NCBI GenBank assembly: GCA_019096065.1
Contig: JAGUCH010000006.1
Coordinates: 3,864,001 to 3,928,000 of the forward strand
Source of the DNA: Paracyclopina nana
Lineage: Eukaryota > Arthropoda > Copepoda > Cyclopoida > Cyclopettidae
Direction: 5' to 3'
Length of the DNA stretch: 64,000 bases
The notes beneath the pieces were generated by a model that made no database searches, had not been told where the DNA came from, and worked only from the letters and a program-made list of their open reading frames with translations. Position numbers and translations under genes: made by a program. How positions within the stretch are numbered: position 1 is the stretch's first letter; each line of letters starts with the position of its first letter. Of this stretch, positions 1-64,000 are shown piece after piece.

Positions 1-422
1 ATTCGATCATATCGCATCTCCAGCTATCAAGCCTGTTTTCTTGGGACTCCATTGCAATCATTGAGCCTGGCTCTCAAGCTTAGCTCATATGGAGCCGCAA
101 TTCGCAGCGTTTCCAGAATACACATTCTCTCAACTTCTCCGCCCTTCGATTTGGCGTAAAATAAAAGTATCCGCTTTGTTTACATTTGTTTCCAGTACAG
201 CTAGGCTGGACGCTCAAAAATAATAGAAAATTGACTGAAAGGAAATTGTGGACGGTCTGACAGTCTGACGTGTTTGGCCTTTTTGCCGCATAGGATCGCT
301 ATTTGGTAAGAAAGGCCACTCGCTGCCAATGTTCCGAGGATCTAGAGGTCGCTTTTGAAAGGTCAACTCGAGATTGCAGCTGAATTGATCAAGTGCCACA
401 AAAATGGAGACCTGACCCGAAA
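1..422. other. 5' flank of the receptor phosphatase gene
   Basis: No coding sequence is supported here. It should hold the promoter and 5' UTR of the receptor tyrosine phosphatase that starts at 423. I see no convincing TATA box or repeat. Short open frames in this stretch have no recognisable protein features. Confidence 0.4.
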
Positions 423-3400
423 ATGCTACTTTTCTGCAAGAAGTTTGCTCTGTTGGCCCCGGCATTGCTGCTGGCGTTCAATTGCAAACATGTGCAGCCT
501 TTTCCGTTCCCGAGCCTTCAAGAGGCCACCCTTGGTACTGCCGAGGAGGTCGTCGACCTTGACAGCGTCGCTGAACAGGACTCGTTTGGTCAGCCTCAAA
601 ACTTGAAGGCAATTGGGTCGAGTCAGAGCAGTCTGTCACTTGGCTGGGACTTGGATATTGACCCCGAGGAGATTGAGAGCTACAGAATCTACTACAGTCA
701 TCAAAACTTCAATGACGTGAAAACCATTCGGGAGCCTCAGCCTTCTCATGTCCTCAAAGGCTTAGAACCTTATACCGAGTATAAGATTATGGTGGCGTCC
801 ATTATCAATGGATCAGAAAGCCGTAAATCGGACCCAATTACTGCTCAAACAGATGTGGGCGAGCCCAGTGCACCCAATATTACAAATGCCACATGTTATG
901 GAACTGGAATGCTCTACGTGGAGTGGTTACGGCCAATCAGGTAAGAAATAATTGAGGTTACTTCTTTGCGATGGGTCTCCTAACTAATTTATGGTGCAGA
1001 TTTCACCGAACTGTGGACTACTACAAGATTTACTACCGCCCCGCCTCTGACAACGTGTTCGAAGATATCACCATCCAAACTGATGCAAACGAACAGCTCC
1101 AAAAAGTGGGCACAGGCTGCTACTGGAAATTTGCATAATTGATAATCACGTAATTTTGTTTTCAGTTCGTGATTGAAAGACTGGAGGGCAACCGCGAATA
1201 CGTGATCAAAATTTGTGCTGGAACAAAAAGTATTTCGAAGCCAGAGCAGCCTTTGCTGGGTGATCCATCTGCTGAGGCTCGCGTTTTCCTGCCAGAAGAG
1301 GAGTGCCAAGCAGATACGACAAGCAGACCTTTTTCGGCGGATTTCCAGGGTGAACTCAGTGCTGGAATGATAGTTGGAGCAGTGAGCGCAGTCCTCTTTC
1401 TTCTTCTGGCCGTGATAGGATTTGTCATCTGGAGGTATGACATTTTTAGCATGAATGCTAAACTCGTTTGTCTGCTCACTGCATACGCTGCTGCTATTTT
1501 AACTGAGTGCCAATTTGCATTTTGGCATGCGCGAGCGTCGTCATACGCACTATTCATTCATCAGCTTGATCTTCAACATGATGTGTAGTGGCCTTAATTC
1601 GTTTTTTGTCGGAAATTACCGCGCAAATGATTGAAAAAGGTGTGACTCAGGCTGCATTGCACAAGTGTGACAGATCATCAGAGCGACATTCGTAAGGGAC
1701 AGTCAGCTTGATCCAACAATCGTGCAACATTATCTTGCTATGCGTTGATAAGAATAGCTACTAGGCAAACACCATGTCCAATGCGACAATCTTTAACAAG
1801 AGGCTCTTCAACCACTTTCGTCGTCCTAGGCAATACTTCAAGGCAGCCTATTATTACCTGGATGAGCCCCATCGAATCGTGCCCCCGGCTACTTTGCCCG
1901 ACTGGGAGGATGCTCCTGGGCCTGATGGAGGGGAGCAGAGTGGTGCCGTACCTGTGCACCAGTTCGCTGCTCATGTGGCTGAACTTCATGCCGATTCGGA
2001 TGCTGGATTCGCCAAAGAATACTCAGAAATTCAAAAGTATTGTCTCAAGCAAGTCAAAGCTACTAGTGACCATTCTTCTCACCCGGACAACAAGTGCAAG
2101 AACAGATACCTTAACATCGTTGCCTGTAGGCTTTACCGAGTTACTTTTAGCTAGGGAGTCTTTATATTTTTCTTCCTTCTCAGATGACCATAGCCGAGTT
2201 AGGCTGCTGCCCCTTGTTGGGCAAAAGAAAACATCCGACTACATAAACGCCAACTATATTGATGGGTTCCAAAAGGCAAATGCTTACATAGGAACTCAAG
2301 GCCCGTTGAACGACACGTGCGAGGCATTTTGGAGGATGGTCTGGGAGCAAAATGTCTTCGTGGTTGTCATGATTACCAACCTATTGGAGAGAGGACGAGT
2401 GAGTTTTGATAAGTAATATTTCAAGGACTATTGACCAAACGGTATTTTTAATCAATTTAGCGAAAGTGCGACCAGTATTGGCCTAAAGCAACGGAGGAAA
2501 CTGAAACTTATGGAAACATCGAGGTCACCCTCGAGACAGAAGAAACCATGGCCAACTACACTGTCAGAACGATGCGAATTAAGCACCTCAAGGTATTCAC
2601 TTTTACAATGCTTTCAACGTGATATAATCAAATATTCTGGTGGTGAAGGGCTCTTTCTGATAATCGTCCTTTTTTCTTCTCCTACTCTTCTCGATCAGGA
2701 TCAAAATGGCGAATGGGTTGCCAATGTCAACACGGTATGTATTTCCGAAACTGAATTATAGCTCTACTAACCCTGAATCTTCCATGCGTTTTTCGAGTAT
2801 CACATTATTTTCGTGTACGCAGCACAGAATGAATCCAGAATTTTTTTCATTAATCGTTGCAGCTTAAAAAGAAGAAAGGCATGAATTCGGAGCGAGAAAT
2901 TAAGCAGTTCCACTACACGAGCTGGCCTGATCACGGTGTTCCCTGTCATCCGTTGCCAGTTTTGTCCTTCATTCGGAAGTCGGCCAATGCTAATCCCATT
3001 GACGGAGGTCCTATCGTTGTGCACTGTAGTGCTGGTGTTGGGCGGACTGGAACCTATCTCGCTATCGACACATTGCAGCAGCAGGCTCGTGCCAAAAACG
3101 AGTTCAACTGTTACGGTTTTCTCAGGCATATTCGCGGGCAAAGAAACCATCTGGTTCAAACTGAGGAGCAGTATGTGTTCATCCACGATGCTCTTCTCGA
3201 GGCTATAAGATCTGGAGTGACTGAAGTTGACCGCGATCAGCTCGCGTCCTACGTTGAATCTCTGCACAAGGAGGTCACTTTTGGGGAGTACGGCGGGACA
3301 AATTGCGAAGAGGACGACACCCTCATTGATGCTCAATTCAAGCTCATCACGGCCATGACACCTTCCGAGTATCAATACTCGTCGGCTAATATGGAGGTGA

Positions 3401-4675
3401 ACGCTGAGAAGAATAGGGCTTCTTGCCTGCTACCATTGGAGAGCTCTAGAATTCCTCTGGCGCCAAAGCCTGGCGTAGAGGGATCTGATTATATCAACGC
3501 GTCCTGGTTGCACGGACATGAAAAACTGAAGGAGTTCATTATCACTCAGCACCCCATGTTGAATGTCAAGGAAGACTTTTGGAGGATGCTCTGGGATCAC
3601 AACGCACAAACTGCGGTTCTCCTGTCTCCCCTTGATGACCCGGTGAGATATATTGCTTCGAATCAATGTTGCTTTTAAAATAATATGACACCTTTTTCCC
3701 TTAAGGAGTTTCCAACATTTTGGCCGCAACGCGAGAAAGACTTTGAGCTGGAAACCTTTAGGGTCCGTTTCGTTGATGAGGCTGTGCACGAAGGCCACTC
3801 AACTTATGACTTTGTGGTGTCTTCCCAAAACGACGATTATGAACTAAATGTGCGCATCATTCATTGTCCAGATTGGTCTCACTCCCTCGGAAAGGTTCAG
3901 CAAGTCTTCAACGTGCTCAAACTAGTACGTGATTGGCATCTTGAGTACCAAGATGGACCTCTAGTTGTTGTTGACAAGTAATACTACAAAAATATTCACA
4001 TCGCACCACCCTCAGCAACCTTCTTGATTTTCTAGAATTGGAGGAACTGAGGCCGCGACTTTCTGCGCATTAACGACATTGTGCAAGCAATTGGAAACCC
4101 AAAACGCAATTGATGTATACCAGGTAGCGAAACTGTATCACAACAAGAGGCCCGGCATTTGGAGGACACCTGTAAGCATTTCAACTTTTACTCTCTTTAA
4201 AAAAGCGCAAAGCTATAATCAATTATCTTCGCAGGATGATGTGCTATATTTGTACAAAGCCATGGAGGTCCTAATAGCCTCTCATCAGCAAAATCCAATG
4301 CAGCCTCCAGATAAGACGGCTGATTCCGGCGGAGCAGCTACTGCGACAACTTCTGTCACCGATGCTCCAATCGCCTCCAGGGCTTCATCATCGGGCCAAT
4401 CTTCTCTGGTACCTCCAGAAAGGCGTCACTCAACCTCAGCCTCGGACTGGAGTGAAGGACTGCTGAAGAAGAGCACAGTAGGGATCACCATGTCTAACGG
4501 ATCAGGTCACAGTCGACGTCACTCTCTTCCAAACGGGAATGGCTGCATTGTCGTCCCCCTCAAAGAAACCAACAGCTGCGCCACAAATAATACTGCTGGC
4601 TCCTCCAGCCATCACGAGGATGACGATGAGGATGAAGAAGAGATCTCAGAAACGGCGGCTCTCACGGCTGTGTAA
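423..4675 (+). CDS. Ptp99A: Receptor-type protein tyrosine phosphatase, Ptp99A/PTPRG-like, 11 exons
   Basis: Exons: 423-940, 1000-1105, 1166-1434, 1830-2125, 2184-2398, 2461-2592, 2699-2734, 2863-3642, 3706-3977, 4036-4171, 4235-4675 (1066 aa). The start ATG opens a hydrophobic signal peptide ([19 protein letters not shown]). Two fibronectin type III repeats follow, then one membrane helix (about residue 275-297, [20 protein letters not shown]) and two cytoplasmic phosphatase domains. D1 is complete: WPDHGVP loop and active site [10 protein letters not shown] near 3022. In D2 the matching loop reads VVVDKIGGTEA, so the nucleophile Cys is Asp, as known for the D2 of PTPRG/PTPRZ-type receptors; D2 should be inactive. 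The C-terminal tail is Ser-rich and acidic. By homology it dephosphorylates phosphotyrosine at the axonal membrane. The exon 3/4 junction (acceptor at 1829) and the 36-nt exon 2699-2734 are the least certain. Tail-to-tail with the cyclin gene. Confidence 0.9.
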
Positions 4676-4875
4676 GATAACCTTCATTTCTTCAGTAGGC
4701 TCCCCTTCCACAATATTCCCTCTCGAAGGGAGAAAATTACCATGACCTTTTCCTCATCTTGTGCTCCTTTTTATGTTGCTAACCGTGTTAAGGAAGTAAA
4801 TACATACTTTAGAGATCTTCAGTCATAAATCAAGTGCATAATAATTTTATTTGGCTATTGTCGTCTTCTATAATG

Positions 4876-6246
4876 TTATAATAATTGAGCATAGGCTAAA
4901 GCGGCCTTAATCTTGTCAAGTGAGGCACAGCTCCGACTCAGTAGACCATGATGCCTGGACTCGCTTAAATACTTCACAATCAGGCTAGAGTCGCGATCAG
5001 GTTGCCTCAGTAGTCGAATTGCTAGTTTATACATAGTTTTTACAATAGGAAGAAGCTCTTTGTAGGAAGGCCATACATAGTAGACCATATTGGGAGTCCA
5101 AATGTCCTGGATGGCCTTTTTGTCTTGGTCCATCAGTATGAGAGCTGCCAGCACGGCAGATGCAGCTTTCTTGGCCGTATCTTCACACCACATGTCGACG
5201 GAGGGTACAAAGCAGTCCAGGAATAAAATCGAGCTCTCATACGCGTAAATGTCATTGCTTCTGTGAGCCGCGCTGATGAACCTTTGCAAGAACGTCATAG
5301 GCTCTTGTCCGTACATTTTGAACTCCAGAAGACACAAAATTTGCATCTCCATGGCTCGCACTTCAGCAGTCGAAAAAGAGTTTTCAGTCAGATAGCAGAG
5401 CTTTTCGATATCTGCTGGGTAGTACTCATCCAGCTAATGAGCAGAAAGAAAAAAAAATAGCCAAATTAAAAAGGGATATTTTGTTTAAGGTTAGAAGGCA
5501 ATATACCTTGGTAGCAAGAAGAAAGGAAGTGATCCCAACCAGTTGATAGACATCTTGCTTAAACTTTTTGATTGACAGCACTCTATCAAGTATGTTGATG
5601 GTGTGGTAGAGAGTCTCCTGGCTACATTTGAAGTAGTGAGCAACGTTGATGAGCCACTCGGTCAATCTCTCCCGCCGATCCTTAACTAAGGGATCATCCT
5701 TAATGATATCATCTGGAGTCAGTCTAAAAGCTGAATCTCTGATTTTAAGATACTGCATGACCTCTCTGCCGTATGTCAGGGTGCTTTCGTCTTCAGGGTC
5801 AATATCTGAAAAACCAAATATCAAGAGCAACTCCAAGGGTCATTTTAGAAATGTATATTACTTATCACTCCATGCGGCAGAGGAATTGGAGAGGGCAAAT
5901 CTAGGGGGATTTCCACTTCTTCCACGTCCAGTGTTAACCTTGGTGGCGGGAATTTGGTAAGATAGCTTACAGCTCGGCCTTTCTTGGAAGGTGACCTGGC
6001 AACAGAGGTTCGTCTTTTGGCCTTCTCCACGTCGTTGATGTCTGAAACGCTGTCCCTGGTGCTCAATCGAATGCGTCGATGCACGACTCCGGCAGGCTTC
6101 TTCATTTTGCCATCATCGTTCTCGTCAACGAAGACTTCTTCTTCGACAGACTTCAATTGCAAAGTCCTCCGTTTCACAATTGGCCTGAAATTCTCCACCT
6201 CTCCGGTGCTCCTCCTCAGTGACTGTTGCCAAGATCGTCCAGCCAT
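4876..6246 (-). CDS. Divergent A/B-type (mitotic-like) cyclin
   Basis: Exons on the minus strand: 5862-6246, 5507-5805, 4876-5433 (413 aa). The N-terminal ~130 residues are basic and low in order, with RxxL-type motifs such as RRTLQL that could serve as a destruction box (inference). The cyclin box starts near residue 140; recognisable parts are ERLTEWLINVAHYF, ETLYHTINILDRVL, LVGITSFLLATK, and the second fold AVRAMEMQILCLLEFKM-like segment followed by TFLQRFISAA. The usual mitotic-cyclin MRAILVDW motif is replaced by a RRERLTEW variant, so this is not a textbook cyclin A, B or B3. It should bind a CDK and control cell-cycle or differentiation events. Introns of 73 and 56 nt. The A/B cyclin-box family call is firm; the subfamily is not. 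Confidence 0.8.
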
Positions 6247-6851
6247 TATGCTAACAGAAAAAAGACCTCTCTCCTAGTCCAGAGATTCTAAGACTACTCG
6301 TTCTAAAACTGCCGAAACGACTGAGCGAATGCTGATTTGTGTCAGCACTAAAAAAAATATTGAGAGTCTCAAAAGGAGGAACGAGGTTGCGGGACTTTTG
6401 CACAAGATTGTTCCGGTTAATAACAATAGGTTTATTTTGGCAAAAATCAATATTATTTGTAAGCATTCATTTCTACCATAAAAGAAGGCATTAAAATTAG
6501 TTCGTTGTAGTCGTTGGTGTTCAAGTTTTGGTCAAGATGCAAAACCATTTAAAAACCTCTGATAATAAAGATTGTCACAACTTGGTACAATGGTTCGCAC
6601 TTTCTATGTGTTATTTGCTTTTCACCTGAATGGGTGCGAGCACTATATGAGAGTTAAAAAAAATGTCCTCAGTGCTGCACAAATTGGAGGGTGGGATTTT
6701 GTGATGTAGTTTCAGTTTTTGTTGCAGTATCACAACCTTAATTATTCCTAATCGTCATTTTTGTTGGCAAAAATGAAGGGAGGACCGCTCAATCATCAAG
6801 TTTTGCAAAGTAATCATGGTATAAAAAGGATATCATTAATTGTCATGGTTT
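6247..6851. other. Intergenic gap between coronin 3' end and cyclin 5' end
   Basis: Both neighbours are on the minus strand, so this holds the coronin 3' UTR/polyadenylation region and the cyclin promoter. No further gene, RNA or repeat is evident. Confidence 0.4.
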
Positions 6852-11316
<4,465 letters not shown>

Positions 11317-12016
11317 TTACTTGTAATTATTGGCGCCTACGCACTCTGGCTTGAGAACATTGTCTAAATATTTAATGTAACAAATGGCTAGCCTAAGAAT
11401 TTCGATTTTAGACAACTTTTTGTCAGGTGGCAAAGTGGGCAGCAACGTGCGTAGCGTTCCAAAGGCCGAGTTGAAGGCCTCAACTCTCATGCGTTCTCTT
11501 GTTGCATGAGCTGTTCTGTACTTGATGCTCGCTCGTCTGCGTCTCCGTTTTTCCTCCCGAGTCAGTTTTCTTTCATCTGACGTAATTTTGCCTCCATGCT
11601 GCACTCTCTCCTGGCTCCATCTTCAGATGAATCAGAATTTGTGAAAGCAGGATAAATGGAAAGGTCAAACTTAAAAAATAAGCGTATCACCTTCTCTTGG
11701 TGGGAGGAAGTTGTAACTCTTCATGATGATGATGATTACTATGGTGCAATTGGGTATGCTCATCTATTAATTGATGCGGCTGATGGTGAGCTATGTGTGC
11801 TGAATCGTTGAGGTAGGCTGCTGGCCATGGACTTGCATTATTGTTATATCTTGTTCCTGTAGCACCGTGATTTGCATATGGATCAATGTAATCCAGTGTA
11901 GCATTGTCTTTTGGCTGAGTGTTGTAGTAGGAAGTAGCGGAAAACTGCGGCTCAAAGCCTCGACTTGCAGCTATGGTATCCTCATCTATTGAGGACCAAA
12001 GTGTGTGATTATCCAT
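11317..12016 (-). CDS. HLH4C: NHLH/HEN1-type basic helix-loop-helix transcription factor
   Basis: Exons on the minus strand: 11691-12016 and 11317-11620 (209 aa), joined in phase 2 across a 70-nt intron. The N-terminal half is low complexity, with His-rich and Tyr/Asn-rich stretches. The C-terminal half is the bHLH domain: a basic arm [20 protein letters not shown], helix 1 [20 protein letters not shown], loop DKKL, helix 2 [20 protein letters not shown]. This is nearly diagnostic of the NHLH1/NHLH2 (HEN) family, whose fly member is HLH4C. It should bind E-boxes as a dimer, usually in developing neurons. The domain lies near the C-terminus, as in the family. Confidence 0.92.
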
Positions 12017-13295
12017 GTTATGTCAGATCCGGTTGAGCGCCACTTTTCGACTGGAAAGCCTAGTTTTTTCATTGTGGTAGGCAGGAAGATCCCCCAAGAT
12101 TGAATGGCTTAGACTCTCAGAGTCACACGTGTTCTGGATCGATGGTCAGGATCCATCCCAACGCGCTCGCTCTTCTCGTAGTCCCTTGGGACTACCTTGA
12201 GACGAAAGTGGTACAGTTAGCGGTATTGCAACACCTCTTAACATTATCACTCCATCCGACAACAAGTTGGCCGACAGCCACTTTGCTAATATCACTTACA
12301 CTTTGTTGTAAATGTATTCATTTAAAATGAAACTGAAACATATACTCATAGGGAAAAAATTGATTCTGATCGCATCTGGTTTTGCACATGTTCAATTCGT
12401 ATGCTAAAACCTGCCAGTAGTTATGAAAGAATTGTTCTGATGTAAAATACTGAATATGATATGTTATCGCATGGAGGAAGTAGTGGGACTGCATCGTATA
12501 TTGTGGTTGAACTGAAATACTCGAAAGCTCCGCCCTTTCTCATAGAATACACAGTCGCGCGTATAGAAGCATTAATACTAAACTACTACTGCACTGGTTG
12601 AGCTGGGTGTCGTTCTTTCCGTGGGATGAAATAGATTCCCCTGGGAAATTAACGCAGCCAGCCAGTTAGCTAGGCTAGCAGTGGCAACTTTTCTCTTTAG
12701 CATTTATCCCACCTTAACCCTTCTTGTGTCTTCCGCGGCAGGCCAAGACTCGCGCGGGTAATTACTCAGAATGGAATTGGGGAATTAAGCAGCTGGGATT
12801 AATGGGCCGGCCTTCCCTCATTTATTCGTCCGATGATGCAATTAACCCAAGTGCACCCAATTTCCTTAAAGCCTTATGATAGATAGCGACTCGCTTTTTT
12901 CGTCATGAGGTGCTTTGTCTTCATGGCACCCGAACAGACGTCCCATGGGAGAAATTGTCAACAGCTCAGAGGCTAAATTCGAAACCTTTTTGCATTATGA
13001 GTTTGTACGTGAAGTATATTCTGGTGGTCCTAGCGGTTAAGGATAATAATACATTGTTTGTTCAATGCACATATGCTCATCATATGGTGACAGGAGGAAA
13101 ACTGAACGACGCTCAGATCTTTATGGGTTTTATTTGATTTGAAACAAAGCATTATTTGTGTATGTGTGTTCAGGGGGAGGAGATTTCTCATGTTCTTCCA
13201 AAAGTCAGATCAGCAGCCAAAAAATATCATCATCACTTAGTGTAGAATGGTAGTAGTAGAATAGTTCCGAGATTATATGTAGTAATTGCACGTTG
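12017..13295. other. Intergenic region, bHLH upstream to RhoGAP 3' end
   Basis: Holds the presumed promoter of the bHLH gene on its left side and the 3' UTR of the p190 RhoGAP on its right. No coding sequence, RNA gene or clear repeat is supported. Confidence 0.4.
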
Positions 13296-16200
13296 TTAAA
13301 CCATCATGACTTCTTCTTGGCCACAAAATAGGAAGCGATATTGATCCACCATGGTCTGCACAATGTCCTCAAGATGAGGTCGCATGGCTTCGAACTTGCC
13401 CAGATCTCCGAATTCATACTGTAGTAAAGTTGGCCACCAACAAATGGCCAAATTTTTGCTATCCATGCAATTGTCTTTACTCGATTCCGTAACTCTAAAA
13501 AGGAGAATAAATCTTGGCTGTAGCAATTTGGCTCTCACGCTCCAAGAGTAGATAAAGAGCTTACTTTACAAAATGCTGGAAGATATATTTCAGGACTGCA
13601 AAGTTTGTCTTTGGCAACCTCTTGATCAGCTTTCCAAGCTCCAACACTTTGATGCTTCGATCAGGAATCACTGAAAAATTCATAAGCAAATCATCATCAC
13701 GAGCATTGGTTGATATGGGAAGGGGCACTTACGTGATATGGTTTCCAATTCGGCCATATGGTCCAACTCTAGAATCGGCGGAAGACGCTTGAAAAAGAAG
13801 TCCTTGACAGCCGTTGCCACCGCATTCACAGGTATGTCAAGCTCGTCAATGTCGACCTTCGGGTCCTCGTCAAACTTTTGGAACAGCAAATCCACATGTG
13901 CGCGATTGCCTGGCACTCGATAAAGGCCCTCGGCATCGAGGCCTTCTCGCTCAATAAAGGTTATGGCTTTGCGCAAAAACAAGGGAATGGGATCCTCGGC
14001 CGAGGCCCTAAAGTCCTCTAGAGTTTGCTGGACTTGTACCGAGTTGCTCGACTTTAATTTATTCGAGGCCTTCTTCGTCTCCTTGGCTTCTTTTTCGGCC
14101 TCTTTTTGCCGCCGCTTTTCATCTTTCTGCTTTTTTCGCTCCGCTTCCTTGGCTCGCTGCTTCATCTCCTTGTCATATTTCTTACGCTGCTTTTCCCCCT
14201 CTTTTCCTGGTGGGAAAATTTCTTCTTTGGGCGAAACTTGACTTGGAGTGGTCACTGGTTCCACTGAAAGCATATATGATATGTTAGCGCTATTTGACAG
14301 GAGCTCGTTGGAAAACAAACAATTAGCGTTCCAAAAACATACTAGATCACCAGCCAGCCAGTCAGCACAGCACGAGCTACTATATATCAACTTTCGAAGA
14401 TGATTTTGTGACAGACTCACAAACATGCCAGCAATTCTAGTAGTAGTAGCAGCTCAACAACACTTTCGTGGCTTCCAAGTAGAGGCAGCAGCGTAATTTA
14501 TAGCTTGTGTTGTGTGCACCATGCAAAGCAAAGCTTTCACTATGGTAAAATCGTAAAATTAACGTAGCATGATCTCGGCAAAATTTGTTAATAATGTACG
14601 TTGTTGAAGCGTTTTTGCGATTAAATGACGAATAAAAAGCAGTATAGTAGTAACAATGTAAACATGCATATCAAACACGAAAATGCACATCATTTTGGGT
14701 AATTTGAGATGTGAGTTGCAGCTCGAAAAGAGTCAGCTTGATTTCGTATTTCTCCTTACATTGATGCTGAGGCTGAAATTCCCTCTGCGAGGATTTTTTG
14801 GCGAACACGAAGCGTCGCTGATTTCTGGCAGCGACAGCATCGACGTCCGAATCCGAGGTCGATGAAGAATAGAAGACTGATCGAGGATAGTAGTAGTAGA
14901 GGGAAAGATCTTTTTTAGCAATAGCATGGCTAAATCGTGCTTACCCGGCTCAGGCTCGATGGCCCGAATTGGTGGCGGTGGCTGAATCCTCGGTGGAATC
15001 ACCGACGGGACCTTTGGCATAGCGACTGGAATTGCCACATTTCGCGGCGCCTGAGGAGCTGGCTTTTTGCGGGTTCGTTTTTGCTGACCTCGAGACGACA
15101 TTCCCGATCCTGCCTGAGGAGATACTCCTTCCTCTGTGCTGGAAGTTTGACTTTCAGAGTCGGAAACATCACCTTTGGGTATAAATGATGGTTAAGAAAA
15201 TAAGTTTTTCTTTTTGAGGGAAATCACGGTGTACCTTGATGCGAGGCTCTTTGTTCACGACGCTCTCGATGTCGAGGCTTTCTGCTGGCTGGCTTGGGCT
15301 CTTGAAGATCCGCGGGCTGAGCATACTCGCTTTGGTGTTTGAGATCCTTGTCCCCCATCGTATCCTTGGGAACGGCGTAGCCATGCTGGTCAATGTCCTC
15401 AGAAGCTGGCACTGGAGGCCGCTTGGTCGACTGAAGGGCCGCAGACACCTTTTGGAAGTCATTCAGGTTTAGCTTTCCAACAGGAACCTTCAATATAAAT
15501 GGGGTGCATCAGCGGTCGTGTTCGCTGTTTTGCCCACAGTGCAAAATAGGCTTACCTGCGATCTTGGCTTGACCGGTGGAGGAGGGTTGGGCCTCGCACG
15601 CCTGCCAGTTGTGAAGGCCCCGGCTGGATGACCTCCGGAGCCTCCATTGCTCCAAACCTCATCATCTTGGTCTGTTCTCCTCCTCGTGAATACCGAATCA
15701 TCAACCCAACCTATGAAGCAATGAAAGTTTGAAATAGTGAGCGGTATAGTCAGTATAATTAAGTGGCAAGAATAACTGTGCTCTAAATAAAACTAGAATA
15801 TATGGAGAAAAGCATACACGAAAATGCAACTACAATATCCAAAGAGTGGCAATCGCATAACTAAAATCTGTAGAGTTTTGTGTCTGGTTCGGTCTCGTGC
15901 AAGTTTTGAGCCTAAAGTATATGCGGTGTGAGTTACATTTGTGATCTTCATCAATATCAACATCATGATTGCTGAAAGCCATTTGTCTCTGATGAATCAA
16001 GTTCGATTTGTAGGCCATCAGTGCCGGATCGTGAGGAGCTGGCTCAGGTGGCGGTGACCGGCTTGACAAATCTGACATTTCATGATCGATGGAGAGAGAG
16101 AGGAAGAAAAAGAGAAAATCTTGGTCAAACTCAGTCCGTCACGAGGAGAATGAGTAATATTGCAAAAGAGGAGACATATTAAGCAAAAATGAATTGCGCG

Positions 16201-19200
16201 GAGGTAACTGAGGAAAAAAGGGCCACTCGAACTCAATGATGCGTGTAGAAGTAGTATTAGCTGAGTAATCACCGCGGGATTGAAAGAACGTAGAGTGGTC
16301 TTCGTTAGCCCTCAGTACAATTGGCAAGGCCGGCAAAGGCACCGGCCTTTGCTGCTGCTGACTCGGCTTATAGGGGGGCGGAGGTGGAGGGATCATTCCT
16401 CGAAATTTGGGCGAGTCCCTAGCCATATAAGCCGGAGGGGGCGGGGCCATGACAGATGATGGTGAGCTCGAGCTCGAGTTGTTCTTGAGGAAGACAGCTG
16501 GCCGTGGCGGAGCGGGCACTTGATCCATGTCTTGACAAATATAGTATAGTAGTACCATTATGTTATAAAGGGGTTAAATATGTTCTGATATGATATGTGG
16601 TGAGTACATTCTCAAAAAGAGAGAGTGCACATGCAATATGAGCTGAGTTAAGCAGCTAAAACAGTATGGAGGTTTCAAGTGTCTCACCTAAAGGAGGCTG
16701 CGTCGGTCGATGCCGAGGCTGAGGAGGCTGTTGCGGCTTGGCCTTTTTATGCTTCATCTGTGACGGCTTGACTAGATGCTCCCCACTCCGGTTGGAGTCT
16801 CCGTTGCTCTGATTCAAGATGTACACATCCGAGTCTTCGTCCTCCTCAGAGCAGGATATTCGTAGACGATCCTCGAGGTCGTCACCCAAAGAGCCAGTGT
16901 CCGCAGGGAGCCTCTCGTAAATCTCTGAGCCAGATCCGGACCTGGAGCCTTTGGAGCCAGCACCCGAGCCTCGCATTAGTCGATATGAATCCATTCTTGG
17001 AGGGGGCAGAGGCTGGCCCGGCCTCATGGGCCTCTCCAGGCTGCCTTCGCCGGAATCATCCAGCCGAGCAGCGTCTTCCATGGAGAACGCTTGCTCAATT
17101 TCAGATTTTTTCTCAAACACTTCTTTGAAGAAAGGCGTGTAGAATGAGGCTGCAATGAATTGGAAATGCAGAGCGGGCATTGGCTTGAGCTACGCATGAT
17201 ACTCACATTTTTGCTGAATCGCAGTGCTGGAGGTCATGAAATGGGCGTTGAGACGGTCCGCCAGAGTATTGCCCTCTGTGATCAGTTGTGAGTTGAAGTC
17301 ATTGTTGGCAAAATCTCCATCTGAGACGGCGAGTAGCTGAATCGGCAATTCGGGTATGTTGAGCGAAAAGGTCATCAAAGTGGCCAAGGAGGCTCTTCGT
17401 TTGGCCGAATACACGAGAATAAAGCCGTGAATGAGCTCATCACGGAAGTCCATGGCACTGTGATATGACGACAAAATCACCTCGACTTTCCGCTTCGAGT
17501 CGCAAAATTGGGTCTCCAACGTCAGGCTCCGATCTCCAGATAGATAGCAAGTCTGGTGGCTCAGTAAAGGGCCGAGGACATTCTCAACAGAGAAGGGGTC
17601 GCCACAAAGCATACACATGATGATCCTGAAATTAATTTTCATCCTTAATCACAGACATTCATGGAACCTGATAAGCCTAATAAACAAAATCTTTCTCGTT
17701 TCATCATAGGCTGTATTTGGAGCAATTAATACTAGTGACTAGGACAATAGGACGTACAAAAAAACTATAAAGAGTTATCGTCATCGAGTGGCTCCTCTTT
17801 GATGTCAATGTCTGAATTGCCCGCGCTGGCTTCCATCCTCTCAATTTCAGCCCTGGATTTATGCGAGGCTCTCGTCATGTAATCCGGGCATTCATCGGTC
17901 TCCTTCCTTGGATTCCAACGGCCGAGCTTTGCCAAATCAGCTGGAGTCAATTTATGCAGGCCGATCAGGTGAATGTCTGCGTTCTGCTTGCGCGCGAACA
18001 CTTTGCCGCAAATGTGACATTCCCTAAGCCGATGGATTTCAATGTGGGCTTTGTACCGGTCTTCCTGCTGGTATCCCTTTCCACACTTTTCACACTTGTA
18101 GTTTGTGCTATGTATTCGCGCCAAGTGTCGGCGTAGGCTGGTCAGGCAGAACATTCGCGTGGGGTTGCACAAGTGGCAAGGGTGAGTTTTGGGGGCAGGC
18201 CTAGGGGCCGAGGGGGCCGAATTTTTCTTGACGATTTTCTTCGTCTTTTTGGCTTCTGCTGTCGCAGCAGTGTGACTATGATGATGCTTGACATGGTGGG
18301 CCAAATTCTTCTCGTTGCTGAAATGGCGATCACATTCCTGACAGCTGAACGTGTCCCCATCTTTGTGCCTTTTCTCGTGCCTAATGCGAATTTTGATGGT
18401 GTCGAACATGATATTGCAGAAGGAGCATCTGTATTCCTTCCGCTCCTCGGGATTCAAGTGGGTCATTCGGTGCTTCACCAATTGCTGCTGATTTTTGAAT
18501 GGACGTCCGCAAACGTCGCATTTGCTCTCCAACGGGTTCGCCTCGTAGTGGTTGATTCTTTCGTGCTTCATTCGGCCGCCATAAGAGGCGAAAGTGAGGC
18601 CGCAATTCCAGCGGCAGACGTGTGGCTTGAGGCCAGTGTGCGAATACATGTGTCGCTTCATGTGAGCGTAGATATAGAATTTTTTGCTGCACACTTCGCA
18701 CGCATATTTCATGTCGCCCGTGTGCTTGCGCTCGTGTTCTTTCAGATGGTGCTTTTTGCCATAGCTTTTGCCGCATCCGGGAAATTCGCAAGCAAATCGG
18801 CCCTCGACAGCCTCTTCTTTCTCCTCGGCTTCCTCCCTCGCCCGCCTCTTCTCAGCTCTGTGCATGGCCAGATGAGAGGCCAAATTTTTCGATTTGCCAA
18901 ATCTTTTCCCGCAGTGCTTGCACACAAATGGTTCTTTCGAGTTGTGGACTTTTTTCAGGTGGCGAAACATGTTGTTGATGCGGGCAAACGTGAGGTCGCA
19001 GCCGTCAGGGCACTTCACTTTTTCAGGGCTCGAGTCGTGCTGCTTGATGTGCCGGATGATGAACGTGGACTTGATGAATTTGCTGCATTTCGGACACTTC
19101 GAGTACTGGCCCTTTTGCATTATAGTCATGCCCTCAATTTCTATAGAGGTGGTTTCCTCCTCGTTATCATCGTCATCGCCTTCTTTCCTTGACTCTTCGC

Positions 19201-22200
19201 TGCTAAAGACGTCGTCGTCGACGACAATGTTGCTGTCTTCATCTTCGTCATCTACATAAGTGCTGTCGTTAGAGTTGTCTTCTTCCTCATCTGGACTAGA
19301 ATAGTCATGGGCCTCATAATCCTCCTCCTCTTCGCTATCCACAACCTCGCCACGTTTCTTGCTGTCGTCTCCTCCAAAATGGAGGCCAGTATTGATATTT
19401 GCTTCTTGGCTACCTTCAGGAAGTGTATCGTGTACCACAGGCTCCAGCTTGATTTCAAGGGGGTCCTTGACCTCAACAACCTCGCTGCCAGGCTCAGGCT
19501 CGTCGATGGGCTCGGTCTTGATTTCCGTCATATCTTAGCAGTCATGTAAGGCGTTTCGAAGAGGAAACACTGACTGGCAAAGACGACGGCATGGCCTCTG
19601 TAGCTCCTATCGATCCGACAACTGCACTGACTCATGCCCTCAGTAGCATACAGCAACAAACACTTGTGCAGCCCGAGGAGAAAGCAGGGAAAGCAGACAG
19701 CTTTTACTATATGAAAGGAGCAATGAATGCCGGTACTGAAGCTCCTTGCGGCAGCAGAAGTAGCTTCTCTTATATTCTGCTCCAGACGACAGCGATGATA
19801 TGCACGAACTTTCGGTTTATACCGCGAGTTTGTTGACAATAATGTTCAAACGAGATAAGGGCTTTACTTGATAAACTTGCATTTTGCTGTGCTTATTGCA
19901 GTATTGGCAGAACCTAATCAAGAGCCTTCAGGACTCGACATGATAATCGGCTAAATGAATGCAATAAACAGAGGAAAAGGGCTACTCTTTGATACGACTT
20001 ACTGTGATTAGTTCGTCTTCCGCCTAGCGTAGCAGTGAACTTTCCAGGGACTCGCAAAAAATAACAACCTCAGAAACGAAGATAAATGGGAACTCGAAAC
20101 TTTTTTCCCACTTTCTAATGACCCATGCTGTATCTAATGAGAATGTTGCTCGTCTCTCATACGTGCATTTCAGGCATCAATTGAGTGAGGCAGGAACCTG
20201 CACTGAAAGGCTATTTTGGAAAAAGCACCGAGCTCATGCATTTTCACCCGAAATGCACAGTTGCTTCGAAATTTAGCTCTTAACAGAATGTAGCTCACGA
20301 CTTGAATTTACGATACGCGATGTAGGCATCATATTTCTTACCTTATGTCAGGCTCGGTGTTATTGGCGTTGCTTGGAGGCACGCTTTTCGCGATCTTGAG
20401 CAGTCCTGAGCGTTGTCGAATGTTTTCAATTAGGGCTCTCAGTGCGTCCTCCAACTTCTCCGGGGAGAAAATGAAGTCAATGAGGTCCTTTTCTTCGGAG
20501 TTGCCATTGTTTTGCAAAAGCAGCTTATCACTAGATGAGACGTCCAGGAACGGACACTGCAAGCTCTTTGACAGGTTATTGCCTTCCTCTTTGAGGCTGA
20601 CAAGCTCCTTTTCCGGCAAGTTGGGGCTCGAAGCGAAAACGATGACTAGCGGAAGGCCTTGGAAGGGTAGCCTGTCCTCTTGTTCCAAGTTAGACAGCAA
20701 GGTCTTTTCAAGAGACCCTCTTATGTATTCAAACGATGGTCCATCCGAGTAGACACAGAAACAACCTGATCGTAAAAAAACCAATAAAGTGTCCCGGAAA
20801 GCTGTCACCCACAAATTGCATTCTTTTGGACAATATGTTTTCATGTAGGCAATAATACTAGAGGTGCCCATCCCTGTTAAGCCTAATTTAATGCTGGGGC
20901 GTGAAAATACTTTTTTTGGCTAAACTTTTTCAGTTGCCACGAGTTGACGGTTGTGACAGAAAAAAACTTAGCCAACGTAAAAAAGGGAAAGTTTTGGACT
21001 TTGACGATGGAGAAAAAGAATGAATGCAGTTTGCCCCATTCTTACTTTTGCAAAAGAATTGAAATATTAAAAATGACACTTGAATGGAAGGAAATGCTTT
21101 TTTGGCTATCTGAAACAGGTTCGGATAGAGGCCATGTAGAGCAATTTTCTAAAGGGACCAGAATGCATCAAGATAGATGATGTCGAGGCTGGTTTTAAAC
21201 ATTTAAAGCATCATCGAAAGAAAACTCACCATGAGGAAGAAAATCTTGAGTTCTGAATGCATTTTCTGGTAGAGAGACATCACCGCTGACACTGCGATAA
21301 TCGAGGGAGAAAACTTCGTCCTGGTGCAGAAACTCCTCATCACTATTGCACAATGACCTGACCTGACGCTCCAAAGAGCCGGTCAAAGTATCACTCCCGA
21401 GAATGACCAAGTTCAAGTGGTTGTTCTCGCCTACGGACTTGGACCACGAGGGAGGTCTAGCTGACGAGTTTGTAGCTTTTTTGGCAACTATGCGCTCCAC
21501 AAGGCTGTCTGTGCAATTTGGAAAGGCGTGACAGTGCTCGCGGATGGGACAATGCACGAAACCCAAATGCTGGAATAGCATTAACTTTCTATCCGCATCC
21601 AGCCTGTCCAAGGCTTTAAACCGAAAGTCCTCATGAAGTTTGTCAGTGATATCCAAGATATCGTCTTGGGTTACGGTTCCAGCCGGACTTGAACGGTATT
21701 GATAAAACAAGTCGGCCCGCTCGAGCAGCAATTCTTGGAAATTTTTCTTGGCTTTCAAAATGATTTCCCTTTGGTGCAGATCGTAGATATCTTGAATTTC
21801 CTCTTCGGTCAGGTTCTCGAAGCACTCGCGGCCCAAAAATAAAACTTTGACTTCACCAAGGTTTTTTCCAGGAGTAACACAGCCCATATCCTCGAGCAGC
21901 TTTTTGAAATCCTTTTTCATTCTTTAAGAAAAGCAGATAATTGTTATTTCAGCCGGGAAAAATGGCCAAAATGGCTTTCGTGCAGAGAAGAAATTAATGT
22001 AGCAAACTAAGATTTACAACTAAGCTACAAATATAATTTCTGCAGCATGTTACCTGGTTGGAAAGCTAACAATAGAAAGAAATCAAGAGTTATAGGTGTG
22101 AAGAGTAGCAATGCAGCAATGTTATGTGAAACTTACTCTAGTTGATGGTTGTGGGCATGGATCTGGTTGACAATGTTTTTAAAGACCACCTCGGCGGCCG

Positions 22201-23684
22201 GAAGGCTAAGGATATCAAAGGGAATCCGGTTGTCCCCTGTAGTGTCTCCATCAAACAAGTTGGCCTCCATCCATGTCGTGTCCCCCGGATACTCGACAAA
22301 GAAGTGATTGAAGTCTGGATGGTCACGAATACGTTCCAGCACCATGTACCAGTCGCTGAAAGGGAAGAAGCGGTCATAAAAAGGTGGAGGCTCCTAATAA
22401 AATATCGAAGAATGTCTTACTCTTCAGTGAAAGTATCAAACTCTGGGAACAACTGGTGCAGAACCTCTGGCATCACATCGAAGTACCGCTGGACTTTCGA
22501 ATTCAAGTAGTCGTCTTTCAACTTTTTGACGTGCCTTCGGAACACGCGTTGTGCAGCCTCTCTGCCAAAGAGGTCTAAATAATGCTGGAACTCGAGAAAT
22601 TGTCCTAGTTTTTTAGCCGCAGTACTCCACAACACTCCGTAATCCGCAATGTGGATGTGCAACAGCCGCATGTAGTTGTCGGAGACCTCGTCCATCAACT
22701 GGCGACGGCCCATGGCGGCCTCGTAGTAGCTGAGGATTCGGCTGCGACCGCGAGACCGGTCCACGAGTTGGGCTACGGCGAAAAAGGCCGAGTCGACATT
22801 GACGTTTTCATGCGCGGACGCCTCCACCACGGGGATGTTGAAATGTTTCAGTTCTTTCCGATTGATCAGTCGCTCAAGCTCGCGCACGAGGATCTCGTTG
22901 GCCTCATCACACTTGGTGGCCACAACGACGACGGGCTTTTTGGACTTTGCGATGTTCAGCAGGATTTGTGAGCAGAACTCGGTCTGCTTCTCAGGAATCC
23001 GATTGGGCACCGCACTCACGTCGTACACGCAAATAAACCCGTCCACGTTGAACCTGCCATCCGGCATGACTTTCTGCTCGTACTCCCTCTCGATGCCGAG
23101 CTGATCCTTGCAGATGTACATGAGCTTTTCGGCGGAGAGGAGCTTGGTGTTGGAGCACCGTTTCACGTAAGGCTCGGACTTGCCCGACGCCCTAAATGGC
23201 TGGAAGGAGGCATCGTCGTAGAACTCGGTCTGCTCCACCACTTGAATGTGGAAGTCGGTGCCCTCCTCGTTGGCCTTGATTACGTCACCCCAGTAGAGAA
23301 AGTGGTCATTGTTCACGACTCGTCCGCTGAAGTCGGACTGGCTGAAGACGGAGATGTGGTCGACGCTGTAGTCGTCGGCTAAGGGCTGGATGAACCGGTT
23401 GCACAGGCACGACTTTCCGGGGCCAACGGACCCCTTTTCCTTTTCTCCTCCCGATAGGCCAACCACGGCGATGGACACGAGCTTGGGTGGCCCCGACGAG
23501 GCCGAGGAGTCGCCCCTCCTTAGCGTCAAGCCTGAAAAAATGAAGGTAGCATAAGAATAGAGCTTGCCGCCAATGGAAAACTCGACTTACCTCCCGCAGC
23601 GGCCCTCATCACCCCTTTGCCTCCCGCCCCGAGGGTGGCCCCCCAGCCGGCACCCCCAGCGCTCTTGGATGGATGAAACTCCAT
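13296..23684 (-). CDS. RhoGAPp190: p190-type Rho GTPase-activating protein, 15 exons
   Basis: Exons on the minus strand: 23591-23684, 22421-23531, 22137-22355, 21230-21921, 20342-20765, 17207-17625, 16688-17149, 16273-16530, 15937-16071, 15556-15710, 15235-15487, 14945-15172, 13733-14263, 13565-13670, 13296-13494; 1761 aa, all phases consistent. The start is MEFHPSKSAGG at 23684. Order of parts: N-terminal GTPase-like domain with P-loop GPGKSCLCNRF and TKCD; FF-domain region; two pseudoGTPase-like domains (exons 4-5 and exon 6); long Pro/Ser-rich middle; Lys/Glu-rich helix; C-terminal RhoGAP domain with arginine finger in GLYRVPGNR and the SKNLAICWWPTLL motif. By homology it stimulates GTP hydrolysis by Rho and so controls actin and axon stability. 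A separate zinc-finger gene sits in the 2.7-kb intron 17626-20341. Confidence 0.95.
14264..14944 (-). other. Intron of the RhoGAP gene
   Basis: 681-bp intron between RhoGAP exons 12 and 13. No RNA gene, repeat or nested coding sequence seen. Confidence 0.6.
17765..19531 (-). CDS. C2H2 zinc-finger protein, 12 fingers, nested in a RhoGAP intron
   Basis: A single-exon 588-aa frame. The N-terminal ~135 residues are very acidic and include a candidate sumoylation site IKTEP near residue 4. Twelve C2H2 or C2H2-like fingers follow: CPKC, CPDGC, CKHC, CEFPGC, CEVC, CRWNC, CDVC, CSFC, CQEC, CHLC, CEKC, CHIC, each with paired His. Several linkers are short TGxKP-like or degenerate, as in TFIIIA-like or ZFP arrays. 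A Lys/Ala/Pro-rich spacer separates fingers 9 and 10. The C-terminus has a second IKEEP sumo-like motif. It should be a nuclear DNA-binding protein; the target is unknown. It lies wholly in RhoGAP intron 5, same strand. The sequence just upstream of the ATG (ctgctaag at 19533-19540) could be a 5' UTR splice acceptor, so a non-coding first exon is possible. Confidence 0.9.
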   Translation of the reverse strand: MTEIKTEPIDEPEPGSEVVEVKDPLEIKLEPVVHDTLPEGSQEANINTGLHFGGDDSKKRGEVVDSEEEEDYEAHDYSSPDEEEDNSNDSTYVDDEDEDSNIVVDDDVFSSEESRKEGDDDDNEEETTSIEIEGMTIMQKGQYSKCPKCSKFIKSTFIIRHIKQHDSSPEKVKCPDGCDLTFARINNMFRHLKKVHNSKEPFVCKHCGKRFGKSKNLASHLAMHRAEKRRAREEAEEKEEAVEGRFACEFPGCGKSYGKKHHLKEHERKHTGDMKYACEVCSKKFYIYAHMKRHMYSHTGLKPHVCRWNCGLTFASYGGRMKHERINHYEANPLESKCDVCGRPFKNQQQLVKHRMTHLNPEERKEYRCSFCNIMFDTIKIRIRHEKRHKDGDTFSCQECDRHFSNEKNLAHHVKHHHSHTAATAEAKKTKKIVKKNSAPSAPRPAPKTHPCHLCNPTRMFCLTSLRRHLARIHSTNYKCEKCGKGYQQEDRYKAHIEIHRLRECHICGKVFARKQNADIHLIGLHKLTPADLAKLGRWNPRKETDECPDYMTRASHKSRAEIERMEASAGNSDIDIKEEPLDDDNSL

Positions 23685-24297
23685 GAGGGCGGCTTTCAGG
23701 TCATGGTTCCTGGTTGATGGGTCGCTTCTAGCTTTTTGTCTGCAGACAACGACAGCAGCAGCTTTGGCAGCAGCCTCTATGGTAGCATGGCCGCATCAGA
23801 GGCCGCTTCTTCACTCCTCGGAGGGCGGAGAGAGCGTGTGGCGCGGTCGGATCAATACTGCTCGAGCTCGTCGTCGTTTTCGCAGCTCTCGTCGATGTCA
23901 GCTGAAAGCTTGTCTGACTGTCGAGCCAACTGCGACTCCTGCCCCCGCCGTGCGAGCCCAACCTTCCCGGCCAGCCGAGTTTCGTTCGCTTCGCTCGTTC
24001 TCGTTCTTCGGACTTGATCGCCACTGAACCTGCTAACAAGTTACAACAACAACTCGCCCATTCAATCTCACACTCTTCGACTAGCTCTTACTCCGCTAAT
24101 CTGAGTAATCTCTACCGTGCATGCGCTTAAGGGCACGCATGCATTCCTCGTTCGCACACATGATTTTGGCACATTAAAAACGCGTTCGCTTTTCCCTCCT
24201 CTTGGCTCTTGCTGAAACTGAGACGGAACAGACGATCGCGATCCGTCTGCCGTCATGATTTGTTTGTAAACAAAAGCGCGTCTGAGCGCTCGACGAT
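23685..24297. other. RhoGAP 5' flank
   Basis: Sequence upstream of the RhoGAP start codon, GC-rich up to about 24000, so it likely holds the promoter and 5' UTR. Open frames here on both strands are compositional and unsupported. Confidence 0.4.
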
Positions 24298-24741
24298 CAG
24301 GGTGACCAGATGTGGCTATTTATAGCCAAAGTGGCTATTTTTGACCCATGTGTGGCTACGGAAATTTAGGCCGAATAGCCATAGCCATTCGTGGCTATTT
24401 TTGAAAAGTCCGAAAATTTGATATTTTTACTTAATAAATGCTTGAAAATCATTAAAAAAGCAGGGGAAAAAATGAAATTTGCAAAATTGGCCAACTTATT
24501 TTTTTGATCTTTTGCCACCAATATATGAAGAAAATCATGATTAAATCCTTGATTTCATCCACAGCAATCCCAAAACTTGGAAAAAATTTCAGAATAACAA
24601 ATATTATCGTGAAAATTCCTAAAAATGTGGCTATTTTTCACCAATTTGTGGCTATTATGATCAATTTTTCTGAGATAGCCAAACGTGGCTATTTTAGGGG
24701 AAAATCTGGCTACAACCCGCTCTAATTTTCTGGTCACCCTG
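24298..24741. mobile_element. hAT-type non-autonomous element (MITE), 444 bp
   Basis: Bounded by perfect 13-bp inverted termini CAGGGTGACCAGA at the left and TCTGGTCACCCTG at the right. It is flanked on both sides by the same 8 bases, TCGACGAT, at 24290-24297 and 24742-24749. An 8-bp duplication plus a CAGGG terminus fits the hAT superfamily. The interior is AT-rich and has many copies of a GTGGCTATTTT word on both halves. No transposase frame exists, so it would move only with help from a full-length relative. Confidence 0.9.
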
Positions 24742-25167
24742 TCGACGATTTCGCGAGAATAAAATTGTCATCGCGGCCGTGATTTATTTTTCGCGTAAAC
24801 AAAGCCGAGCGATTTGACGGGGAAAAAATTGGCCCTCAACGCTGACACGTGAGTAGTCGTTCAATTTGTTTTATAGCCTTTGCAATTTCACTCATGACAT
24901 TCGGTGATTGTCAGTCGTCATTATGGCGAGTTGAAATGCGAGTGCATGACACGCTCGCAATGAGAGGAAGCGAGTGGCAGTCAGTAGCGTGTGATTTTCG
25001 ATGATCATAATAGAAATTCCATATGCTCGGCCGTAATAAGTGTAACTTCTTTGCATGAGACATTTTCCCATGCCGCGCTCGAAATGGAAGAAGGCAGCGC
25101 CAATCAGAGAGGAAAATTGCCTCTCTCTCTCTGGGAAAATGCAGCACGTTTAATCACAATCGCGGCA
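24742..25167. other. Intergenic gap after the hAT element
   Basis: The right target duplication then about 420 bp up to the stop codon of the Ly6-like gene. No gene supported. Confidence 0.4.
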
Positions 25168-26780
25168 TTATCTATAATTTGTAAATGACAGGCTAATGGC
25201 CGATGACAGCATCATCCAAGCAAGAGGGGAAGGCCTCGAAATTGTGCCTTTGTTGCATCTGGGCGAATTGCAGAAGCAGGCCTCGACGTCGAGGCCGTCC
25301 GCGTTGTTGTATTCCGTGTGGCATCCCGAAGTGATGACCTCATTGTCTTCGGTCGTCTCGATGCCCTTGCCACAAAAGCTGACCGTTTTCTGAATGGTTC
25401 TCGCGTCGTCGCGGTTGTAGTAGGTCATTTTCACGCACATCTTCTCGTTCTTGATGCAAAACGGAACGCAGACCTGAAAGAAAAACGCTTTGGGCACATC
25501 CTGTACAGTAGCTATTGCAGTAGGCCATTTCCTCCTGGTAATCTCTTAAACGCGCATTCATTTTATGCCAGCTAAAGCTGCTCAATGCCTCGTCCAGAGT
25601 GTTCCCATGCATAAGATATTGCTAGTTTGAAAAAGAGCTACAATGTTCTGCTAAAACAAAAACTTGTTTGCTTCTTTATGGCATGATAGCTTTGGAAAAT
25701 AGACTTGCTTGCTTTAAAGACAACCACCATGCCAAAAACACAGAGCTTTTTATCAAGGATGCCTTTGCAGCATCAATTAGTTTCGTATTATCAAGCTGTA
25801 TTTAGCGAAAAGTAATAAGTTAATTGCCAAAACGTAAAAATGCACACTTCAGCTCCAGTTGAAGTCGCTCATGTTTAACTGAGAGCTGGGAAATAATTCA
25901 ATGCATCTTTCTTTCTATCGAGCCCAAAATATGGTAAAGGAAGCAGCCTTGGATTGAATGCTAGTGCATTCCTGCATATTGCATTAGTGAGCAGAAATCC
26001 AAGAATTGTGTTATTGGATTTTTTCTACACTACTATTTTTGCCGGAAGCTTCTTTAGCTATTCGATGTATGCATAAAAAGTTTCTTTAGTGCTCAAGTAG
26101 TGCGCAAAGCCCCTAGAGTGCATTGCATTCGTTAGCCAATCGTTTGCTTCAATTGCAATCCAGCAAATGATTAACATACGAAAAGGACATGACACAAGCA
26201 AGCTAGTGTGCACTGCTTGCAGAGCAGAACTGCATTAGCGTAATTTTACTAAGTAACGTCAAGCTAATTTCTAAACTGTTTTAAACATAGCAATTATCCT
26301 CCTTACTCTCTATAAATCTTTAGTATATACATGTAAAAGGAATGTTAAAGGGAAAAAAATCGACTATTTTTGAGGAAGTTTGGAACTTGAAGTAAAAATA
26401 CTGAAGCATACCGTGTTTTGTACGCTGAGACCATCCTCGCACTTCTTTTCTAAATCACTCAGATCAGGCTGGTTGTTCTTGTTGGTGCCATTGGTCCACA
26501 CAATGGGCTCAAAGCAAGGAATGCCCTCAAACTCTGGGGACTTTGAGCACGAGCTCGTCTTGTTGGTCGACTCATCGACTGCTCCCAACCAAGTATACTG
26601 CCAGCATTGATTGTTAACTGTAGCTTCCTCCTCTTCCACGATTAGGGGGAAGTATTCCTTTGGGCTCTTTTTCACTATGAACGTCCTTGGAGAGCAATCG
26701 TGCTTTGAGCAATAGTCCGAGAAGCTCTGGCAGATGCAAAAGGCCGAAAAGACCAAAAGGATCTTTTCCAGCTGCCTCAT
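25168..26780 (-). CDS. Ly6/uPAR-like secreted protein with GPI-anchor signal
   Basis: Exons on the minus strand: 26412-26780 and 25168-25473, joined in phase 0 (224 aa). Residues 1-20 (MRQLEKILLVFSAFCICQSF) are a signal peptide. The mature chain has many Cys, ending in the CFCNSPRCN motif typical of three-finger Ly6 domains. The last ~16 residues (SPLAWMMLSSAISLSF) are hydrophobic with a short polar tail, as in GPI-anchor signals. Potential N-glycosylation sites (NKT, NGT) are present. It should sit on the outer cell surface; no partner can be named. The Cys-bearing stretch before the Ly6-like end is longer than in the shortest family members. The 938-bp intron may hide another exon, but the two exons join cleanly and keep a plausible CEDGLSVQNT/VCVPFC junction. 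Confidence 0.75.
25474..26411 (-). other. Intron of the Ly6-like gene
   Basis: 938-bp AT-rich intron. A small in-frame stretch near 25530-25610 on the minus strand has an acceptor-like CAG but no usable donor. No repeat or RNA gene seen. Confidence 0.5.
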
Positions 26781-26923
26781 GCTGCAAAAATGCTCGCTAA
26801 AAGCAAGCAGCTACTGATAAACCCTAATCCGAGATAATAGTAGTAAAATGATAACAGCTAATTTATTACAGTACAATAAACATTTCACATCGGTCTTGAA
26901 AATAATGCTAGGTAGATACAACA

Positions 26924-29739
26924 TCAAAATTGTTGATGGTATTCGGGGTGGTCATGATTGCGTTGATCGTAGCCAGCATAGGCATCCTCGACACCACGAG
27001 CGTGGAGGTCGGCATAGTAGTGGTAAGGTTCGTAACGTTGGAAGTCCTGGTAGTCTCTGGAATTTTGGTAGCCTCTCCCACCTTGATGATGGCCCGCAGG
27101 GTAGTCATTGCTGTACTCATACCCTTGCAAGTAGTTGCTTCTTCCTTCGTTGTTGTCGTCTTCGGCGTAGTTGTAGTCGTCGTAGTTGTAGTCGTCGGCT
27201 CCTTCTGAGTTTCTAAAATTGCCATCGGGGCCTATTGGGTAGACTCCCCCGTAAGACATGGAACCTCCTCGTTTTTGGATGCTATGGTGTTCAGGCTGGT
27301 CGATCTCATAGAAGCCACCTCGGGGGCTAAGTTCGGGCACATCTGCTAGGGCAAATGATCGGGCAAAAAGGGAAGGGCCGTCTGAGTTCGCGTAAGATCT
27401 GGAAAACAGCCGTAGAGATGATTATGCATACTGACGAGTGGGGCATTATTATTTAAAGATAGAACCCGGAAAATGGGTGGTAGTAGCTGTACGAGTCGTC
27501 AGAGTCTGCGTAGTCCTCATCGGAGGACATGCGACCTCCAGTATCCTGCTTTGTCATGGGCTCGTGCGCAGTTGTGTATCGCACGGGCATGGCCTTTTCT
27601 GAGTAATTTGGGCGGCCTCGAGATCGGGTACGGGGTGGTTGCCCCCGCATATCTTTGTCCTTCTCTTTGCTGTCCCAAGACTTGTAGAATCCCCTGGCGT
27701 ATCCTTTAGTGTTGTCCTTTGGGTCTGACAAGTCTTGGTAGTATTTGACATTTTTGGGCTTTTGGGGCCGGGGCCTCGTGTATCTGTTACGGCTATTTTG
27801 CATTGGCTCGTCATGGTCATCGTGTGGCTCAGCAGGTACATAGTAGTTGGGCTCCTCTGTGCTGCTCCCATATTGGCCGATTTCCGTGCTGCTGGAGTAA
27901 TCCTCGTATTCCGGAGTGGACTCTTCCTGTAACGGGGGCTCGAAAGTGCGTGGCTTTGGCATGTCGTAGTTGTATCGCGGAGGAGGCTGCTTGGCCTTTT
28001 GCTCTTGCTCAAGAGCATAATTGTAGCCGTCGTAGTCTCCAAAATCTTCTTCGCCGTAATCGTCATTGTATTCATGCGCGTCGTTGTAGTCGTTATTGCT
28101 CGTCATCGGCGGTTGATTGTAGGTCCATTTGGTGGTAGTTGCCTCGGGAAAAGTGCGGCCATAATGTTGGGCCGGAGAAGTAACAGGAAGGCTGCGGCCA
28201 TAACCGCCGTGATGGTCGTCGTGCCCATATCCTCCACCGCCACCTTTTGAGGCCTTGCTTCCGTAATCACCTTTGTGGCCATAATGGCCCTTTTCCCCTT
28301 TGTGCGCATCATTGTGCGAGCCCTTCGAGTCGTAGCCTTTCTTGCCATGCTTGTCACCATAGTAGCCAGCCTTGTCCTTGCCTCCCTTGTACTTGCTTCC
28401 CTTGTTGCCTCCGTAGTAGCCTTTATAGCCTCCATACTTTTTATGGTAGCCCCCATTATCATACGAGTCGTAAAACTTGGTCTTCTTGCTGTACTCGTTT
28501 TTATGGTAGGTGTTCTTGAAGCCCTTCGTGTTGTGGCCCTTATGGTGGTGTCCTTTCTTTCCATATTTAGCTGCCTTGTGGCCTTTGTTGCCCTTCTTCA
28601 TGTCGCCGTAGTACTTCTTGGAATCGTTATGCCCCTTCTTCTGCGCTCCCTTCTTGTCAAAGTGTTTGCTCGTGTGGCTCTTGCCCTTCTTTCCGGACTT
28701 CTTCCCCTTGTAGCCCTTGTACCCGGAGCTGCCTCCATAAGACTTGTGGCTGGAGCCCTTCTTCTTGGGCTTGTGGTATGAGGCCGCCATGACCATATCT
28801 TCGCCGTTACTGCAACGACAAAATCGAGATTTATTTTCACACATGACGAGCAGCTGGCATCGATCATCGCAATTATTCTGAGGTAGGATTGATTGATTGT
28901 GATTATCTAGGGGAGGTTGCCTTGAATGTACGAGGCCATCTCGTTGACCCGGCCTCGAATGAAGTCAAGAAGTTGTGGCGTCACGCCGCCCAATCCAGCG
29001 GGCTCGTTCCCCGGAAAGTCTCGAAAGTCACGAGGATTTCGTATCACAGGTGGCTCAGGGTAGTATATGACTTTTTGGTAAATGGTGGGAAAATCGTAAG
29101 GGTTGTGGTGGTGGTGGTGGTCATCGTGGTGGTCGTCGTAGTCGATGTAGTGGTCGTGGTGAGGATCTGGAGCTTTGTAGGGATCGTGGTGGGAGCTGTG
29201 GTAGAAGTGGCTTTGCCTTGCTGGATGTGGGTACTCTTGGTATCCTTTGTCGTGATACTTTTCCGAGTTTTCATAGCTGTACTCTTCGTGATCCTCGTAG
29301 TAGTAATCGTCAAATCGACGGTTGAGCAAGTTTTGCCCGAATGAGAGTAGGCTTCGTTTCTTGCGGAGCCTTCTGACACCGAAGATTGCAACTATCTCTT
29401 CCTCCTCCTCTTCTTCTTCAATGACTCCATCCAAGTCCAGATTGAGTACAAGCATTTTACTGAAAGGAGCTCAGATGGTCCCGTACAGTCTCAATTTTCC
29501 GAGTTCTACCTCCGCTGCTGCTCTATAGTTTGCGCTACTTTTTTGAGTACTTACTCTATTCTGGATTCGGCCACGGCCATGTCCCCCTCTTCCTTGTTCT
29601 CATCCTCCTTAATTAGTGACTCTGGATCCCCTTTGGCTTTGCTGGGGTGCTTCTGAGTCGTTTCCAATTTCATGGAGGAGGCCAAATGGCCGCAAACTAG
29701 AAGGAGGCCAATTATAGTCACTCGTTTCATGATCTGCAC
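26924..29739 (-). CDS. Secreted low-complexity protein, isoform with distal terminal exon (T3)
   Basis: Proposed join of the signal-peptide exon 29555-29739 to 26924-27398 (219 aa). The first exon ends in phase 2 (..GA) at a strong gtaagt donor; the acceptor at 27399-27401 supplies one base and the frame runs on to a TGA at 26924. The product is rich in Tyr, Asp, Gly and His (for example GADDYNYDDYNYAEDDNN) and has a dibasic site in IQKRGG. A polyadenylation signal AATAAA lies at 26862-26867 (minus strand). Composition suggests an extracellular matrix or cuticle component. The splice join is inferred; this exon could belong to a separate gene with an unseen first exon. Confidence 0.55.
27453..29739 (-). 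CDS. Secreted low-complexity protein, isoform with middle terminal exon (T2), Gly/Lys/His/Tyr-rich
   Basis: Proposed join of 29555-29739 to 27453-28809 (513 aa). The acceptor gttgcag at 28810-28816 gives the same phase as the other two terminal exons. The N-terminal half is strongly basic, with repeated GYKG, GKKG, HKG and KYGG words; the stretch GHNTKGFKNTYHKNEYSKKT followed by FYD looks like a conserved core of insect cuticle-associated secreted proteins (from memory of the family, not a search). The C-terminal half is acidic and rich in Asp, Tyr, Pro and Ser. The stop is at 27453. No AATAAA lies before the next acceptor, only an AATAAT variant, so it may share the polyadenylation site of T3. 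Likely an extracellular matrix or cuticle protein. Confidence 0.65.
28907..29739 (-). CDS. Secreted His/Asp/Tyr-rich protein, isoform with proximal terminal exon (T1)
   Basis: Exons 29555-29739 and 28907-29459 (245 aa). The first exon encodes a signal peptide (MQIMKRVTIIGLLLVCGHLA) and a Lys/Glu-rich segment and ends at a gtaagt donor. The second exon starts in matching phase, and encodes an acidic run, a strong furin-type site RRLRKKRS, then a His/Asp/Tyr-rich stretch (DDHHDDHHHHHNPYDF) that could bind metal ions (inference), and ends with a predicted helical tail. A polyadenylation signal AATAAA lies at 28830-28835, 72 bases past the stop and just before the acceptor of the next terminal exon. 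Best supported of the three isoforms because it is a simple two-exon gene with an 95-bp intron. Confidence 0.75.
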
Positions 29740-32107
29740 TTGGAGCTGACCACTGGATCACTGATTGGTTTCCTCCGGTGTGCTACTGACTTTTATAGTT
29801 TAGCGCTGAAGAATGATCCTTGACTCATTCTGCCATTTTCACGCACAACGAGAAATTAGATTACTGTTACAGCGAAGGATGAGTTTGCAGATCCTAATTT
29901 TATAGCCTCATCTGTGCAACTTGTATAGCCATGAAATTAATTACCACCAAATCTTAACGACTTATAAAGCTTGAAAACACCCTTTTGGATATCAGTACAG
30001 TAAGTAAGCATATTTTTATAAGAGTGACTTACTGTGACCATTCGAGCTTTTTTTTCGAGCTGAAATGCAACTACTTCAGAAACGAAGAAAATGTGAGCAA
30101 ATGTCACTTGAGTGAACTATTGCAGTTTCACTGGTGCAAGGCAAAATGACATGAGCAGGAAATTTCTAATGTGTCATCAAGTGGTCAAGGTCTTGGCCAT
30201 GGGATTTTCAGCTTTGCTAGAATTTTCTGATTAGTTAATCATATTACAACATTTCAAGGCTCACTGTTAGGTCAATAGCTTTTTTAACCAATGTGCTACA
30301 ATTAATTATGTTGGGATTTTGTATATATGTTTTAGGGTTTTCTATCTCGTTTGACTAATACGTTATTAAATCAATACTTGCCCAATACTGTTTACTGACT
30401 AATTAATATTTTAGCTCTCTCTTTTAAGTGGAATAGGTAAATAACGAACCAATCTCAGACTTTGATATTTATGCACCCAATTAAAGTTCATATTTCTACC
30501 TTATGGCTTAAATAATGAATAGAAGCCTTTACATTCATGTCGAGGACATCAAGATTATGAAAGTGGGTCACGCTCGCAAACCTTAAAAATAAGAGGCCTC
30601 TATTCTCCCTGTAGCTACCTAGAGCCACTGAAATTCTAAGAAATATAATTGTTATAAATTAAAAAAATCATTTTTGATTGTTGTCTGAATTCAGATAACA
30701 TAGTGGCTTAGAACTCTTTTATTTCTCCTGATCTTTGTCCTGTAGTAATGTTGATTGCCATAAAAATGCACACGTCAAAAAGAACTATTTAATCATTATG
30801 CATGTTGAATGCTCACCCTGCATGGATAGGAGAAAGGCAAGTGCAATGTTACTTGGTATAAGGGAGGTTTTCTTCAAAGCAGAGAATTGCAGTCCGAGCT
30901 CAGTCGCTGGCTTTTCCCTGGGAAAGGTACAACTTTCCATGTCATGAGAATCGGCTGGAAAGTTGTTCGGTTATTTCGTATTGCAGAAAAAACTACTATA
31001 CTTAGCCATGCTGACGTCCGTTTTCAGCCCCCCCTCAAACTTGACTCCCCAATTCGGGGGTCAACAGCTCGAAATCGATTGCCAACCTTCGCTAAGGCCA
31101 ACTAAAAAGGTAAAATAACCTTTGTGCGTATCTATCAGCCAGAGTACACACAAGTGCCAAAATTAGCCAGAAGAGTCACTTCTTCGCGTGACCTTTCAAA
31201 AAAGATGATTTTTCTCCATATCTACAAGGAGAATCTAGCTCGTGTATCCATCATGGCTTAATAACTATTTTACAATATGTTATATCATTTTTACCGACTG
31301 CCTTCTAAACACTTCGATTGTTTAGCAGCAATAATTTTGTATCGATTTTACGAGCTGTTCTGTTTCTATGCAAGATGTTGCCTTGCTTGCATGCATAAGC
31401 CCTGTTAACGTAAAAAAATGGCATAATAACAAGCTCACCCACTTTCTGTATTCCAGATTTATTTTGTGGCTTTGCTATGAATTCTAAATGAAGCCATTGC
31501 TGTAAATTGTCCATCATTGCCAAATCAACTCGCTAACGCATATCAAATAAGTTAATATTAGAAGAAAATTGTGATGAAAAGTTAGTGTATCAATGTCGTT
31601 AGTGGAACCATAACAACAAAGTTGCTATATTATGGGCCCGTACATAGAAAAGTAGCACATGCTCAATACACGTAGCATATAGGCTTTTAGTTAGTACATA
31701 GGCATGCTTATTTTATTATGTGCCTTTCTTTTTGCTCGCAAACCTACGAAACAAGGAGCTTATACAGTATATAGTGGTAGGCCCGCGCGTTTCCTTTATA
31801 CTTTATGTTCCCCATGCATAAGTCATGCATACTCGCGTATTAGTCTACGATTTGGTCTTCGTTTGGCCGCAGCCCACTTCGATATTCACAATGAAGCCTT
31901 GAAAGCAGTATTTCCGCTTGGCCTTGGCTGCTACATGATAGTAGCTGCAAAAAGTAGGAGTTGTAGCTTGCCACTTGCTTTTGGTTGAAGGACAAGGCCG
32001 CCGAAAAAAGAGGTTTAGTATACAAAGGCTGTGTGACGACAATGATGGTGTGACAAGTTGGCAATTCACGAAAGGCCAAATGAACATGCAGGGGGTTCTT
32101 TGACGCT
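29740..32107. other. Intergenic region upstream of the secreted-protein locus and of the CCDC92-like gene
   Basis: About 2.4 kb of AT-rich DNA between divergent genes. No coding sequence, tRNA or clear transposon is seen. A short inverted repeat (ACAGTAAGT / ACTTACTGT) lies near 29997-30040. Promoters of both flanking genes should be at its ends. Confidence 0.4.
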
Positions 32108-33725
32108 ATGAGTCTCTCCACGACCACTGTTCACACAGAAGCGACAACCCTCAAGGTGAAGCTTCCAATGCTATGAATTGCGTTTGGCTGGCTATAAGAG
32201 TCCAGTTTTGTTTTGCAAGAGTCCATTAAAATAATTGTGCATTTTTCCAGCTTCGTCAAGTGCCAAGTGGAAACAAGGCTGGCGTGAGTAACAATGGTTC
32301 TAGATCAAATTCCACCTCACGGAGGTCATCATCAAGAGCTTCTTCATCCACGAGGTCACAATCAAATCAAGCAAAATACAGTGCGCAAGAAATAGCCGAT
32401 TATGAAAGTAGGATTGCATTTATACATAAGCAGCATGAAAAAATGCTATTTGCACTACATAATGAGGTGGAAGAGCTTAAAAGAAAGAACAAAGGTAGGT
32501 GAATGCATGCACTTTTTCCCAGGTCATTGATATCATCGTGACCCCTTTTCCAGACCTGCAATTTCAACTTGTGTTGTCATCCTCATCCAAGCCAAGTAAT
32601 GATCCGAATTTTTCTGTGGTGGAAATCATTGAGAGCAATAGTGCACCAGTTGGTGGTGCTGCAATTGTCCTTGCCCCCGAAGAAGCAATCAAATTGGAGG
32701 AACTTGAGGCTGTCATGAAACAATTACAAGCTGACCTTCATGAAGCTAGATCCAGAAATATTTACCTCTCTGGCCTGCTTGAGGACCAAAAGAGGTTATA
32801 TAGCCTGCTATTTAGCATTATGCAGGTGTATTGTTACACACAAATTACTTATTGCAGGAGATTGGAGGAGTATGAGCTTAAAGAAACGGTGGAAAAGGTT
32901 GTGAAGAAAACATCGACGACCACTTTTCCAATGTCACCTCCATGTGGCAGTGGCATGTCAATGGCTTCTTCTGCCTCATCCACCAAAGTTAGCACTCCCA
33001 TACCAAAGAGATCACGGTCCGAAGATAGGCTGAAAATGAAAGAAATTGAGATTGAAAGGCTGCAAATGGATAACATTCGACAACGCCAAGAGGTTGTAAA
33101 ATTGCCAGCTCTTTGCTAATGAATGCGATGAGTGATTAGTTTCTTTCAGCTGCTAGAACTGAAGCTTTTTCTGGAAAGAAATGTCAAGCTGAAATTCAGA
33201 GGATGCAATCACCCTACAAGGCTGCTTCATAGACCCCAAAGACAAAACAGCAATCCAGACTACTTTAGAGACCGTCTAGGATCTTCCATGACCTCACTGG
33301 ACAGAGTCGACCTAATACGTGATAGCTCCAGGAGTAATTCTTTGAGCCAATTGCCCACAATAAAGCACAAGACTAGCACTCACCCTCCTCCCTCACGACA
33401 AAGGTAGTGAATATGCTATTTATTATTATGGTGTTATTTTTCTTATTACTTTCCCCCTACTTTTAGCTTTCACGATGGACTGCCACCGGTACCAGGAAGC
33501 AGTGGTAGTGAATCATCAATGGCATCCATGTCGATGTCCATGAAACCAAGAGCACCCCCATTGAACCTGGTATCACTCAGAGAAGAAAATGAGTTTGAAA
33601 GGAAAAGTGTTTCCAAGAGGAGAATGAAGCTCAAAAATTCTGTGATGATGCCCTCGCAATTGTTCAGAAAAAGAGATATCGCCAGAATGGAGACTAATTC
33701 AAAGAGCGATCGCTTCAATAAATGA
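32108..33725 (+). CDS. CCDC92/CCDC74-like coiled-coil protein, 6 exons
   Basis: Exons: 32108-32155, 32251-32494, 32554-32794, 32858-33092, 33150-33403, 33467-33725 (426 aa, phases consistent). The start ATG at 32108 opens MSLSTTTVHTEATTLK before a good donor; later in-frame starts are possible. A Ser/Arg-rich stretch is followed by the helix YESRIAFIHKQHEKMLFALH then EVEELKRKNKDLQFQL, the pattern of the CCDC92/CCDC74 N-terminal coiled coil. Two more coiled coils follow (EEAIKLEELEAVMKQLQADL; KEIEIERLQMDNIRQRQELL). The tail is Ser/Pro-rich and basic. Relatives act at centrioles, cilia and spindle microtubules. An AATAAA overlaps the stop codon at 33717 and another lies at 33957. Confidence 0.75.
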
Positions 33726-34891
33726 AAAGAGCATAAATACTTGAGAATTTTTCATACAGATCGCGTCGTTATGCATTGCCATATATTATTACGGGCTCGC
33801 CTAAAGACCTGCATGTACGTGTTAGTCAGTGACGTCACTCACTGCCTCGAGAATAAGAACGGAAGATCTCGTTTTTTGAGTAAGCTTGCGCTCAAAGCAG
33901 CTATGTTATAAGGGGAAACCATCTTTGTGCTTACATTTTTAAGGCTTTTACCAACAAATAAAATTTAAGAAAGTGAGTACACTTTTCATTTGACATTCAA
34001 TTTCTAACATATAGCTATTTGTAGAATGGCAATACTTCATTGTTTTAGCTTTTACTCACATTTAAAGTTTAAAAAGCTTTAAAAATTACTAAGTCTCAAC
34101 TAAGTTGATCAGCAGTCTAATAAAATCGAGTTCATCCCAAAGAACGATTAAAAAATGAAAATCACCACCGAAAAATATTTTTTTAAACTAAATGATATTT
34201 GGATATTTTTCAAGACCATACAAACATTAAACTTTTTATGATGTAAATTCTGTTTTCGTTACGCCCCAGCAGGCAGGCCGGTCAAGGGTTCCCCTTCTAG
34301 GTGATCGACCTTTCTTATTCCTAAGGCAGCGAGCGGACTACGTACATCCAGCGTTTTAGGCTCGCCCGAAATGCAGAGCAGTTTATTTATGCCACCAAGT
34401 AATAAAAGGTTGGGTGATTATTGAAAATATTAAATAACTCCGCGAAAAGAGCGGGCTGAATTTATGTCGCCAGCCAATCGGTGTGATGACCGAAATAAGC
34501 TAGCCATAAGCCTGAAATAATAGCTTAAAATCAAATCAGGATAAAATATTCAATTAATGATGGAATTATCAAACAATATTATGCTGCAAACAGGATATTT
34601 TTGACACCATGTTTACGCTCATCGTCTGACTTGACGTAATTCGATCCATCAGTCAAGTTTATTTTAGAAAACTACAAAAACCGCTCAAGTCTTGTTGCAA
34701 GTTGGTTTTACCAGTTCCTCAGTGACCTTTATCATTCCTATTATCTTCCGAAGTTGAGGAATTTCCCAAAGTAAGGTAGGTCACACGAAAAGCCGCCATT
34801 AATTGTTCAACTATACAAATCTGATGAAACATGCGCCTCATGAGATGACGATGCATAAGGGGTCTAAATTATGTCTCATTTCAGAAGGAAA
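33726..34891. other. Intergenic region before the SGT gene
   Basis: Contains the 3' UTR of the coiled-coil gene and the 5' UTR of SGT; the sequence ctcatttcag at 34875-34884 looks like the acceptor of a 5' UTR intron just before the SGT start. A moderately GC-rich patch at 34260-34380 stands out from its AT-rich surroundings but I cannot assign it. Confidence 0.45.
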
Positions 34892-36042
34892 ATGTCTGCT
34901 GACAAAAGAAGGCTGGTATTTTCAATCGTGCAGTTCTTAAACAAAGAGCTTGCGTGTGATGACATCTCTGATGATGCCAAGGAAAGTCTGGAGGTTGCCA
35001 GCCAATGCTTACAAACTGCTTACTGCCTGGCACCTGAGGATACTCACCTCGAAGTTTCCAACTCACTTGAGGATATATTCGTCAGCGCTACAAGAAGTGA
35101 ACCTGTAAGCTATGAAAGGAATCCATGAAATCTGTTTTAAAGCTCCCAATATTTTCAGATGAAAAAGAAAGCACCGCCAACTCCAGCTGAAAAAGAGCAA
35201 GCAGAGAAATTGAAGTTGGAGGGCAATGAATTAATGAGAACAGAGGATTACCCTGGAGCCATTGAAAAGTACACCAAGTAAGGATCTTGCTTGGTTTTGA
35301 AAATTACCATATAGTTCTACATGATGATTATTTTTTGCAGAGCAATTGAGATTGATAGCGGAAATCAGGTCTTTTACTGCAACAGAGCTGCTGCTCATAG
35401 CAAGATGAACAATCACTATGCAGCAGTAGAAGATTGCAAAAGAGCTATTGACATGGACGCCAACTACGGAAAAGCATATGGGCGCATGGGCTTGGCTTAT
35501 TCTTGCGTTGACAAGCATAAAGAAGCTATCGAGTGCTTCAAGAAGGCTATTCAGCTCGAGCCAGAAAACGAGAGCTACAAATCCAATTTGAAGCTGGCCG
35601 AAGATAAATTGGCTGCTGCTGGGGGTAGTCCCGGCCCAGCTGCTGCTGCGTTCCCCACTGGAGCTTTCGGTGGACTCGACCTTGGTGGTCTTCTTGGAAA
35701 TCCTGCTCTTATGAATATGGCTACGACCATGCTCTCTGATCCAAACATGCAAGCCATGATGGGGCAGCTCATGTCGGGAGGAATGGGCGCTGCCATGGGT
35801 GGAGGATTGGGAGGACAAGGTGCTCCTGAAGGTCAAGGAGCGCCCCAAAATCTAGAAGGTCTTTTGCAGGCGTATGTACCTAGCTATTTTATTTTAAGTT
35901 GCCTCTGTAAAAGAAACTTGTTTTCAGTGGTCAACGGCTAGCCGAGCAAATGCAACAATCCAACCCCGAGTTGGTTGACCGTCTTCGTAGGCAAATGGAA
36001 GGGAGGCCAAATCCAGACCAAGACGATAACCAGTCCAGCTAA
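34892..36042 (+). CDS. Sgt: Small glutamine-rich TPR co-chaperone (SGT/SGTA)
   Basis: Exons: 34892-35104, 35159-35277, 35341-35871, 35928-36042 (325 aa). I chose the ATG at 34892 (MSADKRRLVFSIVQFL) since the upstream ATG at 34871 lies before a splice acceptor and since family members begin this way. The N-terminal helical dimer domain is followed by three TPR motifs (AEKLKLEGNELMRTEDYPGA; VFYCNRAAAHSKMNNHYAAV; GKAYGRMGLAYSCVDKHKEA) and a C-terminal Gly/Met/Gln-rich region (NPALMNMATTMLSDPNMQAM). By homology it binds the EEVD tails of HSP70/HSP90 and the Bag6/Get4-5 machinery, handing tail-anchored proteins to the Get pathway. Polyadenylation AATAAA near 36066. Introns are 54, 63 and 56 nt. 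Confidence 0.95.
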
Positions 36043-36722
36043 AAATTGTGTATGCTTTTGTGATAAAATAAAACCGAGTTCATCACTCCATTCATGCTTA
36101 CTCTTAATTAGCTCCATTGATCATTCGATATTGGCCCCACGCAAAAGTGATGCAAGTTACAGGCTTACAGCAAGCCAAGCAAATCGAAAATTGCTAATGT
36201 GTCACCATGTCAACCTTAGGGGTAGAGTAACCTTGACAAACTGAGGGTTTGTTTGGAAGTTAGCTTAAAATCCTACCCTGGGTTTCTCATAACAAAACGT
36301 GAGGCTCAGATTAAGTAAGTTTGCTAGCATTGCATTGCGAATAAAATTGACCCTCTCCTGATCCGAAAAATCTGACTTTTATAGCTTCATATGAAAATTG
36401 CTTGCGACGCAGCCAAGCAAGAATTACTTTAAAGCAAAGTTTATTCTCCTTTGATTAGAAGTAGACCTTTAATGATTGCAGGTAACAGCCCCCAAAAATG
36501 CGTATGTCTCGGGAAGCAGCAGCCAAGGGTTTAGGTATTAAGCCCAAATGAGCCCTTGGGGCATGAGCTGTTAGCTTTCAGTAGTGAAGTATGCCAAAGC
36601 TTAATTGGTGTCAGGCCCAGAGTCGACACAAAACTGAATGCAGACGATCAGAGTAAAAAAAGTGGTAATTTTCAAGCTGTTCGCTATGGTTTATTGTGGT
36701 AATGAAACCCTTCAATAGAATC
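36043..36722. other. Convergent 3' region between SGT and RpLP0
   Basis: 3' UTRs of two convergent genes. No gene or repeat is supported in the centre. Confidence 0.45.
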
Positions 36723-37728
36723 TTAGTCAAACAAGCCGAATCCCATGTCATCGTCTGACTCCTCAGCTGGCTCCTCAGCCTTAGCCTCTTCCTTCTTGGG
36801 AGCAGCAGCGGTAGCAGCGGCAGTGGGAGCAGCAGCAACTGCAGCAAACTTGGAAGGATCAGCCAAGTACTCCTTAAGCTTTTCAGCCTCCTTGAAGGTA
36901 ATATCGGTGACTGCAGCAAGAGCCATGCAGTTCTTGAGTCCATTGACAATGGAGTGAGGAACCGAGGCAAGGGTTGGGTACCCGATCTTCAAGGAGATGG
37001 CAGCAATATTCCTCACACCAGCCATGATGTGGGACTTCAAGTCAGCATCAGTGATGTCCAAGATGGAGGGATCAAAGACGGACCCAGAGTCATAGACCTT
37101 CTGGACTGCCAAGCCATAGGTAAAGGGAGAAATTCCCAACATGTTCAAAAGGGTAGCTTCGGACATGCCAACCTTGTCGCCAGACTTAATCAAATGAACA
37201 TCCTGGATGATTTCAATGGTACCCTTGGTAATCTTGGTGGGGATGTTCAAGGCCTGGAAGAAGGAAGTCTTCTCGGGTCCCAGACCGGTGTTTTGGGCTG
37301 GCACGGTGACATCCAGAGGGGCAAGGGCTCCAGCCTTTGCAGGTGCCCTGACCTTGTTCTCCAAGAGCATGTCCCTGACAGAGACCAGGTCTTCCTTGGT
37401 GAAGACAAATCCAATGTTTCCCTTGATGTGGGGAAGGAGGAGCTCCAATTTGGGATTGTTGGTCAAGTGACCACGGATGGCCTTTCGCATCATGGTGTTC
37501 TTGCCCATGAGGACAACTGCATGACCCCTGAGGGAGATACGGATTTGCTGCATCTGCTTGGATCCAACATTGTCAGCATCAACCTGTAACAACCCAGGTA
37601 AGTGAAATAGGCTTGCCAAAGTCATGCAGTAAATGAATTACCAAGAAACATTTGGGATATTCATCCACAAGCTGAACCAGCTTGGTGAAATAACCAGCTT
37701 TCCACGAGGCTTTGTCCTCCCTTACCAT
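36723..37728 (-). CDS. RpLP0: 60S acidic ribosomal protein P0
   Basis: Exons on the minus strand: 37642-37728 and 36723-37583 (315 aa, full length), split by a 58-nt intron. The protein starts [20 protein letters not shown] and has the uL10 fold ([14 protein letters not shown]) and ends with an Ala-rich hinge and the P-protein tail [13 protein letters not shown] that contacts elongation factors. It anchors the P1/P2 stalk on the large subunit. Codon use is biased toward C/G-ending codons compared with neighbours, as expected for a highly expressed gene. Confidence 0.98.
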
Positions 37729-38344
37729 CTTGTATCAGTGATATAGGGACTTTCGAAAAAGAAAATTTAAGGACAAAGTTGTTGTTCTTTTACCGGAAAC
37801 GGAGAGAAAAATTCAGTTGATGTTTTTGTTGAAAACAGAAAATGAAAAAACATTATTTTTTATAGTCTGCAAAATGAGAAAAACTGTATTTATTATCGCC
37901 AAAGTATGCTATTTACACTATTCAGAGTTTTTAATCTTCTTTTGAGCCCCATTCAGCATAAATGCTTTTGATAATAAAGACATTTCATATCGCATGTTGT
38001 TACGTCACATAGAAGCTGTTGCATATTTTATTGGGCAACTTTGTCACATTTATATTCTGTGTCTCTTAAAAGAATAACTTATTAGTGTGCTTTGAGACAA
38101 TTTCATGATTATAACCAAGCAATCAGCCATCTTAATTATTATTTGTAATAATTTTCGACTGTAATAATCAAGAGAAGCCTTATAACGAAAGCTGGACTCA
38201 GTTTTCGATCCGGTCAAAATCCAGCATTGCGCAGTTGAGCACGAGTACAAAACAAAACAAATCACAACGTGGTTGACGCTCACTGAACGCACACGTTTCT
38301 TGAGATATAAACTTGGTCGTTTTTACAGATTGGAAAGAAACACC
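37729..38344. promoter_or_regulatory. Divergent promoter region between RpLP0 and the Nopp140-like gene
   Basis: 616 bp between two start codons facing away from each other. On the RpLP0 side, a pyrimidine-rich 5' end (TTTTTCTCTCCGTTTCCG, 37794-37811 minus strand) followed by a gtaaaa donor, with an acceptor-like CAAG just before the ATG, suggests a TOP-type first exon and a 5' UTR intron. On the Nopp140 side, tttttacag at 38321-38329 may be a 5' UTR acceptor. Both genes serve ribosome production, so a shared control region would make sense (inference). Confidence 0.5.
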
Positions 38345-40080
38345 ATGGCTGAAGAAAAGCCCACGCTGAATGCTCTTGTCTTCGACTACCTGAAATCGGT
38401 GTCAAACAAGCTTGCCAAGCAATTCAAGAAGGATGTCGGCACTGAGATTGCCGAGTTACCAGCTGGCTCTCCTTCAATCCCTGAAATGGTGGCTCACTTC
38501 CACCAGTCGGGCGGCGCCAAACGCAAGCTCGCAGACTCTCTCAGCAACGGTTCAACTCCTGCCAAGAAGTTGAAGATGAACGGCAAGGCTGCCACCAACG
38601 GCAAGGCCAAGAAGGCCAACTCGGAGGACTCTGACGAGGATAGCAGTGAAGAGGAGGAGGCACCGAAGAAGGTGGCGGCTCCCGCTGCCAAAGCCGCAGC
38701 CAAGGATGATTCCTCAGAAGATTCAGATGATGACAGCGAAGAAGAGGCCAAGCCCGCCGAGAAAAAGGCTGTCACTAATGGCAAGGCCAACGGCAAGGCC
38801 AATGGCAAGGCTAAAAAAGATGAATCCTCAAGCGAAGAGGACTCTGATGATGATGATGACAAACCAGCCCAAAAGTCGTCACCCGCTAAAAAAGTAGAGC
38901 CAGCCAAGAAGAAGGAGGAAAGCTCCGATGATTCCGATGAGGAGGACTCTAGCGACGATGACAAACCTGCCGCGAAGAAGGCCGAAGCTGCTAAGAAACC
39001 AGAGGCCAAGAAAGATGAAAGCTCTTCAGATGAAGATGATTCTGATGATGATGAGAAAGCCAAGCCGGCTGCTGCGAAAAAGGCTGAAAAGAAGGAAGAG
39101 AGCGAAGAGGATTCCAGCGATGACGATGATGACGAGGAAGAGGAGGCTAAGAAGCCGGCTGCCAAAAAGGTAGAGAAGAAAAAGAAGGAAGAGAGTAGCT
39201 CTGACGAGGAAGACTCGGACGATGAGAAAACAGAGAAGCCAAAGAAGAAAGAGGCTGAAAAGAAAGAAGAATCTGACGATGAGGATTCTAGTGATGACGA
39301 AGAAGAAGAGGAGAAGCCCAAGAAGAAGAAGGGAAAGAAAGAGGAAGAGAAAATGGAAGTCGATGAAGAGGAAGATGAAACGATCGAGTTTGATAATACA
39401 CCAAAGCGTGCTGGTTTCGGATTCAAGAACGACAACCAAAGCCCAGCTCGGGGTAGAGGTCGCGGCCGCGGTAATGACCGTGGTGGCCGTGGAGGCCGTC
39501 AGTCTGGCGGCTCTGGTTGCTTCAAATGTGGCGAAGAAGGTCACATGTCCAGAGAATGTCCAAATGCGAGCGCAGGTGGCGGCGGAAACGGAGGTTGCTT
39601 CAAATGCGGCGAAAATGGCCATTTCTCCAGAGAGTGTCCCAATGCCAGCTCAGGTGCTGGTGGTGGCGGCAACTGTTTCAAATGCGGCGAGGCTGGTCAC
39701 TTCTCCAGAGAGTGCCCTAAGGGTGGTGGAGACAAATGCTTCAACTGCCAAGGAGAGGGACACATTTCTCGTGACTGCCCTGAGAAGAGGAAAATGACTT
39801 GTTACAATTGCAATGAAGATGGTCACATGTCCAGAGAATGCCCCAAGGGAGGTAGCCCTGGTAGGGGAGGCCGTGGAGGACCACGTGGTGGAGGTAATAA
39901 TGTGGCAACAATTCATGCTGTATAGTGAAATTAATGAGTGTTTTGTTTTAAGGACGTGGTCGTGGAGCTGGTGGCCGTGGAGCTCCCAGGGGTGCACCCA
40001 GGGGAGGTCGTGGCGGTATGAGGATCGACACAGCATCAAGTGGAACTGGTGCCAACAAAAAGAAGTCATTTGATGAATAG
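38345..40080 (+). CDS. Nopp140: Nopp140-like nucleolar protein fused to five CCHC zinc knuckles and RGG tail
   Basis: Exons: 38345-39893 and 39953-40080 (558 aa). The start ATG sits in CACCATGG. Residues 1-60 form a LisH-like helical start (LNALVFDYLKSVSNKLAKQF). Residues ~100-360 are alternating Ser/Asp/Glu-rich acidic blocks and Lys/Ala/Pro-rich basic blocks, the classic Nopp140/SRP40 arrangement of CK2 sites. Then come RGRGRG/GGRGG motifs and five CCHC knuckles (CFKCGEEGHMSREC and four similar), as in CNBP/vasa-type nucleic-acid binders, and a terminal RGG segment ending SGTGANKKKSFDE. It should act in the nucleolus as an snoRNP or Pol I chaperone that also binds single-stranded nucleic acid. 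The intron 39894-39952 is 59 nt; retention would end the protein at an in-frame TAG. AATAAA near 40243. Confidence 0.88.
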
Positions 40081-40328
40081 ACTGCTTCACTATTAATGCC
40101 GCATTTCGCGTCGTTTGTGCATAGCCTTGATTGCGAAAACGAGTATAAATGTTAAAAGAATCTTTGAGTATTTCTCCGATAATGCTGATATGAGTGTTCA
40201 CCAAATTTCTGTATACATTCAGGTACTTCTTCTACCCGAGTAAATAAATGCCGACACTTGTAGTTTTTCATTGATTCAGATAGTTTTAATTTTTGGTACG
40301 CACATAGTCATTCAAAATGCAAGCTTGC

Positions 40329-41257
40329 TCAGTCATCTGCTGGAATTGGCACTTCGATATTTTCTGAAGTTTTTGAGCAACTGAGGCAACTGACAATCCT
40401 TTCGAATCGACCTCCAGATACTTTGAACGCCAGAATGCCAGTGGTCACCAACAATATGTACATGGGTAGTGCTGAAGCTACGTATAGCTTTTGCTCGTTC
40501 AGCAGAGTCTGTAAATAGGTCATTTCAACAAAGGATCCGAAAAACTTAAAAAGTAATTACCAAGCATGAAACGAGCAAATGTGACCCCCAGACGAAAGCC
40601 AAGTGGACCCACTTTCTTTGATCGAGTGCGTTGAACGCAATGATGCCCCAAAAGGTGTTGAGGAAAATCATGGCCATGCACAGGAGAGCAGAAACCATGA
40701 AAAAGTCTTGAGGTTCATTGTTGAAGCCAACAGTGCCAGGCCCGTGGCTGTCAGCCAGAACGTTGACAAGGGAAAACGCACCTGACATCAAGCCAAAGCC
40801 GAGCCCCACGACTAGAACAAGCAGAAATGAGCACAATAAAAAGGTCAATAATTTGTACCTACCATAGGCAAGGATGTGTTTGTTGGCAAAGATCCGAGTG
40901 TTTTCATTTTCAGTCAGCTTTTTCAGGTACGCGTCAGCTTTTGATAAGAGAACATAGATGAAGTATCTGAAGAGCTCTTGGAAAAAGATGGAGAACACCA
41001 GGCCAAAAACCAGCTGTTCTCGCAAGGGAACCACAGCAAACCACAATATAGAGGAAAACAGCAACGACAGGAGCCAAAAGAAAGCGCTGCAAAATAGGCA
41101 AGATTGTTAGTTTCGGCTGATACCTAGAAAAATGTCACACTAACCTAAGAATGAGAATGATGACTCGGACGGGGTCGCGAGCGATTGTGACTGCGAAGAG
41201 AGCCAAAGCTGGACTGTATGCTGTCAATGCGCAGCCGAAAAATGTCAACAAAGTCAT
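40329..41257 (-). CDS. aph-1: Gamma-secretase subunit Aph-1
   Basis: Exons on the minus strand: 41145-41257, 40863-41086, 40561-40811, 40329-40508 (255 aa, normal length). The chain is almost all membrane segments (seven expected). It has the family's key motif GLGFGLMSG in TM4 and the SLVNVLADSHGPGTVG loop, and conserved His residues in the later helices (KWVHLAFVWGSHLLVS). It begins MTLLTFFGCALTAYSPALAL. Aph-1 scaffolds presenilin, nicastrin and Pen-2 in the ER/Golgi and plasma membrane for intramembrane cleavage of Notch and other substrates. The introns are short (58, 51 and 52 nt). It faces DENR head to head. Confidence 0.96.
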
Positions 41258-41786
41258 TTCGCCAACTTTTTAAAGGGTATTTCAATAAATATGCGACCGG
41301 GTGGATTAATCGCTTTTCTCTATCAAGTGTCAACTGTTTTTTTCTTTCTCTCAACAACATTTCAACGGGTTACCTAGCCGGTTCGGCAAAACACGCAAAA
41401 AAGCCTTAAAAACCGCCAACCTATTGAAATTAAATACAAGAGTCTGCCTGGCAACGAAAACTGAGAATAATTCAAGTACTCTTTTTAAGGCAAAAATGCA
41501 TTAACAAATGATCGCTTATCTCAAGATTAAAACTCAAGTCTTGGCTATAGTTAACTTATTTCACCTTATGAGACTATAAAATTTAGCTTTGAGTACGAAA
41601 TAAGCCACAAAATTGAATTTGATGATGATTTCTTTTGGCTTTCCAGAAGATCGAGGTTTCAGCTGATCTAATTTCGTCAACGTGAAATACTGAGTGCAGT
41701 ATTTACTATTTACATTTGTACTAATATTCACAACGCTCATAATATCAATTTTCTGCTTTTTCTCGTCGAATTGAGCTATCATAAAT
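41258..41786. promoter_or_regulatory. Divergent promoter region between Aph-1 and DENR
   Basis: 529 bp between outward-facing start codons, AT-rich, without other supported content. By position it must hold both 5' UTRs and promoters; no specific motif can be claimed. Confidence 0.4.
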
Positions 41787-43494
41787 ATGGCCGATGAAGC
41801 CGTGGTAGTGAATCCAGCTCTTCTTCCCGTTGAAGGAGTGGAGTACCCACTAAAAGTGGATTACTGTCCAAATTGCTCCATGCCATTTGAGGTAATTTTA
41901 CAGATAGCAATACTCATCCAAAAACATCATCCATTGTTTCCAAAGTATTGCGAATACTATCCCGACTACGAAAGTTGCAAAAAATGGCTAGAGGAGAACA
42001 TGCCCGACAAATTTTCCCAATTGTCAGTGGCTGGTGGGGAATTGCTGCCAGGTGAGACAGAGGAAGACGCCAAGAAGCGTCAGAAACGGGGTGGCAAGGG
42101 AATGATGAAGGCCAAAAAGAAGGAGCAGGAGGTGGAGAAACACATCACTCTGTCCATAGCGCCTCGGGGTAAAAAGAAGGCTGTGACTGTCGTTCAAGGC
42201 CTCAAGACATTCGGCATAGACCTTAAGGTTGCATCCAAGTTTTTCGGTCAGAAGTTTGCGTGTGGAGCGTCCATCACGGGTGATGATGAGATTGTTATCC
42301 AGGGGGATTTTAAAGACGACCTTTTCGACCTCATTCCAGAAAAGTGGCCAGAGGTAATATTTTCCATGTCTGATAAATTTGCGGGCACTTTTTTACTGAC
42401 TCGTGCGACACCTTGTGCAAATTAGGGTTCTTGATATTCCTCCGCGACTTCGTTTTACTACGTTATAGGGTACCTGATGCAGCTGACCCCATTTTGTTCA
42501 GTTCATGGGGATTTCTATGAAGCGAATTGAACAAAATGAGTACAGCTGATTTTCTCTACGGTTCACCCTATTACGTAGTACTACGAAGTCGCGGAGGAAT
42601 ATCTAGAACCCTAGTGCAAATAACAAGGCGTTCACTTTGCATGACTTAGTATTATTGACCTGTTGCTTTTACACAAACTGTACATGTAAATTCTGGTAAA
42701 AAAATTATGGGATTATAAGGCACATACGTAAATAGCAGCTAAGGATCTCTAATAAATCGTTTGGACATCCATTATGAAAGATCCTTTTGTGTCAGATGTA
42801 CCCAATTTTTTGTTACCAACGTGACGATTACAAAGACAAAGGACCCTACGTCTCTTTGATCTGGTTTTTATCGGTTTGAGTTGCCTACACAAATTATGAA
42901 ACGTTAATTCACATTCACCTTTTACGGTTTAAGGCTCCAGTCACTTCTTTGAGCTGTGCGAGAAAAAGAATGGATTGGAAATAACTCTTTTTGTGCCTCC
43001 CTGAGCCTGACAAAGTCTTGCTTGATCACGGTGCCATTATTTTTGTGCCTATTTCTGTGGTGAAAATAGTACCTTTTTCTCACTCGCTCGTCTGCCGACA
43101 AAAAGTTGGTGCATGCAAGGAAATAGGCATATGCATTAATAGCTGAGGCGGCACAATGGAAATACGGCTGATATATCAATGAAACCCATTTTGCATTTCG
43201 AACTTTTTCTAGCATTCTAGGTGTATCAACAGTGGAATAGCAAAGTTTTACACAAGATTGAAAAGTTGTATATGTTTAAGTTTTCTTAGGCCTGGGGATG
43301 ATAAATCTTTTGCTTGGAAATTGGACAACTCCTCTTAATATTCTATTAGCTTAAGCCCTAAAAATGTTCCCTTTGTGCTTAATGGCTTTTTGATTAACTT
43401 TCATGCACTTATCGGATTTCAACTTTGAACTACTTTGTTCTTTCAGGTTGATGAAGACCTCATTGAAGATCTTGGGTCTAAAAAGCGAACTTGA
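41787..43494 (+). CDS. DENR: Density-regulated protein, translation re-initiation factor
   Basis: Exons: 41787-41891, 41946-42353, 43447-43494 (186 aa). The N-terminal zinc-binding region has YCPNC and, after splicing, MPFE/YCEYYPD, as in vertebrate DENR. A Lys-rich linker ([20 protein letters not shown]) leads to the SUI1/eIF1-like domain with [20 protein letters not shown] and GDF. The last exon encodes only [15 protein letters not shown]. With MCTS1 it recycles 40S subunits and supports re-initiation after short uORFs. The first intron, 41892-41945, is 54 nt and has no stop in frame, so it could be misread as coding; the homologous alignment shows it is an intron. The second intron (1.1 kb) carries a MITE. 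Confidence 0.95.
42423..42613. mobile_element. hAT-like MITE in the DENR intron, 191 bp
   Basis: Terminal inverted repeats of about 31 bp begin TAGGGTTCTTGATATTCCTC at the left; the right end is the reverse complement with one or two changes. Both sides carry the 8-base duplication GTGCAAAT (42415-42422 and 42614-42621). Most of the element is arm, with a short centre, and has no coding capacity. A shortened relative lies at 47666-47748. Confidence 0.9.
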
Positions 43495-44705
43495 TGTAAT
43501 TTCTTACTATTCCATGCAAATTTTCTATGGTGAAAGCTATTTGATACAAATATTAAATTTGTGCTGCGTAATGGTTCATGAAGGTCTCTATTTGCCTCCG
43601 TTATGTTGCTTATGATATTCAGTGCTTATAGATTCATTTGCAGCTAGGAGTCGAGCGTCTCCCTATATCGTTCTAGCTTAAGTAAGCTACTTTCTGAAAT
43701 GCTCTTAATGTTACTTAACACATTTAAATACCTTGTTACATATGTATGTTGTTGAGAAGTAGGCTAATTGGTTGGGAGGAAGCATGACTGTTAATTTCTT
43801 CTCTCTACTTTGATACCAAGTAAAGTATTTTCAAAATGCTTCGTAAGAAACCACGCGGAGAAATTGACCTTTCCTTCTGCAATTTTTTTGAGCTGGTGAA
43901 GTCTGGTAATTTTTAACATGAATTCAAATCGAATAGGGTAGCATAGATGTTTAAAAGGTTATTATCAGGAAATACGTGCCTTTCTGAGCGACTGATAGTA
44001 TGTACGTACATTCGATTCATGAGCCACATAGGTTACAACTTTTAAAATTGCCTTTTTCAAGAACTTGACATGGCGCTAGCAATGCTAGCTAGTAATTTTT
44101 GAACATGACTTCTGATGGAATAGGGTAGCATAGATGTTTAAAAGGTTATTAAGAGCCACATAGGTTACAACTTTATTGGTTTTTTCAAGGTACGCGACAT
44201 GGCGCTACCGTTAAAAACTGCTATATTACAAAAGACTGACTACATACCATGCTATAAAATATTTAGAGGTAGAGGGAAAGATAGATGTACTTGTGGAGCA
44301 ATCAGAGAGATCTACTTAAAATAATTTGCTAAATAAGCGCTGAAAGTTCTTATGAAAGTATCACTGCCTCCCATTAGGCCTTATTGTGACATAACTAAAG
44401 TACATTTTTTTGCTGTTATTTTCATATGAACCTATTGTGCAAAACACCTAGTACTTGGCAACTTAATTCTTCCAACGAAAAATTATCTGTATTTGCAGCC
44501 GTGTGTAAATCTCTTCACTTACCACTTCAAATGAATGAGGCAAGACTAGTTAAAAAATTAACAAAAATCTCTCATCTCATGAGGCAAGCTGAGTTTTTGT
44601 TGGATTTTCATGGGAATCTGAGGCAAAAAGATCGATAGTGTCAAACTAGCTAGTGAGTTCAGTCAGAGAGGTCGTACGTCGGGTTGTGCACATTTTCTTA
44701 TTTAT
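43495..44705. other. Convergent intergenic region with a local duplication
   Basis: 3' ends of DENR and agmatinase. It contains the tandem duplication at 43903-44210 (listed separately). No gene seen. Confidence 0.45.
43903..44210. repeat. Imperfect tandem direct duplication, offset 186 bp
   Basis: The stretch from about 43903 to 44089 recurs at 44090-44210 in the same orientation. The core GAATAGGGTAGCATAGATGT starts at 43932 and at 44118, and a second shared block (AGCCACATAGGTTACAACTTT) and a third (GACATGGCGCTA) follow. The second copy lacks about 55-60 bp present in the middle of the first. No terminal inverted repeats were found, so this looks like a segmental slip, not a transposon. 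Confidence 0.8.
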
Positions 44706-46107
44706 TTATAAGGAATCGACGTCTGGAGAAATGCATTGAACTCCCGGAAGCACACAAAGCATTTCAAACAGTAAGTTGGCAGCAGTGATGGCTGTAATCC
44801 CACTCACATCGTAAATCGGAGATACTTCCACCAAATCACATCCAACCTAAGAAGGATAGAATGTACGTACTCTGCTGATGATCCACATTTTATGTGTGCT
44901 TACGATGTTAAGTCCTCTGCATCCTCTGATGATTTCAAGAGCTTGAGCTGATGTTAAGCCTCCAATTTCAGGCGTTCCTGTACCCGGACATGCCGACGGA
45001 TCTATAGAATCAATGTCAAAGCTCAAGTAAACAGGTGTTTCTTTCCCGATCTTCCTTTGAATTTTTGACATCAATGGTATTAAGGATTTATTCCAGCATT
45101 CTTCAGCTCGTATCACCTCCCATCCCTGGTCGCGTCCCCATTGAGTGTCACCTTTTTCAAATCCAGTTCTACAAGCCAAGTGAATTATAAGTACAATTGC
45201 TGAAGCTTCAAAATTGATTGATAAGCGTTAACTTAACGAAATTTTGAAGAAAGTACAGTACTTTGAGCCAGCTAAGCTTCAATTCTCTTCTCTACATACC
45301 CTCGTATGCCAATTTGGAAAACCTTATTGTTTATAAGGAGATTATCTTCCCAGGCTCTTCTGAAAGGCGTGCCATGCGTCAAGTCAAAGTAAGATTGGTG
45401 CTCAGCTGTATCGCTGTGTGCGTCAACGTGGATTAGGGAAACCTTTAATTAATTTTTCAGTAGTTTGACTCGCACGAAAAAGTAGAAACTTACTGGTCCA
45501 TGCTTTTGGCTACGGCTCGCAATATTGGATAGGTTACGAAATGATCACCACCCATTGACAGAGGCAAGCAGTCATTTTTCATGAGCTCGTGGAAGTACTC
45601 TGTAATTTGATCAGCAGCTCTCCTGCGAAGAATGAAGTCTTGCATCGATTAAGTATGGAAATCCGAAGCATTAAACGGTTTCTCAGATACCTGATGTCAT
45701 ATGCGCAGACACTAACGTCGCCAATATCTGCAACAATTAAGGTGTCGAAAGGTTGGGCTCCAGTTGCATGGTTTCGTTTTCTCACCATTGGTGATTCTGC
45801 TCGAATGTGTCGAGGGCCAAATCTATTAAAAAAGCTCATAAAAATGCAATGAAGAGAAGATGCAGTATTTTTACCGTGCACCAGGCCTGTTCGAAGTGGC
45901 GCTATCAAATGGAATCCCCAGAAATGCAACGTCCAATGCACCTTTCGATTTTGGTGGTTGAGCAACTGGCAATCGCATAAATGATGCTATTCCACCTGCT
46001 CTATGCAAATCGTGGGGGCTAATAGGCTCATTGTGGCGTTTCTGCCGAGATCCAATGCTGGTTGAAAAGCCGCGAAAATGAGTTCTAAAAATCTTGGAAG
46101 TGAACAT
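44706..46107 (-). CDS. Agmat: Agmatinase / guanidino-acid hydrolase, mitochondrial, with apparent 1-nt frameshift
   Basis: Exons on the minus strand: 45875-46107, 45691-45822, 45494-45622, 45300-45442, 44904-45168, 44706-44846. The N-terminus (MFTSKIFRTHFRGFSTSIGS) looks like a mitochondrial targeting peptide. Ureohydrolase motifs are all present: GIPFDSATSNRPGARFGPR, GGDH (metal), HVDAHSDT (metal), SFDIDSIDPSACPGTGTPE (metal), and GCDLVEVSP. It binds two Mn ions and hydrolyses agmatine or a related guanidino compound to release urea. In exon 3 the frame reads PILRAVAK then MDQ, while the next frame over reads KHGP and is the only one that joins exon 4 (VSLIHVDAHSD) in phase. One base is missing, most simply in the A-run at about 45508. 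The total is 1043 nt, one short of 348 codons. Either a sequence error or a broken allele. Confidence 0.88.
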
Positions 46108-47665
46108 AATTGAGCTTTTCTTCACACACTGAGTCTGAAACAGGCTTCATACTTAACTGTGTGGAGTACAGTGATTCCAATCACAATGCTTTGCTTGAAA
46201 CACTAAGTACCTATTTATTGATTTCTCTACTCTTAGCTTAACAACTGGTCTTTTAACCAAATTGCTGAAACTAATGATAATTATGTACTGGATATGCGAG
46301 TTGCTTTGCTTTTTTAAAGCTTCGTGGAATAAACTATTGATTTTCTTGTACTTAGCTCAACGCTAGGTCGTTTTGTCAAATTCATGAAATCAAATTGATA
46401 ATTACTTGCTAGTGCCACTTAGCGTTTCTAAAGTTTCTTGCTTTACATCGTCTCAAGAACACTGTAAGTTGTTTGAATTACTATAAAACATGATCAGCAG
46501 GTTTTCATAAGAAACATAACTTTTAGCTGTAACTATCGAGCTCCTAATTATGAAAAAATAGGGCAGAGTTGAAAATGTACCGAGAGTCCCTTAGTTTGAA
46601 TTCATATATGAATATATCAAAAATTCTACGCCAAGTGTTGAAAGGAGAATTTCATTCGAATTCCAGCTACATTTGTATGCTTTCTTCGTCTCATGCAGAA
46701 GAAAAACGATATCTACGAGAATGATTTTATCTGCTTTGGACAGAATAGTAGGATTTCATGATATGCAGTCAAGAATCCAGAACTTTTTACGCACGCGTTT
46801 TCCTAAATCTCTTGGATGTCTTATGCTTGGCTAACTGTCAACCTAACTCTATTCTTTATTTTCAATTTTCGTAGTTGATGACATTTTTCCTGGCACATTT
46901 TCATTTTATTTGCAACTACCAGCCTGAGCTAGACTTTTTTCCCTTGAGGCCACAGAACATGCAAGATGATTAATTCATAACATGTTGCAAAAAAGGTGCA
47001 GGAAAAGCGAAATTAGCCAAACTTAATGGATATAAAGAGCTCTCTCTTCTATTATAATTTAGTGATTTCATAATGCATGTCGCTGGAGGTATGCTAATTA
47101 CCTCAGCAAATGCAGTATACAAAACTTGGAAAGATAAAAAGATGTGATGTAACATTCATAACTGCCATACAGCTCTCTCGGGTTGGCATGAATGAGAAGA
47201 AAATTAGAAGAAACATAAGTCACCACGTCAATTTATTCTCCCAACCCTTGGTCTCTTGAGATCTTTGTTGCACCGGCTTGGCACCGGCACATACTATATG
47301 ATTGGCTTCCCTGGTCTCAATTTATACCTTTATGTTATATCCAAAAATCGTCTAAATGTATGCTAATATTTTTAGCGCATTGATTGAATAGGATCAACAA
47401 TTTTAGAAATGAGTCCTCAAGAGAAAGTTCCTCATTCCATCCAGATGGGAGCTCCTTAACTTTTGACGTTGAATTTAAGCAGGAATTTTAATCAAGTTCA
47501 CTCATGCGCGTTTAGCTGGAAGGAGCCTCTGAACTGAAAAAGCTTTGTAATGCCTATAAACTTGAGAGATTATTTTTCAATCCCCTCAGAAATCTGACTC
47601 GACTTTCTATGGGCAAACATTCTGAGCCATTCTTATCCATTTCGAGATCTAGTTCATGTCAACCC

Positions 47666-47748
47666 TAGTGTTTTCGGCAATCCTCCGCGACTTCGTAAGT
47701 CGTAACCGCGTAGCTAAAAGAAGTCGCGGATGATTATCAAGACCCCTA
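47666..47748. mobile_element. Shortened relative of the DENR-intron MITE, 83 bp
   Basis: Both ends carry the CCTCCGCGACTTCGT-type arm (left TAGTGTTTTCGGCAATCCTC; right ends CATCCGCGACTTC reversed then CCCTA). It is like the 42423 element but with most of the centre gone and more substitutions. Flanks match at 5 of 8 positions, so the insertion is probably old. Confidence 0.7.
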
Positions 47749-48243
47749 GTAAGCACCTAGATTAGCATATCTTTTTAATTTCACGTACATAAACAGAGGG
47801 AACCTACTCGAGCGAACTCATTAATTCAACCAAGATTGTATGGGGATCAACGCATTCACGAAATGCTGCTGACAAACCCACATAAATGCAGTGTTCATCT
47901 ACCGTTCCTTAAGAAATGCATTATGATAAAACCTAACATAATGACAGCTCTACGCAGATAGTTTGTGCACAGAGAACTCCTTTGCACAAAGGAATTTCCT
48001 AGAAAGCTTGTAAATGAAAATAATACGTGATATACGTAATAATACGTCTTGTTTTGAATTCTCCGATTTTTTATGGACAGAGATGGAAGCGCCATCGCAC
48101 AAATAACAAAATAGTTGCGTGGCTACACTCAAAGTTGCGTCAACTAGTGCCTTGGTGGACAGGCCTATAGGCATCATCGATTATTCAGACGAAAGCATAT
48201 GTTAGTATTTGAGCACCGCACCGCATAATCGTACTCACCAGAG

Positions 48244-48699
48244 CACGGTGGTTCAAAAAGCCGTTTTCACGCTCATGTGAAATTCCGCCAAATCGCCAAA
48301 TTCTCATTTTGACACCAATTTTCAGATTCTTTTTGGGATAACTTCTTAGCCATGAAAATAGCTCAAATTAGTGAAAAATAACAGAAAAGAGTTGAAATTC
48401 ATCTTTAAAATGAAAATTTGTTTGAAATAGTTTCCATGAGGAAAAACAGTAGAACAGCCAATTTTGCCTACTTTCAGGATTCTATAACTTTTGTTTGACA
48501 TCGAATGACATTTAGATATTATTGCTATGATGATAATCAGACCCCATTTAATGACTATTCGTCAAAATTGGCTGCGGAAATGTGCGGAATTGGGAGCTCT
48601 GAAAGTCAATTTTTAGCTTAGAGCCCTATGAAAATTGACTCCGACGATTTCGCGAGTTTTTTTCCCGTGCGCGTCTAGAAGGGATTTTGAACCACTGTG
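48244..48699. mobile_element. Probable MITE, about 456 bp, GTGGTTCAAAA termini
   Basis: Left end CACGGTGGTTCAAAA is matched by TTTTGAACCACTGTG at the right (14 of 15). The interior is AT-rich without coding capacity. A CAGTGGTTC-like end suggests a hAT relative, but the flanks (..CCAGAG / CAGAGCC..) give no clean 8-bp duplication. Confidence 0.6.
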
Positions 48700-49477
48700 C
48701 AGAGCCCTTTGGCAAAAATGCTCAACAGTACTCACTCATTCATGTTCTATTCCCTTTCACTTCAGAATCGAATGGAAGCTTTGAGCCAAAGTTTGCCATA
48801 ATTTTTAAAGACAAAAAGTTTGCCTGATTGAACAGAAAGTCAAAGGAAGAAGGGCCAAAAAGGGAGGCCATGGTTGACAGCTCTAGTTACTTGCTCGCCA
48901 TCTTTCTCTTCATTGGCTATCTCTTTTGGATGCCACATTTGGATCACCATCAGAAAAAGCAAGAAACAATGCTTAGATCTAGAACTCGCATTTTATCAGC
49001 ATGAATTTCCCAACAAATTCATGTACATATGTATTTTGGCTTGCATTACATTTTCCCAGTTCGACCTCTCTGAACTTCAAAGGTGATTATCTCAATCTGA
49101 GTGGAATTAGCGAGCAACTTGACGCATTTTCCCCACTTTCCTGAATCATTAATATTTTATTTTTACTTTAGATTGGCAGACAGTGAGTGACGTCATTGAC
49201 TGACTAGCATTGATTGCTCTTTTAATATGTATACTCTCTTCATCTAGAATATCCTTCAAGAAACGCAACGCTAAATTCCTTTGTACAAAGACCGAACAAT
49301 TCAAGTTGTACTATCTTCCGAATTGAGTTGACCAAATTTGCTTTATATGGAGTTACATCTATCATTATTGCAATCCTAAAACAACATGTGTTACAATGAT
49401 AAAAAACTTGTATCTTTACCTCTCAGGTATTGAGGCTAAATGAAAATTGAATTGAGAAGCAAAAATTAGGTGAAAGT

Positions 49478-49588
49478 GTCTTTGATCGTGGCTTGGTAGC
49501 GGTTGTTATCGGTTGTTATTTACTGACGAGGTTGCGATGCCAGTAAATAAGAAGCGACAACAAAAGTAGTCAAGCCACGATCAAAGAC
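49478..49588. repeat. Long hairpin, 48-bp arms with 15-nt loop
   Basis: Left arm 49478-49525 and right arm 49541-49588 are inverted copies, identical over the outer 18 bases (GTCTTTGATCGTGGCTTG) and the inner 10 (TTATTTACTG), about 39 of 48 overall. The loop is 15 nt. It could be a minimal fold-back element or the template of an RNA hairpin. Confidence 0.75.
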
Positions 49589-49922
49589 GCAGAAGATAAT
49601 GAGCCGTGGTCTGAGGTACCAGCCCGGTTCCAACACGGAATATCAGCTTAGTTTAGTACAGTAAACCAGTTAAGTCGGGTCGAGCTGAGCGCGCGAGCTA
49701 GCAGTGACCTAATATGTCAAGTTACGTCTTCTAGCTATGCTGATTGTACTTGTTGGAGCTAATCCAAATTCCAAAGAAGCTAGAAAAAAGAGAGGGACAT
49801 CCTAGACTCGAACCTCAGATAGTTGGATTTGGGGATTTGTTTTTTAACGCACTCACTTTGATCGTGATTAAAAAGTGGCACTCGTGTTTTTCCATTTTTA
49901 AATATCCTCGCTCATCTATTAA

Positions 49923-50144
49923 GGGCCTGTTCACCTGCTTATTATGGCCGCTATTTTGGCAAAATATTAGAAAGAAATACTGAGTAACTGATAATTTTAT
50001 TTTTGGTGTAGGATGGCTTTTGGTACCAATAGATCGATTCCGAAGTCGAAATCTGAAAAATGATTTTACAAATACAAGATATTTGCAAATATCAGCATAA
50101 TATCGCGCGTTATTTTGCTGATAATAATGTAGGTGAACAGGGCC
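49923..50144. mobile_element. PIF/Harbinger-type MITE, copy A, 222 bp
   Basis: Left terminus GGGCCTGTTCACCTGC; right terminus AGGTGAACAGGGCC, inverted with one change. It is flanked by TAA on both sides (49920-49922 and 50145-50147), the 3-bp TWA duplication typical of PIF/Harbinger. It is a copy of the element at 50447-50669 in the opposite orientation. Confidence 0.85.
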
Positions 50145-50282
50145 TAAATGACCCTACTTTACCTGCCCCAGCTCGAAATAAATAACTTATAAAGAGTTGT
50201 TGCAAGGTAATGATTAAAAGCCCTGTTAAGGATCGGGCCCTAATGCATGCATTACTCAAGTAATATAGATGAACAGTATTAT

Positions 50283-50443
50283 AGGGCGTTCTCATATTGG
50301 ACTTTTGCTTACCAAAACATGATTTTAGCTTACCGAAAACCTGTTTTTGGTAAGTAGCCACTACATAACGCTTGACTAAAAAACAGTTTTTGGTTAACTA
50401 AAATCAGATTTTGGTAAGCAAAAGTCCAATATGAGAACGCCCT
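50283..50443. mobile_element. Palindromic MITE family C, copy 1, about 161 bp
   Basis: Left end AGGGCGTTCTCATATTGGAC, right end the exact reverse complement (GTCCAATATGAGAACGCCCT). Nearly the whole element folds on itself, with repeated TTTTGGTTAACT/TTTTGGTAAGC words. A second copy lies at 55878-56037. It abuts copy B of the Harbinger-type element, separated only by TTA. Confidence 0.9.
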
Positions 50444-50446
50444 TTA

Positions 50447-50669
50447 GGCCCTGTTCACCTCCAATATTATCAACAAAATAATGCGCGATATTGTGGTGAT
50501 ATTTGCAATTATAAGGCACTTGCAAAATCAATTCTTAAATTTGGCCTTTGAATTTGGCCTTGAAGGACCAAAAGACATCCTAGAGCAAAATCAAAATTCT
50601 CATTTTTTTCAGTATTTCTCTCCAATATTTTGCCAAAATATTAGCTATAATAATCAGGTGAACAGGCCC
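50447..50669. mobile_element. PIF/Harbinger-type MITE, copy B, 223 bp, inverted relative to copy A
   Basis: Left terminus GGCCCTGTTCACCTCC, right terminus CAGGTGAACAGGCCC. Flanked by TTA on both sides (50444-50446 and 50670-50672). The internal TTTTGCCAAAATATTAGCTA near the right end matches, reversed, the left part of copy A. Confidence 0.88.
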
Positions 50670-51692
50670 TTAAACGTTGATCGTTTTTTGTTCCTTGGGG
50701 ACCAACAAAGATGAATCAACTTTCTCAATGAAATTCATCAGCAAAAAAGGTGCTTGCTTTTGTGCAGCTGTTCATGCTTTCAGTTTGATTAATTTAATGT
50801 AATGCTAACGTTGTCGAAGTGGAAGTTCTAAAGGTTACTTTTGATGATTGACATGAGCTACTTACTTGCGTATCATATTTTGAAACCTGTACAAGTTTGT
50901 TAAAAAGATTGATCGAGAAATCTCGAGAATCCATACACCTTGGTTTATACCACTTTCAGGAATTATGTGGGTGTCCTGATGTTTTATCTTAAATTAACCT
51001 AAAATAATAGAGCTTCTTTGACAGTCAAAAGCTCATAGGTCTTACAGCTAGCACATGCAGCAATTCAACTGAGAGGTTTAGTTAAATATGTATAAATAAA
51101 TTCTTCCTACCAGCTTTAATTTCGCTGTTTTTCAGTCATCTTGTATCAACGAGGAAATACATTGGATTTATTTGTAAAGAAGACTGTTCAGAGAAAGGAT
51201 AAGATTTGGCTGTATACAGTATCGCTAGACGATTCTTCGAATGATAATTTTATCTGAATATTGATTTTTCATATCATCGATGGCGTCCAATGGCTACTCT
51301 TGTTCAATAATAAAAAATACTTCTAGGAAAATGGAACTTCTGTTAACCAATGCACGGTTGGTCTACGCATGTCATTTTGAAGGTTTATCCGTAGAATTAG
51401 ATTTATTACGCCTGAACTGCTATAAGTAAAGAAATGAGACCCTAAGTTTATGCTCCGCCATGAATATGATCGCATTCAACCCGTTCATATTTGCTCTGAG
51501 ATGCAACATAGATTGAGGAGCAGAATGCTATATAGCACGTAGTACCTTGTGTATATGATAAGCAAGAGAAAAGCGCTTAAGCAGCCGGTAGCGTTGGCTA
51601 AAGAGCAAAACCTTCGAAGGAAGCCAATAAGAAAGGCCTCATTCGGAGTCAAGACCTTGGCAGGTAAAGACCGCACACCTCTCTCACACAAC

Positions 51693-53661
51693 ATGGACTC
51701 TGACCTGAGTATTCTCAATTCTGACACGGACTTTGACATCCTCAATTCCTTGGGCAACTATGCAGACGAGGAGGAATATCTGAGTGAAGAGCAAGAAGCA
51801 TTGCTACCTACCCCGGGATTGCCGCACCGTGACAGCATCCCCAGGTTTGACCTGAGTGACCTCCTGGGCGACTCCAATGACAGCAACATTTTGCTGCCCT
51901 CTTTCAACCAGTCGATGAATATCTTCGACGATGACAACCTATCCAACTTCTTGGAGGACCTCAAAGACCACATCAATGGAGAGTCCGAAATTAGCGACCT
52001 TTGCTTCTACACAATGCTTCTCATCTACATTCTGGTAATCGCAGTCGGCAGTTCAGGAAATGTCCTGGTGTTGGCTGCAGTCTTCTCCAAGCCCAACATG
52101 AGGACAGCCCACAATTCCTTCATTGCGACACTGGCCCTCTCAGACTTTGTCCTATGCATCCTGTCACTCCCCTTTAGCCTGTGGGAAATGCTGTTTCAAA
52201 AATGGCCTTTCGGACCCAACACGGAGACCCTCTGCTCATTTGTGGTTGCGGCGCAGAAGATGCCCATTTTCATGTCCTCCATGGCAATCATGGCCATTGG
52301 CTGGGATCGGTACCGCAGCGTAATCACACCTGAGAGGTAAGTGGAAATAATCCATTTTGTCCTTCTAATTTCTAATATACGAATTAATTTCAGGGCTGAA
52401 GTTAGCCTAACGCGAGCTGTCCTGGTCATCTCGTTGATGACTTTCGTCTCTGTGATCTTGTGCTCCCCGTTGTATTTCATGGCTCAGATCAAGAGGTTGG
52501 TCTCCTTCCAAGATGCCATGAGCATGGAGGTGGAGGATATTCTCATTTGTCGAGAAATTTGGCCCAAAGGCTGGAGGGTGACGTACAAGCTATGCTCGTG
52601 CATTTTCCAATTCCTTGGCCCAGTCATTATTGTGGTAAGCAGGCCTTGATTGCTGGGGTAATGAGCTATATGAACTATTCGGTTGTGGAGAGGCTACAAA
52701 GCCGGCCTCCATCTCAGCACGAAAATCAGAATACGAGAAGGAAGCGAGCGCAGAGAATCATATTGGCAGTCACTTCCATCTTCGTGCTTGCTTGGCTGCC
52801 ACTCAACGTTTTTACGTTGATTTCCGAGTTCCAGCCCGAGCTCTTCAAAACCTTGATGGGCAGGTGAGGCCTCTAATTTGATTGCTTGCGAGAAGAAGTA
52901 GTCAACTAGATTTTTATGAGCATCCGCGGATTAGCAGAGCTTAGGAAACGAAAAAGTAGCTAGTTATGTCTTGATGACTACAGCATAGCTGACTTTTTCC
53001 ATCAAATTATGCTTTTAGGTATCATGATATCATGTATGGCATTCTCCACCTTTTGGGAGCGGCCAACGCTGTATCGAACCCAATTCTCTACGGGTACCTG
53101 AATGAAAACTTCAAGAGCGAGTACAGAAACCTGTACAGAAAGATGCCGTGGTACAAGGGCTCCATCAGCCTCGCCAGGTCCATCAGGCGAAGCTTCAAAA
53201 GGCAAGGCGGCGGCATGCTCAACAATAATATGCAGCCGAACTCGAGCCAAGCGGAAACCTCGACGAAAACCCTCCCGCCGCGCCGCCTCAGGCGTTTGAC
53301 CCATCAAAACAAATCAGCTGTTATCGGATTCTCCTACTCCGATTCGTCGGAAGGTAAACAAAACGGGCCGGCGTCATCCAATCAGAGACACGCTGATGAC
53401 AGCAACAAAATGGAGAAAAGTTGGTCGGTTTACACCAGCAATGGCGAATGCAAGCTGTGGATGAAACGTGAAAATGTTGAAGTGGAGGCCGGCGCTTCCA
53501 AGTCTTGCCATGAGGCCAAAAAAGGCCAACCTGGCTTCATTGTACTGGAGTCTAACGAGGTGAACATAGAATTTCACGGCACAGGTCGAGAGACAAAGCG
53601 GGTTATATTCGAGGCAAATCACTCGGCTGACGAAAGAGGAGAGGTTGAAACGAGTGTGTAA
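51693..53661 (+). CDS. Rhodopsin-family peptide-type GPCR with a 23-nt break in TM5
   Basis: Exons: 51693-52336, 52394-52863 (with the break), 53019-53661. A long acidic N-terminus (~105 residues, sites NDSN and NQSM for glycosylation) precedes seven helices. TM1 has GNVLVL; TM2 LALSDFVLCILSLPF; TM3 ends WDRYRS (DRY motif); TM6 FVLAWLPLNV; TM7 NPILYGYLN (NPxxY). This pattern fits the NPY/NPF-like neuropeptide receptor group, but I cannot name the ligand. TM5 reads FLGPVIIV in one frame and MSYMNYSVVERLQ in another; removing 52635-52657 (23 nt) restores a normal Pro-to-Tyr spacing of 8 and gives a 577-aa chain. The C-terminal tail is long and polar. The start at 51693 was chosen at MDSDLS; an upstream in-frame ATG at 51549 is also possible. 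Confidence 0.82.
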
Positions 53662-53811
53662 AGAAGAATGTATCCATTCCCCCCGAGTAACTGCTACCTG
53701 GAAACGCGCGTATATATTACACCGCCTGTGATTTTTGTACCCTGCCATACTACTATATTTGATTGGAACACACATATCGTAATATTCTCCTGAATACACG
53801 TTATTTATGTT

Positions 53812-56800
53812 TTACCCGCTGCGGCCTCCTCTCAGAATGAGGTCGGAGGCCTTCTCGCCTATCATATAGCAGGCAGCTTGCGTGTTCCCGCTTATCAGCG
53901 TGGGCATGATCGAGGTGTCAGCCACTCGGAGTCCTTGGATGCCAAAGACTCTTAATTGGTTGTCCACTACAGCCTCGGGATCTGACGGCGGGCCCATCTT
54001 GCAAGTGCCAATGTCGTGGTACACTGTGTAGCTGAAATGCCTCATGATGCATTCCCAGTAGCTATCAGTGAATGGCGCATTTTTCGAGGCGCAGGCCGGA
54101 TTGGGCTTGGCAAACATGCGAGCTCCAAATTTTTCAAACACTCCAGACTTGGCAACCAAGTCAATGCTTCGTTTGATGCCCTCGGTTAGTGCCAATACGT
54201 CTCTGCGGTCGCCGAAATGATTAGCTCTAATGATGGGCTTTCTAAAGGGGTCATTAGTGCGAAGGCTGATTCTGCCTTTGCTGTATGGGTGCAGTAGGTA
54301 CGGCAATAGTGTGAATCCCTCCTTGCTATTGAGGCTGTCGAAATGTTTGAAGTACGACTCTTTCATGTTGATACTGTTCCGGTAGAGAAGTCCGCCATCG
54401 GAATTAACGTGGAGGCCTGAAATTGCACAAGAAAGAATCTGGCGATATAAGAAAAGTTTCCTGTGATGCTAGTGCTTTGTAACCAGACAAAAAAAAATAA
54501 CCTCGATTGATCAAGTGAATCGATCACAAAGTTCTTCTTTCTAATGCGGAAAGCAGATGTGATTTTAATTTTCATGAAGGTACTTTTAGTGCCCACTCGT
54601 CTAAAAAAAATCTAGTGCTTCCTTAGTCCACTTTAAACAGATTTTATCCTCAAACTGTTTAATGTACCCTATAAGGTCAACCCAACGAGAATTTTAGTTA
54701 CCGATTCGGGTCTGAATAGTACCCGAAGTGGCAAAATGAGCTTTTTGAGAGCTTTTTATTAATGAATACTTCTTGAGTGTTTGGGAGCAAATCAGGAACT
54801 TAAATATCAGTAACTCTTCATCTAGTATTCTGCATGAAAAGTTCTTGAATGTTTGTGAACTATTCAAGAGGTTTAATTCAGTAACTTTACAAGCACAGAT
54901 ACTTCTTGAACACTCAAGAACTATTCAGTCACTTTTATATGGTAACTTTTCAAGTATGAATACTTCATGATCAATCAAGAGCTATTCAGGGAGACATTGT
55001 TTAATAACTTTTCATGAATGAAGACTTCTTGAATGCTCAAGAACTATTCAGAAACTTATGTCTGGTAGCTTTTCAAGTATGAACACTTCATGATCACCTG
55101 AGAACTTTTCATGAACATTTTTTTCAGTGGCTTTTCAAGTATGAATGCTTCTTGACCACTAAAGAACTATTCATTAACATTTATTTGGTAACTTTTCATG
55201 AATTCATTCTCTGCTTGCTAATTCAAGAACTAATCAGAGACTTTCTTTCAGCAACTATTCAAACATAAATACTTCTTGATCGCTCAATTAGTGATCAAGA
55301 AAATATGCTCAGTAATTTTCAAACTTGAATGCTTCATGACCAATTAAGGACTATTCAGGGACTTTCATTTCAGTAACTCTTCAGCTAAAAAACTGCATAG
55401 TCATTTATTGACAAATTTTTGGACTTAGAAAATTTCTAACTGCTTTAATAAGGTATGGTAGCTCCATCTGTTGTATTTTTGCAAGAATATAAATAGTAAA
55501 ATGAAGACATAACATGGAGATCTTCAGTGGTCTAGAGGCAAGACACCGGATTCCTAACCTGAGGTTCATGGGTTCAAATCCTCCCTGGGCAACTCTTTCT
55601 TACCAGCTTTCTAACTTTCTTTCCTTCATACAATAACATCCACTATAAGCATTACCACTGAATTCATAATGAATTAGAAAGTAAAAATTACCACAACTAG
55701 TTAAGTTTTGAAATGAAAATGTCTCCTTGAATATTTACTGAATATCAATTAATTAAAGCTCCTGAATAGTTATCATTGTTGTATTCATGTATAACAACCA
55801 AAAAGTTAACGAAAGTGCTCAAGAGCTTATCAAGGGGTATCTGTAGACAAATTTCAAGTAACATACATGAACAATATAGGGCGTTCTCATATTGGACTTT
55901 AGCTTACCAAAACCTGATTTTGGTTAACCAAAAACTGGTTTTAGGCAAGCGCTATGTAGTGCCTACCTACCGAAAACAGGTTTTTGGTTAACCAAAATCA
56001 GGTTTTGGTAAGTTAAAGTCCAATATGAGAACGCCCTTATATGATTGATTATTATTAAGCTATCATGAACCATTCAGACTCTCAGTATAAGATTCCGTCA
56101 CCGAATTTCTCCCTACTCATGAACTTATGAAGATACCTTTCATTCTCGAATATTTCCTGAATACTAACTGAATATTTCAAAAAAGTTCTCGTTGGGAAGT
56201 GCCCCTTCGCTTTTTATAAAATGCCATAGCAAAGCCAAAATAACAATTCTAACTTTTCTAGCAAATATGAACCACTTTTGTGAGAAAAATAGCAAAAATC
56301 TAATATGCTACTACGGCATACACACTAAACTGTACGTTTCTCGAGGCAAGCTTGCAGGCAAAAGTTGCACTTCCTTATGATGCATCACTCTCGTGCGCCG
56401 CACAAACTTTTCAAAACTCACCTAAAAACACAATGGCCACATCTGGCCAGGTCGTATTATATAACGCCCACTGTGTCCTGATGTTCCCAAAGGACTCAAA
56501 CCCTGACGGAGTTGCTAATGGGCCACGCCCGTTGATGAAGTAATTCAAAATATTCTTCGGGTCGATAAACCTCCTGGCTGGATTGAAAGCCACTGGTTTT
56601 TTCAAGGTGAAAATAACTTCACCGGTGCCAATGTGGCACTGGAGGTTGCCTCCAACCCCAGGAATGTTTTTCACCACCGGGACGCCCACTTGAAGCAAAT
56701 CAATGGCAGGGCCCACGCCTGACAGCATCAGAATTTGTGGGCTGGCAATGGATCCAGCGCTTAATATCACTTCAGAGTTGGCATATGCGTAGGAGACATC

Positions 56801-59064
56801 ATTTCTAAAGGTATTGATCACTTTTCAAGCTCTAGATTCCCATGCACGGGCATGAAAAGCCTTCACCCGGATACTACTCGTAATTTATGTGTACTTGCCA
56901 ACTCATTAAAAATTGCTGCTATGAGATAAAGCTAATCAAGCTGAATAATAGCCTTGCGTGGTTTTTTGCTATTTTTAAAAAAGGTTGAACGTCCAATTAT
57001 CTTAAGTGTTATATATCCGAGGCTTTTACTTCCATGGCGGCGGAGAAAACATGTTTGCCAGGGAATCTAGAGTGGCTCTCTGCGGTATATGTGTACACGG
57101 ATAATCGGGAGAATTTCACACCGTAAGCCTTGCGATTTTTGATGAGGACCCTGGTCACGTATGCATTCAGCACGATATCAAGGTTGGGTCGTGCAATCAC
57201 TTCATCAGTCAAATAGGCCTTCGCACTCGACATTCGAGAGCCTTTGTCAATGGTGGCTTGGACATGCGAGAAGCCTGTGGCATTGCCGTCATTTATGTCG
57301 CGAACACTGTATCCCAGTCGAGTTGCGGCGTGTAGAAACGTAGCCGCAGATTCGCTGAAAAAATCCGGAGTTTCGATCGCAAGAGGACCACGAGTGCCAT
57401 AAACATTTCCTTTGTTGGCCAATCGAGGGTCTCGTTGGTTCTCCAACTTTTGGAAGTAGGGAAGAACATCGCGCCATCCCCAACCAGGATTACCGAGCCT
57501 CTCCCAGTTATCGTAGTCATCTTTATCACCCCTAACGTAGAGCATCCCATTCAAGGTCGATGAGCCCCCCAGTGCCTTTCCTCTATGCCAATTACAGCGT
57601 CCTTGATTCATAGCCAAGCATGATCTGCCGTCCGGCTCATTTTGATACTTCCAGTCCATTTGAGATCCTAATAGAAACAAATGTACTAGTTCAGTTGCAA
57701 CCTCAAGTAGGTATTCAAGGACATGAATATGTTGGCTCAGCGAGAGTGCAGATCCCATTACAAGGGCCTCCCTAATAACACATTATTGCATTTTATGCTG
57801 ATTACTTAGGGCGATCTAAGTGATGAACACAAGGCATTCAATTTAATATTTGGTTTGAGTGGGCTCGCCAAGATAGTTTCAATCCTATAAATAAGCAGCT
57901 AAAAAACGTCACATTTTGTTCTTGCTTACTAAAATTGACTTATTTTTGCCAGCACTTATTCTTCTAAATGTAGCCCTTCGGTTAATTTAAAGTGAGACGC
58001 AGAACTTCCTATGTCATCATGGTGGTTCAGTGGGAACAATCGGTCCCTTTGATCACACACCACTTTTTTTGATGAAAGTATCGAAGTAAAGTTTCACTCG
58101 CGTGTATCGATCGCCAACCTTATCCGCCACTTTGCGGAATTCATTCGACTATTCAAATTGATGGCAAAAAATCGACACGGCAGGGAATCTACGTTTTCTT
58201 ACCCAAAGTTACTCCAACTGCACCAGGGATATTAGAGATGAAGCTACCGTCTCCTCCAGCTTCAAGAAGCAGTACACGTATCTGGGGATTTTCACTGAGC
58301 CTTGAAGCTATTACTGATCCAGTAGTGCCACCTCCTACAACAATGTAATCGTATTTCTGGCCGCTCCTGTACCTCGCGTATTGGCTCACTCCCACCGGGT
58401 CGTCAAACTCATATTTGGCGAAGGGCAAAAGTCCTAAGATTGCCCCTACTGCTATTGCAGAGCTGACTAGCAGTGTATCTGCCTAGAAAAAAGAGGAGAC
58501 ACGAGGGACAATTAGCGAGGAAAGGTAGCACATTTTTTTTGCAGCGTTGTTGACCTTGCATTTCAAATGCATTGCAAAGAACAGTTGGCTCTCCTTTTTT
58601 GCTCGCTAGCTTTCAAAGGCCTGCGACAAGTGGAATTGTTTTCTCATATGGCAGCCCTAAGGTTGGCTTTCATTGAAGAAAGTAGGGGCAGTATCAATCT
58701 AATTAAGCTAAAAGTATGTAGTACTTCTCCCAAAATACATGTGTAGCAAGGCATTCTTTTTTATAGCTAACAGAGTTTATATGGTTCCAAGTTCCATGAT
58801 TTGGACTACCTTTGTATTTGAGTACGACGAAACAACCTGATATATGCTCTTCAAAGTGAAGAGAGGCCATGCATTTCGTACCAGATTGAAGGCACTCTCA
58901 ATCCATTCGCATAAAAGTACCGGCTTAAAGCGTTTACATTCATCGTAGCTTTGGAAATTGACGACAACCATAAAACTGCGCACTAACTCCATTTAAATTA
59001 TTTTGAGCTTCTTCAGAGAATACGCATTTTGAATGTCGACTCGTGCACTTACCGTGAAAATCAT
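53812..59064 (-). CDS. FAD-dependent GMC oxidoreductase (glucose dehydrogenase-like)
   Basis: Exons on the minus strand: 59053-59064, 58203-58482, 57097-57667, 56422-56804, 53812-54416 (616 aa). The first coding exon is only four codons (MIFT) and, spliced to [20 protein letters not shown], makes a signal peptide or anchor. The FAD fold starts [20 protein letters not shown] with [11 protein letters not shown] signature 1 is [18 protein letters not shown], and signature 2 [20 protein letters not shown]. The C-terminal catalytic region has [11 protein letters not shown] (active-site His) and [20 protein letters not shown]. It is likely a secreted or membrane-facing sugar or alcohol dehydrogenase, as used in insect cuticle, immunity or sperm storage. 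The exon 3/4 junction (GTGTAC donor at 57091-57096) is inferred. The 2-kb intron 54417-56421 is mostly a composite repeat. Confidence 0.9.
54760..55400. repeat. Tandem array of about ten 61-62 bp units
   Basis: The word CTATTCA (or a close variant) recurs at 54860, 54921, 54982, 55044, 55105, 55168, 55230 and 55351, each in a unit of the form ACTTCTTGA..CTCAAGAACTATTCAG followed by AGTAACTTTTCAAGTATGAA. Units have diverged by roughly 15-30%. The spacing is 61-63 bp. Confidence 0.85.
55521..55591 (+). tRNA. tRNA-like sequence (Arg-CCT loop), probable pseudogene or SINE head
   Basis: A 71-nt stretch with an A-box-like TGGTCTAGAGG, a 4-bp D stem (GTCT/AGAC), an anticodon loop TTCCTAA (anticodon CCT) and a good B box GGTTCAAATCC. 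The acceptor stem (TCTTCAG / CTGGGCA), anticodon stem (3 of 5 pairs) and T stem are imperfect. This fits a tRNA-derived sequence that may still bind Pol III factors, but not a working tRNA. Confidence 0.55.
55878..56037. mobile_element. Palindromic MITE family C, copy 2, about 160 bp
   Basis: Same ends as the 50283 copy (AGGGCGTTCTCATATTGGAC and its reverse complement) and the same internal TTTTGGTTAACC palindromic words. It lies inside the composite element of the GMC intron. Flanking TAT/TATA is AT-rich, so the duplication cannot be fixed. Confidence 0.88.
57668..58202 (-). other. Intron of the GMC oxidoreductase gene
   Basis: 535-bp intron between GMC exons 2 and 3. No repeat or RNA gene recognised. 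Confidence 0.55.
58483..59052 (-). other. First intron of the GMC oxidoreductase gene
   Basis: 570-bp intron that separates the 4-codon first coding exon from the rest of the signal peptide. No other content recognised. Confidence 0.55.
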
Positions 59065-59191
59065 GATAGATTGGCTTCAGTTGATTGACTTAAACTATGT
59101 AGCTCTCTTCTTCAATCTGATGCCAACTTTTTCTTGCATGCGTCATTTAGGCTTCTGATAGGAATGAGGCTTGTATTTTTTGGATGCTCAA

Positions 59192-59836
59192 TTAGCAAGG
59201 GGAGAAAGAGCAGTATGTTTTCTTGATAGATAGGTAAAATTCCGGGAATACCAAGGGCCACAGTGCAAAAATACCAAAGCCCAGAGAGTTGAGAGCCCAC
59301 AATCCAACTACGTTTGGTTTGAGGCCATAAACCTTGGCAGCCAGATAAATTGCATATCCTGTTTCCAAAATGTGTAAGCTTGCGGCAAAGACAGAGAGAA
59401 TGCCCATCAATGTATTGTAGTTCTTCCCGAGGTATTTGGCTAATTCTGCCAATGGCAAATTGGGCGACAAGGTATCAGGAGCCACCCACGATGTAAACGT
59501 CAGTAACAATCCATACGGCACAAAAATGACCACAATTGGGTGAGGAGGCACGTAGAAATCTTCAGATAGCAAATTGGTTCCAATTTTGTCCTCAATTTCT
59601 CTAACTGATTCCTCGCCTGTTCTCATCAAAGCGTTGCGAGAATGCTGCAATTACTGACAATTTAGACTCACGTTCAACGTTAAGTTATACACAACCAGAA
59701 TAATGCTGTAGCTCCTTTTGAGCCATTTCCAATAGAAACCGAATTTGAAGATTCGCAAAGAATAAAAAGAGCCGGCTTGCACAATTGGTGTGCTCAATTG
59801 TTGGGTTGTCAATCTTTTTAAAATCGAGCTGAGCAT
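59192..59836 (-). CDS. TMEM254-like small membrane protein
   Basis: Proposed exons on the minus strand: 59696-59836 and 59192-59644 (197 aa). The second exon is firm: it follows an acceptor (ttgcag) and encodes three to four hydrophobic helices (IVVIFVPYGLLLTFTSWV; LMGILSVFAASLHILETGYA; LWALNSLGFGIFALWPLVF) in the order of vertebrate TMEM254, with the HILETGYAIYLA segment aligning to its HVGESLYAI helix. The first exon and its gttgtg donor are weak; a strong gtgagt donor at 59668-59673 would leave a 27-nt intron, too short. Translation might start at the Met in the second exon (MRTGEESVREIEDK). Function is unknown; TMEM254 is an uncharacterised membrane protein. Confidence 0.65.
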
Positions 59837-62288
59837 GCAACTTACAGCGAGGTCAGATTTTCTTTAAAAGGCCAATCAAAGCTATTCTCATACTACGATT
59901 CTGGTTCTGCTACAACCAGGCAACACTCGAGAAAGCCTGAAAAAGGATCTTTTAGAAACCTTTTTCTCTGGTAACGTTTGAAAGCAATTCTTTCCAGCAC
60001 AATTGCTCGCATTAAAATTGAAAGAGGTGTCGAACATTCGTTATATACAGTTCTTTTGTTGTTGAAATGACAAAAGGAATCTTAATTAAAGATATCTTCA
60101 GGGACTTTATCAATCTGCCTCATTCTATTAGCAATTGGAACCAGATGTGAATACAATATCACACCGGGCTTTTACAGTTTTATATATTGCTGCTCTCAAA
60201 AAGTATACAAGTGCTGTACTCAAGTTACTTCCGTTTCTTGCTTAATACTGCTAGCAGTCTAAGCGCACTCGAGGTCCATACAATAGCATTATTAGATATT
60301 AAATTGATCCAGCTACTACAACTCAAGAAAGAAGAGCTTTCTATTTACATTGTCTTTTAAGGTCATTGGAAACTCTCCGTTGTGATGCTGCTGCGTCAAT
60401 TTGGGGAGATGATTGAGGATGAGCATCAAATAGGGTGGAAAGTACCATGTCATAAATCAAATAGATACCTGCCTTGTACTTATGACGCGCCAACTTAAGG
60501 CCAATAAGTAAAACGCATCTTCCTTAATGCTCTGTTCATCTACATCGACTAGATCAGAAAAGTGTCCGTTGCGTTATATTGCGAACGAAATATGTTCCTC
60601 AGGTAAGCTAGCAAGACGAGCCATGAGAAAACTTAATTTAGTGGCGCAAATTATAAATGGGTGCACACGCGGCCATTTGGCGAGACCAGGTCAATTCCAT
60701 TATGCGGAACATTTCCATGCGCAATTTCACTAAACCTGACTTAAAAAAATCAGCCAGATCAAGTTCGCCAAACCTTTAGCGAACAAATTAGATTATCGAG
60801 GATTGGTCGAACTTAACTGGTCGTGTTCAAGCAAATCAAGGCATAAAAGTTGTAGCAATTGTTACTTTTCAAAATTGACCTTTTCCGTGGCGGTACCAGG
60901 TCGATTTTTACTGTCCGAGTTTCCCTGCATCGTTTACCAACAGGATTCTACAGACCAGTTCTTCTACTAGCCTCACTTAAAAAGTCTCGTACAGTTGTGC
61001 TACTACATATTTCCGAGCAACATAATTGCGAAAAGTAGATGAACAGAGCATTAATCTGTACTGCTTTGACTATTGTTTCCCTCCTTAGTCAAACTTAAAA
61101 TGCAGATTTTTTTTAAGGCGAGGCTACCAAATCCGTAATTTCAAAGCTGCTGGTATTTTTTGGATAGTTTCATGTGGCTCGAAGCAACAATACTAAGTGC
61201 CAATTGTTCGCAAAATTGGGCAAATCTTGCAATTGTATTGCTGGTAATTTGACTCAATTACTCCTTGCTGCTTTTAGGTTGGCCCCAAATCAGATTAACG
61301 AGCTTAATTACATAATTCAACTTGTTTGGCCTTGCAGCTGGTTTTGTGATGAAAAAACTTACTTGTTCAGGATGGCCAGGGTTAATTGGCTCTTGCAAAC
61401 TCAAGACAGCCTGGTCCCACAGGCCAACTGGCATTTCCGAATTAGATAACTAGAGGTTTTTACAAAACCTTGCAGCTACGACGCTGCTTCCAACTAAAGC
61501 GACGTACTGGCATTTTACGGTTACTGGTCCACTTCTGCCGGTGCAGTACGACGAATCCTGACCACGCCTTTGAACTGGAGAAATTCGATCATTTTCAGGA
61601 CTTTTTACGAATTTCATTTTGTATGCCAGCAAGCTGTGGTAGTGGTGACTTTTGAAGTTTACGTATGCGTTTTGCATGATGATACCAAATTTGACTATCA
61701 AAAGAAAACCTACGTCATTGAAATAACGCCAAGAGAAATTGAATCCTCCTGTGTGTATCATTTGCCACGCTCTTTCGTTAAGGAAAAACACTTTTCCCTT
61801 CGAGCTGCATCACAAGATGGTCGCAGCAGCAATTACTGAAGCCACTTATACAATGTAGTTTCAGAAGCTTGTTGTTCTCTCTTTCCTATGAAAACGTACA
61901 AGGAAAATGCATCCTTTTTTTCAGGATTCGAAAAGTAAAGTTTTTTTAAACCTACATTTCATTGGCATAAAAATGCCGTTTTTGTCATATTTTATGCCTA
62001 AAATTCACCAGAACTCAAATAACCTTTCAGCAAGAAAAAAATGGAAAAAGATTATTTCTATCTTTCTTTTTGTTTTTCTTTCAGTGAAATGAGATGTTTG
62101 GCAAGAATTGACGGAAACCCCAGTCCATAATTTTTTCACTCTGAATTTAGAGGTTATTCGATTGAGGAAAAAAAATTTGGTCGCTAAATCCAATTCCTCT
62201 GATGCTCGTTTCTTTGATGCACTATAATGTTTTGTGCAAGTAAGGGCTTATCACAATTTTCGTACTTTACATGATGAGTATATAGCAT
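59837..62288. other. Intergenic region
   Basis: 2.45 kb of AT-rich DNA between the TMEM254-like gene and the 3' end of the SH3 gene. Short open frames have no recognisable features. No inverted-repeat element or RNA gene found by eye. Confidence 0.4.
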
Positions 62289-63853
62289 TTAGAGCTCTTC
62301 TTCGACTTGCTCCAAGTTACTATTGCTGCTCTGATTGCGTTCTGCTGCTGTAGATGATGATGGCTCTTGGTACGAATTCAAGTATGAAATTGGCACGTAT
62401 CCCTTATTTCCATGTCGATCTTCCACATAGCACCACTCGGCGTTTCCAGAGCCCGATTGAGAAGAAGATTGGAGCACGCGAAGGACCTGACCGCGTTTCG
62501 CACTGAGCATTGTTGCATCTGTTGCCTCGAAGTCGTACATCGAATAGAAAAACTTGCCTCTTTCGGAGGAGCTGGAGGTGGTCGAGCTATTGCTGGTCGA
62601 TCGATTCGATGAGCTCCCACTTGAGACACTGGATCTTGAGCACCCGTGAATTTCCTCGTAAATGGGGCTGAGATCCTGGGAAACCTGTACGTGATTGGGA
62701 TGAAGCAAATATCAATTAACCATCCTGGCAGCAAATGAACACACGCAGAGCCAGCAATAATTACACACTTATTACTTTTTTTATTGCTCGCCAGATTATG
62801 GCTCGGGTCACCTACAACTTCCAGCCTAAATTAAGATAATGGCTTTTTCGATGGTTACCTAACTTGATTATTATTCAATGATATTGTGTACTGCAGAGTA
62901 GTATTAAATAACGGCTCACCGATAACTTTTGAGCTTCATGCATAGCCCAGTTAGGTAACTATCGAAAAACCTTTCACGCACTTGGCCAATTTATTTACTT
63001 TAAAACAAGAGCTAAAAGAGATGCATCTTTACTTTGCTTTATTTTTAAAATACAGCTTAAAGTTAGGCCATTATTGAGTATGTGAACGGAGCTTGAAGAC
63101 GTTTCTTGCAAGGAAATTTGTATTAACCACGACAGATCTGTAATTACGGCCGCTTTTTGCTGGACTGCATGTGACAAACGCGACTTTTGACGTAATTCGA
63201 GTTAGATATGTTCGTAGCATTGAAACCAATTTATCGTTAGATGGTAAGAAAACCATGCCGCATCCGAGAGGAGATCAACAAAAGGGGCTGAGCATTTGTC
63301 TCAAAGGACACCTGCAAGCAACTCCATCCTCTAGAAAGCAAAGCTGCATGTCCTTAGCAGAGAGCGAAGACAATCTTTGTAATAAGCAATAAATTACCTC
63401 TGAATTAACCTCGGAGGCCGCAATTTCCTCGTAACTGTGGTTACTTTGTTGATCAGAGGGCTTTTTTGGAACAGGTGGCGCTTTCCTAACAGGCTTTTTA
63501 TCTTCATTCTCGGCCGGCACGTCTTCAGGGGCCACATCATCATAGGCGTTGACTTTTTCAGCCGCTACCTCCGCTGAAGTCGCAGTATCTTCAGCCTCGT
63601 TCACAGGATCTGGTTCGGATCCAATTGGATTTAAAATATTTGCAGGCAAAAATCCTTGGGTGACTCCGTTGTCAACGAACCACCGCTTTGAATTGCCCAT
63701 CGGGTCCTTGGTCTGGATAACACCCACGAGATCCCCTGGGTTAACTCCGATATCAAGTACATCAATAGGGGTGTAGGAGACGTTTGCTTGGTAAAGCTTG
63801 GCTGATGCGTATTTTCCTCTCAGAAAGGTGCGTACTCCAGAACTTTGTAGAGG
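62289..63853 (-). CDS. 3' end of a DNMBP/ARHGEF37/38-like protein with two SH3 domains (partial)
   Basis: Two C-terminal exons on the minus strand, 63398-63853 and 62289-62684, joined in phase 0; the gene continues past the window edge. The first exon ends a preceding region (PLQSSGVRTFLRGKYASAKL) and carries an SH3 domain with VNPGDLVGVIQTKDPMGNSK, RWFVDNGVTQGFLPANIL. A Pro/Lys-rich linker (KAPPVPKKP) follows. The last exon has a Ser-rich stretch and a final SH3 (FYSMYDFEATDATMLSAKRG ... EWCYVEDRHGNKGYVPISYL). The SH3 pair with the KDPMG and VDNGVTQGF motifs is typical of the dynamin-binding protein (Tuba) family C-terminus, which follows DH and BAR domains. It would link Cdc42 activation and membrane curvature to actin regulators. 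Confidence 0.82.
62685..63397 (-). other. Intron of the SH3 gene
   Basis: 713-bp intron. Contains an inverted pair near 62842-62868 and 62951-62977 (GTTACCTAACT / AGTTAGGTAAC), so a small fold-back repeat may be present. Confidence 0.5.
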
Positions 63854-64000
63854 CTGAAGAACAATGTGAAACAATGTCTTTGAAAGTCCAAGGCCAATGT
63901 ACCCTACATTCACATTTTTGGGTTGAACGAAAGAAAAACTACTTGACAGCAATTAATGGCAAGCGCTGAGAAACAATTTTTAATAGGTGCCATCCAAGAA

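What the first reader, a model, noticed from the sequence alone, without database searches (positions are those of the whole stretch)
26924..29739. One signal-peptide exon feeding three mutually exclusive terminal exons that encode unrelated low-complexity proteins
The donor at 29549-29554 leaves phase 2 (..GA). Acceptors at 29460-29462, 28810-28812 and 27399-27401 are all in the one phase that continues an open frame, and each exon then runs to its own stop (28907, 27453, 26924). The three tails differ in composition: His/Asp with a furin site; Gly/Lys/His then acidic; Tyr/Asp/Gly. Three matches by chance have a probability near 1/27 even before asking for long open frames. A modular secreted-protein locus, which swaps whole matrix-like mature proteins on one secretory leader, is unusual and may be undescribed.
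Basis: partly seen in the sequence, partly recalled or inferred. Interest (0 to 1): 0.75.

Follow-up and report, generated by a model that had tools for sequence, protein, structure and literature searches.

The report
One secretory leader, three alternative tails
A compact arthropod gene seems able to splice one secretion-signal exon to any of three different tails, one of them a known but uncharacterised protein domain; that layout is already known from hormone genes and has not yet been checked here with RNA.

Summary
The sequence observation is right. E1 (CDS 29730-29555) ends in phase 2 at a good donor; three good acceptors (29459, 28809, 27398) continue open frames of 183, 451 and 157 codons. 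The phase match alone is weak evidence, about 0.02 by an ORF-based null. Other results favour one shared leader. By a hydropathy heuristic, E1 is the only plausible signal-peptide exon with a strong phase-2 donor on this strand from 27.4 to 37 kb. No TATA+Inr pair was found between the tails. E2 has no donor above 2.24, against 4.7-12.1 for 13 reference introns. The middle tail is a DUF4779 protein (PF16009, E=1.8e-24), the only one found in this 92-Mb genome.
One correction: E3 has no AATAAA of its own. The best model is three alternative 3' splice sites with two poly(A) sites, E4 lying in the E3 3' UTR. 'Undescribed' is not supported as an architecture: locust neuroparsin, gastropod FMRFamide and calcitonin/CGRP share leaders this way. 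Long low-complexity tails, one with DUF4779, are the new part. E4 is the weakest tail. No RNA or comparative test was possible.

The parts
29790..29797 (-). TATA box (TATAAAAG), the best placed of the TATA-like sites found near E1; others with weaker initiator candidates lie at 30020, 29904 and, inside E1, 29716
29759..29765 (-). initiator-like sequence (ATCAGTG) about 35 nt after the start of the TATA box; likely transcription start
   Evidence: motif recalled
29555..29730 (-). E1 coding part: signal peptide MKRVTIIGLLLVCGHLASS (cleavage point not tested) plus charged pro-segment, ends in phase 2
29549..29554 (-). donor GTAAGT, score 6.84
28907..29459 (-). E2 tail: His/Asp/Tyr/Glu-rich, 183 full codons then stop; acceptor score 6.18
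29354..29374 (-). RRLRKKR furin-type site in E2
   Evidence: site type recalled
28830..28835 (-). AATAAA downstream of the E2 stop, inside the tract leading to the E3 acceptor (151 of 2000 shuffles of the gap also hold one)
27453..28809 (-). E3 tail: DUF4779 protein, 451 full codons then stop; acceptor score 8.11
28320..28781 (-). DUF4779 domain, profile positions 7-160 of 160
26924..27398 (-). E4 tail: Tyr/Asp/Gly-rich, 157 full codons then stop; acceptor score 8.96
27269..27274 (-). KR dibasic site in E4 (..SIQKR|GG..), the only dibasic site of that tail
26862..26867 (-). AATAAA, likely shared poly(A) signal of E3 and E4 messages (73 of 2000 shuffles of the 80 nt after the E4 stop also hold one)

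Best explanation
One arthropod gene on the minus strand, with one promoter just upstream of 29762, makes three secreted proteins by splicing its leader exon E1 to one of three alternative 3' splice sites. E1 carries the signal peptide and a charged pro-segment. Splicing to 29459 gives E2, which ends at the AATAAA at 28835. Splicing to 28809 gives the DUF4779 protein, and splicing to 27398 gives E4; both probably end at the AATAAA at 26867. The E2 poly(A) signal lies 26 nt before the E3 exon start, so cleavage there and splicing to E3 or E4 would compete, as proposed for calcitonin/CGRP-type genes. In E2 and E4 a basic cleavage site would free the tail from the shared pro-segment. The frames, sites, signals and DUF4779 match are shown; use of the promoter and junctions, the competition, secretion and cleavage are inferred.
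For: All three joins are in frame with good acceptors. By a hydropathy heuristic, E1 is the only good leader from 27.4 to 37 kb on this strand; the other of the 2 ORFs found is at 32419, with donor 4.2 and a poor signal. No in-frame ATG of the tails starts a likely signal peptide: the best 9-residue hydropathy is 1.62, against 3.08 for E1. The only TATA-like site within the tails (28427) has no Inr candidate. E2 has no donor above 2.24, and 0 of 13 reference donors score that low. Coding score stays positive up to the E2 and E3 stops (0.118 and 0.366 in the last 30 codons). Gaps before E3 and E4 are 97 and 54 nt, leaving little room for another first exon or promoter. DUF4779 begins about 10 residues after the E3 junction and lies wholly inside E3.
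Against: No RNA and no relative's genome was available. The phase coincidence alone is about 0.02. E4's frame is only weakly favoured over +1, and its start is neutral. Coding scores of E1, E2 and E4 (0.206, 0.216, 0.234) lie at the low end of the reference ORFs (5th percentile 0.210). E3 has no canonical poly(A) signal before E4, and AATAAA in the E2-E3 gap also arises in 151 of 2000 shuffles. Strong acceptors 27926 and 27342 do not fit the model. The splice matrix is recalled, not trained; attempts to train one drifted, and the 13 reference introns were placed with the same matrix, so their scores lean high. Promoters without a TATA box were not looked for.
Confidence: 0.7

Rival explanations
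1. Only part of the set is real: E1-E2 or E1-E3 is the gene and one of the other tails, most likely E4, is a separate gene, a decayed exon or an open frame kept by codon composition.
For: E4 frame barely better than +1 (0.234 v 0.202); first quarter of E4 neutral; chance of a fitting acceptor is 25 of 93 per ORF.
Against: E4 has the best acceptor of 226, positive coding scores in its last three quarters (0.263-0.396), a stop followed by AATAAA 57 nt on, and no in-frame Met before residue 48 of the tail.
Confidence: 0.17
2. The tails are exons of one chain: donors inside E2 or E3, before the stops, splice on to the next tail, giving one or more longer proteins.
For: A phase-2 donor of score 4.77 at 28437 in E3 could join to 27398; one reference donor scores as low (4.7). 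Four runs of three or more adjacent same-strand ORFs that each reach a stop occur elsewhere in the 264 kb and, by inference, are largely ordinary exons.
Against: E2 has no donor above 2.24, and its two donors of score 2 or more are not in phase 2; the two best E3 donors (28270, 8.13; 28243, 5.0) are in phase 1. Coding score stays high to the E3 stop (0.366 in the last 30 codons), which splicing at 28437 would discard.
Confidence: 0.08
3. An operon-like unit: the tails are separate messages made by trans-splicing of a short leader at the same acceptors.
For: Short gaps (97, 54 nt) and a poly(A) signal just before the E3 acceptor look operon-like; E2 and E3 have an ATG within 8 codons of the acceptor.
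Against: Products would lack a signal peptide, and E4's first in-frame Met is residue 48 of the tail. The E1 donor lies 95 nt before the E2 exon in matching phase. Trans-spliced operons are not usual in most arthropods (recalled).
Confidence: 0.03

Closest known systems
Locust neuroparsin gene
   Same: [quoted passage not shown] other passages)
   Different: Its tails are related cysteine-bearing hormones; here the three tails are unlike each other, hold no cysteine, are low-complexity, and one is DUF4779
Gastropod FMRFamide gene (Lymnaea, Helix, Haliotis)
   Same: Alternative mRNAs share only the 5' exon (in Haliotis stated to encode the signal peptide); in Lymnaea the two are used in a mutually exclusive way per cell (PMC4208409, passages)
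   Different: Makes sets of short peptides; the tails here show no such repeated short peptides on reading, though E3 holds 4 Gly-Lys-Lys motifs
Vertebrate CALCA, calcitonin/CGRP
   Same: [quoted passage not shown])
   Different: Two main outcomes and short peptides (recalled); here three outcomes and long tails; no regulator known
DUF4779 proteins (PF16009)
   Same: E3 matches profile positions 7-160 of 160 at E=1.8e-24
   Different: Whether relatives also share a leader exon with other tails could not be checked; no paper in the library holds DUF4779 or PF16009

Membership tests
DUF4779 (PF16009) | Pfam profile match above the gathering score | tested here: met
   87 bits against cut-off 27, positions 7-160 of 160; applies to E3 only, E2 and E4 have no Pfam match at E<=1
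Shared-leader genes with alternative last exons (neuroparsin/FMRFamide/CALCA type) | one leader exon whose donor phase fits several downstream exons, each with its own stop | tested here: met
Shared-leader genes with alternative last exons (neuroparsin/FMRFamide/CALCA type) | each alternative last exon has its own poly(A) signal | tested here: inconclusive
   canonical AATAAA for E2 and E4, only AATAAT for E3
Shared-leader genes with alternative last exons (neuroparsin/FMRFamide/CALCA type) | alternative mRNAs observed | not testable with these tools
   no RNA data held
Neuropeptide or hormone precursors | signal peptide and basic cleavage sites releasing short, often amidated or repeated peptides | tested here: inconclusive
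   signal-peptide-like start in E1; basic sites in E2 and E4; amidation-type G[KR][KR] motifs 0 in E2, 4 (all GKK) in E3, 0 in E4. In a tail as rich in Gly and Lys as E3 these may be composition alone
Structural cuticle or matrix proteins | known cuticle or matrix domain | tested here: not met
   no cuticle or matrix family in Pfam at E<=1 for E1+E2, E1+E3 or E1+E4; only composition suggests it

The most novel reading that the evidence does not exclude
An arthropod gene switches among three long, mutually dissimilar, low-complexity secreted proteins on one leader, using an E2 poly(A) signal embedded in the E3 acceptor tract as a built-in splice-or-cleave switch: calcitonin/CGRP logic applied to structural-type secreted proteins rather than to short hormones.
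Probability: 0.4. Interest if true: 0.55.

Novelty: new variant of a known kind. Interest (0 to 1): 0.36.

Why it matters
If the junctions are used, a DUF4779 gene, of a family for which the searched library holds no paper by name, is one outcome of a three-way choice. That gives a direct handle on its function: the other two outcomes and the tissue that picks each. It would also extend shared-leader splicing from hormone genes to long low-complexity secreted proteins. It suggests as well that ordinary gene prediction could miss or mis-join E2 and E4.

Tried and rejected
Splice-site training from the window and its 264-kb surroundings failed or drifted (one search stopped with an error; some searches gave matrices that ranked poor sites highly; under the matrices some of the three acceptors and the donor scored low, e.g. 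-0.17 for 28809). I dropped these and used a generic matrix with recalled frequencies, compared with 13 introns of CCT/TCP1 genes. Those introns were placed by frame, profile position and the same matrix, so their scores lean high. One of the 13 (L028, profile 280/278; acceptor 1.1) is a doubtful placement and was kept. L033 was fetched for this purpose but not used.

Relatives: the E3 tail found nothing in viral contigs and no confirmed relative in prokaryote contigs: 17 pattern matches, 0 confirmed. No eukaryote collection other than the window's own genome was on hand. Exon 1 with part of E3 (E<=0.001), E2 and E4 (each E<=1) found only themselves in the genome; these searches score only the best candidates. 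No solved structure resembles the first 138 residues of the E3 tail at E<=0.1; NCBIfam has nothing for E1+E2 or E1+E4. No fold prediction was made: low-complexity tails without an alignment would give a poor model.

Species identity: the 18S search got no usable answer twice. TTAGG repeats at 4 of the 6 contig ends looked at point to an arthropod (association recalled).

Papers: the dec-1 search gave nothing that I used. Searches for shared signal peptide + cuticle and alternative last exons + matrix + arthropod returned 0 papers; these are narrow phrase searches and do not show absence from print. The search gave a listing only.

Full report
WHAT WAS CHECKED. The minus strand from 29730 to 26924 was translated exon by exon. 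E1 ends in phase 2 before GTAAGT. Joined to 29459, 28809 and 27398 it gives uninterrupted proteins of 242, 510 and 216 aa.

IS IT MORE THAN CHANCE? By phase alone, modestly. In the surrounding 264 kb, 25 of 93 ORFs of at least 150 codons (the locus itself excluded) have an acceptor of score 6.18 or more in their first 170 nt that would fit a phase-2 donor; cubed, this is 0.019. Of 200 AGs downstream of the donor, 52 open at least 100 codons. Of the five acceptors scoring at least 6, four open at least 100 codons; one of these four (27926) does so in a frame different from E3's and is presumably a chance case. 'Each exon runs to its own stop' is not a discriminator either, since any ORF does. 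Five other runs of three or more adjacent same-strand ORFs were listed in the same 264 kb, one of them a second reading of this locus.

WHAT CARRIES WEIGHT. (a) Acceptor quality: the three sites rank 1, 3 and 5 of 226, at 8.96, 8.11 and 6.18, against a median of 7.9 (range 1.1-10.4) for 13 CCT/TCP1 introns of the same genome, scored with a generic matrix of recalled frequencies that was also used to place those introns. The donor scores 6.84 against 4.7-12.1. The first intron is 95 nt; 11 of the 13 reference introns are 52-71 nt, the others 239 and 756. (b) No other leader found: among minus-strand ATG ORFs from 27.4 to 37 kb with a hydrophobic start and a phase-2 donor of at least 4, two were found, E1 and a poor one at 32419. 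No in-frame Met in the tails begins a likely signal peptide by hydropathy. (c) Promoter-like sites: the only TATA-like site between E1 and the end of E4, 28427, has no initiator candidate. TATAAAAG at 29797 with ATCAGTG at 29765-29759 stands before E1. Three further TATA-like sites with weaker initiator candidates lie at 30020, 29904 and, inside E1, 29716. TATA-less promoters were not tested. (d) Few donors to chain the tails: none above 2.24 in E2; in E3 the two best are in the wrong phase and the best phase-2 donor scores 4.77, about the lowest reference donor. (e) Coding: in-frame hexamer means are 0.206, 0.216, 0.323 and 0.234 for E1-E4, against a 5-95% range of 0.21-0.45 in 64 self-selected ORFs of the region, so E1, E2 and E4 are at the low end. 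The other two frames are negative for E1-E3; for E4 the +1 frame reaches 0.202, so E4 is the weakest member. Across each acceptor the score rises (E2 -0.198 to 0.243; E3 -0.193 to 0.270; E4 -0.649 to -0.154).

WHAT THE TAILS ARE. E3 is a DUF4779 protein (PF16009, 87 bits, cut-off 27), the only one found in the genome, which has 91,952,342 bases in 10 contigs. E2 and E4 match no Pfam family at E<=1 and no other place in the genome. None of the tails holds a cysteine. E2 carries RRLRKKR, E4 a single KR site, E3 many KK pairs and four GKK motifs. Composition: E2 D/E/Y/H, E3 K/G/Y, E4 Y/G/D.

HOW IT PROBABLY WORKS. Two canonical poly(A) signals flank the alternatives: 28835, after E2 and 26 nt before the E3 exon start, and 26867, after E4. 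E3 has only AATAAT at its stop. So the likely messages are E1-E2 ending near 28815, and E1-E3 and E1-E4 both ending near 26850, with E4 as part of the E3 3' UTR. Use of the first poly(A) site and use of the E3 acceptor would exclude one another physically. AATAAA occurs in 151 of 2000 dinucleotide shuffles of the E2-E3 gap and in 73 of 2000 for the 80 nt after E4, so the signals fit but do not prove this.

COMPARISON. The layout is an established one for secreted precursors. Locust neuroparsin makes five mRNAs that share two leader exons (PMC4237046, section 17 read); passages of the same paper describe locust myosuppressin (exon 1 with 2 or with 3) and termite calcitonin. Gastropod FMRFamide transcripts share only the 5' exon (PMC4208409, passages). 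CALCA is described as coding-region alternative polyadenylation, a class for which competition between splicing and polyadenylation is suggested (PMC3647115, passages). What differs here is the cargo: long, mutually dissimilar, low-complexity tails, one of them DUF4779. No paper in the library holds DUF4779 or PF16009.

VERDICT. A well-read gene structure, probably a three-way shared-leader gene, of a known architectural kind with unusual cargo; RNA is needed. Confidence 0.7 in the model, interest 0.36.

Noticed in passing
window 26780-26364, minus strand: Another small protein with its own signal-peptide-like start (MRQLEKILLVFSAFCICQSF) begins about 80 nt after the last AATAAA of the locus; only a sub-threshold Pfam match (Ivy, E=0.017, below cut-off).
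   Followed up: partly
window 38186-39922, plus strand: An ORF with five CCHC zinc-knuckle stretches behind an acidic/Lys-rich region; a 78-bp tandem repeat lies at 39515-39714 within it.
   Followed up: no
L034, L035, L037, L039 (ends of contigs C6, C1, C9): TTAGG repeats with variant units at 4 of 6 contig ends looked at; one end (L036) is a CCTGG-type repeat and one (L038) shows N in its first and last 90 bases.
   Followed up: partly
window 54881-55287: Imperfect tandem array of a 61-123 bp unit.
   Followed up: no
window 28964-28810, E3 frame: The E3 reading frame stays open 155 nt upstream of its exon start, across the end of E2 in another frame; the 30 codons before the acceptor score as non-coding (-0.193).
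   Followed up: yes
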